NCBI RefSeq assembly: GCF_900141745.1
Contig: NZ_FSRM01000001.1
Span: 1,488,001-1,552,000 of the forward strand
Origin: Paraburkholderia phenazinium
GTDB lineage: Bacteria; Pseudomonadota; Gammaproteobacteria; Burkholderiales; Burkholderiaceae
DNA length: 64,000 nt
Direction: 5' to 3'
The first letter of the stretch is position 1, and each line of letters opens with the position of its first letter. Positions 1 through 64,000 of the stretch are shown here, piece by piece. Under the pieces are notes generated by a model, which was not told the DNA's origin, made no database searches, and saw only the letters and a list, made by a program, of their open reading frames with translations. The position numbers and the translations under genes are program-made.

Positions 1-331
1 GTACGCGCAAAGCCTCGCGCGTGACGACGACTTCCTGATTCGCGTCGACGAGCCAGTCGTAGACGAAATCAATGCAAAGACGATAGCCACGTTTCGAATG
101 GACATCGGGCACCTCGTACGGAGCGCGCGTGACGTAGCCGGAGCCGAATACCCCGCGCGGTTCCTGACTGACGCGATGAACGAACACGCGATCGCCCGGC
201 AGGATGCTGCGCGCGACGCCACAGCCCCAGACATCAGTTACCGCTTCGCCGGCGGCGACACGTTTGGCGATATCGGGCAGTTCTGGCCAAGGCCATTTCT
301 TGGGGCTCCAGATCAACAGGAAGGCGGTCAT
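1..331 (-). CDS. EVE/PUA-like domain protein, N-terminal part (cut by window edge)
   Basis: A minus-strand frame opens with ATG at 331 and stays open to the left edge, giving about 110 residues beginning MTAFLLIWSPKKWPW. The start (WSPKKWPW), a GDRVFVHRV stretch near residue 53 and the G-x-GYVT segment near 70 resemble EVE-like modified-base-binding domains. In some Burkholderiales proteins such a domain precedes an HNH nuclease; that second domain would lie outside the window, so the nuclease part is inference only. The gene diverges from the efflux transporter at 566, with about 230 bp between them. Confidence 0.6.
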   Translation of the reverse strand, partial: MTAFLLIWSPKKWPWPELPDIAKRVAAGEAVTDVWGCGVARSILPGDRVFVHRVSQEPRGVFGSGYVTRAPYEVPDVHSKRGYRLCIDFVYDWLVDANQEVVVTREALRV

Positions 332-565
332 AACGGGCTAGAAGCGGGTGCGTTGGAATGGCCGTGACGGGCTCAGGCGGGAGCTTAACCGATTGACGGC
401 ATAGCTGCGTTCGTCGTCCGCTGCGCGTGCCGAAGGTCTACTGCACCCAGGCGAGAGGGCGACGCCCCGTTAACCGTCGCGTACAATTACATCTGTAATA
501 CCGCAATCTTTGCTGTTTCCCTGCAGTCCGACGCGTGGTTGGCGGGCTGCCTCTTCTGGATTCCC

Positions 566-1771
566 ATGTCTCACGTCACCCGACGCCGGCCCGATGGCCG
601 GCTGATCCTGTTGCTCGGCGCGCTCGCCGCGTGCGGGCCGATTTCGATCGACATGTACCTGCCGAGCCTGCCATCAATTGCGCAGGCGTTTCTGGTCAGC
701 ACGAGTGCCGCACAGACGACGCTCACGAGTTTCATGCTTGGCTTTTCGGTCGGGATGTTGCTGTACGGACCGCTCTCCGACTCCTACGGACGACGGCCGG
801 TGTTGCTGGGCGGCATCATCATGTATGCGCTTGCGAGCATCGCATGCGGGTTTTCGTTTTCGATTGGATCGCTGGTGACGTTCCGTTTTGTGCAGGCACT
901 TGGCGCGGGTGCGGCATCCGTGCTCTCACGTGCGATTGCGCGCGACGCACACGAACCGGCCGATGCGGCGCGGGTGTTGTCGATGCTATCGATCGTGACT
1001 TCTATTGGACCGTTGTTGGCGCCGCTGATTGGCGGGCAGTTGCTGTTGCTGGGTGGATGGCGCGTGGTGTTCGTTGCGTTGACTTTGTTTGGCACGGTGT
1101 GCGCGGTGACGGCTTATCTGAAGGTTCCGGAGACATGGCCGCCTGAGAAGCGCAAGCACTCGGCGGTGCTGCAATCGTTTGGGGTGTACGGGAAGTTGCT
1201 GAGGGATCCGGTGGCATGGGGGCTGATGTTATGCGGCGGGATGGCATTTGCATCGATGTTCGCGTACATCACCGCGACGCCATTTGTGTATATCGAGTAT
1301 TTCCACGTTTCTGCGCAGCATTATGGGTTTTTGTTTGGGCTCAATATTGTTGGGATCATGTTTGGCAATTTTCTCAACACACGGTTGATTGGGCGGTTGG
1401 GGTCGTTGCCGATCATTTCCTTTTCGGCGATCGTCAGTTGTGTGGCTTCGTTGTTTGTTTGTCTGGTTTGCCTGACGGGGTGGGGTGGGTTGTGGTCGAT
1501 CGTTGCCGGGTTGTTTTTTGTGGTCGGGGTGGTGGGGTTGTTGTCGGCCAATTGCACGACGGATTTGATGCATCGGTATCCTCATAATGCGGGGGCGGCT
1601 GCGGCGGTTTTTGGGGCAGTGCAGTTGGCGCTTGGCGCGGCTTCTAGTCTTGCTGTGGGGCTTTGGCAAGGGGTTTCGCCTACCGGTATGGGGGTTACTG
1701 TTGGGGTTGCTGGGGTGCTTTGTTTTTGTGGAAGGGGGTTGGTTTTGCGGTGGCATAGGAGTGGGGTTTAG
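566..1771 (+). CDS. Bcr/CflA-type multidrug MFS exporter
   Basis: A 401-residue membrane protein of the drug:H+ antiporter DHA1 Bcr/CflA subfamily, expected to export small toxic compounds across the inner membrane. About twelve hydrophobic segments are visible. The family's first-helix signature ISIDMYLPSLPSIAQAF lies near residues 26-42, and the loop 2-3 motif GPLSDSYGRRPVLLGG near residue 70 is the MFS motif A. I chose ATG 566 (MSHVTRRRP) over an upstream TTG at 539 because the family starts just before the first helix. The last 250 bp are strongly G/T-rich on the coding strand. The gene ends directly against the left arm of an inverted repeat. Confidence 0.88.
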   Translation: MSHVTRRRPDGRLILLLGALAACGPISIDMYLPSLPSIAQAFLVSTSAAQTTLTSFMLGFSVGMLLYGPLSDSYGRRPVLLGGIIMYALASIACGFSFSIGSLVTFRFVQALGAGAASVLSRAIARDAHEPADAARVLSMLSIVTSIGPLLAPLIGGQLLLLGGWRVVFVALTLFGTVCAVTAYLKVPETWPPEKRKHSAVLQSFGVYGKLLRDPVAWGLMLCGGMAFASMFAYITATPFVYIEYFHVSAQHYGFLFGLNIVGIMFGNFLNTRLIGRLGSLPIISFSAIVSCVASLFVCLVCLTGWGGLWSIVAGLFFVVGVVGLLSANCTTDLMHRYPHNAGAAAAVFGAVQLALGAASSLAVGLWQGVSPTGMGVTVGVAGVLCFCGRGLVLRWHRSGV

Positions 1772-1871
1772 GGGTTTTTTTGCCTGCGCGGCGCTTGTCG
1801 GTGTTCTTGCTGCTTTGGCCTTTCCTTGCTTTGTTAGTGGTCTATTAGCGTTGCCCCTGTGCGGGGCGGCA

Positions 1872-1905
1872 CCTACTTTTCTTTGCCGCCGCAAAGAAAA
1901 GTAGG
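1872..1905. terminator. 34-nt hairpin in left repeat arm
   Basis: A 15-bp perfect stem (CCTACTTTTCTTTGC against GCAAAGAAAAGTAGG) closes a 4-nt loop, with an A-rich tract on its right side. Because the stem itself contains a T run, it could stop transcription from either side. The same hairpin recurs in the right arm at 2359-2392. The terminator role is inferred from its position at the end of the MFS gene. Confidence 0.5.
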
Positions 1906-2358
1906 CAAAAGAAAGCGGGCTTCCAACCGCTAGCCTGTAGGTGTCCACCACTGGCATGAAGCCGGAGAGGTCCGCGCACGGGACCGTCCCTCGCACCACT
2001 CCCCTCAGTGACAAAGCGCTCATCCACCCCACTCCGCACTACGTGCGTCGCGGATGGGTCTGCAAGGGAAAGCGGGGTTGTGGGAATGCTTAGAGCGCCG
2101 CGCTTTACGGCGTCCCGGAAGCGAGATGAAGAAACGGCTCAAGCTGCCGAACAAAGGCTGCCTAATATAGTTAGCGTTCCTACAGAGTTTCCTGGGGCGT
2201 TGTGCCCGACGGCGGGGTGCGCAGCGCGACGCTGGAACGGATGACTGCCTTGTCACTAACGGACGCAGCGCGAGGGCGGAACGCGTGCGCGGACCACTCT
2301 GGTTTCATGCCAGTGGTGGACACCTACTGGCTAGCGGTTGGAAGCCCGCTTTCTTTTG

Positions 2359-2392
2359 CCTACTTTTCTTTGCGGCGGCAAAGAAAAGTAGG
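2359..2392. terminator. 34-nt hairpin in right repeat arm
   Basis: Mirror copy of the hairpin at 1872-1905, with the same 15-bp stem and a loop differing only by strand. It lies about 110 bp beyond the glk-hexR stop on the minus strand, a reasonable place for that operon to end. Confidence 0.5.
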
Positions 2393-2498
2393 TGCCGCCC
2401 CGCACAGGGGCAACGCTAATAGACCACTAACAAAGCAAGGAAAGGCCAAAGCAGCAAGAACACCGACAAGCGGCCGCGCAGGCAAAAAACCACCCACC

Positions 2499-4415
2499 TT
2501 AGTCCGGCGCCGAAGAAGCCGCCCCATGACTAAGCCAGTCGAGCACAGCAGTCGCATCATCATCAGCCCCGCTACGAGCCTTAGCGACAGCCTCCGCCAC
2601 ATCCTCTCTAGGCATGGCACGCCGAATGGCGACACCAACAGCAAGAATATCAATCATCACAAGATGCAAAATCCGCGAAATCATCGACAACTGTGACTCG
2701 CGAATCTCGATGTGATCAGTCTCAAGCGCCACCGTCGCACGCTTAGCCAGCGGCGTGTTACTAGACGTAATAGCAATCACCTGCGCCCCAGCCTGCATCG
2801 CCACATCCAGCACGCGCAGCAACTCCGGTGCACGCCCCGACTTCGACACGGCAACAATCACATCCCCCTTGCCAAGCAGCGCCGCCGACGCTGCCTGCAT
2901 GTACAGATCGCCATAAGCAATCGTTGGGATGCCAAAGCGGAAGAACTTGTAGTGCGCATCTTGCGCGACAATATTCGAATTGCCGAGCCCATAAAACTCA
3001 ATGCGTCGCGCGCCGTTCAACAGGTCGATCGCCCGCTCGACATGCTCGAAGTTCAAATGCTCGCGCAACTGCAAAATCGCAGAGATCGTGTTGTCCAGTA
3101 CCTTCGCGCCAAAGTCCGTCGCGGTGTCACCCAGGTGCACCTGGCTATGACTCACCGGAATCGTTCCGGTCAACCCCGTCGCCAGCTTCAGCTTGAAATC
3201 GGATAAGCCCTGGCAGCCCAACGAGCGGCAAAAACGGATCACCGTCGGCTGACTCACGTCGGCCTTGCGCGCAATGTCCACGATCGGGTCGTTGATGATC
3301 GAACGCGGATGATTCAGCGCCAGATCGGCCACGCGGCGCTCTGCCGGTGTCAACGCGTCGCGCATCTGGCGGATGCGCTCGAATACTGCGGATGAGCTGC
3401 CGCCCGCGCGGTTCGACAACTGTTCCGCCAGAATCGCCGAGACGCCCAGGAACGCCGGGTACTCCGCTGTGATCACGTAAGTCGGTACGCTCTGCAGATA
3501 CGCCTCGAAGCGGCCCTTCGCCTCAAAGCGCTCGCGGAACGACGAACGCTCGAAGAATTCGCCCAGCCGCGGCACCACGCCGCCGCCGATGTAGATGCCG
3601 CCCAGCGCACCCAGCGTCACCGCGATGTTGCCGGCGAACGTGCCCAGGATGCCGCAGAACACATCCACCGATTCCGCCGCCAGCGGCTCGCCCTCGAGCG
3701 CGCGTTTGACCACCTCGGAGGTGTCGAAGCTGGCAGGCACGCGTTTCTTGTCGCGCGCCGCCAGCGCCCGGTAGATCACCTCGATGCCCGGACCCGCCGA
3801 CACGCGTTCGAACGATACATGTGACCACTTTTTGCGTGCGTACTGTAGCACCAGGTCTTCGCGTTCGTCAGCCGGTGCGAAGGTGGCATGGCCGCCTTCG
3901 CTGCCCAGCGCAATCCAGCGGTCGTCTGCCGGAATCAGACCGGAGACGCCCAGACCCGTGCCCGCACCCAGCAGTCCGATCACGCTGTTCGGGCGGCGTG
4001 CGCCGCCGCCCACCTGCACGCGTTGCGTGTCGGTCAGGCCCGGCAATGCCATCGCCAGCGCCGTGAAATCGTTGACGACCAGCAGTGTGTCGAAGCCCAG
4101 CGCGCGGCGCGTGGCTTCGATCGAAAAGGTCCAGTCGTGGTTGGTCATGCTGACCTGGTCGCCGTCGACCGGGTTCGCAATCGCAATCGCCGCGTGGTTC
4201 ACGCGACCAATCTTCGTATCTTTCAGGTACTTCTTGATGACGTCAGCGACGCCCGGGTAGTCGGCGCAGGGATACACCTGCACCTGGCCAATTTCGCCCG
4301 GCCCCGTCTCCAGTGCAAAACGCGCATTGGTGCCGCCGATGTCGGCCAGCAGGCGCGGTCCGTCGGCGTGCTGGCCCGCGCCCGGGACAGCGTTACTTTT
4401 CACACCAGTAGACAT
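2499..4415 (-). CDS. glk: Bifunctional glucokinase / HexR-type (RpiR family) regulator
   Basis: A 638-residue fusion of a cytoplasmic glucokinase (about 1-335) to an RpiR/HexR repressor (about 340-638), an architecture known in Burkholderia. The kinase part shows [13 protein letters not shown] (23-35) for phosphate binding, the catalytic NDFTALA region (N115, D116), the GAGTGLG loop (150-156) and the substrate motif GSEGGH (171-176). The regulator part has a helix-turn-helix (about 380-402) and a SIS sugar-phosphate domain (about 465-600), which in HexR senses 2-keto-3-deoxy-6-phosphogluconate. It overlaps the end of pgl by 23 bp, so it is the last gene of zwf-pgl-glk. By inference it phosphorylates imported glucose and represses the operon through the palindrome at 6814. 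A diverged paralogue lies at 12430-14406. Confidence 0.95.
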
Positions 4416-5097
4416 CGAGTCTCACTCCCTTGTCGTTTGCCAACTGTGAGATGGCATTTTTTTGTGGCGCAGCGGCGGCAGCGTTGAGCACGTCCAGCTT
4501 GCGCGGTCCTGCAATCAACAGAAATAGCCGGCCCATCTGCTTTAACGCGGACATGGACCAGCTCACGCGTGCATGCGGCGCAGCGCCCGGATGCACGGCA
4601 ACAAAATGTTCCTGCGTCGTGATGGCGAAGTCCCACTCGGGCGCATCCGCAAAGATCGACGCTGTGTGACCGTCCTCGCCCATGCCGAGCACGGCGACAT
4701 CCGGCAGCGTGCGACGCGCGTCGGCGTTCAACGCCGCAACGTGCGCCTCGAGCGATTGACTGGTGTCCACCAGCGGCCAGAATGCGGCAGCTTTCGCGGC
4801 GTTCTGCAACAACGTCTCGTGCGCAAAACGCGAATTGCTGTCATTGTCCGTTTCGGGAAGCCAGCGGTCGTCGACCAGCGTCACAGCAATGCGCGCCCAG
4901 TCGAACGGTTGTGTGGACAGCGTTTGCAGGAACGGACGCGGACTGCTGCCGCCCGACACTGCGAGCGTGACGTGGTTCGGCCCATTACCGGCCGAGGCCG
5001 CGCGAGCGGTCAGGGACGCCTGTAACGCGTCGCCCACCGCTTTCGCCAGCGCGTCCGATTGGGCGCGCTGGTCGTCGAAAGTGTGAAGCTCGATCAT
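4393..5097 (-). CDS. pgl: 6-phosphogluconolactonase
   Basis: Hydrolyses 6-phosphogluconolactone to 6-phosphogluconate, the second step of the oxidative pentose phosphate and Entner-Doudoroff routes. The 234-residue protein has the family blocks LAVSGGSSP (about 45-53), VDDRWLP (about 75) and [12 protein letters not shown] (about 137-148), the last forming the active site. ATG 5097 is chosen over a longer frame because a strong GGAGGAG ribosome site lies just upstream and MIELHTF is a usual start. It lies between zwf (185 bp upstream) and glk, overlapping glk by 23 bp, consistent with translational coupling. Confidence 0.95.
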
Positions 5098-5282
5098 TTC
5101 TCCTCCGTACTGCTTTTTTGTCGGGTCTGCGGAATATGCCGTCACGCTGGACAACTGCTGCCTAAGGGACCGGTTCCTTACGCTGCCGTTGCCGCTGTTA
5201 CGGCGCCACCCCGTTCAGTCGATCGGTATATCGCATACGGTGCACGCGGCGCGGCTTTTCAGATGCGCTGCGTCACCGCAGA

Positions 5283-6743
5283 TCAGTTTTCTTCTTCGAG
5301 CCAGCAGGTGCCGTGCTGCGCCAGCATCGCGCTCGAGGCCGCCGGCCCCCACGTGCCTGCTGCATAGGGCTTGGGCGGCTTGTTAGCGGCTGCCCATTCG
5401 TTCAGGATCGGTTCGACCCAGCGCCACGCGGCTTCCTGTTCGTCGCGCCGGACAAACAGCGCGAGCCGGCCGTTGATCACGTCGAGCAACAGACGCTGAT
5501 AAGCCTCCATCTGTCCTTCGCGGAAGAACTGGTCGAACGCGAGGTCGAGGTGAACGCTAGCGAGGTTCATGCCCTCGCCAGGCTGCTTGGCGAGGCAATA
5601 CAGACGGATCGTTTCGTTCGGTTGCAGGCGGATCACCAGCCGGTTCGCGCCCGGACGCAGGGCTGTCGGTCCGAGCGCCGAATGCGGCACTGCACGGAAG
5701 TTCACCACGATCTCGGCGACGCGATCCGCCAAACGCTTGCCGGTGCGCAGGAAGAAGGGCACGCCGGCCCAGCGCCAGTTTTCGATTTCCACCTTCAGCG
5801 CGACGAAGGTCTCGGTGTTGGTGTTCGCCTTGACGCCCGGTTCCGTGGCATACGCCGGCACCGAGGTGCCGCGGATGCCGCCCGCATGATACTGGCCGCG
5901 CACTGCGATCTTGCTGATGTCGCGCTGATCGATGGGCTTCAAGGCCCGCAGCACGCGCAGCTTTTCGTCGCGCACCGAGTCCGAATCCATCGAGTGGGGC
6001 GGCTCCATGGCCACAATCGAGAGCAACTGCAGCAAATGGTTCTGCACCATGTCGCGCAGTGCGCCGGTATTGTCGTAGAAGTCGCCGCGCGCTTCCACGC
6101 CCAGTTCTTCCGCGATTGTGATCTGGATGCTCTCGACCCACTCGCGGCGCCACAGCGGTTCGAAGAGCGCATTGCCGAAGCGCAGCGCGAGCAGGTTCTG
6201 CACCGGCTCCTTGCCGAGATAGTGGTCGATGCGGTAGATCTGTTCTTCGGCGAAGATTTCGCCCACTGCGTCGTTGATCGCGTTGGACGACTTCAGGTCG
6301 TAACCGAGCGGCTTTTCCAGCACGATGCGCGAATTCGTATTGAGGCCCACCGCGGCGAGCGCACGGCAGATAGGCACGAACAGCGACGGTCCGGTGGCGA
6401 GATAGAACACACGGATACCGGGCAACTCGCTCACTGCATCGCGCAGCAGCGCGAAGTCTTCGGCTTTGCCCAGGTCGAGCTTCACATACTGGATGCGTTC
6501 GAGGAAGCCAGCCCACGCCGCTTCATCGAGACCGTTCTGCGAGACGTACGGCTTGACGTGTTCGTTGACCCACTCGATATACCCTGCGCGATCTTCGACA
6601 TGACGCGTCACCCCAACGATCTTGCCGCTTTCCGCCAGCATTCCCGCACGGTGTGCTTCATACAGTGCAGGAAGGATCTTGCGCATCGACAGATCGCCGG
6701 TTCCGCCGAAGAGCACGAAGGTGAAACTTGAATCGGTAAACAT
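5283..6743 (-). CDS. zwf: Glucose-6-phosphate 1-dehydrogenase
   Basis: Oxidises glucose 6-phosphate to the lactone with reduction of NAD(P). The 486 residues are the usual family length. Visible signatures are the Rossmann motif GGTGDLSMRK near residue 14, EKPLGYDL, and the substrate/active-site block RIDHYLGKEPVQN. ATG 6743 (MFTDSSFTFVLFGG) fits the family start better than an in-frame start 66 bp upstream, which would lie close to the promoter. First gene of the zwf-pgl-glk operon; its promoter overlaps the HexR-type palindrome about 70 bp upstream. A second, divergent G6PDH lies at 17714-19177. Confidence 0.95.
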   Translation of the reverse strand: MFTDSSFTFVLFGGTGDLSMRKILPALYEAHRAGMLAESGKIVGVTRHVEDRAGYIEWVNEHVKPYVSQNGLDEAAWAGFLERIQYVKLDLGKAEDFALLRDAVSELPGIRVFYLATGPSLFVPICRALAAVGLNTNSRIVLEKPLGYDLKSSNAINDAVGEIFAEEQIYRIDHYLGKEPVQNLLALRFGNALFEPLWRREWVESIQITIAEELGVEARGDFYDNTGALRDMVQNHLLQLLSIVAMEPPHSMDSDSVRDEKLRVLRALKPIDQRDISKIAVRGQYHAGGIRGTSVPAYATEPGVKANTNTETFVALKVEIENWRWAGVPFFLRTGKRLADRVAEIVVNFRAVPHSALGPTALRPGANRLVIRLQPNETIRLYCLAKQPGEGMNLASVHLDLAFDQFFREGQMEAYQRLLLDVINGRLALFVRRDEQEAAWRWVEPILNEWAAANKPPKPYAAGTWGPAASSAMLAQHGTCWLEEEN

Positions 6744-6802
6744 GAGTCTCCGTCGATGTCCTGAAGGCCGCCCGCAGCGACCGTAGTCCGATAAAATTTT
6801 TT

Positions 6803-6831
6803 TTGACACTGAATTGTAGTTTAACTACAAT
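6803..6831 (+). promoter_or_regulatory. Sigma70-like promoter towards the sugar ABC importer
   Basis: TTGACA (6803-6808), a 17-bp spacer and TACAAT (6826-6831) form a near-consensus promoter reading towards gtsA. The spacer contains most of the HexR-type palindrome, so bound repressor would block polymerase. The predicted start near 6838 leaves an unusually long leader of about 410 nt before gtsA. Confidence 0.65.
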
Positions 6832-6840
6832 CCAAATCAA
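6813..6840 (-). promoter_or_regulatory. Sigma70-like promoter towards zwf
   Basis: On the minus strand TTGATT (6840-6835), a 16-bp spacer and TACAAT (6818-6813) read towards zwf, giving a leader of about 60 nt. It overlaps the plus-strand promoter almost entirely and shares the same palindrome, so the two promoters should be controlled together and may compete. Confidence 0.55.
6814..6830. promoter_or_regulatory. HexR-type operator palindrome
   Basis: TTGTAGTTTAACTACAA is an inverted repeat with 8-bp arms and a one-base centre. It matches the TTGT-N-ACAA / TGTART-www-AYTACA pattern described for HexR in gammaproteobacteria. It lies between divergent zwf-pgl-glk and gtsABCD and overlaps both promoters. 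The ligand-binding regulator would be the C-terminal half of glk at 2499-4415; assignment to that protein is inference from gene context. Confidence 0.75.
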
Positions 6841-7250
6841 GAGGTAGCGCTAAATCGATGAAAAAAGCGGGCATGGTCAGACGAGATGCGCGTTTCCCGA
6901 GTCGGCTGGCGTCCCCTGCATGTTAACGGACATTGCCTTTTCGCATGTGTTGGCTGCCGCGGGGCGGCAAACAGCCATGCGGGTGTCAGGGTTAACGTGT
7001 GAGGTGCCTCGAGTCTGCCGCGCGCGACGCGGGCAGGCAAAAATCAAAAGAGGAGACAGTCAGTTGCATCCCGAACCACTCATCTTCTGAGCTTCCAGCG
7101 GCCGAACGTCGGCTTGCCGGCACATGCATGCGCATGCGTCTGCCCGAGGCTCGATCGCCGCCCAGTGTTTTGCCTGTTTGAACCAACCACAGCGCCCTGG
7201 AGAGTCAGGGGCCATTCGTTTTTTGTTCAGGTGTCTGGAGGAGATAAGCA
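6841..7250 (+). other. Long leader upstream of gtsA
   Basis: About 410 bases between the promoter/operator and gtsA with no convincing gene. It holds a GC-rich hairpin near 7017-7040 (CTGCCGC pairing with GCGGGCAG) followed by A-rich sequence, and an AGGAG-type ribosome site just before gtsA. It could be a regulated untranslated leader, or a second promoter may lie closer to gtsA; the sequence does not decide. Confidence 0.4.
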
Positions 7251-8498
7251 ATGAAATTTCGCGCGATCATGGGCGCTTTGTGCGCCGCAGGTCTGATGTG
7301 TGGTGTATCCGCAGCGCAAGCTGCCGAGTCGATCGAAGTGCTGCACTGGTGGACGTCAGGCGGCGAATCGAAAGCCGTCGGCGTGCTGAAAGACGACATG
7401 CAGAAGCAGGGCTACACCTGGAAGGACTTCGCGGTTGCGGGCGGCGCAGGTGCGGCGGCCATGACGGCACTGAAGACGCAGGTGATCTCGGGCAACGCGC
7501 CGAGCGCTGCGCAGATCAAGGGTCCGCTGATCCAGGAATGGGCGGAGCAGGGCGTGCTGGTGCCGATCGACTCGGTCGCGGGTGACTGGAAGAAGAACCT
7601 GCCGCCGCAGATCGACAAGATCATGCACGCAGACGGTCACTACGTGGCAGCGCCGTTCTCGGTGCACCGCGTGAACTGGATCTGGATCAACAAGGCAGCA
7701 CTCGACAAGGTCGGCGCCAAGCCGCCTACCACGTGGCCGGAATTCTTCGCCCTCGCTGACAAGCTGAAGGCCGCCGGCATCCAGCCGGTTGCTGCCGGCG
7801 GTCAACCGTGGCAAGACCTGACGCTGTGGGAAGACGTCGTGCTGTCGCAAGGCGCTGACTTCTACAAGAAGGCGATTGTCGACCTCGACCAGAAGACCCT
7901 GACGTCGCAGCAGATGGTCGGCGTGTTCGACACGGTCCGCAAGATCGAGTCGTACATGGACACGGGCCGCACGGGCCGTGACTGGAACCTCGCAACGGCC
8001 ATGGTCATCAACGGCAAGGCCGGCATGCAGTTCATGGGCGACTGGGCGAAGGGCGAGTTCGCGAACGCGAACAAGCAGCCGGGTACGGACTATATCTGCG
8101 CACCGGTGCCGGGCACGTCGAAGGGCTACACGTTTAACGTCGACTCGTTCGTGTTCTTCGCACAGAAGGGCGCGAAGGATGCAACCGCTGGTCAGCTGGC
8201 ACTCGCCAAGACGATCATGAGCCCGGAATTCCAGGAGCAGTTCAGCCTGTACAAGGGTTCGATTCCGGTCCGTCTGGGCGTGAACATGGACAAGTTCGAC
8301 GCTTGCGGCAAGCAGTCGTACGCGGATGAACAAACGGCGATCAAGGCCGGCGGTTATGTTCCGTCGCTCGCGCACGGTATGGCTCAGCCGGATGCAACGG
8401 CTGGCGCGATCACCGACGTCGTGACGAAGTTCATGAACTCGGACCAGGATTCGAAGAGCGCAGTTGAAGCGCTCGCGAAGGCTGCGAAGACGAAGTAA
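7251..8498 (+). CDS. gtsA: Sugar (glucose-type) ABC transporter substrate-binding protein
   Basis: A periplasmic family-1 solute-binding protein of 415 residues with a clear signal peptide (about 1-24, ending SAAQAAE). It begins with the sugar-binder segment IEVLHWWTSGGESKAV and is rich in Trp (NWIWINK, TTWPEFF, QPWQDLTLWED), typical of binders for glucose and related sugars. It is followed by two permeases and an ATPase in the gtsABCD order known from pseudomonads. The divergent zwf-pgl-glk operon and shared HexR-type site support glucose as substrate. A good AGGAG site precedes the ATG. Confidence 0.88.
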   Translation: MKFRAIMGALCAAGLMCGVSAAQAAESIEVLHWWTSGGESKAVGVLKDDMQKQGYTWKDFAVAGGAGAAAMTALKTQVISGNAPSAAQIKGPLIQEWAEQGVLVPIDSVAGDWKKNLPPQIDKIMHADGHYVAAPFSVHRVNWIWINKAALDKVGAKPPTTWPEFFALADKLKAAGIQPVAAGGQPWQDLTLWEDVVLSQGADFYKKAIVDLDQKTLTSQQMVGVFDTVRKIESYMDTGRTGRDWNLATAMVINGKAGMQFMGDWAKGEFANANKQPGTDYICAPVPGTSKGYTFNVDSFVFFAQKGAKDATAGQLALAKTIMSPEFQEQFSLYKGSIPVRLGVNMDKFDACGKQSYADEQTAIKAGGYVPSLAHGMAQPDATAGAITDVVTKFMNSDQDSKSAVEALAKAAKTK

Positions 8499-8657
8499 GC
8501 AACGTAGCAGGGCGCCCGGTTGCGACTCCACGCGCAACCGGGCGTTCGCTTCAGGCATCACCGGGCATGAAGATGTACCCAGAGTCACAGCCTATGCCAG
8601 CCCAGTGTCGCGCGCTCGCCGCGCTGCTCCCGGCGGCACAGTTTCAGGAGTCGAGTA

Positions 8658-9599
8658 GTGACTGCTTCTCTTAGCGGAAACGGAAAGGCCACGGCCACCG
8701 CGACCCGCCGCACGTCGCCAATGGCGGCGCTCGCCGACCGCTGGATTCCGAAGCTGGTGCTTTCTCCCAGCATCGTGATCAGTCTGGTCTTCGTTTACGG
8801 CTTCATTTTTATTACCGGCTATCTGTCGCTGTCGAATTCGCGATTGATGCCGCGCTACGAATTCGTCGGCCTCGACCGTTATCGCGAGCTGTTCGATAAC
8901 GACGTCTGGTGGACTTCGGCCGCTAACCTCGGCTGGTTCGGCATTCCGTTCATTGCGATCTGCGTTGCGCTCGGGCTGTTCCTTGCGATCCTGCTGGATC
9001 AGCGCATCCGTAACGAAGGTGCATTGCGCGCCGTGTTCCTGTATCCAATGGCGCTGTCGTTCATCGTGACCGGCACGGCATGGCAATGGATTCTCAACCC
9101 CAATCTTGGCATGCAAAAGGTGCTTCACGACTGGGGTTGGACGAGCTTCCAGTTCGACTGGCTCGACAATCCGGACCGCGCGATTTTCTGTATCGTGATC
9201 GCGGCCGTCTGGCAGTCCACTGGCTTCGTGATGGCGCTGTTCCTCGCCGGCCTGCGCGGCGTGGATGCGGAAATTTTCAAGGCGGCACAGGTGGATGGCG
9301 CGACGCTGCCCACCATCTACCGCAAGATCGTGATTCCGAGCATGCGCCCGGTGTTTTTCTCGGTGCTGCTGATTCTCTGCCACATCACGATCAAGACCTT
9401 CGACCTCGTCGTCGCGTTGACGGCGGGTGGCCCGGGTACCTCGTCGTCGCTGCCGGCGATGTTCATGTACACGTTTTCGTTTAACCGCGGGCAACTGGGC
9501 GTCGGCGCTGCATCGTCGATGATGATGCTCGCGACCGTCGTGGCCGTGCTCGTGCCGCTGATGTATATGGAATCGAGGAGCACGCGTAATGCAGCCTAA
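8658..9599 (+). CDS. gtsB: Sugar ABC transporter permease (MalF type)
   Basis: An inner-membrane permease of 313 residues with six hydrophobic segments. The EAA loop that contacts the ATPase is visible near residues 210-235 (FKAAQVDGATLPTIYRKIVIP). The start is GTG at 8658, supported by CAGGAG seven bases upstream. It follows gtsA by about 160 bp and overlaps gtsC by 11 bp, indicating one transcript and a heterodimeric channel with gtsC. Confidence 0.88.
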   Translation: MTASLSGNGKATATATRRTSPMAALADRWIPKLVLSPSIVISLVFVYGFIFITGYLSLSNSRLMPRYEFVGLDRYRELFDNDVWWTSAANLGWFGIPFIAICVALGLFLAILLDQRIRNEGALRAVFLYPMALSFIVTGTAWQWILNPNLGMQKVLHDWGWTSFQFDWLDNPDRAIFCIVIAAVWQSTGFVMALFLAGLRGVDAEIFKAAQVDGATLPTIYRKIVIPSMRPVFFSVLLILCHITIKTFDLVVALTAGGPGTSSSLPAMFMYTFSFNRGQLGVGAASSMMMLATVVAVLVPLMYMESRSTRNAA

Positions 9600-10446
9600 G
9601 ATGACGATCAGCCGTGCCGTCATTTATGCGGCGCTGATTCTGTTTGCGTTGTACTTCCTGTTTCCGCTTTACGTGATGCTGTCCACGTCGTTCAAGGACA
9701 TCGATCAGCTGCGCACCGGCAACCTGCTGACGCCGCCGTCGCATCCGACTTTCGCGCCGTGGATCAAGGCGTGGAGCCAGGCATGTACCGGCGTGCGTTG
9801 CGACGGTATGGAACCGTTCTTCATGAACTCGGTGCGCATGGTGATTCCGGCCGTGCTGATTTCGTCGATCATCGGCGCCTTCAACGGTTACGTGCTGACG
9901 CACTGGCGCTTCCGTGGCGCGGACATCCTGTTCACGATGTTGCTGGTGGGCTGCTTCATTCCGTTCCAGGCCATCCTGTTGCCGATGGCGCGTTTCGAAG
10001 GCTTCATGGGCCTGTCGAACACGGTGGGCGGACTGGTGCTGGTGCACGTGGTGTACGGGATTGCGTTCACGACGATGTTCTTCCGCAACTTCTACGTCAG
10101 CATTCCGGCGGAACTCGTGAAAGCGGCGCGTATCGACGGGGCAGGCTTCTTCCTGATCTTCTCGAAGATTCTGCTGCCGGTTTCGTTGCCGATTTTCATG
10201 GTCTGCCTGATCTGGCAATTCACGCAGATCTGGAATGACTTCCTGTTCGGTATCGTGTTCTCGGGTGTCGATTCGATGCCGATCACGGTGGCGCTGAACA
10301 ATCTCGTCAATACGTCGACCGGTGTGAAGGAATACAACGTCGACATGGCAGGCGCCATTATTGCCGCACTGCCTACGTTGCTCGTCTACATCATCGCCGG
10401 CCGATACTTCGTGCGTGGCCTGACGGCAGGCGCAGTGAAGGGCTAA
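9589..10446 (+). CDS. gtsC: Sugar ABC transporter permease (MalG type)
   Basis: The second channel subunit, 285 residues, with six membrane segments and an EAA loop (VKAARIDGAGFFLIFSKIL, about residues 180-200). The N-terminus YFLFPLYVMLSTSFKD is typical of the MalG/CUT1 family. The start overlaps gtsB by 11 bp. The gap of 116 bp to the ATPase gene contains no visible terminator. Confidence 0.88.
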   Translation: MQPKMTISRAVIYAALILFALYFLFPLYVMLSTSFKDIDQLRTGNLLTPPSHPTFAPWIKAWSQACTGVRCDGMEPFFMNSVRMVIPAVLISSIIGAFNGYVLTHWRFRGADILFTMLLVGCFIPFQAILLPMARFEGFMGLSNTVGGLVLVHVVYGIAFTTMFFRNFYVSIPAELVKAARIDGAGFFLIFSKILLPVSLPIFMVCLIWQFTQIWNDFLFGIVFSGVDSMPITVALNNLVNTSTGVKEYNVDMAGAIIAALPTLLVYIIAGRYFVRGLTAGAVKG

Positions 10447-10562
10447 CCCAAAACGATTGCCGCAGCGCGCTACCTGGCGGCTGCGGTGCGAACCGGCATC
10501 CGGCCTGCGCCGCCTGAGTGTGACGCAGCTGAAGCTGTACCAGAGACAAGAGGATTCACAGC

Positions 10563-11681
10563 ATGGCAAGTCTTTCCATCCGTGACGTGTACAAGACCTA
10601 CCCGAATGGGGTGCCGGTCCTGAAGGGTGTCAACATCGACATCGAAGATGGCCAGTTCCTGATCCTGGTGGGCGGCTCGGGCTGCGGTAAGTCGACGCTG
10701 CTCAACATGATCGCCGGTCTCGAGACCGTGACGAAGGGCGATATTCAGATCGACGGCAAGACGGTGAACAACCTGTCGCCGAAGGATCGCGACATCGCGA
10801 TGGTGTTTCAGTCGTATGCACTGTATCCGTCGATGACGGTGCGTGAAAATATTTCGTTCGGCCTGGGTATCCGCAAGGTGCCCAAGACGGAGCAGGCGCA
10901 GATTGTCGATCGGGTTTCCAGCATGCTGCAGATTCAGCATTTGCTGGACCGGAAGCCGGGGCAACTCTCCGGTGGTCAGCGGCAGCGTGTGGCGATGGGA
11001 CGTGCGCTGGCGCGCGACCCGGTGATGTTCCTGTTCGATGAGCCGCTGTCTAATCTGGATGCCAAGCTGCGGATTGAGATGCGCTCGGAAATCAAGCTGC
11101 TGCATCAGCGTCTTGGGACGACCATCGTTTATGTGACGCACGATCAGATCGAAGCTATGACGCTGGGCGATCGGATCGCGGTCATGAAAGATGGGGTGGT
11201 GCAGCAGTTTGGCGCGCCGCAGGACATCTACGATTCGCCTTCCAACCTCTTCGTAGCCGGGTTTATTGGCGCGCCGCCGATGAACTTCATCCAGGGCAAG
11301 CTGGTTGAGCAAGGATCGGGTGTGGGCGTTGAGATCGATACCGGCATCAAGCGTAGCGTGCTGAATCTGCCGTTTACGTCGGCCAAGGTTAAGGCGCAGG
11401 TCGGCAAGGAAGTTATCCTGGGTCTGCGGCCTGAGCGGATTACGGATGCTCGCAGTGCGCATAATGTCGAAGATGCGCAGTTGCAGCCGATCGAGGTCAA
11501 GGTCGATGTGATCGAGCCTACCGGGCCCGACACTTTGGTGTTTGCTCAGGTCAACGGTAAGCGCGTGGTGAGCCGCGTGCATCCGGCTTCGAATCCGCAA
11601 CCGCTTAGCAACATGACGCTGCTGTTTGATGTTTCCAAGGCAGTGCTGTTTGATCCGGCTAATGAAGAGCGGATTGCTTAA
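10563..11681 (+). CDS. gtsD: Sugar ABC transporter ATP-binding protein (UgpC/MalK type)
   Basis: The 372-residue ATPase powers the importer. Walker A is GGSGCGKST (about 37-45), the Q-loop lies in VFQSYALYP, the signature is LSGGQRQRV (about 135-143) and Walker B with catalytic Glu is MFLFDEPLSNLD. The C-terminal 130 residues form the MalK-type regulatory domain (LGLRPERI). The last gene of the operon is followed by a strong terminator at 11714. Confidence 0.9.
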   Translation: MASLSIRDVYKTYPNGVPVLKGVNIDIEDGQFLILVGGSGCGKSTLLNMIAGLETVTKGDIQIDGKTVNNLSPKDRDIAMVFQSYALYPSMTVRENISFGLGIRKVPKTEQAQIVDRVSSMLQIQHLLDRKPGQLSGGQRQRVAMGRALARDPVMFLFDEPLSNLDAKLRIEMRSEIKLLHQRLGTTIVYVTHDQIEAMTLGDRIAVMKDGVVQQFGAPQDIYDSPSNLFVAGFIGAPPMNFIQGKLVEQGSGVGVEIDTGIKRSVLNLPFTSAKVKAQVGKEVILGLRPERITDARSAHNVEDAQLQPIEVKVDVIEPTGPDTLVFAQVNGKRVVSRVHPASNPQPLSNMTLLFDVSKAVLFDPANEERIA

Positions 11682-11713
11682 GGGTTTTTCGCGGTAGGTT
11701 TAGCGAAGAAAAG

Positions 11714-11751
11714 AAAGGCCCCATGCGTCGGAAGACGTATGGGGCCTTTTT
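11714..11751 (+). terminator. Rho-independent terminator of gtsABCD
   Basis: AAAGGCCCCAT and ATGGGGCCTTT form an 11-bp stem around a loop of about 14 nt, followed by a T tract. It lies 33 bp after the gtsD stop. The A tract on the left could also serve minus-strand transcripts. Confidence 0.85.
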
Positions 11752-11890
11752 GCGACTGCTGCGAGTGTCCGCTTTCGAAAGATGCGATCGACGCTAGTCC
11801 ACTCACATGAGGCGGTCGGGATTCTCCACAGCAATCACACGCCGCGACCGGATTTGGCCAACAGGTGCGAGGCAGGGACTCCGCTTGCGA

Positions 11891-12151
11891 TCAGTGAGCT
11901 TCGCCAGCGGACGACGGTGCGCCCGATTGCGATCCCGTGCTGTCGCTGCCACCGTAAGCCGCGTTCGCATTGCGTTGGGCGGCTTGACGTTCAGCCCGTT
12001 GAGCCCAGGCTTTTTGTACCTGCTGACCTTGCGGCGTAGCGCCCCAGTCGTAACCAACCGGGCCGGCAGGGCCGGTGCCACCCGCGAAAGCAGGTGCGGC
12101 GATGGCGGTCGAAGCCGCGATCAGGACAGCGGCGATAAGTTTGGTGTTCAT
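11891..12151 (-). CDS. Small secreted protein of unknown function
   Basis: An 86-residue protein with a signal peptide (MNTKLIAAVLIAASTAIAAPAFA) followed by a Gly/Gln/Ala-rich polar mature part ending in a Ser/Gly tail. ATG 12151 follows a strong TGGAGG ribosome site, which decides the start against a longer frame. No enzymatic motif is visible. Similar short exported proteins are common in Burkholderia envelopes, but I cannot assign a function. An AT-rich stretch upstream (12230-12300) probably holds its promoter. Confidence 0.65.
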   Translation of the reverse strand: MNTKLIAAVLIAASTAIAAPAFAGGTGPAGPVGYDWGATPQGQQVQKAWAQRAERQAAQRNANAAYGGSDSTGSQSGAPSSAGEAH

Positions 12152-12429
12152 GAGATACCTCCAATAGATTTTCGGCGTTCGGAAGAGGCTGCGGAAGGAA
12201 CCAGAACTTCGCGTCGCAGCACAGTCGAACGGAGTGTATACCCGTACTATTGGAATTTTATGTTGATAACCCGAATTTACTATTCTTCGAGGGACAACAA
12301 TCTTGGGAGCGTTCGCGGACGGGCGTTTCAATGGGGCGCAATCGGCCCTTCGCAGACCGCACCAGTGTATGCCGTAAAGTGAAAGAGTCTTGATCAGTTC
12401 TTCATGGGGTTCGCCCAGCGCTCCCTGAT

Positions 12430-14406
12430 TCACGCCCGTTCCAGCCGCACGTCTGGCTTCACGCCATTCTGCAGGACCGACTTCATGCGGGAATCCTTGG
12501 CGCAGACAGCCGCTCCATGACTGAGCCAATCGAGCGCTGCAATGGCATCATCATCCGCGCTACCGCGCACCTTGGAGAACGTCTCGGCCACATCCTCGCC
12601 AGGTACAGCGCGCCGGATAGCCACCCCAACCGCAAGAATATCAATCATCACGAGATGCAAGATTCGCGAAACCATGGAGAGCTGCGACTCACGAACCTCA
12701 ATATGATCCTTCTCCAGCGCCACGGTAGCGCGCCTGGCCAACGGCGTATTGCTAGACGTAATGGCAATCACCTGCGCTCCGGCCTGCATCGCGGCCTCCA
12801 GCACTCGTAGCAACTCCGGCTCACGCCCTGACTTCGACACGGCAACAATCACGTCGTCCTTCCCAAGCAGCGCCGCGGACGCCGCCTGCATGTACGGATC
12901 GCCATAAGCAATCGTAGGAATGCCAAACCGGAAGAACTTGTAGTGAGCATCCTGCGCGATGATGTTCGAGTTGCCGAGCCCGTAGAACTCGATCCGGCGC
13001 GCACCGCTCAACAGTTCGATTGCCCGCTCGACATGCTCGAAGTTCAAATGCTCACGCAACTGCAGAATCGACGAGATCGTGTTGTCCAATACCTTCGCGC
13101 CAAAGTCCGTCACGGTGTCGCCCAGATGCACCTGGCTGTGACTCACAGGAATCGTTGCGGTCACTCCGGCCGCCAGCTTCAGCTTGAAATCGGACAATCT
13201 CGGCCAGCCCAGCGAGCGGCAGAAACGGATTACCGTCGACGGGCCCACGTCGGCCTTGCGTGCGATGTCGACGATCGGGTCGTTGATGATCGAACGCGGA
13301 TGATTCAACGCCAGATCCGCCACGCGCCGCTCTGCGGACGTCAACGCGTCCCGCATCTGGCGGATGCGTTCGAACACCGCCGTCGAATTTCCGCCCGGGC
13401 GATTCGACAACTGTTCCGCCAGAATCGCCGAGACTCCGAGGAACGCCGAATACTCAGCGGTGATCACGTAAGTCGGCACGTCCTGCAGATACGCCTCGAA
13501 GCGGCCCTTCGCCTCGAAGCGCTCACGGAACGACGAACGCGCAAAGAATTTGCCCAGCCGCGGCACCACGCCGCCGCCAATGTAGATGCCGCCCAGCGCG
13601 CCCAGCGTCACCGCCATGTTGCCGGCGAACGTACCGAGGATGCCGCAGAACACATCAACCGATTCCGCCGCCAGCGGTTCGCCCTCGAGCGCAAGTTTGA
13701 CCACGTTGGCGGTGTCGAAGTTGGCAGGCACGCCTTTCTGGTCGCGTGCTGCCAGCGCTCTGTAAATGACCTCGATGCCGGGCCCCGCCGACACGCGCTC
13801 AAACGACACATGTGACCACTGCATGCGCGCATATTGCAGCACCAGATCTTCGCGCTCATCAACCGGTGCGAAGGTGGTGTGGCCGCCTTCACTGCCGAGT
13901 GCAATCCAGCGGTCGGCAGTGGGAATCAGGCCACAGACACCGAGATCCGTGCCGGGGGTCAGCAGTCCGATCACGCTGTTCGGGCGGCGTGCGCCGCTGC
14001 CCACCTGCACGCGTTGCGTATCGGTCAGGCCTGGCAATGCCATCGCCAGCGCCGCGAAGTCGTTGACCACCAGCATGGTGTCGAAGCCCAACTCGCGCCG
14101 TGTCGCTTCAATCGAAAAGGTCCACTCGTGATTGGTCATGCTGACATGGTCGCCGTCGACGGGATTCGCAATCGCGATCGCCGCGTGGCTTACGCGGCCA
14201 ATCCTCAAGTCTTTGAGGTATTTCCTGATGACTTCGGCGACGCCCGGAGAGTCGGCACAGGGGTAGATCCGCACCTGACAAATCTCTCCCGGCCCTGTCT
14301 CCAGCGCAAAGCGCGCGTTGGTGCCGCCGATGTCGGCTAGCAGCCTCGGTCCGTCAGCGTGCTGGCCCGCACCCGGGGCAGCATTACTTCTCACACCAGT
14401 AGACAT
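12430..14406 (-). CDS. Diverged paralogue of glucokinase/HexR fusion
   Basis: A 658-residue second copy of the fusion at 2499-4415, aligning without gaps over nearly the whole length. Substrate motifs remain ([14 protein letters not shown]115-D116, GSEGGH), but the nucleotide loop GAGTGLG at 150-156 has become TPGTDLG, losing two conserved glycines. In the regulator part the start of the recognition helix (S388-Q389-P390) has become G-P-S, and CQG after the helix is WPR. The C-terminus runs 20 residues past the other copy's stop ([20 protein letters not shown]). The frame is intact, so it may still be made. By inference the kinase is weakened and DNA specificity altered. Upstream are only a pgl remnant and IS debris, so its promoter is unclear. 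Confidence 0.85.
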
Positions 14407-14605
14407 CGAGTCTCACTCCGTTGTCGTTTGCCAGCATTGAGATGGCATTTTTTTATAGCGCAGCGGCGGCGGTTTTCAGCACGCCGAGCTTGCGCGGTCC
14501 CGCAATCAACAGAAATAGACGACCCATTTGCCTCAGCGCGGACATCGACTGCCTTACACGCGCATGCGGCATTGACCCGGGACGCGCAACTACGAAACTG
14601 AACCG
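14384..14605 (-). pseudogene. Truncated 6-phosphogluconolactonase remnant
   Basis: The minus strand carries the last 70 or so codons of a pgl copy, from about FVVARPGSMPHARV to [14 protein letters not shown], matching the C-terminus of pgl at 4393-5097. Where the intact gene reads AAPQKNAIS, this copy reads AAL, then TAA, then KNAIS, so it has an in-frame stop as well as lacking the first two thirds. It overlaps the start of the second glk-hexR by 23 bp exactly as in the intact locus, which shows that both were copied together. Confidence 0.85.
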
Positions 14606-14667
14606 CTCGAGTTTGGTGGAGGCTTGGACTCCTCAGCAAATGGGGCAATGAACAAGTCGAACAAATC

Positions 14668-15020
14668 GTTCTGGATGCACCTGAACCGGCGCGGCACGCT
14701 CGCCGGGCGGGCAATGATGGAGCGCTGATCTATCGCTCCGACAGCGGTTCCTGGTACATCGACATTAGCTACAGCGAACGGCCGGCCCACGCAGGCATCG
14801 AGCTGTCGATCGACAGCCGGGAAGGCGGCGACGACAACACGCTGACTGAAACGATCAACGGCCTGTAGAAGGCGGAACTGATTCATCGTCGTGCGCCGTG
14901 AAAAACACGTGAGTCTGTTGGACTGGCGATGCCGGGATAGTTGGCCTTGCTCGACCACCCTCGGCTGATGGAGCCGCTCGGCTATATCTCGTCTGCAGAA
15001 GCTGAAGCAAACACTACTGA
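14668..15020 (+). pseudogene. Decayed IS3-family transposase (OrfB C-terminal fragment)
   Basis: One plus-strand frame spells degenerate IS3 OrfB sequence: GNDGALIYRSDSGSWY, AHAGIELSIDSREGGDDN, LTETINGL, KAELIHRRAP, KTRESV and DHPRLMEPLGYIS. These correspond to the integrase-core region around DRGSQYVSIRYTERL...NALAETINGLYKAELIHR and the tail MEPLGYIPPAEAEANYY. Three in-frame stops interrupt it (14866, 14899 and 14938), at places where active relatives have Tyr or Trp. No terminal repeats were found. It adjoins the cut end of the pgl remnant and probably marks the break of the duplication. Confidence 0.8.
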
Positions 15021-16098
15021 CCTGCAACTCGGCAATCTTTCCGCTGGACCGATATCGACTTAAACCTATCAGCCTCCACCATTACCGGGCGTGTTTAAAC
15101 TGAAATTCTGTATTTCAATTTGCGCATGTGGGTGTTGCTTTTGCCCTGTTCATCAACGAACGGCACACAAAGATGAGGTGTGATTTGAGGTTCGTATAAC
15201 GCGCATCAATGGGCATGCTACAGCAAATTGATCGCTGCTTATATTGCCGGTCTGTTGCATGGTTTTACTTGTTCGCCCGTGACCGCTCATCGCCATGTGA
15301 ATTTTTGCAGAAAATGGTCAATATCATGATATTGAGCAAAAGACTTTTATCTATAATGATAACAATCGGCAGCGTCGTGTTTTGCGAACTACATCTGCCT
15401 TTCTTCGAAAAATCTCAACTCCTTTATGCATAAGGCCTCCAGCCCGATTGAGGTCCTGCGGGACTCGCCGAGTCGTATTAAATGGCGACCCGAAAGGTGT
15501 TTCGCGGCCTAGCGAAGCCCTGATATGAGGATTGGTGGGGTGGAGCATTACTCATATTACCTGTTTGTTACGTTATTTTACTGAGCTGTGCATTATTGCC
15601 ATTGTCTGAATAAATTTCCCATCGAAATTTCATTATCTGCATTAATCTCTTGCTGAGTGAGCGATACTCTCATCGATTTTGAGTGTCAATAGTGACAATC
15701 CTTGTCGTTAGCCCCTGAGAACTTTAATTCCCTTGTTATATGAGGTTCTGGCACTTTTCGACGATCCGCTTACACGGATCAATATGGCAATTTCGCCACA
15801 CCAGTCTGGCCGACATCGATTTTTTTATCCGAGTCTCAGGTATTCTTGACAAATCAGTAGGCAAAGTACGAAAAGAAAGTAATTTGAAAGTAGTTTGACT
15901 ACGCCGCGCAGGGGGAGAGACCGGTCGACGCAAGATCCACGTGACGCAAAGATGGCCCCCAAGGCTATGGTCAGGACAACACACCAGGATCGGTCTGACT
16001 GTCTCCCTCGTATGAGATGTCTGTTCGGCGCCTCCGGTGCCCGAGCACCATTAGTAGTACTTCCTGTTTTTTCTTTTTGATAAGGTATGGAGGAGACG
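15021..16098. other. AT-richer gene-poor stretch upstream of the porin
   Basis: Over 1 kb without a convincing gene; T/A runs are visibly more frequent than in neighbouring DNA. Short open frames (for example 15209-15433) lack ribosome sites and family resemblance. It holds small inverted repeats such as GACAATCCTTGTC (15694-15706) and probably the porin promoter. The composition and the adjoining IS fragment suggest leftover transferred DNA. Confidence 0.5.
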
Positions 16099-17214
16099 AT
16101 GAAAAAAGCTTTACTCGCCGCTGCGTTGATGTCGGCTGGCGTCATTGCCCACGCTCAAAGCAGCGTGACGCTGTTCGGCCGCCTGGATGCGGGCGTTGAA
16201 TACATGAGCGGCATACCTAGTGCGACTGGCACGGGTTCCACGTCTCGCGTCAAACTGGAAAGCGGTGACTGGGGTACCAGCCTCTGGGGTATGAAGGGCG
16301 TGGAAGACCTGGGTGGCGGCCTGTCGGCGGTGTTCCACCTGGAAGGTTCTTTCAGCACAGCGACGGGCGCCCTCGGCGGCCCTAACAACCTCTTCAATCG
16401 TTATGCATTGGTTGGGATCCAGGACAACCAGGTCGGTACCCTGACTTTGGGTCGCGAGCTGACACTCGATGGCGAGGACCTGTGGGCATATGACCCGTTC
16501 GCCCAGTCGTCGTGGTCGTCGGCATCGCTTGTACGTGGCCGCAACTGGCAGGCTTCGAGCAACAACATCAATTTTGACTCGCAAACCTTCGGCGGCTTCG
16601 CTGCGCGCGTCCAGTACTCACTGGGTAACACAACGAACTTTAACGATGGCGCTACGGGCAACGGCGGTCAACTGAACAATGAAGGCCGTTCAGATGCTGT
16701 GGAGCTCAAGTACAACAACAGTCTTCTCCAGCTTCGCGCTGTGTATGACGAAGTTCGCAATGTGAACGGCGGCCTTGGTGACACAACCAACGGCGTGTGG
16801 GGCTCTTCGCGCGAATATATGGCTGGCGGCAACGTGATCCTGGGACCATTCACGCTGAACGCGATGTATGACGGCCTGCGTAGCTCGGGGGTGAGCGGTG
16901 CCCCGACTGGCATTCCGACGACAGCAAACCAGGAATACGGCGGTGTGACATGGCATGCTACGCCGGCCGCACAGCTGATTGCAGCCGTGTACCACGTCAA
17001 TGCGAACAACGGCGCGGGCAATGCCACGATGTACACCATTGGCGGTTCGTACAACCTCTCGAAGCGCACTTTGCTTGACGTCCAGGTGGCTACCGTGCGT
17101 AACAGCAACAATGCTGACTTCAGCCTTGAAGCCAACCTCCCGGGCAATTCGGATAACCCGCTCCCAGGTCACAGCCAGAGCGGCGTGTACGCCGGTATTG
17201 AACACTCATTCTGA
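16099..17214 (+). CDS. OmpC-like general porin
   Basis: A 371-residue outer-membrane trimeric porin of the Burkholderia/Neisseria type. A signal peptide (MKKALLAAALMSAGVIAHAQ) precedes SSVTLFGRLDAGVEYMSG, the standard first strand. The interior alternates short amphipathic strands with Gly/Asn loops, and the protein ends in ...YAGIEHSF with the C-terminal Phe needed for outer-membrane insertion. The loop-3 region (near residues 130-160, WSSASLVRGRNWQASS) is typical. ATG 16099 follows a GGAGGAGA site; an earlier ATG 12 bp upstream is less well placed. Confidence 0.92.
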   Translation: MKKALLAAALMSAGVIAHAQSSVTLFGRLDAGVEYMSGIPSATGTGSTSRVKLESGDWGTSLWGMKGVEDLGGGLSAVFHLEGSFSTATGALGGPNNLFNRYALVGIQDNQVGTLTLGRELTLDGEDLWAYDPFAQSSWSSASLVRGRNWQASSNNINFDSQTFGGFAARVQYSLGNTTNFNDGATGNGGQLNNEGRSDAVELKYNNSLLQLRAVYDEVRNVNGGLGDTTNGVWGSSREYMAGGNVILGPFTLNAMYDGLRSSGVSGAPTGIPTTANQEYGGVTWHATPAAQLIAAVYHVNANNGAGNATMYTIGGSYNLSKRTLLDVQVATVRNSNNADFSLEANLPGNSDNPLPGHSQSGVYAGIEHSF

Positions 17215-17279
17215 TCGACCCGTGTCAATATAAGACCCGAGAGGAATCACGACGAATCATGATAAAAGGAGATAGCTAA

Positions 17280-17630
17280 ATGAAAGCATTCCAGGTGATC
17301 AAGGCCATCAGCGGCGCGCTCATCGTAATGGCCTCGCTCAACGCCTATGCGCAAAGCAGCGATGCGACGGCGGCGCCCGCCATGTCAGCTGCCCCGAGCG
17401 CCAAGGCGACCAGGGCTTCCAACCGGGCTCTGCAACGCAAGGTGCTTAAGGCACTGGCCAAGGCGAAGGGCTTGACCGCTGAAAACATCACGGTCCGTGC
17501 ACGCGGCGGTGTCGTGACGTTAGAAGGTCGGGTGTCCGATCAAGGGCAAAGCGACATTGCTACGCAAACCGCTCAAGGCGTAGCGGGCGTGACGTCGGTG
17601 ACCAACGCACTGCAGGTCCGCGAACAGTAA
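17280..17630 (+). CDS. Periplasmic BON-domain protein
   Basis: A 116-residue protein with a signal peptide (cleaved after NAYA) and one BON domain (about residues 48-115), with the motif ITVRARGGVVTLEGRVSDQG and the closing GVAGVTSVTNALQV. BON domains (OsmY family) bind membranes and are linked to osmotic or envelope stress. A purine-rich AAAGGAGATAG site precedes the ATG. It follows the porin by 65 bp in the same direction and may share its transcript. Confidence 0.85.
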   Translation: MKAFQVIKAISGALIVMASLNAYAQSSDATAAPAMSAAPSAKATRASNRALQRKVLKALAKAKGLTAENITVRARGGVVTLEGRVSDQGQSDIATQTAQGVAGVTSVTNALQVREQ

Positions 17631-17643
17631 GCCTGCCTGAAAC

Positions 17644-17678
17644 CGGGCACAACCCTGCATGCCAGAGGGTTGTGCCCG
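17644..17678. terminator. Hairpin between convergent BON-protein gene and zwf2
   Basis: CGGGCACAACCCT pairs with AGGGTTGTGCCCG over 13 bp around a 9-nt loop. There is only a weak T tract, but its position 13 bp after the stop and between convergent genes supports a terminator serving one or both strands. Confidence 0.6.
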
Positions 17679-17713
17679 CTTCGATTCGGACGTGTGCAAA
17701 GACTGCGTTCGCT

Positions 17714-19177
17714 TCAACTCCCCAACTTGTTCGGATCCCGCCAGGCCCGTTCGAACGGTAGCCGCCACGCCCGCGGCGCGACGAGCTGATGAATAGCGTT
17801 CGGCCCCCACGACCCCGGTGAATAGAACCGGACAGGCGGAGGAGATTCCAGCAACGCGGTCGACACTTGCCACAAGCGCTCGATGCCCTCAGCGGTTGTG
17901 AACAGCGTACGGTCGCCTCGCATGGCATCAAGAATCAGCCGCTCGTACGCCTCAAGCACGTCGCCAATCATCCCCGTGTCACGCATGGCAAACTGCAGGC
18001 TCAGCTTGTCCAGCCGCATCCCGGGACCCGGCCGCTTGCCATAGAACGACAGCGACATCTTCGACGCATCCGCCAGGTCGAACGTCAAATGATCCGGTCC
18101 CTGGGAACCGACACCGGACCCAGCGGGAAACATGCTCTTGGGCGGTTCGCGAAATGCGATGGAAATGATTCGTTGTCCTTCAGCAAGCCGCTTCCCGGTA
18201 CGGAGATAGAACGGCACACCGGCCCAACGCCAATTGTCGATAGAGCACTTCAACGCAATGAATGTCTCCGTCTCCGACTCAGGACTAACACCTTCCTCGG
18301 CCCGATAACCGGTGTATTGCCCTCGCACGACATCGGAGGGTTGAATCGGCAACATACTGCGAAACACCTTGTTCTTTTCCTCGCTGATCGGCGCTGGTTC
18401 GAGCGAGGTCGGAGGCTCCATCGCCATGAACGCGAGAATCTGGAACAGATGCGTGACCACCATGTCGCGAAACGCTCCGGTCTGCTCATAGAACCCTGCG
18501 CGCTTGCCGAGCCCGAGCGTCTCGGGCACGTCGATCTGCACGTGGTCGATAAAGTTGCGATTCCAGATAGGTTCGAATAGCCCATTCGCAAAGCGGAACG
18601 CGAGAATGTTTTGCGCCGGCTCTTTCCCCAGGAAGTGGTCGATGCGGAAGATCTGCTCTTCTTCGAACACTTCGTGCAGCCTGGCATTCAACGACACCGA
18701 GCTTGCCAGATCGGTCCCAAACGGCTTTTCCATAATGATCCGGGAACGCTCGACCAGTCCCGCGTCCTTGAGCATCCCCACTGCGGACAAGGCCGCGTTT
18801 GGCGGCACGCTCAGATAGTGCAGCCGCTGGCATTGAGCTTCGAGGCTTTGTTCGGCGCGTTCAACCGCGACCTTGAGCGCCTCGGCACCTGCGGCCAGCG
18901 ACAGATAGTCGAGATGCGCGGAAAAGGTCTCCCATTCCGCCTCGACGATCGGGCGACTGGAAAACTCTTCGAGCGCTTCCCGCGCAATACGGCGAAAGTC
19001 ATCCAGCGTGATGTCATCGAGCGCGACCGCAATCACCCGGCAGCCGGGAATAAAGCCCGCACTCGCCAGATGGAACAAACCGGGCAAGAGCTTGCGTCGC
19101 GCCAGATCGCCGGTGGCGCCGAAGAGGACGACTACTTGGGGAAACCGCGGACCCACTCCTGGGGAGATCTTCGCCAT
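17714..19177 (-). CDS. zwf: Second glucose-6-phosphate dehydrogenase, divergent type
   Basis: A 487-residue G6PDH clearly different from the one at 5283. The Rossmann motif is [17 protein letters not shown] (about 19-35), followed by MEKPFGTDL and the active-site block [13 protein letters not shown]. All key elements are present, so it should oxidise glucose 6-phosphate; cofactor preference may differ. It stands alone, without pgl or edd, convergent with the BON gene and divergent from the amino-acid importer. No HexR-type palindrome is visible upstream, so control is probably separate from the zwf-pgl-glk operon. Confidence 0.9.
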
Positions 19178-19576
19178 CGTGCTGATCCTTGTTGGTTAGC
19201 GACGTCAAACGAAAGGGCGATACGCCAGGGCGAAGCCCCGCTGGATTTCAGCAAGCAATTCTACGCGGCGAAAAGTTAAAAGAGCCGCCCGAGCACGGGG
19301 CGGATTCGCCAAAAACGCGCGAGGCTTTCGCGCTTCGAGCATTCCGGAGCCGCGAGGCACAGTGAAGTCAGGCTGGCGTATACCCCATTGCAACGATTTT
19401 TTTCCCGTGAAACACTCTGTCCATCTGCTGTGTCGGACTGTTATCCGATATACCAGACAAATGAATTCTGGCGTGCGATTGCCTTTGAGCTCCTCGATTG
19501 GAGCGCGCCGCGAAGGCTAGGCTGATCGCCGTTTCCGTCCATGCGTGGACTTCTCACTTCAGATCGGGATTGAAAA
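19178..19576. other. Divergent intergenic region, zwf2 / amino-acid importer
   Basis: About 400 bases with no supported gene. It must hold the promoters of both flanking genes. I see no clear palindrome or strong sigma70 pair; the sequence around 19380-19460 is AT-richer and the likeliest promoter area. Confidence 0.4.
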
Positions 19577-20410
19577 ATGAGAATCGTCAGGGAAAGCGCA
19601 AGAGTCGCGTGTTTGCTCGCAGTGGCCGGTCTGATGGTATTCGCCGGCTGCACGAAAATCGCCCAGTCAGATCAGGGCGGCGCGGCTGATTCGGCGCTCA
19701 AGCAGGTTCTGCAGCGCGGCACCTTGCGCGTAGGCGACTGTTTGACCTTTGCACCATTCGGCTTCTACAACAAGGATGGCCAGCCCGACGGTTACGACGT
19801 TGACCTCGCGAAAGAACTGGCCAAGCAGATGGGCGTCAAGCTCGAAGTCGTGAATACGACGAGTGCCAATCGCATTCCGAATCTGCAAACGAGCAAGGTC
19901 GACGTGGTGTTCTGCAACTTCACCCGCAACCTCGAGCGTGCCAAGGAAATCTCCTTTACGAATCCGTACGTGGTGGCGAGCGAAGCGCTGCTGGTGAAGA
20001 AAAGCAGCGGCATCAAGTCCATTGCCGATATGTCGAATCGCACGATTGCCACCGTCAAAGGCTCGACGAACGGTGATGAAGTGCGCTCGTTGAACATGCA
20101 GGTCAAGATTCAGGAGTTCGACAGCTCGGAGGCCGCGATCCTGGCGGTCAAGCAAGGCCAGGCCGACGCCATGATCGAGGACAACAACTTCCTCGCGTAT
20201 CAGGCAACGCTCGATCCGGATCTGACCGTGACCAACGAAGCATTGGTGCCGCTCGAATACAACGCGTTCGGCGTCAAGCAGGGAGATCAGGTCTGGCTCG
20301 ATTATCTGAACCTGTTCCTGTTCAACACCAACGCCTCCAAGCTGAACGCGCAGCTTTACAAGAAGTGGTTCGGCACAGATCCGCGCTTCCCGCTGAATCC
20401 GCAGTATTGA
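19577..20410 (+). CDS. Polar amino-acid ABC transporter substrate-binding lipoprotein
   Basis: A 277-residue family-3 solute-binding protein. The lipobox is VFAGC, with Cys at about residue 25, so it is membrane-anchored after processing. The family start GTLRVGDCLTFAPFGFYNKDGQPDGYDVDL (written in parts: GTLRVG, then GYDVDLAKELAKQMG) and DVVFCNFTRNLERAKEISFTNPY are typical of amino-acid binders. It heads a four-gene importer (binder, two permeases, ATPase). The ribosome site is weak. The substrate cannot be named from sequence. Confidence 0.88.
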   Translation: MRIVRESARVACLLAVAGLMVFAGCTKIAQSDQGGAADSALKQVLQRGTLRVGDCLTFAPFGFYNKDGQPDGYDVDLAKELAKQMGVKLEVVNTTSANRIPNLQTSKVDVVFCNFTRNLERAKEISFTNPYVVASEALLVKKSSGIKSIADMSNRTIATVKGSTNGDEVRSLNMQVKIQEFDSSEAAILAVKQGQADAMIEDNNFLAYQATLDPDLTVTNEALVPLEYNAFGVKQGDQVWLDYLNLFLFNTNASKLNAQLYKKWFGTDPRFPLNPQY

Positions 20411-20461
20411 ATCCGCGCGTGCTCCACGTCGGCTCAACGTCGTCTCAAGGACGGAGGAACC

Positions 20462-21178
20462 ATGAGCTATGAATGGCTGACCCTTGCGGGTTACTGGAAC
20501 GATTTTGTTCGAGCAGCGTGGCTGACGCTTCAGATCACGCTGCTGGCCTTCATCCTCGCGATGCTGCTCGGCTTGCTGACCGCGCTGGCGAGCGCGTCGC
20601 GTGTCGGACTGTTGCGCGCCATCGCAAGTGTCTATATCGAAGCGATCCGCAATACGCCAGTACTGCTACAGATATTCATCGTGTTCTTTGGGTTGCCATC
20701 GCTCGGGGTTACGCTGAATGCCTATACGGCGGGCGTTATTGCGTTGGGCGTGAACGTCGGCGCATACCTCGCCGAGGTGTTTCGTGCGGGCATTCAGTCG
20801 GTGCCGCGCGGTCAACTGGAAGCTGCGTCGATTCTCGGCTTGGGGCGCTCGCAGATCTTTGTAGAAGTGATTTTGCCGCAGGCCGCGCGTGCCGTTTTTC
20901 CGGCGATCGTCAATAACCTGATTCAACTGCTGCTCGGCACGTCGCTTCTGTCGGCGATTGCGTTGCCGGAGTTGAGCGGGACGGCGACGGTGATCAACGC
21001 ACGCACGCTGCTCTATCTCCAGACCTTCACGATCACGTTGATCGCCTATCTGGTGTTGAGCGGCGTGCTGTCGTGGATCGCAGGCCAGATCGGTACGCGT
21101 GTTTTCCATCCTCCGCTGGTCATGACGAAACGCTCGCGTCGCCCATTCTTTATGGCGCGACAAAGCGATCGCACGTGA
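20462..21178 (+). CDS. Amino-acid ABC transporter permease (HisM/GlnP type)
   Basis: A 238-residue inner-membrane permease of the polar amino-acid family. IEAIRNTPVLLQIFIVFFGL (about 60-79) is the family signature RxTPxLxQ, and the EAA-like loop reads GQLEAASILGLGRSQIF. A CGGAGGA site precedes the ATG. It lies 51 bp after the binder and 22 bp before the second permease, so it should be co-transcribed. Confidence 0.88.
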   Translation: MSYEWLTLAGYWNDFVRAAWLTLQITLLAFILAMLLGLLTALASASRVGLLRAIASVYIEAIRNTPVLLQIFIVFFGLPSLGVTLNAYTAGVIALGVNVGAYLAEVFRAGIQSVPRGQLEAASILGLGRSQIFVEVILPQAARAVFPAIVNNLIQLLLGTSLLSAIALPELSGTATVINARTLLYLQTFTITLIAYLVLSGVLSWIAGQIGTRVFHPPLVMTKRSRRPFFMARQSDRT

Positions 21179-21200
21179 GCGCGCAACCAGGAGACCGGAC

Positions 21201-21851
21201 ATGTCAAGCGAATTGCTAACCACGAGCCTCGCGATCCTGATTCAGGGGCTGGTGGCAACACTGCTGCTATCTGTGGCGTCGATTATTGGCGGAACGCTGA
21301 TTGGACTGCTCGCAGCCGTACTGCGGTCATTCGGACCGTGGGGGACGCCGCGCATTGCCAGGCTCTATACCGAACTGTTTCGCGGTACACCTGTGCTGAT
21401 CACGCTGATGTTTATCTATTTCGGCGTGTCGTATTTCGGCTATGCGATCGATGTCTTTGCAGCAGGCGTGGTGGGCCTGAGCGTCTATCAAGGTGCCTAC
21501 ATTGCCGAGATATTCCGCTCCGGCATCGAGGCCGTGCCCAAAGGACAGTGGGAAGTCTCGCAGATCCTCGGGCTCAGCAAGACGCAAGCGTTCTTTTCGG
21601 TGGTTCTGCCGCAGACCGGAAAGATCGTGATGCCGCCGCTCATTGGTCAGTATCTATCGCTTATCAAGGACACGTCGATCGTCAGCATGATCGGCATGTC
21701 GGAATTGATGCATGCGGGTCAGGCTATTGTCGATCGGGTAGGCAAACCGGTTGAAATCTATGGACTCGTTGCCGTGCTTTATTTCGTTGTGTGCTTCCCA
21801 CTGTCGCAGTGGGTGCGCCACCATGATCGAAGAAGGAGCCTGTTGTCATGA
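21201..21851 (+). CDS. Amino-acid ABC transporter permease, second subunit
   Basis: A 216-residue permease with the same family marks: [19 protein letters not shown] and [19 protein letters not shown]. An AGGAGA site precedes the ATG. Its stop overlaps the start of the ATPase gene by 4 bp (ATGA), a sign of coupled translation. Confidence 0.88.
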
Positions 21852-22618
21852 CCGCTACTACCTCTACCACCGCTTCTGCTGCGTCCAGGCCGATCATCAA
21901 TCTGACTGGCGTCAGCAAGTCCTTTGGTGCCACGCAGGTGCTCAAGGAGATCAACCTGGATGTGCGGCCGGGTGAGGTGCTCGTGCTGATCGGCGCATCA
22001 GGGTCCGGAAAGAGCACGGTGCTGCGCATCATGAGTGGTCTGGAAACGGCCGACGCCGGCGAAGTCTGGGTCAACGAAGTGCCGCTGCACGACGCCCGTC
22101 GCGCCAAGGAAATCCGCGGGCACGTGGGTATGGTGTTTCAGCAATTCAACCTGTTTCCCCACAAGACTGCGCTCGGCAACGTTACGCTTGCGCTGATCAA
22201 GGCGCGCAAGATGAGCCAGAGGGATGCGCGCAAACGCGCGATCGATGCCCTCGATCGTGTGGGCCTCGCCGATCGCGCCGATCACTATCCGAGCCAGCTC
22301 TCCGGCGGCCAGCAGCAGCGGGTGGCGATTGCCCGGGCGCTGGCGGTCGAGCCGGGCATCATGTTCTTCGACGAAGCCACTTCCGCACTCGACCCGGAAC
22401 TGGTCGGCGAGGTGACGGAGGTCATGCGCGGCTTGGCGCGCGACGGTATGACGATGGTCGTCGTCACGCACGAGATGGGCTTTGCGCGCAAAACCGCCGA
22501 CCGCGTCGTGTTCATGGACAAAGGCGTGATAGCGGAGCAGGGCGCGCCTGAGGATATCTTCGTGAACCCGCAGAATGATCGCACCCGGCAGTTCCTGCAT
22601 CGCGTGCTCGACCATTGA
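21848..22618 (+). CDS. Amino-acid ABC transporter ATP-binding protein (GlnQ/HisP type)
   Basis: The 256-residue ATPase has Walker [10 protein letters not shown] (about 49-57), signature [15 protein letters not shown] (about 153-167) and Walker [14 protein letters not shown]. The motif [18 protein letters not shown] is specific for polar amino-acid importers. It overlaps the preceding permease and ends 51 bp before the IclR gene in the same direction. Confidence 0.9.
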
Positions 22619-22669
22619 CCATTCACCGTGCGCTAAACTGCGAACCCTATCGCCGACGGAGTTGAAGGA

Positions 22670-23458
22670 ATGTCAGCACCAGAGTCATCGAGAGCGCGAG
22701 GCGTTGACCGCGTCGTCGGTATTCTCAAGCAATTGCATATCGCGCGCCGTCCGATGACGATGCGCGAACTGATCGAGGCGACTGGCGCGCCGCGCTCGAG
22801 CATTTACGAGCTGGTCACGATTCTGACGGAAGCGGGGTGGCTCGAGATAGCGGCCGACGGTAGCGTATTTTTCGGTCGCGAGATGCATTACTACGGCGCC
22901 GACTACGCGGTGCATAACGATCTGATCAGCCGTGCTCATCAGACGATCCTCGCGCTCGTCAGGAACCACGACGAGACCGCGCAGTTGTGCATGCTCGAGG
23001 GCAACAAGTACACCGTGGTGCTGTCGGAGAATAGCTCGCGGCCGTTCAACATCAGCTCGGACATCGGCGTGAAAGTGCCGATTCCGTGGACCGCGACGGG
23101 CCGGCTGCTGCTCGGACATCTGCGTCCGGACGAGATTCGCGCGCTGATTCCGGACGAGGACTTTGTCCTCGACAACGGCAGCCGGGTTGAATTCGGGGAT
23201 TTCCTGCGGGACGTCGAAAAGGCCGCCGAACAGGGCTACTGTTGTACCGAAGGACTGTCGCACACCTTTCGATACTGCATGGCGGCGCCGATACGCGACC
23301 GGACCGGTCTGCCGGTCGCTGCGCTTTGCTTCATGACGAGCCGCGATACGGCGCCGGAAAAAACGCACCACGATGCTGGAAGATCTGATCCGATCGTCGA
23401 AAGCGCTTTCGCAGCCTTATGTTCGTATGTAGACGCGAGTGAAGTTACTCTCGCATGA
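22670..23458 (+). CDS. IclR-family transcriptional regulator
   Basis: A 262-residue regulator with an N-terminal winged helix (about 10-70: GVDRVVGILKQLHIARRPMT, ...APRSSIYELVTILTEAGWLE) and an IclR ligand-binding domain (about 80-255: VPIPWTATGRLLLGHL, GYCCTEGLSHTFRYCMAAPI). A GAAGGA site precedes the ATG. Its position just behind the amino-acid importer suggests it controls it, possibly as a co-transcribed autoregulator; that link is inferred. Confidence 0.85.
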   Translation: MSAPESSRARGVDRVVGILKQLHIARRPMTMRELIEATGAPRSSIYELVTILTEAGWLEIAADGSVFFGREMHYYGADYAVHNDLISRAHQTILALVRNHDETAQLCMLEGNKYTVVLSENSSRPFNISSDIGVKVPIPWTATGRLLLGHLRPDEIRALIPDEDFVLDNGSRVEFGDFLRDVEKAAEQGYCCTEGLSHTFRYCMAAPIRDRTGLPVAALCFMTSRDTAPEKTHHDAGRSDPIVESAFAALCSYVDASEVTLA

Positions 23459-23464
23459 CCTGGC

Positions 23465-24085
23465 TCAGTGCGGCAACCGTACGTTGAACTTAAACGTGGC
23501 GAGTCTCGTGAGCAGGATGAACGCGGTGGCGATCAGTACGCTGTAGACCGTATCGAAGTTGAAGTAATCGAGCAGTAGATACAGCCAGCATCCAAGAAAC
23601 GCGCAGGTCGCGTAGGGTCTTGAATCGCGCAGAATCAGCGGCACTTCGTTGCAGACCACGTCGCGGATCACGCCGCCGAACACGCCCGTCAGGACACCCA
23701 GCATCACCGATGTGAACCAGGGCATCTGCGCATCGAGCGCCAACGATGTGCCGGAGATGCTAAAAAGGCCAAGCCCGATTGCATCCGCCACCAGTAGTAC
23801 GCGCTCGGACAGCAGCTTCGACGTCATCTTCAACAACGTCGGCGCGAACAGCGACATCACGAAGATCGCTATCACGTACGGCTGATGCTCGACCCAGTAG
23901 AACGGCCTGCGCTCCAGCAGCACATCGCGTACGGTCCCACCGCCAAATGCCGTTGCCATCGCCACGAGAAATGTTCCGACGGCATCGAGCCGTCGCGTAC
24001 GTGCCTCAATAAAACCGGAGATGGCATAGGCGAAAATCGCCAGCGCCTCCATGATGCCAAGCGCGAGGGTCAGCCTCGGATGCAT
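23465..24085 (-). CDS. TRIC/UPF0126-type membrane channel (YadS-like)
   Basis: A 206-residue inner-membrane protein with about seven hydrophobic segments and the duplicated family motif: AVGTFLVAMATAFGGGTVRDVLL (in parts, GGGTVRD near residue 45) and GVLTGVFGGVIRDVVCNEVP (near 125). Prokaryotic TRIC proteins are trimeric monovalent cation channels, though E. coli-type YadS/YicG proteins are also linked to amino-acid uptake. ATG 24085 starts the usual MHPRLTLALGIMEAL. It lies 13 bp after the Smr gene, so they are likely co-transcribed. Confidence 0.85.
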   Translation of the reverse strand: MHPRLTLALGIMEALAIFAYAISGFIEARTRRLDAVGTFLVAMATAFGGGTVRDVLLERRPFYWVEHQPYVIAIFVMSLFAPTLLKMTSKLLSERVLLVADAIGLGLFSISGTSLALDAQMPWFTSVMLGVLTGVFGGVIRDVVCNEVPLILRDSRPYATCAFLGCWLYLLLDYFNFDTVYSVLIATAFILLTRLATFKFNVRLPH

Positions 24086-24098
24086 TGATGAAGCCCTG

Positions 24099-24857
24099 TC
24101 ACGGTTTGGAGTGAGCGGCCTGCGCGCCCGGTTGCAGCAGCACGAGCACCGCGCCAGCGCCGCCGTCATGCGCCCTTGCCTGGCAGAACGCGATGACTTC
24201 TTCCTTTTGCACCAGCCACGCCCGCACTTTGCCCTTCAACACCGGTTCCTTGCCGATAGATCCAAGCCCCTTGCCATGAATCACGCGCAGGCAACGCAGT
24301 CCGCGTTTGACCGACTCACGAATAAACTCAGCCAGCGCCTCACGTGCCTCGTCGCGCCGCATTCCATGCAGATCCAGTTGGGCTTGCACGATCCACGCCC
24401 CGCGCCTCAGTTTGCGTACGACCTCCTGACTCACTCCAGGTCGGCAATAGGAAAGCGTCTCATCGGTCTCGAGCAAGACCTCAGGATCGAACTCATCCGA
24501 AATCGCTTCGTGCAGCACGGCCTCTTCATCCAGCTTTGTCTGCACCGGCATAGGCGATGGAGGCGTGCGTGTCGGTGGCACCCTTGCCGGCACCACCAAG
24601 GGTGCCACGGCGCCCACTTCCCGCCGGAACAGATCGGCATCCGCCGACGCCTCCCGCTGAGCTTGCGCCGCCGCCGCGCGCTCGCGTTCACGCCGCTCGG
24701 CATCGCCTTTCAGCGCGGCACGCAAGGCACCCAAACCGGCAAGCCCAGCCGCCGGCTCGATCACCGGTTTGGGCGGCGCAACTGGCGCGGGCGTCGGCTC
24801 AACAGCGGCCGCGCGTGGGCGTTTAGGTTCGCTAGGGTGGGGCAGATTCTTTGCCAT
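24099..24857 (-). CDS. Smr-domain protein
   Basis: A 252-residue protein with a charged, Pro/Ala-rich first half and a C-terminal Smr domain (about 165-250) marked by LDLHGMRRDEAREAL and VIHGKGLGS. Smr domains are nucleases; stand-alone ones of this kind (YdaL/SmrA/SmrB group) include the endonuclease SmrB, which cuts mRNA at collided ribosomes. Which activity this one has cannot be read from sequence. ATG 24857 (MAKNLPHPS) is preferred to a longer frame. Upstream is trxB, with a terminator between. Confidence 0.85.
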   Translation of the reverse strand: MAKNLPHPSEPKRPRAAAVEPTPAPVAPPKPVIEPAAGLAGLGALRAALKGDAERRERERAAAAQAQREASADADLFRREVGAVAPLVVPARVPPTRTPPSPMPVQTKLDEEAVLHEAISDEFDPEVLLETDETLSYCRPGVSQEVVRKLRRGAWIVQAQLDLHGMRRDEAREALAEFIRESVKRGLRCLRVIHGKGLGSIGKEPVLKGKVRAWLVQKEEVIAFCQARAHDGGAGAVLVLLQPGAQAAHSKP

Positions 24858-24960
24858 AACGGTGATACGGTGGAAAGTCGATCGTCGCGTGAGGCCATCG
24901 CGCGTCTCGCAGTGCATCTGATGCTCGAAACAACCGGCCGCACGGTCGCGACACGGCGCA

Positions 24961-24999
24961 AAAGCAAAAGGGCCGCCAGCTTGCCAGCCGCGGCCCTTC
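24961..24999 (-). terminator. Terminator after trxB
   Basis: On the minus strand AAGGGCCGC and GGCGGCCCTT pair around a loop of about 12 nt, followed by TTTTGCTTTT. It lies about 110 bp after the trxB stop and before the Smr gene start. Confidence 0.6.
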
Positions 25000-25111
25000 G
25001 TATGCTGCCAGCGGTATCCGGTAAGCGTTCAGGCCTGAGGTCTGCCGCCATTTTACCTTTGCCGCTTCATCAAGCCGGCGTGCTTGCCCGGCTTGATCGC
25101 CATCGCACCGC

Positions 25112-26440
<1,329 letters not shown>

Positions 26441-28756
26441 ATGGCAAAAGCTCCTTATTCCGCGAGCGCGCAGGCATTGCCCCACCGCATGTCGCGCCTC
26501 TTCACCGAAATCCGCTGGATCCTGCAGGTCGCGCTTGGCGTTTTCCTGCTGATGGCGCTCGTCAGCTACAGCCGGCACGACCCGAGCTGGACGCATGCTG
26601 CCCAGGTCGACCGTATAGCCAACTGGGCCGGCCGGGTCGGCGCCTGGACCTCCGATATTCTTCTCCTGCTGTTCGGCCTGTCCGCCTACTGGTGGGTGGT
26701 GCTGCTCGGCCGCAGCATCTCGGCCAACTACCGGCGCATCACCCGTCACGAAGAACTCAACGAGGACAAGCCACGTGATGCGAGCTGGCTCGCCGAGGTA
26801 TTCGCTTTCGTTCTGGTCCTGCTCGCTAGCGACGGCATCGAAGCGCTGCGCATGTGGTCCCTCAAGGTGCAGTTGCCGCGCGCGCCGGGCGGCGTGATCG
26901 GTGAGGCGGTGGCTCGGGGCGTTTCGCACGCGCTCGGCTTCACGGGCGGCACGCTGGCGCTGATCGTGGCGCTGGCCATCGGTTTATCGCTGTACTTTCG
27001 TTTTTCGTGGCTTTCCGTGGCTGAACGGGTCGGCGAATCGATCATCTCTGCCGTCACGTTTGCCCGTCTGCGCCGCGAGGCTGGCCGCGACCGCAAGCTG
27101 GGCGAGGCCGCCGCCGTGAAGCGTGAGGGCAAGGTGGAGCAGGGTCGCGTGCGCATCGAAGAGCACGAGCCGGTCATGATCGTGCCGCCGGTGGTCACGC
27201 CGGCCAAGTCCGAGCGCGTCGAGAAAGAACGTCAGGTGCCGCTGTTTACCGATCTGCCAGGCGACTCGACACTGCCGCCCATCTCGCTGCTCGACCCCGC
27301 GCCGGCCGCACAGGAAACCATTTCGCCCGACACGCTCGAGTTCACCTCCCGTCTGATCGAGAAGAAGCTGAAGGATTTCGGCGTCGAAGTGAGTGTGGTG
27401 GCGGCTTATCCAGGCCCGGTTGTTACGCGCTACGAAATCGAGCCGGCCACTGGTGTGAAGGGCAGCCAGATCGTTAATCTGGCGAAGGACCTGGCGCGGT
27501 CGCTGTCGCTGGTGTCGATCCGTGTGGTCGAAACGATTCCCGGCAAGAATTTCATGGCGCTGGAGTTGCCGAACCAGCGCCGTCAGACTGTGAGCCTCTC
27601 CGAGATTCTCGGCTCGGCTGTGTACGCAGACGCTGCTTCGCCGCTCACCATGGGCCTCGGCAAGGACATCGGCGGCAAGCCGGTGTGCGCCGACCTTGCC
27701 AAGATGCCGCACTTGCTGGTGGCCGGCACAACCGGTTCGGGCAAGTCCGTGGGGATCAACGCGATGATCCTCTCGCTGCTCTACAAGGCGAGCGCCGAGC
27801 AGGTCCGGATGATCCTGATCGACCCGAAGATGCTGGAAATGAGCGTCTACGAAGGCATACCGCATCTGCTGTGTCCGGTGGTTACGGACATGCGTCAGGC
27901 CGGTCATGCGCTGAACTGGGCCGTTGCGGAAATGGAGCGCCGCTACAAGCTGATGAGCAAGCTTGGCGTGCGTAATCTCGCCGGCTACAACAACAAGATC
28001 GACGAAGCGGCCAAGCGCGAAGAAAAACTGCCGAATCCGTTCAGTCTGACGCCGGACGAACCCGAACCGCTCACGCGCTTGCCGAATATCGTGGTCGTAA
28101 TCGACGAACTGGCTGACCTGATGATGGTGGTCGGCAAGAAGGTCGAGGAACTGATCGCGCGGATCGCGCAGAAGGCGCGGGCGGCCGGCATCCACCTGAT
28201 TCTGGCGACGCAGCGGCCTTCGGTCGACGTCATCACCGGCCTGATCAAGGCCAACGTGCCGACGCGGATGGCCTTCCAGGTGTCGTCGAAGATCGACTCC
28301 CGGACGATTCTCGATCAGCAGGGCGCCGAATCGCTGCTCGGCATGGGCGACATGCTCTACCTGCCGCCTGGCAGCGGCCTGCCGGTGCGCGTGCATGGCG
28401 CGTTTGTGTCCGATGAGGAAGTGCACCGCGTCGTCGAGAAACTCCGGGAACAGGGCGAGCCGAACTATATCGAGGGCATTCTCGAAGGTGGAGTGACCAG
28501 CGACGGCGACGAAGGATCTGCAGGCGCCGAGGGAACTGGCGCGGGCGGCGGCGAGTCGGACCCTCTGTACGATCAGGCGGTGGAAGTCGTTATCAAGAAT
28601 CGCCGTGCGTCGATTTCGCTGGTGCAGCGGCATTTGCGTATCGGCTACAACCGCGCAGCGCGCCTGCTCGAGCAGATGGAGCAATCCGGGCTCGTGTCCG
28701 CGATGTCGTCGAACGGCAATCGCGAGATTCTCACCCCGGCGCGCGAAGCCGAGTAG
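26441..28756 (+). CDS. ftsK: DNA translocase FtsK
   Basis: A 771-residue septal DNA pump that aligns chromosome dimers for resolution during division. Four hydrophobic segments occupy about residues 22-180. The linker is short, so this is a compact FtsK as in many betaproteobacteria. The motor domain has Walker [13 protein letters not shown] (about 429) and Walker [35 protein letters not shown] follows. The C-terminal gamma domain (about 708-765: [20 protein letters not shown]) recognises KOPS sequences. It starts the ftsK-lolA group. Confidence 0.95.
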
Positions 28757-28897
28757 GCGGCCTCACCCGCGTGGTCCGCTTAGGGAACATCTTAGATGAA
28801 CATTCAAGTGGCCCACGCCCCAACATAGACGGCCGGCGACGCTGACCTTGCGCGTCGCCACCCCGTCGCCGGTCCGATTCAATTCACGGAGAATGAT

Positions 28898-29614
28898 ATG
28901 CAGCAATACGCTGGGCACCGCGCCCACCCTGACCGTCTCGGACATCTGGTTCGAACGCTCGTGCGCGGGATTGGCCGCGTCGCGATCGGTGCGTCGCTGC
29001 TGGTCGCGCAACACGCATTCGCGAGCGGAACCGAGCAGTTGAAGGCGTTTGTTTCACAGGTGCATTCGGCGCGCGGCGATTTCGTGCAGCAGGAAGTGCG
29101 CGCGCCGAGCAAGGCACAAAGCGCGAGCGACGCTGTGCAGGTCATGCCGAAAAACAGTACGTCCAGCGGCACGTTTGTGTTCGCGCGACCAGGCAAGTTC
29201 ATCTGGTCGTACGAGAAACCCTATCAACAGATTCTGCAGGCAGACGGCGACAAGCTCTACGTATACGACAAGGATCTGAATCAGGTTACGGTGCGCCCGC
29301 TTGGGGGTGCCTTGGGCGCTAGCCCTGCCGCGATCCTGTTCGGCAGCAACGACCTGGACAAGAATTTCACGCTGCGCGACGCGGGTGTGAAGGCTGGGAT
29401 CGATTGGCTCGAGCTGATTCCGAAGGCCAAAGACACGCAGTTTCAAAGCGTGGGTATCGGTTTTCGCGACGGCAATCTGCAAGCCATGGAGTTACACGAC
29501 GTGTTCGGCAACGTAACCTTGCTGACCTTCTCGAACATCCAGAAAAATCCGCCGCTGCCCGCGGATGCGTTCAAGTTCACCGTGCCGAAGGGCGCGGATG
29601 TGATCAACGGCTAA
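28898..29614 (+). CDS. lolA: Outer-membrane lipoprotein carrier protein LolA
   Basis: A periplasmic chaperone that carries lipoproteins from LolCDE to LolB. The 238 residues begin with an unusually long N-terminus before the signal core ([17 protein letters not shown], cleavage near residue 46). They continue with [38 protein letters not shown] and [19 protein letters not shown], the LolA pattern. A stretch at about 69-88 ([20 protein letters not shown]) is longer than in E. coli. A CGGAGAA site precedes the ATG. It follows ftsK by 140 bp. Confidence 0.92.
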
Positions 29615-29649
29615 GCGCGCATCGCAGCTGTTGGTCGGGTATTGCCCGG

Positions 29650-29676
29650 GGCCGCGCAGGTTTGCGCGGCCTTTTT
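29650..29676 (+). terminator. Terminator of lolA
   Basis: GGCCGCGC pairs with GCGCGGCC around AGGTTT and is followed by TTTTTATT. It lies 36 bp after the lolA stop. A terminator here, and not continuation into rarA, fits the view that the following opposite-strand DNA is an insertion. Confidence 0.85.
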
Positions 29677-29738
29677 ATTGGGTATCTGCCATTTGGCGCG
29701 GAATATCGGCCTGTCAAACACTTAGGATGGCCCAGGCC

Positions 29739-30263
29739 TTACGCAACCAGGTTCTCGAGCTGTCGATTGACCAGAGGCTCGAGTTCTCGCGCTTCTTTCG
29801 CGAGGTTGACCTGCTTGGCTGACTTCGCCACTTCGAGCACGTCCGGCTTGATGTCATAACCTCCTCGCGTGTTCAACCACGCGAGAACGTCCCACAAATG
29901 CCAGACCGATGGATTGCCCTCGTGGACCGGGATGGGGAAATCGGCGGTATGGCTCAGCATGAGTTTGCGCATGTTCTGGCGCGAGACACCCGCTACGTCG
30001 GCCACGTCCGTCAGGCCGACGAAGTCCGGCGCGGCTTCGACAAGGCGGGCCGACGGCACGGCGCGCTTCACGTCCGCGAGCGCGCTCATCAGCGCGCCAA
30101 GCGCACTGGTACCCTCGCGAGCGAAGACAAGGGCGATGCGCCCCGGCTGCCCGATACCGATCGTTGCATCATCGCATCCTGCTTCCGCCAGACGTTCCAC
30201 GATCTCGTCGTGGTCACTGTCGGCTGCTGTGAGCTGGTATTTCAAGGTGAAGTCGTATTCCAT
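29739..30263 (-). CDS. Candidate antitoxin with helix-turn-helix domain
   Basis: A 174-residue protein in two parts. Residues about 1-80 are an alpha/beta segment (MEYDFTLKYQLTAADSDHDE, then GRIALVFAREGTSALGAL) of the size of a HicB-like fold. Residues about 83-135 look like an AlpA/MerR-type helix-turn-helix (VGLTDVADVAGVSRQNMRKL, ...VWHLWDVLAWLNTRGGYDI), and the tail is charged and helical. It starts three bases after the upstream gene, and its AGGAG ribosome site lies inside that gene's last codons, so translation is coupled. By inference it neutralises the HicA-like protein and represses the shared promoter. No close named family is recognised. Confidence 0.65.
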   Translation of the reverse strand: MEYDFTLKYQLTAADSDHDEIVERLAEAGCDDATIGIGQPGRIALVFAREGTSALGALMSALADVKRAVPSARLVEAAPDFVGLTDVADVAGVSRQNMRKLMLSHTADFPIPVHEGNPSVWHLWDVLAWLNTRGGYDIKPDVLEVAKSAKQVNLAKEARELEPLVNRQLENLVA

Positions 30264-30266
30264 CTG

Positions 30267-30560
30267 TTACTCCTGCTTTTCGGCGTTCTTGTTCGTGCTT
30301 TGAGGCACGCGCTTTTGCCGGTGTGTCGTGCAATTGTCGACTACCCTTTTGAGAAGTCGAGCGTGATTCCCTGGATTCTTAGGCGTACTCCAGACACTGG
30401 TGATGCAGAACTCTCCGCACCGGCATTCCGAGTCGTTGTACGGACAGTACATTTTTCCCCAGGCGTGCCCTTTGCCACCGCTGCTGATGCGCCAGCCGGA
30501 TGCTTCGGCATAGGCCAGTGCGTCTTCAACTTCCTTCTTTGCGTGTGTCCCTCGAATCAT
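30267..30560 (-). CDS. Candidate HicA-like toxin with Cys cluster
   Basis: A 97-residue basic protein. The layout follows HicA mRNA interferases: an N-terminal helix (KKEVEDALAYAEASGW, 8-23), a strand with a Gly/His turn (GGKGHAWG, H32 in the place of the HicA catalytic His), then strands and STPKNPGNHARLLKRVVDN (58-76), resembling the HicA end PxHPgxdlxxgTLrsIl. Unlike HicA it has a Cys-rich insert, CPYNDSECRCGEFC (C39, C46, C48, C52), possibly a metal knuckle. ATG 30560 is preferred because GAGG lies six bases upstream and longer frames would start inside the promoter. Toxicity is inferred, not seen. Confidence 0.6.
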   Translation of the reverse strand: MIRGTHAKKEVEDALAYAEASGWRISSGGKGHAWGKMYCPYNDSECRCGEFCITSVWSTPKNPGNHARLLKRVVDNCTTHRQKRVPQSTNKNAEKQE

Positions 30561-30570
30561 CAATAGCCTC

Positions 30571-30608
30571 ATCATAAGTTCGTTGAATCTGGTTGTCAAG
30601 TGACAACC
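30571..30608 (-). promoter_or_regulatory. Promoter and palindromic operator of the two-gene unit
   Basis: On the minus strand TTGACA (30599-30594), a 17-bp spacer and TATGAT (30576-30571) form a near-perfect sigma70 promoter. An inverted repeat GGTTGTCA-AG-TGACAACC (30591-30608, 8-bp arms) covers the -35 box. This is the layout of an autoregulated toxin-antitoxin operon. The predicted RNA start lies very near ATG 30560, so the message would have almost no leader. Confidence 0.7.
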
Positions 30609-30828
30609 AAATGGATGTAGGCATGCTCGAGATATGTCGGCGATTCGTTTTCGGAAGTGTTAAGTGGTGAGGAAATCTATCTCGAAAATATGCATGCCAG
30701 ATAGTAACTACATCATTCAGGCGTGGATTTCGCAATAGAAATGCCCCTCCGCCGGAAGCCATAGGACGAACGTAAAAGTCGAGGGAGAGGTTGCGAGTGG
30801 AGGCACAGACGGAGGGCGGGAAGACGCG

Positions 30829-30854
30829 AAAACGGCCCGCCTTGCACGGGCCGT
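30829..30854 (-). terminator. Terminator of the NCS1 transporter gene
   Basis: On the minus strand ACGGCCCG pairs with CGGGCCGT around a 7-nt loop and is followed by TTTTCG. It lies about 22 bp after the transporter stop. Confidence 0.8.
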
Positions 30855-30876
30855 CGAATCGTCGAATGGCTTCTGC

Positions 30877-32193
30877 TTACGCGTATTCCGTTTTACGTGT
30901 CGACACCATGACGAAATAGCAGAGGGCGCCGATTGCCAATGCAGGCAAGGTCGCGCCGAGATTTGGCAGCCATTGATTGATGGCCTGATACGCGGCGATC
31001 CCGATTGCCCACGAGATGAAGGCGCTCAGATGCCAGCCACCCGAGAAACCGTAACGTCCCTGCAGATCGGCGAGCGCGGCGGCCTCGATTCGGCGTTTGC
31101 GCACGATGAAGTGGTCCACCAGCACCACGCCGAACAGCGGTGCAAACACCGAGCCGATCAGCAGCAGGAAGTTTTGATACTTCGCCATCGGCACGAGCAG
31201 TGCGATCGCCGTGCAGAGCGCACCGAACGCCGCGGACAGCAGCGGCACCGTTGCGCGCGTCCAGAACGTGCCGGTCGAGACGGCGGCCGAGTGGATATCG
31301 GCGAAGGCGTTGTCGACTTCATCGATCAGGATCAGCAGCAACGCGAAGCCGCCGCCCGCTTGCGCGAGCGCACCGGTCAGCAGCGCGTCGCCGCCGCCCG
31401 CGGCGAGCCCATAGATTGCCCCGAGCGCATAGAACCAGATGTTGGCGATGCCGTAGCCGAGCAGCGTGCCGCGGAACGACTCGCCGGCGCGGCGGCCAAA
31501 GCGCGTGTAATCGGCGATCAGCGGCAGCCACGACAGCGGCATCGCGACGACCAGATCGATCGCGCCGCCGAACGACATATCGCCGGTGCCCGGACGGCGC
31601 ATCAGCGCGGCCAGATCGTGCCTGGCAAGCAGATTCCACGAGAGCCAAACGGCGCCTGCCAGCAGCAGCCAGATTCCCCAGGTCCGCAAAAAGCGCCGTA
31701 CGAACGACAGCGGGCCGCTAATCGCGAGCATTGTCGCAAGCAGGCCGAAGACGATCGTCCAGATGAGCGGTATCGAGAGACCGAACGCCTGCTTGGCGAG
31801 GGCGTCGGCGGAATCGCGCATCACGATCACTTCGAATGAGCCCCAGCCGACCAGTTGCACGGCATTGAGCACCGCGGGCACGGAGGCGCCGCGTACGCCG
31901 AGCGTCGGCCGCAGCGAGGACATGGCCGCGAGGCCCGTATCCGTGCCGATCACGCCGGCGAGCGCCAGCAGCACGACACCGATCACGCTGCCGATGCCGA
32001 TGGCCGCCAGCGCACACGGTAGCGACAGCCCCGGCACCAGCAGCGCGCCCGCCTGCGCGACCAGCAGGCCGATGCCGAGCGAGAACCACAACGCGAACGC
32101 ATCGCCGGTGCGGAACGCGCGACGCGCGTCGGGCACCGGCGTGAGCGGTGCGTAGGTGGAACCGGCGTCGCCGGCGAGTGGATCTTGTGCCAT
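30877..32193 (-). CDS. NCS1-family nucleobase/HMP transporter (CytX/CodB-like)
   Basis: A 438-residue inner-membrane protein with about twelve hydrophobic segments, of the nucleobase:cation symporter-1 family. The region LWFSLGIGLLVAQAGALLVP is the family's first helix, and ADYTRFGRRAGESFRGTLLG (about 225) is the conserved NCS1 loop. FGVVLVDHFIVRKRRI near the C-terminus is likewise typical. Candidate substrates are cytosine or hydroxymethylpyrimidine; sequence alone does not decide. ATG 32193 (MAQDPLAGD) is preferred to a longer frame. It diverges from rarA and sits in the segment that splits lolA from rarA. Confidence 0.85.
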   Translation of the reverse strand: MAQDPLAGDAGSTYAPLTPVPDARRAFRTGDAFALWFSLGIGLLVAQAGALLVPGLSLPCALAAIGIGSVIGVVLLALAGVIGTDTGLAAMSSLRPTLGVRGASVPAVLNAVQLVGWGSFEVIVMRDSADALAKQAFGLSIPLIWTIVFGLLATMLAISGPLSFVRRFLRTWGIWLLLAGAVWLSWNLLARHDLAALMRRPGTGDMSFGGAIDLVVAMPLSWLPLIADYTRFGRRAGESFRGTLLGYGIANIWFYALGAIYGLAAGGGDALLTGALAQAGGGFALLLILIDEVDNAFADIHSAAVSTGTFWTRATVPLLSAAFGALCTAIALLVPMAKYQNFLLLIGSVFAPLFGVVLVDHFIVRKRRIEAAALADLQGRYGFSGGWHLSAFISWAIGIAAYQAINQWLPNLGATLPALAIGALCYFVMVSTRKTEYA

Positions 32194-32401
32194 CAGGTGA
32201 TATCCCTGTCGTTGTCTATGTTTGGTCGTGAATTTTGTGCTTGCACACGCTTCAGGCTCGTCGCGGCGCACTGACTGTCATAATGCAGGACCGTGCCGCA
32301 GATCGCGCGCCGGCTGTTTCGCTGGCCGGGCGCGCGTCGTGCTGGGTTTGCGTCATATTGCCGAACCAAGCCCGGAAAGCCGAGATTATCCACAAAACGC
32401 C

Positions 32402-33715
32402 ATGTTTGAAGAAACCCGTGCCAACGTCCCGCTCGCTGAGCGTCTGCGCCCCCGCAATATCGATGAGGTGATCGGCCAGAAACATCTGCTCGGTCCGAAC
32501 AAGCCGTTGCGGGTCGCTTTCGAATCGGGCGAGGCCCATTCGATGATCCTCTGGGGGCCGCCCGGCGTCGGCAAGACCACGCTCGCGCGCCTGATGGCCG
32601 ATGCTTTCCACGCTGAATTCATCGCGTTATCGGCCGTGCTCTCGGGCGTCAAGGATATCCGCGAAGCTGTCGAGACCGCGCAAGTGCATCGTGCACATGG
32701 ACATCAGACGCTGGTGTTCGTCGACGAAGTGCATCGCTTCAACAAGAGCCAGCAGGATGCGTTCCTTCCGCACGTCGAGTCGGGGCTGTTCGTATTCGTG
32801 GGGGCGACCACCGAGAATCCGTCATTCGAGGTGAACAGCGCGTTGCTGTCGCGGGCGGCGGTCTATGTGTTGAAGAGTCTCGATGACGACGAGCAGCGTG
32901 AGCTGCTCGATCGTGCGCAGAAAGAACTCGGCGGGCTAACGTTCACGGACGAGGCCCGCGATGCGCTGGTCGGCTCGGCCGACGGCGATGGCCGCAAGCT
33001 GCTCAACAACCTCGAAATCGTCGCGCGGGCCGCGGCGCAGCAGAAGACCACGGAGATCGACGGTGCGTTGCTCGGCAGCGCGCTCGCTGAGAACCTGCGC
33101 CGCTTCGACAAGGGCGGCGACGCCTTCTACGATCAGATCAGCGCGCTGCATAAGTCAGTGCGCGGCAGCAATCCTGACGGTGCGCTGTACTGGTTCTGCC
33201 GGATGCTCGATGGTGGCGCCGACGCACGCTACCTCGCGCGGCGTATCGTGCGCATGGCGTGGGAAGACATCGGCCTCGCCGATCCGCGCGCCGCCCGTAT
33301 CGCGCTCGACGCCGCCGAAACCTATGAACGCCTAGGCACACCCGAAGGCGAACTCGCGCTGGCCCAGGCGCTCATCTATCTGGCGGTGGCGCCCAAATCG
33401 AACGCCGGTTACATGGCATATAACGAGGCACGGCGTTTTGTCAGCAAGGACCAGTCGCGCGGCGTGCCGGTGCATCTGCGCAACGCCCCGACCAAGTTGA
33501 TGAAGGAACTCGGCTACGGCCACGAATACCGTTACGCTCACGACGAACCCGACGCATACGCGGCCGGAGAGACCTATCTGCCCGACGGCATGCGTGAGCC
33601 GCATTGGTACGAACCGACGCCGCGCGGTCTTGAAGGCAAGATCGGTGAGAAGCTGGCGCGTCTGTCCGAACTCGATGCGCAATGGCGCAGCGAGAACAAG
33701 CCGAAAAAGAACTGA
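32402..33715 (+). CDS. rarA: Replication-associated recombination protein RarA (MgsA)
   Basis: A 437-residue clamp-loader-like AAA+ ATPase acting at stalled replication forks. It begins [17 protein letters not shown] with the family marks [12 protein letters not shown], Walker [12 protein letters not shown] (about 58-68), Walker [10 protein letters not shown] and sensor [18 protein letters not shown]. The C-terminal part ([20 protein letters not shown]) is the tetramerisation domain. ATG 32402 matches the family start. In E. coli it directly follows lolA; here 2.8 kb of mostly opposite-strand DNA intervenes. serS follows by 75 bp. Confidence 0.94.
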
Positions 33716-35086
<1,371 letters not shown>

Positions 35087-35117
35087 AACTGGGCCGAAGG
35101 TTTTCCAGGCCATAGCT

Positions 35118-35132
35118 TCACAGATTCTGTGA
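35118..35132. promoter_or_regulatory. Short palindrome between serS and tRNA-Ser promoter
   Basis: TCACAGATTCTGTGA has 7-bp arms around one base. It lies 31 bp after the serS stop and 8 bp before the -35 box of the tRNA promoter, so it could be an operator or a weak hairpin. Its role is unknown. Confidence 0.4.
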
Positions 35133-35140
35133 AAAGGGGC

Positions 35141-35169
35141 TTGGAAACCTGTTTCAAGTGTTCTATAAT
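35141..35169 (+). promoter_or_regulatory. Promoter of tRNA-Ser
   Basis: TTGGAA (35141-35146), a 17-bp spacer and TATAAT (35164-35169) point to the tRNA gene. The predicted leader of about 65 nt holds a hairpin (CCAAGC 35180-35185 with GCTTGG 35194-35199) that would be removed in processing. Confidence 0.75.
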
Positions 35170-35241
35170 CTTCGCTTCGCCAAGCAACGACCCGCTTGGT
35201 TTAGGTGGTGGAGCGTAGTTTAGCAAGCCGTCGCCGATGCC

Positions 35242-35331
<90 letters not shown>

Positions 35332-35342
35332 AAATTCAAAAG

Positions 35343-35374
35343 AGCCCTGCAGAAGAAATTCCGCAGGGCTTTTT
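35343..35374 (+). terminator. Terminator of tRNA-Ser
   Basis: AGCCCTGC pairs with GCAGGGCT around a loop of about 14 nt, followed by TTTTTG. It lies 12 bp beyond the tRNA 3' end. Confidence 0.85.
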
Positions 35375-35511
35375 GTTTGTGCGGCTGATTTGCGATTCGT
35401 TTGCAACGGTTTGCAAGCCGATCCGTGGCGCGCCCACGACCTGCTCATCGTCTGCCCACCGGAGTAAAATTGGAGCGTGATTGACCCGCAACAAAACCCT
35501 CTGGTCCTGCG

Positions 35512-35730
35512 ATGAAAACACCCCCCACCGATCAGCGTTCGCGTAAACGTCCGTCAAACCGGACGCTGACTATCCTGACCTGGCTGGTCGCCATCGCAAC
35601 GCTGGGCGCAGGGGTCGGCTGGCTCGTCTACAGCTATTTCGTCGATATGGAAGTGCCTTACTTCGCCATTCCGCTCGTGCTGTGCGTACCGGTAATCGTG
35701 GCTGTCGCATTCCGGAATATCTGGGACTAG
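35512..35730 (+). CDS. Small two-helix membrane protein of unknown function
   Basis: A 72-residue protein with a basic polar N-terminus (about 1-18) and two hydrophobic helices (about 20-42 and 50-68), ending NIWD. No known motif. It stands between the tRNA terminator and a convergent hydrolase gene. Confidence 0.6.
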   Translation: MKTPPTDQRSRKRPSNRTLTILTWLVAIATLGAGVGWLVYSYFVDMEVPYFAIPLVLCVPVIVAVAFRNIWD

Positions 35731-35739
35731 CTAGCACGC

Positions 35740-36678
35740 CTAGCCGCCACCATCCAAACCCAGCGCCTCTACCGCTTGCGGCGACCCGAACATGGCCGCC
35801 GCGTCGTGCCCAACCCCAGGCACTTCGATCAGCCTCCATCCGAACGCCCAGCCATTGCGTCTGGCGACTTCCTCTGCAGCGTGAAACGCATGTGTCCCAC
35901 GGTCGTAGCGGTTGTCCCCTTGAGCTCTCGCGTGCTTGCCTTGTGCGAGCCAGCGTTGATGGACGTCGTCTTGCCCGAGCAATACGGTCAGCGGCTCAGC
36001 CAGATATGCGCGTAGAGCTTTCTCTTCCACTTCATCCGTGCCGAGTCCGTCAAAGCCAAACGGTATTGCAGTTTTCGTATCGGGCAGCACCCAGGTAGAC
36101 GGGTTGGCAACGACCACACGCGCTGCCGGCACGGGCGCGTAGGCGGCGACCCGGTCCACGAACTGCGCGCCAGCGGAATGCCCAAGCAGGATATAAGGCA
36201 ATTCAGTTTGTCCCGCTGCGTCCCGTGCCCAGCGCACAAGTCCCGGTATCAGGTCGACGGTGCGACGCCCGGCTGCGGACGTAGCCGAAGCACCAGAAGC
36301 AATAGACGCGGACGTCATCCCACCATACTGATACTCGTCACGTGGAAACCGCTTCCGATCGAACTGCGGCGCCACCACGATCGCACAGACGCGGTCCGCG
36401 AGTGGCCGGGCGTGATCGCGGTACGGACCGCCGTCGCGTCCGACGCCATGAAACACCAGCAGCAAAAACCGCGGCTGGCAGCCGCTTGGCCGGTAAGTAA
36501 ATACCGGCAAATCGACGCCGTCTACCAAAGCAATCTGTTGCGCATTGCCTGGCCCAATTGGTTCGGCAAGCACCTGTGCCGCGCCAGCGGAAAACACAAG
36601 CGCGCCGAGTAACGGCAGCGCCATCCGCCAACCGTTTACGCGTCCCGATTGACCGCTTTCATTTCCACGTCTGCGCAC
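35740..36678 (-). CDS. Exported alpha/beta hydrolase
   Basis: A 312-residue protein with a probable signal peptide (NGWRMALPLLGALVFSAGAA...LA, about 16-38). The nucleophile elbow is GHSAGAQ (about 171-177), and LLLVFHGVGRDGG (about 72-84) supplies the oxyanion region. A late His follows in VPGVGHDAAAMFG. The start is taken as GTG 36678 because it gives the signal peptide a basic n-region; ATG 36624 is the alternative. Substrate unknown. It diverges from the lipid-modification cluster starting at 36918. Confidence 0.75.
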   Translation of the reverse strand: MRRRGNESGQSGRVNGWRMALPLLGALVFSAGAAQVLAEPIGPGNAQQIALVDGVDLPVFTYRPSGCQPRFLLLVFHGVGRDGGPYRDHARPLADRVCAIVVAPQFDRKRFPRDEYQYGGMTSASIASGASATSAAGRRTVDLIPGLVRWARDAAGQTELPYILLGHSAGAQFVDRVAAYAPVPAARVVVANPSTWVLPDTKTAIPFGFDGLGTDEVEEKALRAYLAEPLTVLLGQDDVHQRWLAQGKHARAQGDNRYDRGTHAFHAAEEVARRNGWAFGWRLIEVPGVGHDAAAMFGSPQAVEALGLDGGG

Positions 36679-36917
36679 GTTTTCCGCCCACGCCGGTTTA
36701 CCTGTCAGCGGCCAATTATGCCGGTCCGCGTCTAACTCACGCAGCTTCCCAGCTTTTCCCCACGTCTAGCCCAGGCGCGACGCTCCCCGAACCCCACCCC
36801 CATTTTCACGACGCCTCTGCATCCGATTCCACACCTGCTGCGTATTTCGATCATGGGTGCGCAAATCCAACCAAATCCCACTTTTACGGGCGCCCTTTCC
36901 AAGCTGGAGACCTGCTA

Positions 36918-38216
36918 ATGAGTCACCCCGTTTCGAACCCACAGCCACACGGTCAACGGATCGCGGTCGTCGGCGCCGGCATTTCGGGCTTGGCGAGCGC
37001 CTACCTGCTGTCGAAGCACAATCAGGTGACGCTCTTCGAAGCCGGTTCGTACCCCGGCGGCCACACGAACACGGTGGACGTGAAGCTCGAAGGCCATGTC
37101 CATCCCGTCGACACCGGCTTTCTGGTCTTCAACGATCGCACTTACCCGAATCTGATTGCGCTGTTCGCCGAACTGGGCGTGCAAGCGCATCCGAGCGAGA
37201 TGACGTTCTCGGTCTCGCTCGATGAAGGCCGTCTCGAGTGGGCGGGCACGAATCTCAACACTGTGTTTGCGCAGCGCCGCAACATGTTCTCGCCGACCTT
37301 CATCGGCATGCTGCGCGACATCATGCGCTTTAACGGCAGCGCTGAGCGCAATCTCGATGTCGCGGCGCAGACCGGCGCCTCGATGGGCGATCTCCTCGCG
37401 GCCGGCGGCTACGGCGGCGCGTTTCAGCAGCACTACCTGTTGCCGATGGCCGCCGCAATCTGGTCGAGCGCTACCGCGGACGTGCTGAGCTTTCCCGCCA
37501 CCACGTTCCTGCGCTTTTGCCTGAATCACGCGCTGCTGCAGGTCAATCGCCGTCCGCAATGGAAGACGGTGATGGGCGGTGGCCGCGAATACGTGCGGCG
37601 GATCGTCGGCAAACTCGACGACGTGCGTATCGGCACCCCCGTGCGTGGCGTGCGACGCGATGCTCAAGGGGTCGACGTGTTGACCGATACCGGTCCGCAA
37701 CGCTTCGACGCAGTGGTGCTGGCCACGCATGCACCCGACACGCTCCGCATGCTCGACGACGCCGACGAAGCCGAACGCAGCGTACTGCGCGCCGTGCGCT
37801 ATCAACCGAACATCGCCGTGCTGCATACCGACACGAACCTGTTGCCGCGCTGCCGCCGCGTCTGGTCGGCGTGGAACTATCTGGGCGGCCGGCATCTGGA
37901 CGGTTCACGCCCGGTCTGCGTCAGCTATCTGGTGAACCAGCTGCAGCCGCTGCCGTTCGACACACCGCTAGTCGTCACGTTGAATCCGGTGGTCGAACCG
38001 GCGCCGGGCACCGAGTTGCGCCGCTTCGTCTACGACCATCCGCTATTCGATCTGGCCGCGATCGACGCGCAGCATCGCTTGCCGTCGCTGCAAGGTCGTC
38101 GTCGCACCTGGTTCGCGGGTGCATGGACCGGTTACGGCTTCCACGAGGACGGCCTGAAATCCGCACTGCGCGTCGCGGCCGATTTCGGCGCTTCGCCGGC
38201 TTGGGCCAAGCTATGA
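36918..38216 (+). CDS. FAD-dependent amine-oxidase-like oxidoreductase
   Basis: A 432-residue protein with an N-terminal Rossmann FAD site (IAVVGAGISGLASAYLLSK, about 14-32, followed by LFEAGSYPGGHTNTV) and a C-terminal flavin-binding end (FAGAWTGYGFHEDGLKSAL). It belongs to the NAD(P)/FAD-dependent group commonly found with DUF1365 and cyclopropane fatty-acid synthase genes, where it is thought to act on fatty-acyl chains. Its stop overlaps the next start (ATGA), so translation is coupled. ATG 36918 is preferred to a longer frame running through the divergent promoter area. Confidence 0.85.
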   Translation: MSHPVSNPQPHGQRIAVVGAGISGLASAYLLSKHNQVTLFEAGSYPGGHTNTVDVKLEGHVHPVDTGFLVFNDRTYPNLIALFAELGVQAHPSEMTFSVSLDEGRLEWAGTNLNTVFAQRRNMFSPTFIGMLRDIMRFNGSAERNLDVAAQTGASMGDLLAAGGYGGAFQQHYLLPMAAAIWSSATADVLSFPATTFLRFCLNHALLQVNRRPQWKTVMGGGREYVRRIVGKLDDVRIGTPVRGVRRDAQGVDVLTDTGPQRFDAVVLATHAPDTLRMLDDADEAERSVLRAVRYQPNIAVLHTDTNLLPRCRRVWSAWNYLGGRHLDGSRPVCVSYLVNQLQPLPFDTPLVVTLNPVVEPAPGTELRRFVYDHPLFDLAAIDAQHRLPSLQGRRRTWFAGAWTGYGFHEDGLKSALRVAADFGASPAWAKL

Positions 38217-39076
38217 ACAGCAGCGCGCCATACGAGCATCGCGAAAGCGCCGCTCGGCTTCTGGTCGGCCGCGTGATGCACGAGCGGTTGCGACCGCGTC
38301 ATCATCGTTTCACGTACCCGGTGTTCTACGTGCGCTGCAATCTCGCGCGCCTCGCCACGCTCGATAGCTGGTGGTTCGGCATCAACCGCTGGGGTCCGCT
38401 CAGCCTGTTCGCGCGCGACCACGGTCCTTGCGACGGCACTGATCTCGACACATGGATGCGCGCGCAACTAGCCGAGGCCGGTGTGCCGGCCGACGGCGAG
38501 ATCTGGCTGCAGGCTTTTCCGCGCGTGTTCGGCTATGCGTTCAATCCGGTCAGTTTCTGGTTTTGCCACGACTGTGACGGGGCACTGCGCGCGCTGCTCG
38601 CAGAAGTGCGCAACACGTTCGGTGCGCGCCACAGCTATCTGCTGACTGCGGACGGCGGTGGCCCGATCGATGCATCCACTAAGCTGACTTGCTGCAAAGT
38701 GCTGCACGTCTCGCCGTTTTGCCGGGTCGAGGGCAGCTATCGCTTCCAGGTCCGCGAGTCGCATCACGCGTCATCCGTGGTCATTGATTATCACGATGCC
38801 GACGGCCTGCTGATCCGTACTTTGCTCGCCGGCCGTTTGCAGCCGTTGACGCGCAGCGCAGCGCTGCGCGCGCTCGCGCACCAGCCGTTACTCACGCTCG
38901 GCGTGGTCGCGCGCATTCACTGGCAGGCGCTGCGGCTCTTACTCAAGAAGGTGCCGTTTTACGGCAAACATCCTGCGCCGGGCCGCACCGCCAGCGTTGC
39001 CACTCACGTTCTTGCAGCCGGTCTCGAAACCGGAGCCCCACACCATTCTTCGTCGATTGAGGAGACTCAGCCATGA
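38213..39076 (+). CDS. DUF1365 family protein
   Basis: A 287-residue cytoplasmic protein with the DUF1365 marks: ARLLVGRVMHERLRPRHHRF at the start, ARDHGPCDG, FPRVFGYAFNPVSFWFCHD (about 100-118), EVRNTFGARHSYLL and LHVSPFCRVEGSYRF. The biochemical role is unsettled; the family travels with the oxidoreductase before it and the Cfa homologue after it. It overlaps both neighbours by 4 bp. Confidence 0.88.
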   Translation: MNSSAPYEHRESAARLLVGRVMHERLRPRHHRFTYPVFYVRCNLARLATLDSWWFGINRWGPLSLFARDHGPCDGTDLDTWMRAQLAEAGVPADGEIWLQAFPRVFGYAFNPVSFWFCHDCDGALRALLAEVRNTFGARHSYLLTADGGGPIDASTKLTCCKVLHVSPFCRVEGSYRFQVRESHHASSVVIDYHDADGLLIRTLLAGRLQPLTRSAALRALAHQPLLTLGVVARIHWQALRLLLKKVPFYGKHPAPGRTASVATHVLAAGLETGAPHHSSSIEETQP

Positions 39077-40284
39077 CGCTTTCAAGGACCCTGAGCGGAA
39101 GCGAATCCGCCCCTGCGTCGGGCCGGTTGTTTTTGTCGTTGCTCGAGCGGATTCGTGTCGGGCACCTGGTACTCATCACGCCCGATGGTCAACCGCGTGT
39201 GTTCGGCGATCCGCATGCGTCGCCCGGTGCGCGGCTCGAACTGCGCGACTGGCGGGCGTGCGGTGCGATCCTGCGCAAAGGCGACATCGGTTTTGCCGAT
39301 GCATGGCGCGCATTCTGGGTCGATACACCGGATTTGTCCGCACTCCTGCGCCTCGCGATCCGCAATGAACGCGCCTTGCAGCGCACCGTCTATGGCGGCT
39401 GGCTCGCGCAGGTCTGGTACGGTCTGCGGCATCGCCTGCGCCGCAATACGCGCTCAGGCAGCCGTCGTAACATCCACGCACACTACGACATTGGCAACGC
39501 CTTCTACGAGCGCTGGCTGGATCCGAGTTTCACGTACTCGAGCGCCGTATTCGACGGACGCTTCGACACGTCGCTCGAAGATGCGCAGCACGCCAAATAT
39601 CAACGCATCATCGATACGCTTGGCTTGCGGGCCGGCATGCGCATCCTCGAAATCGGCTGCGGCTGGGGCGGCTTTGCGATGCATGCGGCGCGTCAGGGTA
39701 TTCATGTGCATGGCGTGACGATCTCCGAGGCGCAACTCGCATTCGCCGAACAGCGCGTGCAAGAAGAGGGTCTGAGCGATCATGTCACTCTGGAGTTACG
39801 CGACTATCGCATGCTGACCGCCCAGTACGACGGCATCGTCTCGATCGAGATGTTCGAAGCAGTAGGCGAGCGCTTCTGGCCGACGTACTTCCGCATCCTG
39901 CGCGAACGCCTTCTGCCCGGCGCGCGAGCGTTGGTGCAGACCATCACAATCGACGATTCGCACTTCGCCGCGTATCGTGCCACCAGCGACTTCATCCGCG
40001 AATACATTTTCCCGGGTGGCATGCTGCCGAGTCCGGAGCGTTTTATCGCGGTAGCGAAGCACTCGGGGCTCGCGGCTAATGTGTCGTTGGCTTTCGGCCG
40101 CGACTATGCCGAGACGTTGCGGCGCTGGCGCAGTGCCTTCGAGTATCAGCTCGAGGCGATCCGCGCGCAGGGCTTCGACGAGACCTTCGTGCGGACATGG
40201 CGTCTATATCTCGCGTATTGCGAGGCAGGCTTCGATGAAGGCCGTACGGACGTGATGCAGTTCGTGGTTGCGTCGGATCGTTGA
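39073..40284 (+). CDS. cfa: Cyclopropane-fatty-acyl-phospholipid synthase family methyltransferase
   Basis: A 403-residue SAM-dependent enzyme that methylates or cyclopropanates unsaturated acyl chains of membrane phospholipids. The catalytic domain starts near residue 130 (HAHYDIGNAFYERWLDPSFTYSS in parts) with the SAM site ILEIGCGWGGFAMHAA (about 194-209) and YIFPGGMLPS near 315. An N-terminal lipid-binding-type region precedes it. The context with an FAD oxidoreductase and DUF1365 recalls loci making modified (for example furan) fatty acids, so the product may not be a plain cyclopropane; that is inference. Confidence 0.88.
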   Translation: MTLSRTLSGSESAPASGRLFLSLLERIRVGHLVLITPDGQPRVFGDPHASPGARLELRDWRACGAILRKGDIGFADAWRAFWVDTPDLSALLRLAIRNERALQRTVYGGWLAQVWYGLRHRLRRNTRSGSRRNIHAHYDIGNAFYERWLDPSFTYSSAVFDGRFDTSLEDAQHAKYQRIIDTLGLRAGMRILEIGCGWGGFAMHAARQGIHVHGVTISEAQLAFAEQRVQEEGLSDHVTLELRDYRMLTAQYDGIVSIEMFEAVGERFWPTYFRILRERLLPGARALVQTITIDDSHFAAYRATSDFIREYIFPGGMLPSPERFIAVAKHSGLAANVSLAFGRDYAETLRRWRSAFEYQLEAIRAQGFDETFVRTWRLYLAYCEAGFDEGRTDVMQFVVASDR

Positions 40285-40285
40285 C

Positions 40286-40798
40286 ATGCGCTCGCTCGTC
40301 GCGTTAGTGCTGCTGTTGTGGGCCGCTTCGGCGAGCGCCGACTGGCGCAGCGACGTGCAGTCTGCGCGGCTTGTCGGCGAGGGCGATTTCCGCGTATTTG
40401 GCTTCAGTCTGTATCGCGCGCAATTGTGGAGCGAACGCGTGCCGGTGGACTATGACGAGCGCTTTGCGCTGCATATCGTCTATACGCGCAGTATCAAGGG
40501 CAAGCGGCTTGCCGACACGGGTATCGACGAAATCAAACGTCAGGCGGAGGCGCCGATTGCACCGGAGACGCTCGATCGATGGCGCGAAGATATGCTGCGC
40601 GCGTTCGTTGACGTGGAGCCTGGCGATGAGCTGAGCGCAGTGTTTCTGCCGGGCAAGGGCGTGCGTTTCTATGCAGGGGAGCGCGAGACCGGCGAGTTCG
40701 ATGATCCCGCGTTTGCGCGCGCGTTCTTTGGCATCTGGCTCGATCCGTCCACACGTGCGCCTTCGCTGCGCAAGCATTTGCTTGGCGACTTGCAATAA
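40286..40798 (+). CDS. Chalcone-isomerase-like periplasmic protein
   Basis: A 170-residue exported protein with a signal peptide (MRSLVALVLLLWAASASA). The body (LVGEGDFRVFGFSLYRAQLW, ALHIVYTRSIKGKRLADTGI, FLPGKGVRFYAG and FARAFFGIWLDP) matches the bacterial chalcone-isomerase-like fold, which binds fatty acids. The start two bases after the cfa stop makes it the fourth gene of the cluster. By inference it handles the modified fatty acid or its precursor. Confidence 0.8.
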   Translation: MRSLVALVLLLWAASASADWRSDVQSARLVGEGDFRVFGFSLYRAQLWSERVPVDYDERFALHIVYTRSIKGKRLADTGIDEIKRQAEAPIAPETLDRWREDMLRAFVDVEPGDELSAVFLPGKGVRFYAGERETGEFDDPAFARAFFGIWLDPSTRAPSLRKHLLGDLQ

Positions 40799-40831
40799 CG
40801 CGCCGGCATCTACGCAGAAGCGCGTCGGGCT

Positions 40832-41866
40832 TTACTCCGCATGACCCGACGACGAACTGCCCGAGGCCACCGCTGGCGCACGCGCAGAGGAAGCGGCTCG
40901 CACGGTGTCCGCATGAACAGGATGCAGTGAATTCAGTGGATACACATTGCCTCCATATACCGTGGCTTGCGTCGAATCGTTGCCGCGTTGCGCCGCCTGC
41001 CCGCTTTCGGCATCGATGAACCGGCTGGAATCGGCCAGCACAGGCGCGAAAAACCGCAACGGCGCGGCAAGCGCAGCAACCAGCAGCGCGTGTCCAACTA
41101 CAGGGTAGTGCTTCACCTCGACGGTATCGCCGGCCGCTCGTAACTTCGCAGCAAGACGGTCTGTGTTGCCGGGGTCGACGGTGGTGTCGCGCTTGCCGGC
41201 GGCGAGGAACATCGGCGGCTCGTCGCCGCTCGCGAAGTTGATGGGTTGGCTGGCGGCCCGCAGCGGTGCCGGAAAGACGTTCTTCAGTACCGGATCGGTG
41301 AGCGGCAAGAAATCATAGGGTCCCGCGAGGCCGATTACACCGCTCAGGTCGCGCTTGCTCATCTGCTGCGCGGCCAGATAGTGGCCGTCCGTTGCCAACA
41401 GTACGGCAATGTGCGCTCCCGCGGAGTGTCCCATCAGGAAGATGCGCGACGGATCGCCGCCGAACTCAGCGGCGTGGTCGCGCGCCCAGCGTACTGCCGC
41501 GGCTGCGTCCTCTACAAAACCTGGGAACCGGACCTCCGGCCAGGTTCGATAGTCAGGCAGGACGGCGACGAAGCCGCGCGAAGCGAGCGCCTCGCCGACG
41601 AACAGATAGTCGCCGCGCTTGCCGTTCTGCCAGCTGCCGCCATAGAAGAACACCACCACAGGCCGGCCGTGCGGGGACGCCGCCGCTGTCGCTTCGAACG
41701 GTTCGTAGACATCGAGTTTCTGGCGCGCGTCGCTGCCGTACGGGATGGCCGTGCTGGCGCGGAACGTCTGGCGGGGTACTGCGGCATTGAGCATGGCGGT
41801 TCCGCTGCAGCCGCCGAGCACGGTGAACGCGAGCGCGGCGGTCAAGGTAAGCAGGCGTCGAGGCAT
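40832..41866 (-). CDS. Lipoprotein alpha/beta hydrolase (BD-FAE type esterase)
   Basis: A 344-residue protein with a lipobox (FTVLGGC, Cys about 20). The esterase marks are VVFFYGGSWQNGKRGDY (oxyanion region, about 71-87), the nucleophile GHSAGAH (about 147-153), and PVVGHALLVAAL carrying the catalytic His. Substrate unknown; bicyclic-acid/feruloyl-type esterases share this fold. The last 60 residues are polar and low in structure. No clear ribosome site precedes the ATG. Confidence 0.8.
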   Translation of the reverse strand: MPRRLLTLTAALAFTVLGGCSGTAMLNAAVPRQTFRASTAIPYGSDARQKLDVYEPFEATAAASPHGRPVVVFFYGGSWQNGKRGDYLFVGEALASRGFVAVLPDYRTWPEVRFPGFVEDAAAAVRWARDHAAEFGGDPSRIFLMGHSAGAHIAVLLATDGHYLAAQQMSKRDLSGVIGLAGPYDFLPLTDPVLKNVFPAPLRAASQPINFASGDEPPMFLAAGKRDTTVDPGNTDRLAAKLRAAGDTVEVKHYPVVGHALLVAALAAPLRFFAPVLADSSRFIDAESGQAAQRGNDSTQATVYGGNVYPLNSLHPVHADTVRAASSARAPAVASGSSSSGHAE

Positions 41867-41984
41867 AGGAGGGGGTCATAGTCCGAAGGGTGGGTTTCGT
41901 ACTATCTACGCACGGCAGCCGTCGGCGGATGCAAGCAGGCTCGCGCACGGCGTTTTCCTTTGCACGGGGCGTGGGCGATATGGG

Positions 41985-43289
41985 CTAGAGCGAAATTCCC
42001 GCTGCCTGAGCCAGTAGCACACCGTTCAAAGCCAGCACGGCAACCGTACCGACCACGGCGGCAACATTCGTCAGCCGGCTGTTCCTGTAGACGCCCATCA
42101 GATCGCGACGCGAAGTGAACCACAGCAGTGCGATCATCGGCACCGGCAGCGCAACGCTCAACACCACCTGGCTCAACACCAGCGCCCTGGTCGCGTCGAC
42201 ACCCCAGGCCACCACCGCAAAGGCCGGCACCATGGTGACGAGTCGACGCACGCCAACCCGAATACGAAAGCCGACGAACCCCTGCATGATCATCTGGCCG
42301 GCCATCGTGCCGACTACCGAGCTCGAAATTCCGGAGGCGATCAAAGCAGCAAGGAAAAGGGCCGCCGCCGCTCCACCTAGCAGGGGCGTCAGTGTATGCC
42401 ACGCTGTCTCGATGCTGGCGATGTCCGAGTGACCCTGATGAAACGCACTTGACGCCATAATGACCATCGCCATGTTGATCAGACCCGCAACGCCGAGAGC
42501 AAGTACGACCTCGATATGCGAAAACTTCAGCAGCCTGGAGCGTTCGAGCTCGTTGCGCGGCGTCACACGATTCTGCGTGAGGCCCGAGTGCAAAAACAGA
42601 ACGTGCGGCATCACGGTCGCGCCGATAATGCCGACTGAAATGGTCAGCGCGTTGCTATCGGGGATGCTCGGCTTGAAGGTATGCAGGAATACTGACGGCC
42701 AGTGCACCGGTGCGATCAGCAATTCGGCCAGATATGACAGGCCGATGACGCCGACCAGTGCGGCGATGACCAGTTCAAGCGGGCGAAAGCCCTTGCGTTC
42801 GAACTGCAGCAGCCCAAAGGTGACGGCGCCGGTGACCAGCATGCTGGCCATCATCGGCAGATGCAGCAGCAGTGAAACCCCGATAGCGCCGCCGACGAAT
42901 TCCGCAAGATCGGTCGCCATCGCGGCGATCTCGCTCAAACCCCACATACCGTACACATAACGGCGCGGCAGCGACTCGCGGCACAACTCGGCGAGATTGC
43001 GACCGGTGACGAGGCCAAGTTTGGCGGACATCGCCTGGAACAGCATGGCGACGATATTCGCCACGGCCACCACCCAAAGCAGCGAATAACCGTAGCCCGC
43101 GCCTGCCTGAATGTTGGTCGCGAAGTTGCCCGGGTCCATATAGGCAATGGATGCAACCACGGCCGGCCCGACAAACGACAACATCACACGCGGGCCGCGG
43201 CGGCGTCCGGCGAGTGCTTCGCTAATGCGGAAACAAGTCTGCTCGGTCAGCGTCTGCGGCACGACCGCTGGACTCATGGCTTCGTTCAT
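41985..43289 (-). CDS. mntH: Nramp-type Mn2+/Fe2+ : H+ symporter
   Basis: A 434-residue inner-membrane metal importer with eleven hydrophobic segments. The metal-binding motifs are DPGNFATN (helix 1, about 52-59) and GATVMPHVLFLHSGL (helix 6, about 218-232, Met-Pro-His). An AGGAGATGTC ribosome site precedes the ATG. The downstream exported ferritin-like protein gene is transcribed in the same direction from further right, with 137 bp between them, suggesting a metal or oxidative-stress theme. Confidence 0.92.
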   Translation of the reverse strand: MNEAMSPAVVPQTLTEQTCFRISEALAGRRRGPRVMLSFVGPAVVASIAYMDPGNFATNIQAGAGYGYSLLWVVAVANIVAMLFQAMSAKLGLVTGRNLAELCRESLPRRYVYGMWGLSEIAAMATDLAEFVGGAIGVSLLLHLPMMASMLVTGAVTFGLLQFERKGFRPLELVIAALVGVIGLSYLAELLIAPVHWPSVFLHTFKPSIPDSNALTISVGIIGATVMPHVLFLHSGLTQNRVTPRNELERSRLLKFSHIEVVLALGVAGLINMAMVIMASSAFHQGHSDIASIETAWHTLTPLLGGAAAALFLAALIASGISSSVVGTMAGQMIMQGFVGFRIRVGVRRLVTMVPAFAVVAWGVDATRALVLSQVVLSVALPVPMIALLWFTSRRDLMGVYRNSRLTNVAAVVGTVAVLALNGVLLAQAAGISL

Positions 43290-43426
43290 GACATCTCCTG
43301 TGTGTCGTCAACCCGGGTCAAGCGGTTATGGATGGAACTCCGGCCAACGGGGATCACGAACGCCGTCGAGGCGGCCCGTTGCCGGTATCTCGGGTGATGT
43401 GAGCAGCAGCTTTTCAGCCGCCGATG

Positions 43427-44419
43427 TCAGCCGCTCATGTTGAGCGAGCCATTCACGCCGTTCGGGAAGAATCCGCCTTTCACTGCCGCCGTACTGGTCA
43501 GGTACACGATGTTAAGCACATCTGAATAGGTGCGTCCGAACGCGAGGCCATTGCTGTCGAGCGGAACGATGTTGGATGTACCTGCGGTAGCGCCGGTGAT
43601 GCCTTGGTCATCGTTGCCCACCTGATCGAGACTATCGCGCGCTGCGGAGATGGCATTGGCTGCGGTGATCAGGCTCGCCGTATCGAGCCCTTTCGCGTAC
43701 AGCGTCGTGCGCACGAGGCCCGCGTGATAAGCCTCCGCTGCGAGGATGCCGGCCGCGGCGCTCAGGAAGGTCTTGCTCGCGAGCAAAGGTGCCGCGCCTT
43801 TATAGGCCGTCACGCCGACGTCCTCGAAGATGAACGCGCCGAGCAGAAAGTTGTTGTCGCTCGCATAGGGGTCGAACGCGACGCCCGCCGCGACGAGACC
43901 TGCCGCGCGCGCTGCTACCGAGAACGCACCGTTAGGGTTGGTGCCGCTCACGTCGATGGACGGCATGGCCACCGCCGACGAACCCAGCGCGGTGCGCAGG
44001 AACGCCACGTGTTCGCGTTCGTCGTTGGCGATCTCGTTTGCGTAGGCCTGCACGACAGGATCCTGGAACGGCACTTGCGCACCCGCGATGACGGTGCCTT
44101 GCGTGCCGACGCCGCTGAGCATGCTGGCCGGAAGTCCGCTACCCGTTGTCGCATAGGTATAGAACTGTGCTTCGAGGTACTCGAGATTGAGCGCGAAGTT
44201 GAGAATCTCTTCGTCGGTCGGCGCGGTGGACTGAGCCATCGACGAGACGCCGGAGCCACCGCCGCAAGCGCTGATCAGCGTGCCGCCAACGAGACCGAGA
44301 CTCAGGCCGCCTGCATTGCGGAAAAATTGTCTGCGTTGTGTGCGTCGCTGCACCCGGCGCTCGAATGTATCGATTAGTTGTGCTGAATTACTCTGGCTGC
44401 TTTCTGACTTTTCGGACAT
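43427..44419 (-). CDS. Tat-exported ferritin-like domain protein
   Basis: A 330-residue protein with an N-terminal twin-arginine type signal (RRTQRRQFFRNAGGLSLGL, about 24-42, then ISACGGG with a possible lipid-anchored Cys). The body is a Ferritin_2/Pcc13-62-like four-helix domain: EEILNFALNLEYLEAQFYTY (about 83-102), EIANDEREHVAFLRTALG (about 145) and ILAAEAYHAGLVRTTLY carry the Glu/His metal-ligand pattern. Relatives are linked to desiccation or stress tolerance. ATG 44419 is preferred over a longer frame. Confidence 0.82.
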   Translation of the reverse strand: MSEKSESSQSNSAQLIDTFERRVQRRTQRRQFFRNAGGLSLGLVGGTLISACGGGSGVSSMAQSTAPTDEEILNFALNLEYLEAQFYTYATTGSGLPASMLSGVGTQGTVIAGAQVPFQDPVVQAYANEIANDEREHVAFLRTALGSSAVAMPSIDVSGTNPNGAFSVAARAAGLVAAGVAFDPYASDNNFLLGAFIFEDVGVTAYKGAAPLLASKTFLSAAAGILAAEAYHAGLVRTTLYAKGLDTASLITAANAISAARDSLDQVGNDDQGITGATAGTSNIVPLDSNGLAFGRTYSDVLNIVYLTSTAAVKGGFFPNGVNGSLNMSG

Positions 44420-44847
44420 GACCGTGCTCCTCAGATAGACCTCAGGAAAGCCACGCCATTTGCGACGCAAACGCGTACACAACAGGACAACTGACGCGAT
44501 GCACATGCGCAAATCGCGGACATGAAGACACATCGCTGCTCTCGGACGAAGCTTTAGCGACGACTGAGAAAAGGCGAGTCCTCAACGAACTTTACGAGTC
44601 GAGTCCGTCCATGGATGCAGCGCGCACAAAAGATATTTGCGTGCGTTCGCAGCATTCCTTGCGAAAGCGCGGGGGCGGCTTCCGCTAGCTCCTGCCGCCA
44701 TCCTCTGTACAATTCCCCTGATCGATGACCGGATCGGGTTGCCCGCGCGAGTGCTACACGCCGCCGCGTACCCAGCCGGTTTGCCTTCTTCACACGAACG
44801 CGGGCAACTGCTTTGCCGTCGCGCGTTCACGAACCTGCCCCGACTTC
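44420..44847. other. Divergent gap between ferritin-like gene and map
   Basis: About 430 bases. Open frames here lack ribosome sites and family resemblance. I see no clear operator; promoters for both flanking genes are expected. Confidence 0.35.
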
Positions 44848-45633
44848 ATGGCCATTACCTACAAGACTCCTGAGGACATCGCCGCGCTGCGAATCGCGGG
44901 ACGCCTCGCGGCCGACGTCCTCGCGATGATCGGCGAACACGTGCAGGCCGGTATCTCGACGGACGAACTTGACGCGCTGTGTAACGACTACATCGTCAAT
45001 ACCCAGAAAGCGGTTCCGGCGAATGTCGGCTACCTGGGATTTCCAAAGACGGTCTGCACCTCCGTGAACCAGGTGGTTTGCCACGGCATCCCTAACCGGA
45101 CCGAAGTCCTCAAGGACGGCGATATCATCAATATCGACGTGGCCGTGATCAAGGACGGCTACTTCGGCGACACCAGCCGCATGTATTGCGTCGGCAAGCC
45201 GAGCACGGTGGCGCGGCAACTGATCGACACCACCTATGAGGCGATGGTCGCCGGCATGCGTCAGGTAAAGCCGGGCGCGACGCTCGGCGATGTGGGCCAT
45301 GCGATCCAGAAGACCGCACAGCGCGACGGTTTTTCGATCGTGCGCGACTACTGCGGGCATGGCATCGGCAAGGTGTATCACGAAGATCCACAGGTGCTGC
45401 ACTACGGCCAGCCGGGGCAGGGCATCCGTCTGAGGCCGGGCATGGTGTTCACGATCGAGCCGATGATCAACGCGGGACGCGCCGGCACCACGGTCCTGCG
45501 CGACGGCTGGACAGTGGTTACCAAAGACCGTTCGTTGTCTGCGCAATGGGAGCACATGGTCGCCGTCACGGAAGACGGTTTCGAGCTGTTGACGCCCTGG
45601 CCGGACGGCACGGGCAGCTATCAGGCGCCGTGA
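44848..45633 (+). CDS. map: Methionine aminopeptidase, type I
   Basis: A 261-residue cytoplasmic enzyme that removes initiator Met. All metal ligands are visible: DVAVIKDGYFGDTSRMY (two Asp), GHGIGKVYHEDP (His), FTIEPMINAG (Glu) and SAQWEHMVAVTEDG (Glu). The length is typical. ATG 44848 (MAITYKTPED) is chosen over longer frames. It is not followed by glnD as in some relatives; a GNAT gene follows after about 130 bp. Confidence 0.93.
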   Translation: MAITYKTPEDIAALRIAGRLAADVLAMIGEHVQAGISTDELDALCNDYIVNTQKAVPANVGYLGFPKTVCTSVNQVVCHGIPNRTEVLKDGDIINIDVAVIKDGYFGDTSRMYCVGKPSTVARQLIDTTYEAMVAGMRQVKPGATLGDVGHAIQKTAQRDGFSIVRDYCGHGIGKVYHEDPQVLHYGQPGQGIRLRPGMVFTIEPMINAGRAGTTVLRDGWTVVTKDRSLSAQWEHMVAVTEDGFELLTPWPDGTGSYQAP

Positions 45634-45766
45634 AGATCCCCCGAGAGAAAAGAGATAAGCGGGTGTCGTCAAGGGCGCTCGCCCACAGATCCGGAAAATA
45701 AGGATTTGACTCCCGCGCCGGTTCGGTTAAAGCTACGCCTTAGTGTTTCAAGGGGTTTTCGTCTGC

Positions 45767-46300
45767 ATGAGTCCGTCATTGACCGTTCGCCGCATCGCCG
45801 CTGAGCAGGGCGCAGTATTCCGCGAACTCCGTACTGCGTCGCTGCGGGAGGCGCCCTATGCCTTCGGCGAGACGCTCGAGGATGCCCTGTCGGTCGACGC
45901 CGCAAGCTTCGATGCTACCGCTGCCAGCCACGCGGTCTCGACGGTGGCTACGTCGTTCATTCTCTATACCGAGGGCCATCCCGCCGGGCTGATCGAAGCG
46001 CATTTCGAAGACAGCGCCGCGCGCCGTGCCTTTGTAGGCGAGCTGTGGGTGGCGCCTGCGGTGCGTCATCTGCGCGGCGGCGAGCTGCTCGTCAATACCG
46101 CCAGCGAGTGGCTGGCCGCTGAAGGCGCCGAGGAAATCTACGCATGGGTGGCCGACGCCAATCGCACGGCGATGCGCTTTTACGAGCGCCTCGGCTTCGG
46201 CCCGACCGGCGAGCATGCCCGCACGGCACGCTGGCCCGACCAGTCGGAAAGCCTGCTGGTGCGCCACGTACAGCGCGCCTCGCAAGCCTCCTCCCAGTGA
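45767..46300 (+). CDS. GNAT-family N-acetyltransferase
   Basis: A 177-residue protein with the GNAT acetyl-CoA core: AFVGELWVAPAVRHLRGGELLVNTA (in parts, near residues 84-108, the loop replacing the R/Q-x-x-G-x-G/A pattern) and the C-terminal strand NRTAMRFYERLGFGPTGE. Substrate unknown. It lies between map and minC in the same direction. Confidence 0.8.
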   Translation: MSPSLTVRRIAAEQGAVFRELRTASLREAPYAFGETLEDALSVDAASFDATAASHAVSTVATSFILYTEGHPAGLIEAHFEDSAARRAFVGELWVAPAVRHLRGGELLVNTASEWLAAEGAEEIYAWVADANRTAMRFYERLGFGPTGEHARTARWPDQSESLLVRHVQRASQASSQ

Positions 46301-46457
46301 TCCGCCGAGCGGTCCCGCCGGGCGCCGCTCCCTTCCTGCCTACGCTGCTGTTGCGTCCGCCGTCGCCGGTTGGGCAGCGGCATTTATCCCTCTCGCCGAA
46401 AATACTGGCTCCACGCGTGGACGCCTGTAAAATACGCAAAATTTTTTGTCGAACGCT

Positions 46458-47345
46458 ATGTCGCCCAAGAAATCGCCATTTTTCGAACTCCGCAGTGGCA
46501 CTGTCGACACGCTCCTGTTCGTGGTCAAGACGACCGACCTCGACGCCATGCGTGCCGAACTGACCCGGCGCTTCGAAGCGACCCCCGAATTCTTCGCTAA
46601 CGACGTCGTCGCGATCGACGTGCGCCGCCTTGCCGACGACGAGCGCGTGCCGCTCGCCGAGATCTCGCAACTGCTCGACAGCGTGCGGATGCGCCCGGTG
46701 GGCGTGGTAGCGAATCCGCAGCAGGGCTGGGCTGCCGAGTCCGCGTTGCCGCTGCTCGAAGCGCGCGACCGGCGCGGAGCAGCGGGCGCCAGGCCGGGAG
46801 CCGAAGAGGGCGCGCAGGGTGCTGAGAGCGGCGCAGCGCCGGAGGGTGGCGAGCGCGGCAACAGTGGCAACAGTGGCGAGAGCACCGCTCCGGTGCAGGG
46901 GGAATTGCCGATCGACGCGCCGGCAGCCTCCGTCGAAGTTGTGGCGGCCGGCCGTGCCGCGGGCACCCAGGCGACAGCGCCAGCCGACCCCGCGAAGCTG
47001 GTCACCTCGTCGACAACCACGGTGGTCGACAAGCCGCTGCGCTCCGGCCAGCGCATCTACGCGAAGGGCGATCTGGTGGTGCTGGGCCTCGTGAGCTACG
47101 GGGCGGAAGTGATCGCCGAAGGCAATATCCATATTTACGCGCCGTTGCGCGGCCGGGCCTTGGCCGGCGTGCAGGGCAACCACGACGCGCGCATTTTCTG
47201 TACGTGTCTGGAGCCGGAACTGATCTCGATCGCCGGTATCTACCGTACGACCGAGAACCCGCTGCCGGCCGATGTGCTCGGCAAGCCGGTGCAGATCTGG
47301 CTCGATGAAGAAAAGCTGATGATTGAACCGCTGCGTCTCACCTGA
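46458..47345 (+). CDS. minC: Septum site-determining protein MinC
   Basis: A 295-residue division inhibitor that blocks FtsZ assembly away from mid-cell. The N-terminal FtsZ-binding domain covers about 1-105. A Gly/Ala/Glu-rich linker (about 106-190, longer than in E. coli) leads to the C-terminal beta-helix ([37 protein letters not shown]) that binds MinD. First gene of minCDE. ATG 46458 fits the usual [14 protein letters not shown] start. Confidence 0.95.
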
Positions 47346-47438
47346 TCACCGGTTGCGCGCGCCGTGCCCGGCGCGTGCCTGGGATCTGGCTGCCGCCGGA
47401 CTTATTTGAACGAAATTGACGAACTCAGGGTAAGGGTA

Positions 47439-48254
47439 ATGGCAAAAATCATTGTGGTGACATCGGGCAAGGGTGGCGTGGGCAAGACGACCACGAGCGC
47501 GAGTTTTGCATCGGCCCTGGCGTTACGGGGCCACAAAACCGCCGTGATCGACTTCGACGTCGGCCTGCGTAACCTCGACCTCATCATGGGCTGCGAACGT
47601 CGTGTGGTGTATGACCTGATCAACGTGATCCAGGGCGAAGCCAACCTGAATCAGGCGCTCATCAAGGACAAGAAGTGCGAGAACCTGTTCATCCTGCCGG
47701 CCTCGCAGACGCGTGACAAAGACGCGCTGACCATGGAAGGCGTCGAAAAGGTCATCAACGACCTGATCGCGATGGACTTCGAATATATCGTCTGCGATTC
47801 GCCGGCCGGTATCGAATCGGGCGCTCTGCTGGCAATGCACTTCGCCGACGAAGCGCTGATCGTGACGAACCCGGAAGTTTCCTCCGTGCGCGACTCGGAC
47901 CGGATTCTCGGTATCCTGTCGTCGAAGACCAAGCGCGCGATCGAAAGCAAGGAGCCGATCAAGGAACATCTGCTGATCACGCGCTACAACCCGAAGCGTG
48001 TGAGCGAAGGCGAAATGCTCTCGCTCACCGATATTCAGGAGATCTTGCGCATCGATCTGATCGGCGTGATTCCGGAATCGGAAGCGGTGCTGCATGCGTC
48101 GAACCAGGGGCTGCCGGCCGTGCACCTCGACGGCACCGATGTCGCTGAAGCCTACAAGGATGTTGTGTCGCGTTTCCTCGGCGAGCAGAAATCGCTTCGC
48201 TTTACCGATTACCAGAAGCCAGGCCTCCTGCAGCGCCTCTTCGGCACCAAGTAA
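47439..48254 (+). CDS. minD: Septum site-determining ATPase MinD
   Basis: A 271-residue deviant Walker ATPase that recruits MinC to the membrane and oscillates with MinE. The Walker motif GKGGVGKTT (about 10-18) includes the signature Lys, and the switch [20 protein letters not shown] follows. The C-terminal amphipathic membrane helix reads [12 protein letters not shown]. It lies 93 bp after minC and 14 bp before minE. Confidence 0.97.
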
Positions 48255-48268
48255 GGGGAGCGCACGTA

Positions 48269-48523
48269 ATGTCGATTCTTTCGTTTTTGCTGGGCGAGAA
48301 GAAGAAGTCCGCGTCAATAGCGAAGGAACGCCTGCAGTTGATCATCGCGCATGAGCGCGCCGGCGGCCATGCGCCTGCCGATTATCTGCCAGCGTTGCAA
48401 CGCGAACTCGTCGCCGTGATTTCCAAGTACGTGAAGATTTCCGATGAGGATATTCGCGTCAGCCTCGAGCGCCAGGACGACCTCGAAGTACTCGAGGTCA
48501 AGATCGAAATTCCGCAGGCCTGA
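48269..48523 (+). CDS. minE: Cell division topological specificity factor MinE
   Basis: An 84-residue protein with the membrane-targeting and MinD-binding start ([20 protein letters not shown], 1-20), the contact helix ([11 protein letters not shown]) and the C-terminal topological domain ending EVKIEIPQA. It displaces MinC and stimulates MinD ATPase. Last gene of minCDE. Confidence 0.96.
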
Positions 48524-48920
48524 TTGCCGCAAGGGCGGTCTGTATGATGTTTTATGCGCTCCCTGTCCGGCATCGTGACGGGCAGGGGGTGTAACGCGGG
48601 TCTTGCCACCGTGTTGCGTGATGTCGTACGCTTTCGTGCAGCGGTTCCGCTGCCGGTTTTCGTGTCTCCGTGTGCTCCCCTCGAATGCTCAATGCCGCCC
48701 GCTGCGATTCTGTTGCCGCGAGGCGTCGCTACGCGTCCGCACTGGTAGTGCTGGGTGTCTCTTGACACGGCCCTGTCGCGGTTCTTTATCACACTGGCGC
48801 CGCCGGAAATATTCGGTTGCACTTGAGGGACAGGCGTTACGTCCGGCATGTCAGCCAAAACGCGGTCTCGCGCATTAAACGGACACCACCACCACCGGTG
48901 CTTTTAAGAAAGAGGGGAAT
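48524..48920. other. Gap between minE and the YXWGXW protein
   Basis: About 400 bases without a supported gene. A weak inverted repeat (CCCTGTCC 48561-48568 with GGCAGGG 48581-48587) may be the minCDE terminator, though no T tract follows. The rest probably carries the promoter of the next gene. Confidence 0.35.
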
Positions 48921-49229
48921 ATGAACAGGAATCTTCGTTTGCTGGTCGCTCAGATTGTGCTCGTTGCCGCGGGCGCAGCGGCTGTCGGTTCGGCATCCGC
49001 ACAGGTCGTTGTGGTGGCGCCGTCGGCTCCGCCGCCCGTGCGTTATGAAGCCGTGCCTGCGCCGCGCCATGGCTTCGTATGGGATCAGGGTCACTGGCGT
49101 TGGGACCACGGCCGCTACGTGTGGGTGCCGGGCCACTGGCAGCCCGAGCGCGTCGGCTATCACTGGGTGCCTGGCCACTGGGTCGCCCATGGTCCGAACT
49201 ACCGCTGGGTTGAAGGCCACTGGGGCTAA
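48921..49229 (+). CDS. YXWGXW-repeat exported protein
   Basis: A 102-residue protein with a signal peptide (to about residue 28, ASAQ) followed by repeated aromatic units: WDQGHWRWDHGRYVWVPGHW, then YHWVPGHWVAHGPNYRWVEGHW, each with the spacing W-x-x-GHW. Such proteins are widespread in proteobacterial envelopes, often near the outer membrane; function unknown. An AAGAGGGG site precedes the ATG. Confidence 0.8.
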   Translation: MNRNLRLLVAQIVLVAAGAAAVGSASAQVVVVAPSAPPPVRYEAVPAPRHGFVWDQGHWRWDHGRYVWVPGHWQPERVGYHWVPGHWVAHGPNYRWVEGHWG

Positions 49230-49310
49230 GCTTTTGGCAGCGGCGCGTTGCGGTTGCGACGCGCCGGCGCTTTCCGGCACAGCGTGAGCGCCGCCTGAGC
49301 CAGGCTCGAC

Positions 49311-50708
49311 CTAGCGCGGCGGCGCGTCGGCCTCATCAGCCGTGTTTGCCTCGGGCTCCTCGTCGATGAGCGCCTCGGGCACTTCCGGTACCGGCACAGG
49401 CGCGGGTTGCGGCAAAGGCGCCATATAGCGCTGCGATAACGCTTCATACAGGGGCGGCGCAAAGAGACGCGATACGCGACTCGCGATCAGCGCCGTCGCC
49501 ATCAGCGAGATCACGAGGGCGTGGCCGTTGATCATTTCCATCACGATCACGAACGACGTAATCGGCGCCTGGGTGACGGCGGCCAGGTAGCCCACCATGG
49601 CGAGCGCGATCAGCATCTGCAGTTGCATGCTGCCGAACACCATATGCAGCAGATTGCCGAAGCCTGCACCGATCGACAGCGACGGCGCGAAGATGCCGCC
49701 TGGAATACCCGGCAGATACGAGCCGACCATCGAGATGAGCTTCAGAAACGGATAGAACACCGACAGATGCTCGCTGCCGTCGAGCAGACCACGCGCCTCC
49801 GCGTAGCCGCTGCCGAAGGTCAAGCCGCCCGAGATCAAACCGACAACAGCGATCACCAGCCCACACAGCGCGGCGAAGAGAACCGGCCGCTCGCTATGGA
49901 GCTTGCGCAGCGGCGCGGGAATCCAGCGCGCCGTGTTGAGCAGCAGCCAGCAGAAGAAGCCGCCGGCGATACCGGTGACGACAGCCGTAAGCACCACAGC
50001 CACGGCGAGCAGATCCGGGAAATGCGTACCAATCTGGATCGTGCCGAAATAGGTGTAGTTGCCGTTCAGCCCAAGCGCGATCACACCGGCGATGATGATG
50101 GCCGTAATCAGCACACCGCTTGCGCGCGCCTCGAAGCTGCGGGTGAGTTCCTCGATGGCGAACACGATCCCTGCCAGCGGCGTGTTAAATGCTGCGGACA
50201 AGCCCGCCGCTGCGCCGGCCAGCACGAGCTGCCGCTCGATCAGCGCGTTCGAGCGCGGGTAGAAGCGGCGCAGGTTGAACATCAGCGCGGCGCCCACCTG
50301 GACCGTCGGTCCTTCGCGACCAATCGTAAAGCCACCGAGGATAGCGAGGAACGACACGGCGATCTTGCCGAACAGGATCCGGAACGACAGCAGCCGCGAG
50401 CCATATTCAGAGGGTTTGGCGTGCAGTGTGGCAATGACTTGCGGAATGCCGCTGCCCTCCGCGCCGCGAAAGAATGTGCGCGTGAGCCATACGCACAAGG
50501 CTGAAATCGCGGGAGTCACAATCAGCGGCAGCCACACATGCCGGTGTTGCATGGCGCTGAACTGGTCGAAGCCGAAGTTGATGAGGCGGGCGTAGAACAC
50601 CGCGATCAGACCGACGGCGATGGCGCCGAGCCAGAACACACCGTATTGGCGCCACAGGCGGCGCGTGCGCCGGATGACGTTGGAGGGAAGAGGTGGGAAT
50701 GCCCGCAT
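49311..50708 (-). CDS. ClC-family chloride channel/transporter
   Basis: A 465-residue inner-membrane protein with the ClC selectivity motifs GSGIPQV (about 97-103) and GREGPTVQVGA (about 128-138), plus GIPGGIFAPSLSIGAGFG (about 340). No CBS domains follow; the tail is Pro/Glu/Ala-rich. The residue after GR is Glu in the external-gate position, typical of Cl-/H+ exchange. It stands alone, divergent from waaC. Confidence 0.9.
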   Translation of the reverse strand: MRAFPPLPSNVIRRTRRLWRQYGVFWLGAIAVGLIAVFYARLINFGFDQFSAMQHRHVWLPLIVTPAISALCVWLTRTFFRGAEGSGIPQVIATLHAKPSEYGSRLLSFRILFGKIAVSFLAILGGFTIGREGPTVQVGAALMFNLRRFYPRSNALIERQLVLAGAAAGLSAAFNTPLAGIVFAIEELTRSFEARASGVLITAIIIAGVIALGLNGNYTYFGTIQIGTHFPDLLAVAVVLTAVVTGIAGGFFCWLLLNTARWIPAPLRKLHSERPVLFAALCGLVIAVVGLISGGLTFGSGYAEARGLLDGSEHLSVFYPFLKLISMVGSYLPGIPGGIFAPSLSIGAGFGNLLHMVFGSMQLQMLIALAMVGYLAAVTQAPITSFVIVMEMINGHALVISLMATALIASRVSRLFAPPLYEALSQRYMAPLPQPAPVPVPEVPEALIDEEPEANTADEADAPPR

Positions 50709-50935
50709 TAGATGAGCGCTCAGGCAAAGCGTGAATTATACCGATCGATCACCTCGCGCGACCGTGAAAGGATATTGAAATAATTGCGACGGATAGTGCC
50801 CGAGAGCGCTGCTGCGTGCCATTTCGAGATGTACCTTTGGCTGGCCGCGCTCCGCACAGCGCGCCGCCTCGCGTATGTGACGAAAACGCGGTCGGCTATA
50901 ATAAGCGCCGCGATCGATACTGTGACGGGCTACTA

Positions 50936-51943
50936 ATGAAGCGAATTCTTATCGTCAAGGTGACTTCCCTGGGCGATATTGTCGAAGCCCTTCCGGTTAT
51001 TGCCGACATCAAGCGAGCATTTCCGGGGGTGCAGGTGGACTGGGCGGCGGACGAAGCGTTTGCCGAAGTGGTCCACTGGAGCCAGCGTGTGGACCGCGTC
51101 CTGTGCGCACCGCTGCGCCGCTTCAAGAAGGCGCGCCGCTGGTCGGACCTCAAGGCTATCGGCGCCTCCATCGGCGAGCTTCGCGCTTACCGCTACGATT
51201 GCATCATCGATATCCAGGGCGTCTACAAGACCGCCATCATCGCCTTTCTCGCGCGTTCGTCGCGCCGTGTCGGCTACCGCAACAAGGACCTCGGCGAGGT
51301 GGGCGCATCGTTCGCCTATACGGCACGGTTCGGCCCTCGTCCGCCCGTCAGCGCCTGGGAAGGCATGCGTATCAGCGCGGGTGAGGCCCTCGGCTACCAG
51401 CCCGAAGGCGAGCCTGTCTTCGATCTGAAATTACCCGAAACCGGTACCACACCGTTCGAGGCAGGTGACGCACCTGTCGCGGCGCTGTTCCATGCCACCT
51501 CCAAAGACGACAAGAAATGGCCGGTCGAGCATTGGGGCGAGGTAGGACGCGAACTGACGCGGCGCGGGTTTCGCATCGTGCTGCCGTGGGGTTCGCCGCG
51601 CGAGCGTGAGGAAGCCGAAGCAATCGCCGAAGAAGTGCCGGGCGCGACCGTGTTGCCGCAGATGAGCGTCACCGAGATCGCCCGGATGATCGACGCGTGT
51701 TCTCTTGTGGTCGGTACGGATACCGGCTTTGTCCACGTCGCTCACGCGCTGCAAAAGCGCACGGTGATGATCTTTGTCGCGACCTCGCGCGACCATTTCG
51801 GTATCGAAGCGCCGTATCGCTCGATCTCGATCGGCGATGGCCTGTCGGTGCCGCCCGTCAGCGAAGCGATCCAGGCGATCGACTACGTGCATGGCGAACC
51901 GCGTCCCACTGGCGCGCAAGCGCATTCCGCCACCGCTGTCTGA
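50936..51943 (+). CDS. waaC: Lipopolysaccharide heptosyltransferase I
   Basis: A 335-residue GT9 enzyme that adds the first L-glycero-D-manno-heptose to Kdo2-lipid A on the cytoplasmic face of the inner membrane. It begins MKRILIVKVTSLGDIVEALPV, the standard GT9 start with catalytic Asp, and later has FHATSKDDKKWPVEHWGEVG and VVGTDTGFVHVAHALQKRTV (ADP-heptose site). The ATG at 50936 fits the family start. No other core-oligosaccharide genes are adjacent. Confidence 0.92.
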   Translation: MKRILIVKVTSLGDIVEALPVIADIKRAFPGVQVDWAADEAFAEVVHWSQRVDRVLCAPLRRFKKARRWSDLKAIGASIGELRAYRYDCIIDIQGVYKTAIIAFLARSSRRVGYRNKDLGEVGASFAYTARFGPRPPVSAWEGMRISAGEALGYQPEGEPVFDLKLPETGTTPFEAGDAPVAALFHATSKDDKKWPVEHWGEVGRELTRRGFRIVLPWGSPREREEAEAIAEEVPGATVLPQMSVTEIARMIDACSLVVGTDTGFVHVAHALQKRTVMIFVATSRDHFGIEAPYRSISIGDGLSVPPVSEAIQAIDYVHGEPRPTGAQAHSATAV

Positions 51944-52522
51944 TCGTCCGCAGGCAGCCGCCCCGCTGCCGCTCCAATGCGCGTGCCATAGCAGGCACTC
52001 TTTCCTCGCCCAAGAAAAAAGGCGTGACGCACAGTCCGCCCAATCGAATGGACGCTGCCGCGGCACGCCTCTAAAAGCGCCCGCGTCGGGGAACGACGGG
52101 CGGAGAGGATCCTACATGAACACAACAGGACTGCACCCTTAAAGACTACGCCCGGTGCGTCGAGTTCAATCACCTTTGCGCGATGTGGCTGCGCGTTGCA
52201 GACGCAAGCCGATGCAACTGCCACTCGGCTGGCACCCATTTCCCGCATTACACGGCTGTTAAAAGTGTCGCATTTGGTAGTTCGCCGACGCGCAGCTTAC
52301 GCGTTCCATGCATCCACCGAGTTCACACAGAGTGCCTGAATGCAGGCCACACCTCAATGGGTCCTGCTCCGCGCCCTGTATTGAAGCCGCCGCGGGTCGC
52401 GAAACCTGTAACGCAACCCTCATCATCGCTTACAAAATGCAACGCCCGCGCACCTGCGCTTCGTGTCCAATCAATCTCATTCGAGGCGAACTCGAATACC
52501 ACCGAAACGAAGGGAGAACGAC
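51944..52522. other. Gene-free stretch after waaC
   Basis: Nearly 580 bases in which I can support no gene: open frames here have poor starts and no recognisable product. It must hold the promoter for the small lipoprotein at 52523. Confidence 0.35.
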
Positions 52523-52654
52523 GTGAAACGCTTGACGCTGACTTTGATTGCCGGTGCGCTGCTGGCAGCTGCACTGGGAGGCTGTGTGATCGCACCGGCG
52601 CCGGGTTATTACGGCGGCGGCTACTACCACCACGACCACGGGTACTACAACTGA
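52523..52654 (+). CDS. Tiny Tyr/Gly/His-rich lipoprotein
   Basis: A 43-residue lipoprotein starting at GTG 52523 behind an AGGGAGAACG ribosome site. The lipobox is AALGGC (Cys at 20), and the mature part is only about 24 residues, GYYGGGYYHHDHGYYN at the end. Similar minute lipoproteins are common in Burkholderia; function unknown. A related one lies at 60743-60943. Confidence 0.7.
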   Translation: MKRLTLTLIAGALLAAALGGCVIAPAPGYYGGGYYHHDHGYYN

Positions 52655-52802
52655 TAAGCAGGGAAGTCGCGCATACGTTGTGTGCCGCGACATGGGAGGC
52701 GAGGGCTGTAAAGCCGGCAGCGGGCAGAACCGTCGCATGGCCGGAACGCACCGGGCATGCGACGGTCGCCTGCATGGCGTTTAGCCAGATCCTCCCAGAG
52801 GA

Positions 52803-52982
52803 TCAGCTAAGCATCATCTCGAACGCGACCACCGCGACGATGGCCGCCGCATTGGCAGCGAGCGCTTCTAGCACAATGGCTTTCCAGCTCGAAGGGCGGA
52901 AGCGAATGGCCAGCAGCAGCGAGCACAGCAGTGCCAGCGCGATGATCATCACGACGTCTGAGTTCTGGAGATACAGCCTCAT
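52803..52982 (-). CDS. Small membrane protein
   Basis: A 59-residue protein starting MRLYLQNSD with two hydrophobic helices (about 10-27 and 36-55). ATG 52982 follows a very strong AGGAGG site seven bases upstream, which argues that it is real. No motif; function unknown. Confidence 0.65.
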   Translation of the reverse strand: MRLYLQNSDVVMIIALALLCSLLLAIRFRPSSWKAIVLEALAANAAAIVAVVAFEMMLS

Positions 52983-53100
52983 GGTTGCCTCCTGGCTCAC
53001 TGGGGATCTGGCTCGAGTATAAGCACGTCAAAAAGACGTGCAAGAGGGAAACCCACCAGGTGAGACCAGGGGCTGAAGCGGCGCGACGTTAAGAGCGCGC

Positions 53101-54408
53101 TTACATCAGTTGGGCATCGCGTGTTTCGCGCATACACAGCACACCGAACAGACTGACCGCGGCGGCAATCGATACGTAAGCGCCGACCCACGTCAGACCG
53201 CCATGCGCCGCGAGCACCTGAGCGATGTACGGCGCCACCGATGCGCCGAGAATCCCGCCCAGGTTATACGACACGCCTGCACCGGTATAGCGCACGTTGG
53301 TTGGAAACAGTTCCGGCAGCAGCGCGCCCATCGGGGCGAAAGTCACGCCCATCAGGAACAGCTCGATCACGAGGAACAGCAGCACGAGCGGCATCGAGCC
53401 GCTACCGAGCAGCGGCGCCATCGTGAAGCCGGAGAGGATGGCTGCGATGATGCCAACGATCAGCACCGGTTTGCGCCCGTAGCGATCGCTGGCCCATGCG
53501 GACAGCGGCGTGGCGAGCGCCATGAACAGCACGGCGACGCACAGCAGGCCGAGGAAGCTCTGACGCGGAATATGCAGTACAGATACACCGTACGACAGCG
53601 AAAACGTCGTCGCGTTGTAGAACAGCGTATAGCAGACCACCATCGCCAGAGCGCCGAGCAGCGTTGGCCGCCAGTAGCTCGAGCACAGTGTTGCGATTGG
53701 CACGCGCACGCGTTCCTGACGCTCGATGGCGGCGCGAAACGCCGGCGTCTCGGTAATCTTCAGGCGTACGTACAGGCCGAGCGCAACCAGCACGGCGCTG
53801 ACGATGAACGGCACGCGCCAGCCCCAGCTACGGAACTGCTCGTCCGAGAGCGATAGCGCGAGGCCGAAGAACAGGCCATTGGATGCCAGAAAACCGATCG
53901 ACGGTCCGAGCTGCGGAAACATGCCGAACCAGCCACGCTTGCCGGCGGGGGCGTTTTCGGTGGCAAGCAGCGCTGCGCCGCCCCATTCGCCACCCAGGCC
54001 GATCCCCTGGCCGAAGCGCAGGACGCACAGAAGGATCGGCGCGAGGCTGCCGATCGAGTCGTAGCCGGGTACGAAACCGATCAGCGTGGTCGAGAGGCCC
54101 ATCACCAGCAACGAAGCGACGAGGGTCGATTTGCGGCCGATGCGGTCGCCAAAGTGACCAAACAGAAACGAGCCGATCGGCCGCGCGACGAACGCGATGC
54201 CGAACGTAACGAACGCCGACAGCGCCTGCGCAGTCGCTGAGCCATGCGGGAAGAACACTGGGCCGATGACAAGCGCGGCGGCTGTCGCGTAGACGTAGAA
54301 GTCGTAGAACTCGATCGCTGTGCCGATGAAGCTGGCGAAGATGATCCGCGAACTGCTGGTTTGACCGGCGTCGTCGGGGTTGGCCGCTGAAATCGGCGAA
54401 GTGGACAT
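53101..54408 (-). CDS. MFS transporter, metabolite:H+ symporter (MHS) type
   Basis: A 435-residue inner-membrane transporter with twelve hydrophobic segments. It begins RIIFASFIGTAIEFYDFYVY, the MHS/ShiA/ProP-family first helix, and has motif A as HFGDRIGRKSTL (about 87-98) and GQGIGLGGEWGGAALLATEN (about 130-149). Likely substrates are organic acids or osmolytes such as shikimate or dicarboxylates; not decidable here. An AGGAGAACC site precedes the ATG. Confidence 0.88.
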   Translation of the reverse strand: MSTSPISAANPDDAGQTSSSRIIFASFIGTAIEFYDFYVYATAAALVIGPVFFPHGSATAQALSAFVTFGIAFVARPIGSFLFGHFGDRIGRKSTLVASLLVMGLSTTLIGFVPGYDSIGSLAPILLCVLRFGQGIGLGGEWGGAALLATENAPAGKRGWFGMFPQLGPSIGFLASNGLFFGLALSLSDEQFRSWGWRVPFIVSAVLVALGLYVRLKITETPAFRAAIERQERVRVPIATLCSSYWRPTLLGALAMVVCYTLFYNATTFSLSYGVSVLHIPRQSFLGLLCVAVLFMALATPLSAWASDRYGRKPVLIVGIIAAILSGFTMAPLLGSGSMPLVLLFLVIELFLMGVTFAPMGALLPELFPTNVRYTGAGVSYNLGGILGASVAPYIAQVLAAHGGLTWVGAYVSIAAAVSLFGVLCMRETRDAQLM

Positions 54409-54673
54409 TCCAAGGTTCTCCTGTGTCGTGACGCAGCGTGGCGCGCCTCGCGGGCGGCGCGCATACGGCGTCTTTTGTTTGGATTAGTATGCTCCGCGGC
54501 CAGACGGCCTGCACCGGCGTAGGCAGCCGGCTGGAGCAATGCAAGGCGCGCGGGTGGCGCGGCAACGCGAGGGGCGGGACGGCTGGTGCCGGCGGGTGAG
54601 CGGGCAGCATCGACGATCACGCCCGTGCCGGAAGGCTCCGGCGAGGGATCGCGAAATTATAGCGTGCGGCCCG

Positions 54674-55198
54674 TCAGTCGATGGTCTGCGCTTGTGGCGA
54701 GGCGAACTCGCGGAGCTGGAACTTGCCGTTGTCGTTGAATAGCCAGTCTTCGAACAGCTCGACCTGGCCGCGTGTATTGAGCAGTCTGGCAGGCGGCTGC
54801 GGCAACGGCGCAGCACGGCGCAGTGTCGCGAGTGCGGTGCTTTCCGCTTCGTCGTCGCCGTTGGTGCGATAGACGGCTGACTGGATCACCTGACCGTCGC
54901 GGTCGACGGTGAACGAGACTACCACCAGCGAGCGCAGCATCGGCTGCAACGTACCTTGCAACACGTAAGACGGATTGCGATCGAGGATGCGCCGAGCGAC
55001 CGCGACGCGGTATTGATCGAGCGTTGCGCTGTTTACGGCAGCGGGCGGAGTAATGAGCAGCGGCCGGTCAGACGGCGTGAAAGTGCAGCCGGCCGCCATG
55101 AGGGCCATGACGAGTGCGAAACCTGCGCCGCGTGCGAGCGGGGACCACGAACGGCGATGCGAAGCCGGGCAACGAAGGTGGCGTGTGCGGGTGAGCAT
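54674..55198 (-). CDS. Putative lipoprotein with TonB-C-like domain
   Basis: A 174-residue protein with an N-terminal hydrophobic segment and lipobox (MALMAAGC, Cys about 38), then LDQYRVAVARRILDRNPSYV and SLVVVSFTVDRDGQVIQSAVYR...ALATLRRAAPLPQPP, the pattern of a TonB C-terminal domain. No TonB-like Pro-rich periplasmic arm is present, so it is not a full energy transducer. Start taken at ATG 55198; a shorter start near MALMAAGC is possible. Confidence 0.7.
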   Translation of the reverse strand: MLTRTRHLRCPASHRRSWSPLARGAGFALVMALMAAGCTFTPSDRPLLITPPAAVNSATLDQYRVAVARRILDRNPSYVLQGTLQPMLRSLVVVSFTVDRDGQVIQSAVYRTNGDDEAESTALATLRRAAPLPQPPARLLNTRGQVELFEDWLFNDNGKFQLREFASPQAQTID

Positions 55199-55425
55199 CC
55201 AGGCTCCGTTCGATGTCAGGACGTAGTTTCATCCTAGTCAAATCCCGCCAGGTTTCAATTCGAGTTGGCCCTGATTTGGCATGGAAAGAATGGCCATTCA
55301 TGCGGCACGTTCATTCCCAGGCAGATGTAACTGCGTAACCTCTCGAAACAAGGCCGTAGCCAAACTGTTGGCGTAGCTCACTAGGATGTCGACATCGCCC
55401 ATGCGTTTTACGAAGGAGAGGTCCG

Positions 55426-55635
55426 ATGTTGAGCCATCACGAACTTGCGACGCTCATGTTGTTCCGGGATACCGGGCGGCATCTGGAAGAGTTTGATCCG
55501 GACGTTCTTGCGCTGCGTCGCTATGAGCTGGTCGAAGTGCGCTCGCACGACCGCCATGGCTCGACGCTGCAATTGACCCGGCGTGGTCGCGAATTGTTGC
55601 AGCGTCTGCATCTGGACGGCGGCCGGCTGCAATAA
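55426..55635 (+). CDS. Small winged-helix-like protein of unknown function
   Basis: A 69-residue cytoplasmic protein starting behind a strong AAGGAGAG site. The pattern HELATLMLFRDTG...LALRRYELVEVR...TLQLTRRGRELLQRL resembles a minimal winged helix of the MarR or DUF kind, but no family is certain. It stands alone between divergent neighbours. Confidence 0.6.
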   Translation: MLSHHELATLMLFRDTGRHLEEFDPDVLALRRYELVEVRSHDRHGSTLQLTRRGRELLQRLHLDGGRLQ

Positions 55636-55825
55636 AGCGTTGAAAACGCCCTGCAGCCGGATCGCCCCGTCCGTCCCTGCTAAAATTCATGACAGCAACA
55701 TTGCAGTGTAACGAGCGGAAAAAATTCTTTGCTCTGAAGTAATTGTATTGCGGGTTAGAGTGGAATAGCGTTCAGTAGTACTGTGAGACACCATATCGGT
55801 GCCGGTTTACGTCGTGGAGATTGTT

Positions 55826-56170
55826 GTGAAAAGCTTGAAAATTTTGCTCGGCTTGTCCGCTGCTGCAATGGTTTGTGCGAGCGGCGTAGCCCATGCAGCA
55901 CACGTAGGGGTGTTCATTGGGGGCGGCGGCTACTACTACCCGTGGGGCGTGCCGTATTACTATCCGTATCCGCCGGCGGTTGCCGTGCCGGTGCCGGTAC
56001 CCGTGCAGCCGCAGGAGTATGTGGAGCAGGGCCAGACTTCTGCAGCCCCGGCGGCGTCCGGGCAACCGGGTGGCACCTGGTACTACTGTGACGACACGAG
56101 GAGCTATTACCCGTATGTGAAGTCATGCTCATCGGGTTGGCGCCCCGTGCCGGCGCAGCAGTCGCAGTAG
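55826..56170 (+). CDS. Tyr/Pro-rich exported protein
   Basis: A 114-residue protein started at GTG 55826 behind GTGGAGA. A signal peptide (VKSLKILLGLSAAAMVCASGVAHA) precedes a low-complexity aromatic part (GGGGYYYPWGVPYYYPYPP) and a Pro/Val linker. It ends in WYYCDDTRSYYPYVKSCSSGW with two Cys that could form a disulfide, a small motif seen in Burkholderia envelope proteins. Function unknown. It is followed by a lipoprotein 38 bp downstream. Confidence 0.75.
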   Translation: MKSLKILLGLSAAAMVCASGVAHAAHVGVFIGGGGYYYPWGVPYYYPYPPAVAVPVPVPVQPQEYVEQGQTSAAPAASGQPGGTWYYCDDTRSYYPYVKSCSSGWRPVPAQQSQ

Positions 56171-56208
56171 CCTGCAAACCAAAAACGCATTACCGCAAAG
56201 AGAAGGAA

Positions 56209-56736
56209 ATGAAATATTCAAGGCTTGCTCTTATCGCTTCACTGAGCTTTCTAGGCGCGTGTTCGGTCATGCCTGCTGGTCCTAGCGTCATGGCGCTGCC
56301 GGGCACCGGTAAAACTTTCGACCAGTTCCGCGTTGACGACAACTCGTGCCGTCAGTTTGCTTTCCAGCAGGTGGGCGGGGTTTCGACCAACCAGGCTGCG
56401 ACCAACAGCGCGGTGGGTAGCGCGGTGGTCGGCACGGCGCTCGGCGCCGCCGCCGGTGCAGCTTTCAACGGTGGCAGCGGCGCAGCAGTCGGCGCAGGTG
56501 CCGGTCTGCTGGCAGGCTCGCTGTTCGGTGCCGGCGCGTCTCAGAATTCGGCTTACGATGTCCAGCGCCGCTACGACTACGCGTATCTGCAATGCATGTA
56601 TGCGAACGGCAACCGGATTCCGGTGCAGGGCCGCATGCGCACCATGGAGTCGAACGGAGGCGGTGGTGGGTATGTGACCACCACCCCGCCGCCGCCGCCG
56701 GGTTCGCCGCCTCCGCCGCCGCCTGGCGCGTATTGA
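56209..56736 (+). CDS. Glycine-zipper lipoprotein with Pro-rich tail
   Basis: A 175-residue lipoprotein (lipobox FLGAC, Cys about 18). A glycine-zipper region lies near residues 68-110 (GSAVVGTALGAAAGAAF, GAGAGLLAGSLFGAG), followed by YDVQRRYDYAYLQCMYANGN, a motif of the YMGG/Gly-zipper family, and a PPPPPGSPPPPPPGAY tail. It is probably an outer-membrane-associated structural lipoprotein. An AGAAGGAA site precedes the ATG and a strong terminator follows. Confidence 0.78.
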   Translation: MKYSRLALIASLSFLGACSVMPAGPSVMALPGTGKTFDQFRVDDNSCRQFAFQQVGGVSTNQAATNSAVGSAVVGTALGAAAGAAFNGGSGAAVGAGAGLLAGSLFGAGASQNSAYDVQRRYDYAYLQCMYANGNRIPVQGRMRTMESNGGGGGYVTTTPPPPPGSPPPPPPGAY

Positions 56737-56758
56737 GCGGAACGATTGGCTTCACCTG

Positions 56759-56797
56759 AACATGGCTGCCGTTTTTAACGGCAGCCATGTTGTTTTT
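56759..56797. terminator. Terminator between convergent lipoprotein and RND genes
   Basis: ACATGGCTGCCGT pairs with ACGGCAGCCATGT (13 bp) around TTTTTA, followed by TGTTTTT. It lies 22 bp after the lipoprotein stop and about 40 bp beyond the RND permease stop on the other strand. Confidence 0.85.
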
Positions 56798-56834
56798 GGG
56801 TCGGCGGTTTTCACGCACAGGTCAGGCGGCCAAC

Positions 56835-59800
56835 TCAGACGGCCGCGCGGCGCTGGCCGCGTGTGCGCATCCACGACTGCAGGCGGTCGATGTAGAGATA
56901 CACGACCGGCGTCGTATAGAGCGTCAGCATCTGGCTGACGATCAGGCCGCCCACAATCGAAATGCCCAGCGGCCGGCGCAGATCGGCGCCCTCTCCGTGG
57001 CCGAAAGCTAGCGGCAAGGCGCCGAGCAGCGCTGCGAAGGTGGTCATCATGATCGGGCGGAAGCGCATCAGACTGGCGTGATAGATCGCGTCGCGCGACG
57101 ACATGCCCTCGCGTGTGGCATCGATCGCGAAATCCACCATCATGATCGCGTTTTTCTTGACGATGCCGATCAGCAGGATCACGCCGATCAGCGACATCAC
57201 CGTGAACTCGATATGGAATGCCATCAGCGCGAGCAGCGCACCGACGCCCGCCGACGGCAGCGTCGAGAGAATCGTCAGCGGATGGGCATAGCTCTCGTAG
57301 AGGATGCCGAGCACGATATACACGGCCGCGAGCGCCGCCAGAATCAGCAGCGGCTCGTCCGAGAGCGATTGCTGGAAGGTGCGCGCCGTGCCCTGAAAGC
57401 CGCCGTGAATTGTGCCCGGCATGCGAATCTCCGCCATGGTCCGGTCGATCGCGGCGACCGCTGTAGAGAGCGGTTCGCCGGGCGGCAGGTTGAACGAGAT
57501 CGTGGTGGCGACAAAGTCACCCTGGTGATTGACGCCGAGCGGCGTGTGACCCGGATCCCATCGCGCAAACGTGCTGAACGGAATCATGGTCTCCTGCGCG
57601 GTGCTGACCGAGGTGCCTGCGGATGCGCTCGAGTGTCCGCTTGCCGCCAGCGAGTTGATGGCGAGGTTGCGTGCCGAGTCGGCCGCGATGGCAGCCGCGC
57701 TGGTCGCGCTGCTCGAGGTACTGCTGGAGCTGCCTGAACTGGCCGAGCCGCCGCCGGACGATGCACCTCCACCCCCTGACCCGGCGCCGGCCAAAGCGAA
57801 GGGCGTGGCCGCGGGTGTCGAAGGCGAGCCGCTGATCGTGGCCGACGTGCCGGCGCTACTGGCAGCCGAAGCCAACGCCTCTGCCGCAGTGGACTGGATA
57901 CCGACCGCCGGCGTGCTGGACGGCGGAGGCGGTTGGGTCGGCGTGGCGGTGCCGCCGGCTGTTGCCGTCGGGCCGGTGCCGGTGACAGTCATCGCCGGAT
58001 TCGACGAGCCTCCCGAACCGGAACCTGACGAGCTCGCTGCCGTCGTTACCGTGCCTGCCACCGCATTGGTCGACTGTGTGCCGCTCGGCGTGCCTGCTGA
58101 GGTACTTACGTACAGTTCATCGAGCGTTTCCGGGTATTGCCAGTAACGCGGCGCCACTTCCATGACGACGTAGTACTGGTTCAGCGGGTTATAGATGGTG
58201 GACACGAGCCGTTGACCGTATGCGTCGTAGAGCGTGTTGTCGATCTGCGCGGGGGTGATGCCGAGGCGCGCGGCCGTGCCGCGATCGATATCGACGTTCG
58301 CTTCGAGGCCGCCTTGCTGCTGGTCCGAATTGACGTCCTCCAGCTCGGGCACGTTTTGCAGCGCCTGCGTGAGGCGCGGCGCCCATTGATAGAGTTCGGT
58401 AGTCGAATCGCCGAGCAGCGTGAACTGATACTGCGCGTTGCTCTGCCGTCCGCCGACGCGGATATCCTGCACCGCTTGCAGATAGAGTCTGCCGCCGGGC
58501 ACGGCATTGAGTTTCGGCCGCAGCCGCGCGATGACCTCGTCGGCCGTTTCGGCGCGTTGCGACAGCGGCTTCAATGCGACGTAGACGGAACCGGTGTTGG
58601 TCTGCCGGCCGCCTGTAAAGCCGACGACGCTATCCACCGCGGGGTCGTCGCCGATAATCTTCATGAGTTGCCTGAGCTTCGGGCCCATGGCCTGGAACGA
58701 AGTGTCCTGATCAGCCTGAATGCCGCCGATCAGACGCCCCGTGTCCTCCTGCGGAAAGAAGCCCTTGGGAATCACCGTGTAGAGATAGACGTTTAGCACG
58801 ATCGTTGCCACTAGCGTCATGAGCAGCAGAAACGGATGACGTAGCGACCATTCGAGCGAGCGCGCGTAACCGTCGTTCAGTCGTTGCAATGGCACGGCAA
58901 ACAGGCGGCCGATGCGCGTCGGGTTTTTCGGGCCGGCCGTGCGCAGCAGGCGCGAACACATCACCGGCGTCGTCGTGAGCGAGACCACCAGCGAGACGGC
59001 AATCGCGAGCGACAGCGTCACGGCGAATTCGCGGAACAGCCGTCCGATGATGCCGCTCATCAGCAGAATCGGGATGAACACGGCCACCAGCGAAATCGAA
59101 ATCGACAGCACGGTGAAGCCCACTTCGCGGGCGCCGACCAGGGCCGCCTGCATGCGCGGCATGCCGTCCTCCATGTGGCGCGCGATATTTTCGAGCACGA
59201 CGATCGCGTCGTCGACGACGAAACCGGTTGCAATGGTCAAGGCCATCAGCGAGAGGTTGTCGATCGAATAGCCGAACAGGTACATGAAACTGAAAGTGCC
59301 GATGATCGACACCGGCACCGCCGCGGTAGGGATCAGTGCCGCGCGTCCGCTGCCGAGGAAGATAAACACTACGAGGATCACGAGTCCCACCGCGACTATC
59401 AGCGTCGCTTCCGTATCGTGCAGCGAAGCGCGGATGGTGGTGGAACGGTCAGACGCTTCGATCACGTCGACGTCGGCGGGCAACGCGGGTTTCAGTTGCT
59501 CGATCTGTTTGCGCACGGCGTCGACCGTGCTGATGATGTTCGCGCCCGGCTGGCGGTACAGCATCACGAGTACGGCTGGCTGATTGTTGCGGGCGAGGCC
59601 GAGATTGCGCAGGTCCTCGACCGAATCGACGATCTCGCCGACGTCCGAGAGCTTGACCCCCGCGCCGTTGCGATACGCGATGATCAGATCCTTGTACTGG
59701 TCCGCTATGCGTGCCTGATCGTTGGCGTAGAGCTGATAACGCTCGCCGTAGCTTTCGATGATGCCTTTGGGGCTGTTGGCATTGGCAGACGCGAGCGCAG

Positions 59801-60416
59801 CCCGTACGTCCTCAAGACCGATGCCGTAGTGATACAGCGCGGTCGGATTCAGCTCGACGCGCACGGCTGGGTTGGCAGAACCGTTGACATCGACTTCGCC
59901 GATGCCGGGCAATTGCGATAACGACTGCGCGAGGATCGTCGAGGCCAGATCGTAGAGTCTGGCGCGCGGCAGCGTGTGCGAGGTGAGCGCGAGAATCAGG
60001 ATCGGCGCGTCGGACGGATTGACCTTGTGATACGTCGGGTTGCTGCGCAGGCTCGCCGGCAGATCCGCGCGAGCTGCATTGATGGCGGCCTGCACATCGC
60101 GCGCAGCGCCATTGATGTCGCGATCGAGTCCGAACTGCAAGGTGACACGCGACGAACCCACCGTGCTTTGCGAGGTCATTTCGGTGACGTCGGCAATCTG
60201 TCCGAGGTGACGCTCAAGCGGACTGGCAACGCTGTTAGCGACCGTATCGGGACTCGCTCCGGGCAGGCTCGCCTGCACCGAGATGGTCGGAAAGTCGACC
60301 TGCGGCAACGGAGCGACCGGAAGCTTGACGAATGCAAATATACCGGCGAGCGCCACGCCTATCGAAAGCAGCGTGGTCGCAACGGGGCGTTCGATAAAGG
60401 GACGTGAGAGATTCAT
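56835..60416 (-). CDS. RND efflux permease (MdtC/MuxC-like) with low-complexity insert
   Basis: A 1193-residue inner-membrane proton-driven exporter of the HAE-1 group. It shows [20 protein letters not shown] at the start, [20 protein letters not shown] with the helix-4 Asp pair, and [20 protein letters not shown] and [17 protein letters not shown] near the end. Relatives such as MdtC have about 1030 residues. The excess is one Ser/Gly/Ala/Thr/Pro insert of about 165 residues (about 772-938) in the second periplasmic loop, where MdtC has a tight turn before its PLSS...F(A/P)PLSINH segment. No membrane-fusion protein or outer-membrane factor gene is adjacent, so partners must be elsewhere. Confidence 0.9.
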
Positions 60417-60742
60417 CGGCAGGACGCGTGTGCTGGCAAGGCAGCGTCTGACGATGTTAGAAGATGGGGATCTTGCAGGCGTTACGTATGTTTTTCAGCC
60501 GGTTACGAAGTAACCGCAGAGAAATAATGGCGAGGAATAACGCTCATGTAATTCTACGAAACATTGACGAAATTCCATGAAGAGCAAATCGCTCTACACT
60601 GCAATTGCCTCTCCCAAGGAGGCATCGGTGGAAGGTCTTATATTTGCCCGCTTCGTGCGGGCATTTTTTTGGCTCCGCCACCGGATGCCACCAACGTGCA
60701 AGGCGGCGCGCCACGCGTCGTTAGAGCGCGGCGTGCATGCGC
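60417..60742. other. Gap upstream of the RND permease
   Basis: About 325 bases without a protein gene. Its left part should hold the RND promoter (minus); its right part holds a plus-strand chain of hairpins ending in a terminator (next entry). Confidence 0.4.
60580..60670 (+). ncRNA. Candidate small RNA with terminator
   Basis: Three hairpins follow in about 90 bases: AGAGC-AAATC-GCTCT (60582-60596), TGCCTC with GAGGCA (60606-60624), and a rho-independent terminator GCCCGC-TTCGT-GCGGGC (60646-60662) with seven T's. No gene lies upstream on this strand for the terminator to serve (the nearest, at 56209-56736, has its own). A clear promoter was not found, so the 5' end is a guess. Confidence 0.4.
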
Positions 60743-60943
60743 CTAGCGGCGCCAGCCACCACCCCAGCCGCCGCCTACTCCGATCCCTACGTCGACCGCT
60801 GGGGCCGCGTAGTATCCTGGCGCAGCATAGTATCCGTAGCCCGGCGCCGGCGCATAGCCGTACGGCGTCGGTGCGACGATGCAGCCGCTGAGGCTGGCCG
60901 CGATTGCTACGAGTGAGGCGAGGGCGATAAGTCTTCTGGTCAT
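60743..60943 (-). CDS. Small Tyr/Gly/Pro-rich lipoprotein
   Basis: A 66-residue lipoprotein (lipobox ASLSGC, Cys at about 21) with a mature part of aromatic repeats (YGYAPAPGYGYYAAPGYYAAP) and a Gly/Trp end (GGGWGGGWRR). ATG 60943 follows an AAGGAGAATTC site. Function unknown; it resembles the one at 52523-52654 in type. Confidence 0.72.
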   Translation of the reverse strand: MTRRLIALASLVAIAASLSGCIVAPTPYGYAPAPGYGYYAAPGYYAAPAVDVGIGVGGGWGGGWRR

Positions 60944-61262
60944 GATGAATTCTCCTTTTGGATATTGGAGCACGGCGCAGCTTCATTCGTGCGGCCACGC
61001 GTGTGACGGTGCGTTACGACGCGAACGAGGCCGATTCCCGGCGCAAGGCGGCAGCACTGTGTGGGCCGCGTCATAAGGGGCGAGCCCCATTTACAGATGC
61101 TTACGTTCGACACATGTCAGAGGAATGGAATGCGGCGAACCCCGACAAACACGTGCTGGTGTCGCAGCAAAGTTGCGGAAAACCCCGGGTGTTGCGCGCG
61201 CGCGACCTTGTAGCGCGAGCGGCGTTGATATGATGGCGTTACTGTTCCTCGGAGCGGCAATC
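60944..61262. other. Gap between lipoprotein and small hypothetical gene
   Basis: About 320 bases; apart from expected promoters, nothing specific was seen. Longer readings of the next gene extend into it but lack a ribosome site. Confidence 0.3.
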
Positions 61263-61493
61263 ATGGCGATCAGAGATTTGACTAAAAGCGAGCGGCTGCA
61301 TGCCGCCATCGCCGAAGCACGCAAGCTGGCAGACAGCGGTGCGTATCACGACTACACCGATATCGAATACGTGTTGCGCTTCGATCACGGGCTATCGGAT
61401 GTCTCGGCCTTGCTCGATAGTCCGGGTATACATCGCGATCTGAACCTCCGTTGCGCAGACGCGCGAGAACGGCACGTGTTGATTGCTGTGTGA
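61263..61493 (+). CDS. Small hypothetical protein
   Basis: A 76-residue polar protein beginning MAIRDLTKSERLHAAIAEAR, with one predicted helical region and an acidic middle (YHDYTDIEYVLRFDHGLSD). No known motif. ATG 61263 is preferred; a longer start at 61229 (MMALLFLGAA) would add a hydrophobic stretch. Confidence 0.55.
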   Translation: MAIRDLTKSERLHAAIAEARKLADSGAYHDYTDIEYVLRFDHGLSDVSALLDSPGIHRDLNLRCADARERHVLIAV

Positions 61494-61801
61494 ATTCGTC
61501 AGCGTGGCTCCGCGGCGGCGCTATAAAAAAGCCCGCCGGGTCGGGGCGGGCTAAAGCTGAGGAGATTCACAACAAAACCTCATGGGGGATGAGGCGTTTC
61601 CAGTGTAGGTGCGCGCGACGCGTCCTGGGTTTCATCTGCTCTTACAGCTATTACGCTTCGTGACGAGTGTTATTTTCTTCACGTGGATCGCCAGTCTCCG
61701 CGAGCGATATTCAACACGCGTTCCCATGAACGAGACACTGTTTTCCCAACTACATGACGCGCTATCCGACGATGGCGCCATTACCGAATGGAGTCGCCTT
61801 C
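61494..61801. other. Gap with a minus-strand hairpin locus
   Basis: About 310 bases. The left part carries a minus-strand terminator and a second hairpin (see the candidate RNA). The right part holds a 28-codon open frame (61726-61812) that overlaps the start of the RidA gene; its reality is uncertain. Confidence 0.35.
61524..61595 (-). ncRNA. Candidate small RNA (minus strand)
   Basis: On the minus strand a hairpin CCTCAT/ATGAGG (61594-61578) is followed by a single-stranded TTTTGTTGTGAATCTCCTC region, then a terminator AGCCCGCC/GGCGGGCT (61552-61530) and six T's. The CUCCUC stretch could pair with ribosome-binding sites. TACACT (61607-61602) is a possible -10 box, but no good -35 is seen. 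No minus-strand gene lies just upstream to need this terminator. Confidence 0.4.
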
Positions 61802-62206
61802 ATGGCTGGTAACGAACACGACGCGCGCGTGCCGCACACCGCTAACCCCGCTGGTCTCGCTACGCCAGGCGGGCACTATAGTCACGTCGCGACGGGCAAT
61901 GGTCTCGTGTTCGTATCGGGGCAATTGCCGATCGACGCCCAGGGCCGCAAGCTCACGGACGCGTCGTTCGAAGTCCAGGCCGAACAGGTGTTGACGAATC
62001 TCAAGACGGCGCTGGAAAGCGCCGGCAGCAGCATCGGGCAACTGCTCCAGGTGCGTGTGTATATCGTGGATGTCGAGCACTGGGCGAGCTTCAACCAGAT
62101 TTATGCACGCTGGGCCGGCGAGGCAAAGCCGGCTCGCGCCGTTGTGCCGGTGAGTGCGCTTCACTTTGGCCTGCAGATCGAAATCGAGGCAACGGCTTTG
62201 GCTTAG
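61802..62206 (+). CDS. RidA/YjgF-family protein
   Basis: A 134-residue protein with the RidA pattern: GHYSHVATGNGLVFVSGQLP (about 20-39), QAEQVLTNLKTALESAGSS and QVRVYIVDVEHWASFNQIY, ending PARAVVPVSALHFGLQIEIE with the catalytic Arg region. RidA proteins hydrolyse reactive enamine/imine intermediates from amino-acid deamination. The start is uncertain: ATG 61802 or an upstream ATG at 61754. Confidence 0.85.
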   Translation: MAGNEHDARVPHTANPAGLATPGGHYSHVATGNGLVFVSGQLPIDAQGRKLTDASFEVQAEQVLTNLKTALESAGSSIGQLLQVRVYIVDVEHWASFNQIYARWAGEAKPARAVVPVSALHFGLQIEIEATALA

Positions 62207-62254
62207 GTTGTCCGCTTTGCCGACTTCTCAGATTCTGAAGGGATGACGGTATCG

Positions 62255-62689
62255 CTAGTCGTGCTGCTTCGCCAGCAAAGCATGCAGCGATCTGAAGCCG
62301 ACCCATCCCCAGTAGACCCGGTGATGGACGATCAATCCGGCGGCGATATCCATCATCTCCACCAGATCGACCTGATCGCCGTCCGGAGTCTGCCGCGGAT
62401 ACTCCCACGTGAGTTGTGTGCCGTTGCAGAAGAAGGTGCCGGTGCGGTACCAGCGGCCCAGGTCGTTAGGTGGGGCGCGCAGGCCGGCGGCGAAGAACGA
62501 TGTGATCGCCGTTTTGCCGGTCAGGATGCCGCTCTGGTTCTCCGGCAAGGTGGCGAGGGTCAGCGGACTTTCGAAGATGGCTTCTTCAGCGTACAGCGCC
62601 ATTAGCGCGTCCAGGTCGCGGCTCTTGACCGATTCGTGCCATTGCTCGTAGATGTGGCGAATCTCGGCTTGTGTGGCCTCTATGGTCAT
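62255..62689 (-). CDS. SnoaL-like / NTF2-fold protein
   Basis: A 144-residue protein with the SnoaL/NTF2-like start EATQAEIRHIYEQWHESVKS and DLDALMALYAEEAIFESPL, then GKTAITSFFAAGL, matching small cone-fold enzymes or binding proteins. Substrate unknown. It is convergent with the RidA gene. Confidence 0.78.
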   Translation of the reverse strand: MTIEATQAEIRHIYEQWHESVKSRDLDALMALYAEEAIFESPLTLATLPENQSGILTGKTAITSFFAAGLRAPPNDLGRWYRTGTFFCNGTQLTWEYPRQTPDGDQVDLVEMMDIAAGLIVHHRVYWGWVGFRSLHALLAKQHD

Positions 62690-62870
62690 GATCGGCTTCC
62701 GTCGTCGTGGTGGGACTTTGAGTCTAGGGCGTCCCCTGACGGAATGTTTCGATGCGTGACGAACGATGCGACCGGTTCGAACGTGCGGTGGCCTTTGTGG
62801 CCGCAGTCGCGGGGTGTGAAGCGTGAGGTATTTAGACGGGGGGCGCGGTTGCGTTTTCTAGACGAGTGCC

Positions 62871-63320
62871 TTAGTGAATCACAAGCGCGTTCACTTGCGC
62901 GTTGCCCGCACCCGACACGATGTTCAACCCAACATTGCCGCTTACATGCGACAACGCGCCGGCTCCCAGCGTTGCACTGCTGCTACCGCTGACCGACGCG
63001 GTGGCGCGTGCATCCTGCAGCGTGTTGACATCGGCGGATGGCGAACTGACCAGCGCGATCTGATTGGCCTGCGCATTCAGCGCGCCCGCTGCGACATTGA
63101 CGCCGACGTTACCGGTCGCCCCACGCAACACGTCTGCGCCGACGGATACGGTCGTCGTTGACGACGTCGCCGTGCCGGTGGTTTGCTGGACGGTCGAAAG
63201 CGTCGTGCCGCCGAATAGCGTGGCGGCGTCCGGATCGGTGGAAGCCAGCGCGTTCACCAACGCAGGCGAAGCGCCAATGCCCAGCGAGACCAGCAAGGTG
63301 ATAACGGGACGAAGGTTCAT
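62871..63320 (-). CDS. Short exported protein with two Fap-amyloid-like repeats
   Basis: A 149-residue exported protein (signal about 1-26). It carries two copies of a repeat, GNVGVNVAAGALNAQANQIA (70-89) and GNVGLNIVSGAGNAQVNALV (128-147), joined by a Ser/Ala/Thr-rich linker of about 38 residues. The motif GN(V/I)GxNxxxGxxNxQxN is the repeat of Pseudomonas functional amyloid FapB/FapC. The N-terminal third is Thr/Ser-rich. It shares a divergent promoter region with the DUF4148 gene. Amyloid formation is inferred from motif likeness only. Confidence 0.65.
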   Translation of the reverse strand: MNLRPVITLLVSLGIGASPALVNALASTDPDAATLFGGTTLSTVQQTTGTATSSTTTVSVGADVLRGATGNVGVNVAAGALNAQANQIALVSSPSADVNTLQDARATASVSGSSSATLGAGALSHVSGNVGLNIVSGAGNAQVNALVIH

Positions 63321-63459
63321 GTGTGGCTCCCAGACGAGTTTGATAATGCTCGTAGCTGTGCTATCGACCGGCTGGGTGCAAAAATTGAGTAGGGATTGTG
63401 CGGGGGCGACAGCCACCTTGCGGACCGATTGTCACGTTTGCGTGAATAGTGATTTCGCA

Positions 63460-63480
63460 ACTTAGGTATTTACCCTAAGT
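63460..63480. promoter_or_regulatory. Palindromic site between divergent exported-protein genes
   Basis: ACTTAGG-TATTTAC-CCTAAGT has 7-bp arms around 7 bases. It lies 84 bp before the DUF4148 start and about 140 bp before the Fap-like start, so it could serve both. The form resembles sites of LuxR/NarL-type response regulators, but no regulator is assigned. Confidence 0.5.
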
Positions 63481-63563
63481 CTCTTGCTTCTTAGACTGTC
63501 TTCACCTGCTGCACACAAACCGATGTGCGGCGCTGTGAAAAACAATCTTTGGAGGTAGTGATC

Positions 63564-63884
63564 ATGAAATCGCTCATTAAAGCTGTGGCCGTCGCTGTTG
63601 TTCTCGCTGCTCCCGTTGTGTCCTTCGCCCAGACCAGTCAGCCTGTTACGCGGGCTCAGGTTCGCGCTGAACTCGTCCAGCTCGAAAAGGCTGGTTACAA
63701 TCCGGCCCGCAGCGGCAGAGACCCGTATTACCCGGCGGACATCCAAGCAGCGGAAGCTCGCGTAGCTGCCGAAAATGGTTCTACTAGCGGTGTCGGTGGC
63801 GCGGTGAACGGCTCGTCGGAATCGGGCGCGGTTGCAGCTCCGGCATTGGGTGGCCCGCGTTCGGTTGTTGACTCTGGTCACTAA
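63564..63884 (+). CDS. DUF4148 exported protein
   Basis: A 106-residue exported protein with a signal peptide (to about 23, SFAQ) and the DUF4148 pattern RAQVRAELVQLEKAGYNPARSG...YYPADIQAAEARVAAE. Burkholderia genomes hold many copies; function unknown. A TTGGAGGTAGTG ribosome site precedes the ATG. It diverges from the Fap-like gene. Confidence 0.85.
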   Translation: MKSLIKAVAVAVVLAAPVVSFAQTSQPVTRAQVRAELVQLEKAGYNPARSGRDPYYPADIQAAEARVAAENGSTSGVGGAVNGSSESGAVAAPALGGPRSVVDSGH

Positions 63885-64000
63885 TCAGTCAGATCGGCGA
63901 GCCGTTGGCAATTTATCCGGTTGCTAACGTCGCTTACTGAGCGCGCAGTATCGTCTGCGCGTCCTCATCTTTTTAAATGGTCCACGACCACTGCCGTGCA

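Follow-up and report, generated by a model that had tools for sequence, protein, structure and literature searches.

What are the two small, adjoining minus-strand genes in the middle of this stretch of Paraburkholderia phenazinium DNA (64,000 nucleotides, hereafter the window), and what keeps them together? The initial annotation took them for a toxin-antitoxin pair, in which a divergent HicA toxin (here gene A) precedes an antitoxin (gene B) that would join a HicB-like part to an AlpA-type DNA-binding part. We consider it probable that A and B constitute an autoregulated type II toxin-antitoxin system that serves element maintenance, with a HicA-like, metal-pinned toxin and an antitoxin that is not HicB.

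The operon and its catalogue entries

The arrangement described at first was borne out: two minus-strand genes of 97 and 174 codons lie 3 bp apart, with CAG separating the A stop codon from the B start codon, and the ribosome-binding site of B falls within A. The genes are co-oriented, with one promoter-like site ahead of A, and form one operon. The features of the locus are as follows.

30267..30560, minus strand: gene A, proposed HicA-like toxin (PDC-M06A); open reading frame with ATG start, 97 aa
29739..30263, minus strand: gene B, proposed antitoxin and autorepressor (PDC-M06B); open reading frame with ATG start, 174 aa
30024..30263, minus strand: N-terminal domain of B, residues 1-80, proposed to neutralise the toxin; predicted ferredoxin-like β-α-β-β-α-β
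29859..30023, minus strand: winged helix-turn-helix of B, residues 81-135, from the model
29745..29846, minus strand: C-terminal long helix of B, residues 140-173, from the model, perhaps for dimerisation
30270..30274, minus strand: ribosome-binding site of B, AGGAG, in the last codons of A
30570-30567, minus strand: GAGG preceding the ATG of A, from reading the sequence
30571..30576, minus strand: candidate -10 box TATGAT after a 17-bp spacer, by consensus match
30594..30599, minus strand: candidate -35 box TTGACA inside the proposed operator, by consensus match
30591..30608, no strand assigned: proposed operator, perfect palindrome GGTTGTCA-NN-TGACAACC, overlapping the -35 box

The TTGACA-17-TATGAT pair agrees with the consensus at 11 of 12 positions, a shuffled region yielding 0.5 such sites on average.

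Both proteins match PADLOC models far above noise, A matching PDC-M06A (1.1e-46) and B matching PDC-M06B (4.5e-79), so the pair is a catalogued phage-defence candidate. The PADLOC-DB library entries carry no description and hence say nothing of a mechanism, a fold, an operator or any tie to HicA, and a full-text literature search for 'PDC-M06' did not find the term. Pfam returned no match for either protein at E values up to 10, including HicA (PF07927) for A and AlpA for B, and NCBIfam gave no significant match, with noise alone for B. Among PHROGs, A falls into 5923 (unknown function) and B into 2620 ('excisionase and transcriptional regulator', 2.9e-17). A sequence search of solved structures produced nothing meaningful for A and a weak match of B to an AlpA-family HTH profile (E 0.012). 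Homologue searches at E <= 0.001 collected 1,024 homologues of A and 2,950 of B, and the nearest named ones among the matches listed belong to Paraburkholderia; the host genome (8.3 Mb, two contigs) holds one match to A. In the library searches, the homologue search and alignment A1, the A query lacked the initiator methionine (end taken as 30557).

Pairing, decay and the operator-like palindrome

A was found in 109 of 144 congeners, and B was also present in all 109. The two genes share contig and strand in 108 of these 109 genomes; in G110 they are 1.65 kb apart on the same contig and strand, and G149 has two weak A/B remnants on different contigs. Three congeners (G009, G081 and G115) hold a B remnant without A. 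In a second set of loci, B follows A at 108 of 108, 80 of them from named genomes (the best 80 of at least 550 confirmed places) and 28 from viral contigs, many of which are near-identical SSU5-type elements and hence non-independent; B is truncated in one of these loci (L218) and A is broken in another (L170). The 30 named Paraburkholderia loci in this set overlap the genus survey, and L170 and L310 seem to come from the same genome. A phylum-wide scan of 398 genomes recovered A in 23, each time adjoined by B (23/23), together with one full-length B without A (G569), a second B copy whose A has decayed (G619), and partial or weak B matches in five more genomes (G391, G519, G682, G765 and G803). 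Matches were obtained in 123 plasmid and phage records, and in all 13 of those inspected the partner lay downstream; in the Isosphaeraceae EP7 record this partner is the N-terminal domain of B only. A is thus not regularly found without its partner, and this survey, which the initial annotation had proposed as a check, favours the pair.

We also asked how the pair decays, scoring a gene as intact by HMM coverage at 111 genus loci, the window included. Both genes are intact at 101 of them, A is broken beside an intact B at four (L310, L228, L229 and L233), and an intact A beside a broken B was seen at none; at three loci both are broken, and at three more a B remnant stands without A. If damage is assumed to be proportional to gene length, the chance that all four single breaks fall in A is about 0.017. 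Outside the genus, a broken A with an intact B recurs in L026, L380, L387 and L418; at all the loci that we examined, an intact A came with at least the N-terminal domain of B. Such pairing and asymmetric decay are what one would expect of a toxin with its antidote; together with the operon they give good support to the toxin-antitoxin reading made at the outset, the toxicity of A being something we infer. At two loci with B remnants without A (L227 and L230), the DNA directly upstream of the remnant encodes what we take to be a penicillin-binding-type endopeptidase.

Within the genus, a Nei-Gojobori script gave a median dN/dS of 0.096 from 812 pairs (101 sequences) of A and of 0.108 from 2,048 pairs (105 sequences) of B, values that indicate purifying selection on both genes. 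With the PADLOC matches, the numbers of homologues and these low dN/dS values, the A-B observation is more than chance.

A palindrome of the same type as that in the window, imperfect in some cases, lies 46-50 bp before A at all 101 intact genus loci, and it also stands upstream of A in the other chromosomal loci among the 80 from named genomes. In phage-plasmid relatives, GTTGACA-NN-TGTCAAC or a looser form of it occupies a comparable position; at the threshold used, no palindrome was found in six of them (L124, L127, L130, L137, L141 and L142), nor in several divergent loci. The idea that the operator might be recognised as a rare word was dropped, the count being uninformative: in the host genome the pattern occurs once at <=1 mismatch, the backwards control also occurs once, and when up to 2 mismatches are allowed a match turns up in 13 of 100 shuffles. 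Because the control is equally frequent, support for the operator comes from its conserved position and not from rarity. In L418, the locus of the second B copy of G619, B and an intact palindrome remain beside the decayed A, which fits an autorepressor. This is consistent with B repressing its own promoter through the putative operator.

Predicted folds of the two proteins

The motifs first noticed in A, namely GGKGHAWG, STPKNPGNHARLLKRVVDN and the cysteines C39, C46, C48 and C52, are all present; C77, which was absent from that list, is the most conserved cysteine of the family. In HicA toxins, the catalytic histidine sits in a G-x-H motif after strand 1. The model of A has an α-β-β-β-α fold (pLDDT 74.5), and profile comparison with 28 HicA sequences gave a weak match that aligns H32 of A to the HicA GSH. 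H32 occupies the position of the HicA catalytic histidine in 101 of 101 genus sequences and in 73 of 73 dereplicated sequences, the latter set having been drawn partly by patterns containing H32 and C39 or STPK and having a gapped loop alignment. Structural matches of A to HicA structures were modest, with tied Z, and Foldseek returned no significant match with the model. The predicted topology and the placement of the histidine are suggestive of a HicA-like protein but not conclusive; of the divergent HicA branch proposed at first, the likeness to HicA is retained as a suggestion, against which stand the missing Pfam HicA match and the modest structural matches.

The proposal that the cysteines might stabilise A by binding metal has gained in substance. 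In the genus, H6, H32, C39, C46, C48, W57, T59, P60, H66 and C77 are invariant (101/101), and C52 is present in 99 sequences. When all sources are pooled, the 73 dereplicated sequences share H32, T59, P60, A67 and C77 without exception, C39 is present in 72, and C48 is variable; position 52 is Cys in 58 and His in 14, and position 46 is Cys in 52, His in 12 and a gap in 8. Every sequence with His at position 46 also has His at position 52 (12/12). Metal ligands typically show such a joint exchange of Cys for His at a pair of positions, which marks the cluster as metal-type. From their conservation and exchange, C39, C/H46, C/H52 and C77 appear to behave like a metal site, for which we infer zinc.

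B was modelled with higher confidence (pLDDT 92.4) as a ferredoxin-like domain followed by a winged HTH and a long helix. An AlpA-related DNA-binding part, as initially annotated, agrees with the PHROG 2620 assignment, the weak AlpA-family HTH match and the HTH of the model. The HicB-like part, by contrast, is not supported by the model. HicB is described as a partial RNase H domain with the topology β-β-β-α-β-α (Gerdes 2024), and the β-α-β-β-α-β predicted for the N-terminus of B differs from that description; a profile comparison with 27 HicB sequences gathered by HMM covered 15 columns at a probability of 1.35%, a result reached by 6 of 150 shuffles. HicB is also absent from the VIA list for B, an absence to which we give no weight. 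At two loci, L218 (a short metagenome contig) and L031, an intact A is accompanied by the N-terminal domain but by no other part of B, which makes that domain the probable neutraliser of A. In L031 (4233-4523), a planctomycete plasmid, the HTH is missing and the partner of A is this domain alone.

Mobile context, competing explanations and known relatives

Outside Paraburkholderia, 39 of 50 named loci have a tyrosine (phage-family) integrase match close by, at least four of these matches being weak or short (L158, L177, L181 and L201), and guaA lies within the stored flank of 32 of the 50. An alpA gene follows B at 32 of the 39 loci with an integrase match. The order guaA-integrase-A-B-alpA recurs as the start of islands (L187, L173, L178, L365/L450 and similar loci), and in G329 the island continues into conjugation genes (TrbI, CagX, VirB8, CagE/TrbE/VirB, T2SSE and the T4SS coupling protein). 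A segment of about 4.8 kb that includes A-B is 99.96-100% identical in eight loci (L203, L204, L205, L206, L209, L213, L215 and L217) from Roseateles, Delftia, Pigmentiphaga (two), Paracidovorax, Pseudacidovorax, Achromobacter and an uncultured proteobacterium, which suggests that it moved very recently; the stored flanks of these eight loci gave no match to the L187 integrase. More distant relatives of the pair are located in SSU5-type phage-plasmids. Integrase-guaA islands and phage-plasmids together point to a role in element maintenance, and the pair is a likely maintenance module of guaA-integrated islands.

In Paraburkholderia, no integrase of the L187 type was detected within about 3 kb of the pair at the 30 named loci. 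The pair occupies about five chromosomal sites in the genus, and a conserved core locus was therefore rejected. The window site lies between lolA and codB; seven of the 111 genus loci, the window included, share the codB side, and four of these also have lolA in their stretch. The codB and lolA ends are about 1.26-1.30 kb apart at the window site, and the aligned ends in relatives that carry the pair elsewhere are separated by about 74 (L438), 215 (L426), 261 (L425) and 737 bp (L430). Comparison with these four relatives did not locate the ends of the module at the window site.

In the mechanism that we propose, A would be an RNA-cutting toxin with H32 as its catalytic residue on the first β-turn and a core additionally pinned by the metal site (C39, C/H46, C/H52 and C77). 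The ferredoxin-like domain of B would bind and block A, and its HTH would bind the palindrome over the -35 box and repress the operon. If the DNA bearing the pair were lost, or its expression stopped, B would decay faster than A, and the growth arrest caused by A would stabilise the island or phage-plasmid; in Paraburkholderia, the pair persists without a nearby integrase.

The same pair could instead have been selected as an anti-phage defence, with infection disturbing B and freeing A for abortive infection. The PADLOC listing and the retention of the pair under purifying selection would suit this, as would the defence role that Gerdes (2024) argues for HicA toxins. However, the PDC label is a prediction, and the commonest contexts outside Paraburkholderia are integrase-linked islands and phage-plasmids. 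A PADLOC scan of neighbouring ORFs (10/66) returned mad8/HerA matches on proteins that Pfam identifies as conjugation ATPases and, as the sole non-conjugation match, one weak DrmC (1.9e-05), no stretch passing alone. We regard selection for defence as somewhat unlikely; at the level of mechanism it is compatible with the toxin-antitoxin explanation. A looser relationship to HicA would leave that explanation standing too: were A a small protein that binds metal and RNA or DNA and had come to its topology independently, as the weak profile match and modest Z might suggest, the toxin-antitoxin reading could still hold. Such independence seems unlikely to us, since A runs through helix, GW, G-x-H, strands and final helix in the HicA order, its histidine is in register, and the operon order is that of hicAB.

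Two further possibilities would take the toxin out of the system. Shi of ICEclc is, like A, a divergent HicA-like protein on an integrative and conjugative element (ICE), and it interacts with ParA without impairing growth alone (PMC6812849); A could be a comparable non-toxic partner of island proteins with B as a regulator, and A does occur on at least one ICE-like island. The neighbours of shi are parA/parB, those of A a B-type gene. A retains the histidine at the catalytic position, no intact A was seen separated from the B N-terminal domain at the loci examined, and A stays with B at the 30 named Paraburkholderia loci without an integrase match within about 3 kb; we judge this possibility quite improbable. 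Very improbable, in our view, is that B acts mainly as a recombination directionality factor or excisionase, with A as an accessory, so that the pair controls island excision. The annotation of PHROG 2620 and the position directly downstream of the integrase speak for this; against it are the separate alpA gene in the islands, the Paraburkholderia loci just mentioned, the conserved palindrome at the pair's own promoter and the fact that the N-terminal domain of B can stay with A by itself.

The nearest characterised system is HicAB (class 3 of Gerdes 2024), in which, as here, the toxin comes first and an antitoxin with a C-terminal HTH second. The two share a tight operon, a small α-β-β-β-α toxin (predicted in A), the G-x-H histidine and mobility; the Cys/His cluster and the missing Pfam match set A apart from HicA, and a predicted ferredoxin-like domain in place of a partial RNase H fold sets B apart from HicB. 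Gerdes (2024) lists 14 HicA contexts, and its class list contains none with a B-type antitoxin; the words 'cysteine', 'zinc', 'AlpA' and 'ferredoxin' do not occur in its main text. Its sampling began from verified HicA sequences and may therefore have missed A. None of the papers listed by our literature search was seen to describe a HicA with a B-type antitoxin at guaA. GIsul2 (PMC9376610) also lies next to guaA, with int followed by alpA, whereas in the islands described here A-B stands between the two.

The system is not categorically new, since PADLOC lists it and phage-plasmid relatives have already been named HicA-HicB, so that 'under-described', as it was first called, is only partly true. 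In the SSU5-like phage-plasmid Cyrano, a homologous pair in the same gene order was named HicA-HicB in 2023 (PMC9928086), is annotated in OV696614.1 as HicA toxin protein and putative antitoxin HicB, and appears in the paper's prophage-gene table with expression relative to background of 14 and 30. The Cyrano homologue is 37-38% identical to A, has His at positions 46 and 52, and is preceded by the variant palindrome GTTGACA-NN-TGTCAAC. What is added here is the tight pairing, the asymmetric decay, an operator-like site of conserved position, a residue pattern like that of metal ligands, a predicted antitoxin fold that differs from HicB and the guaA-island context; the PADLOC candidate thereby gains a proposed mechanism, an operator and a mobile context.

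HicA and HicB have been described as strictly unique pairs (Makarova et al. 2009, PMC2701414). If A is derived from HicA, its family breaks this rule on a large scale and provides a case for testing how a toxin comes to exchange one antitoxin for another. It is tempting to speculate, and we do so tentatively, that HicA-type toxins are not tied to HicB, and that a HicA-like ribonuclease pinned by zinc, together with a ferredoxin-fold/HTH antitoxin unrelated to HicB, makes up a large mobile lineage in Proteobacteria, with members in Cyanobacteria and Planctomycetes, in which the metal site would let zinc or oxidation influence how stable or active the toxin is. Classical HicA genes (PF07927) beside HicB-like ones are present in the host as well (second contig, 3620030-3620173 and 2476441-2476605), and A thus coexists with ordinary HicAB.
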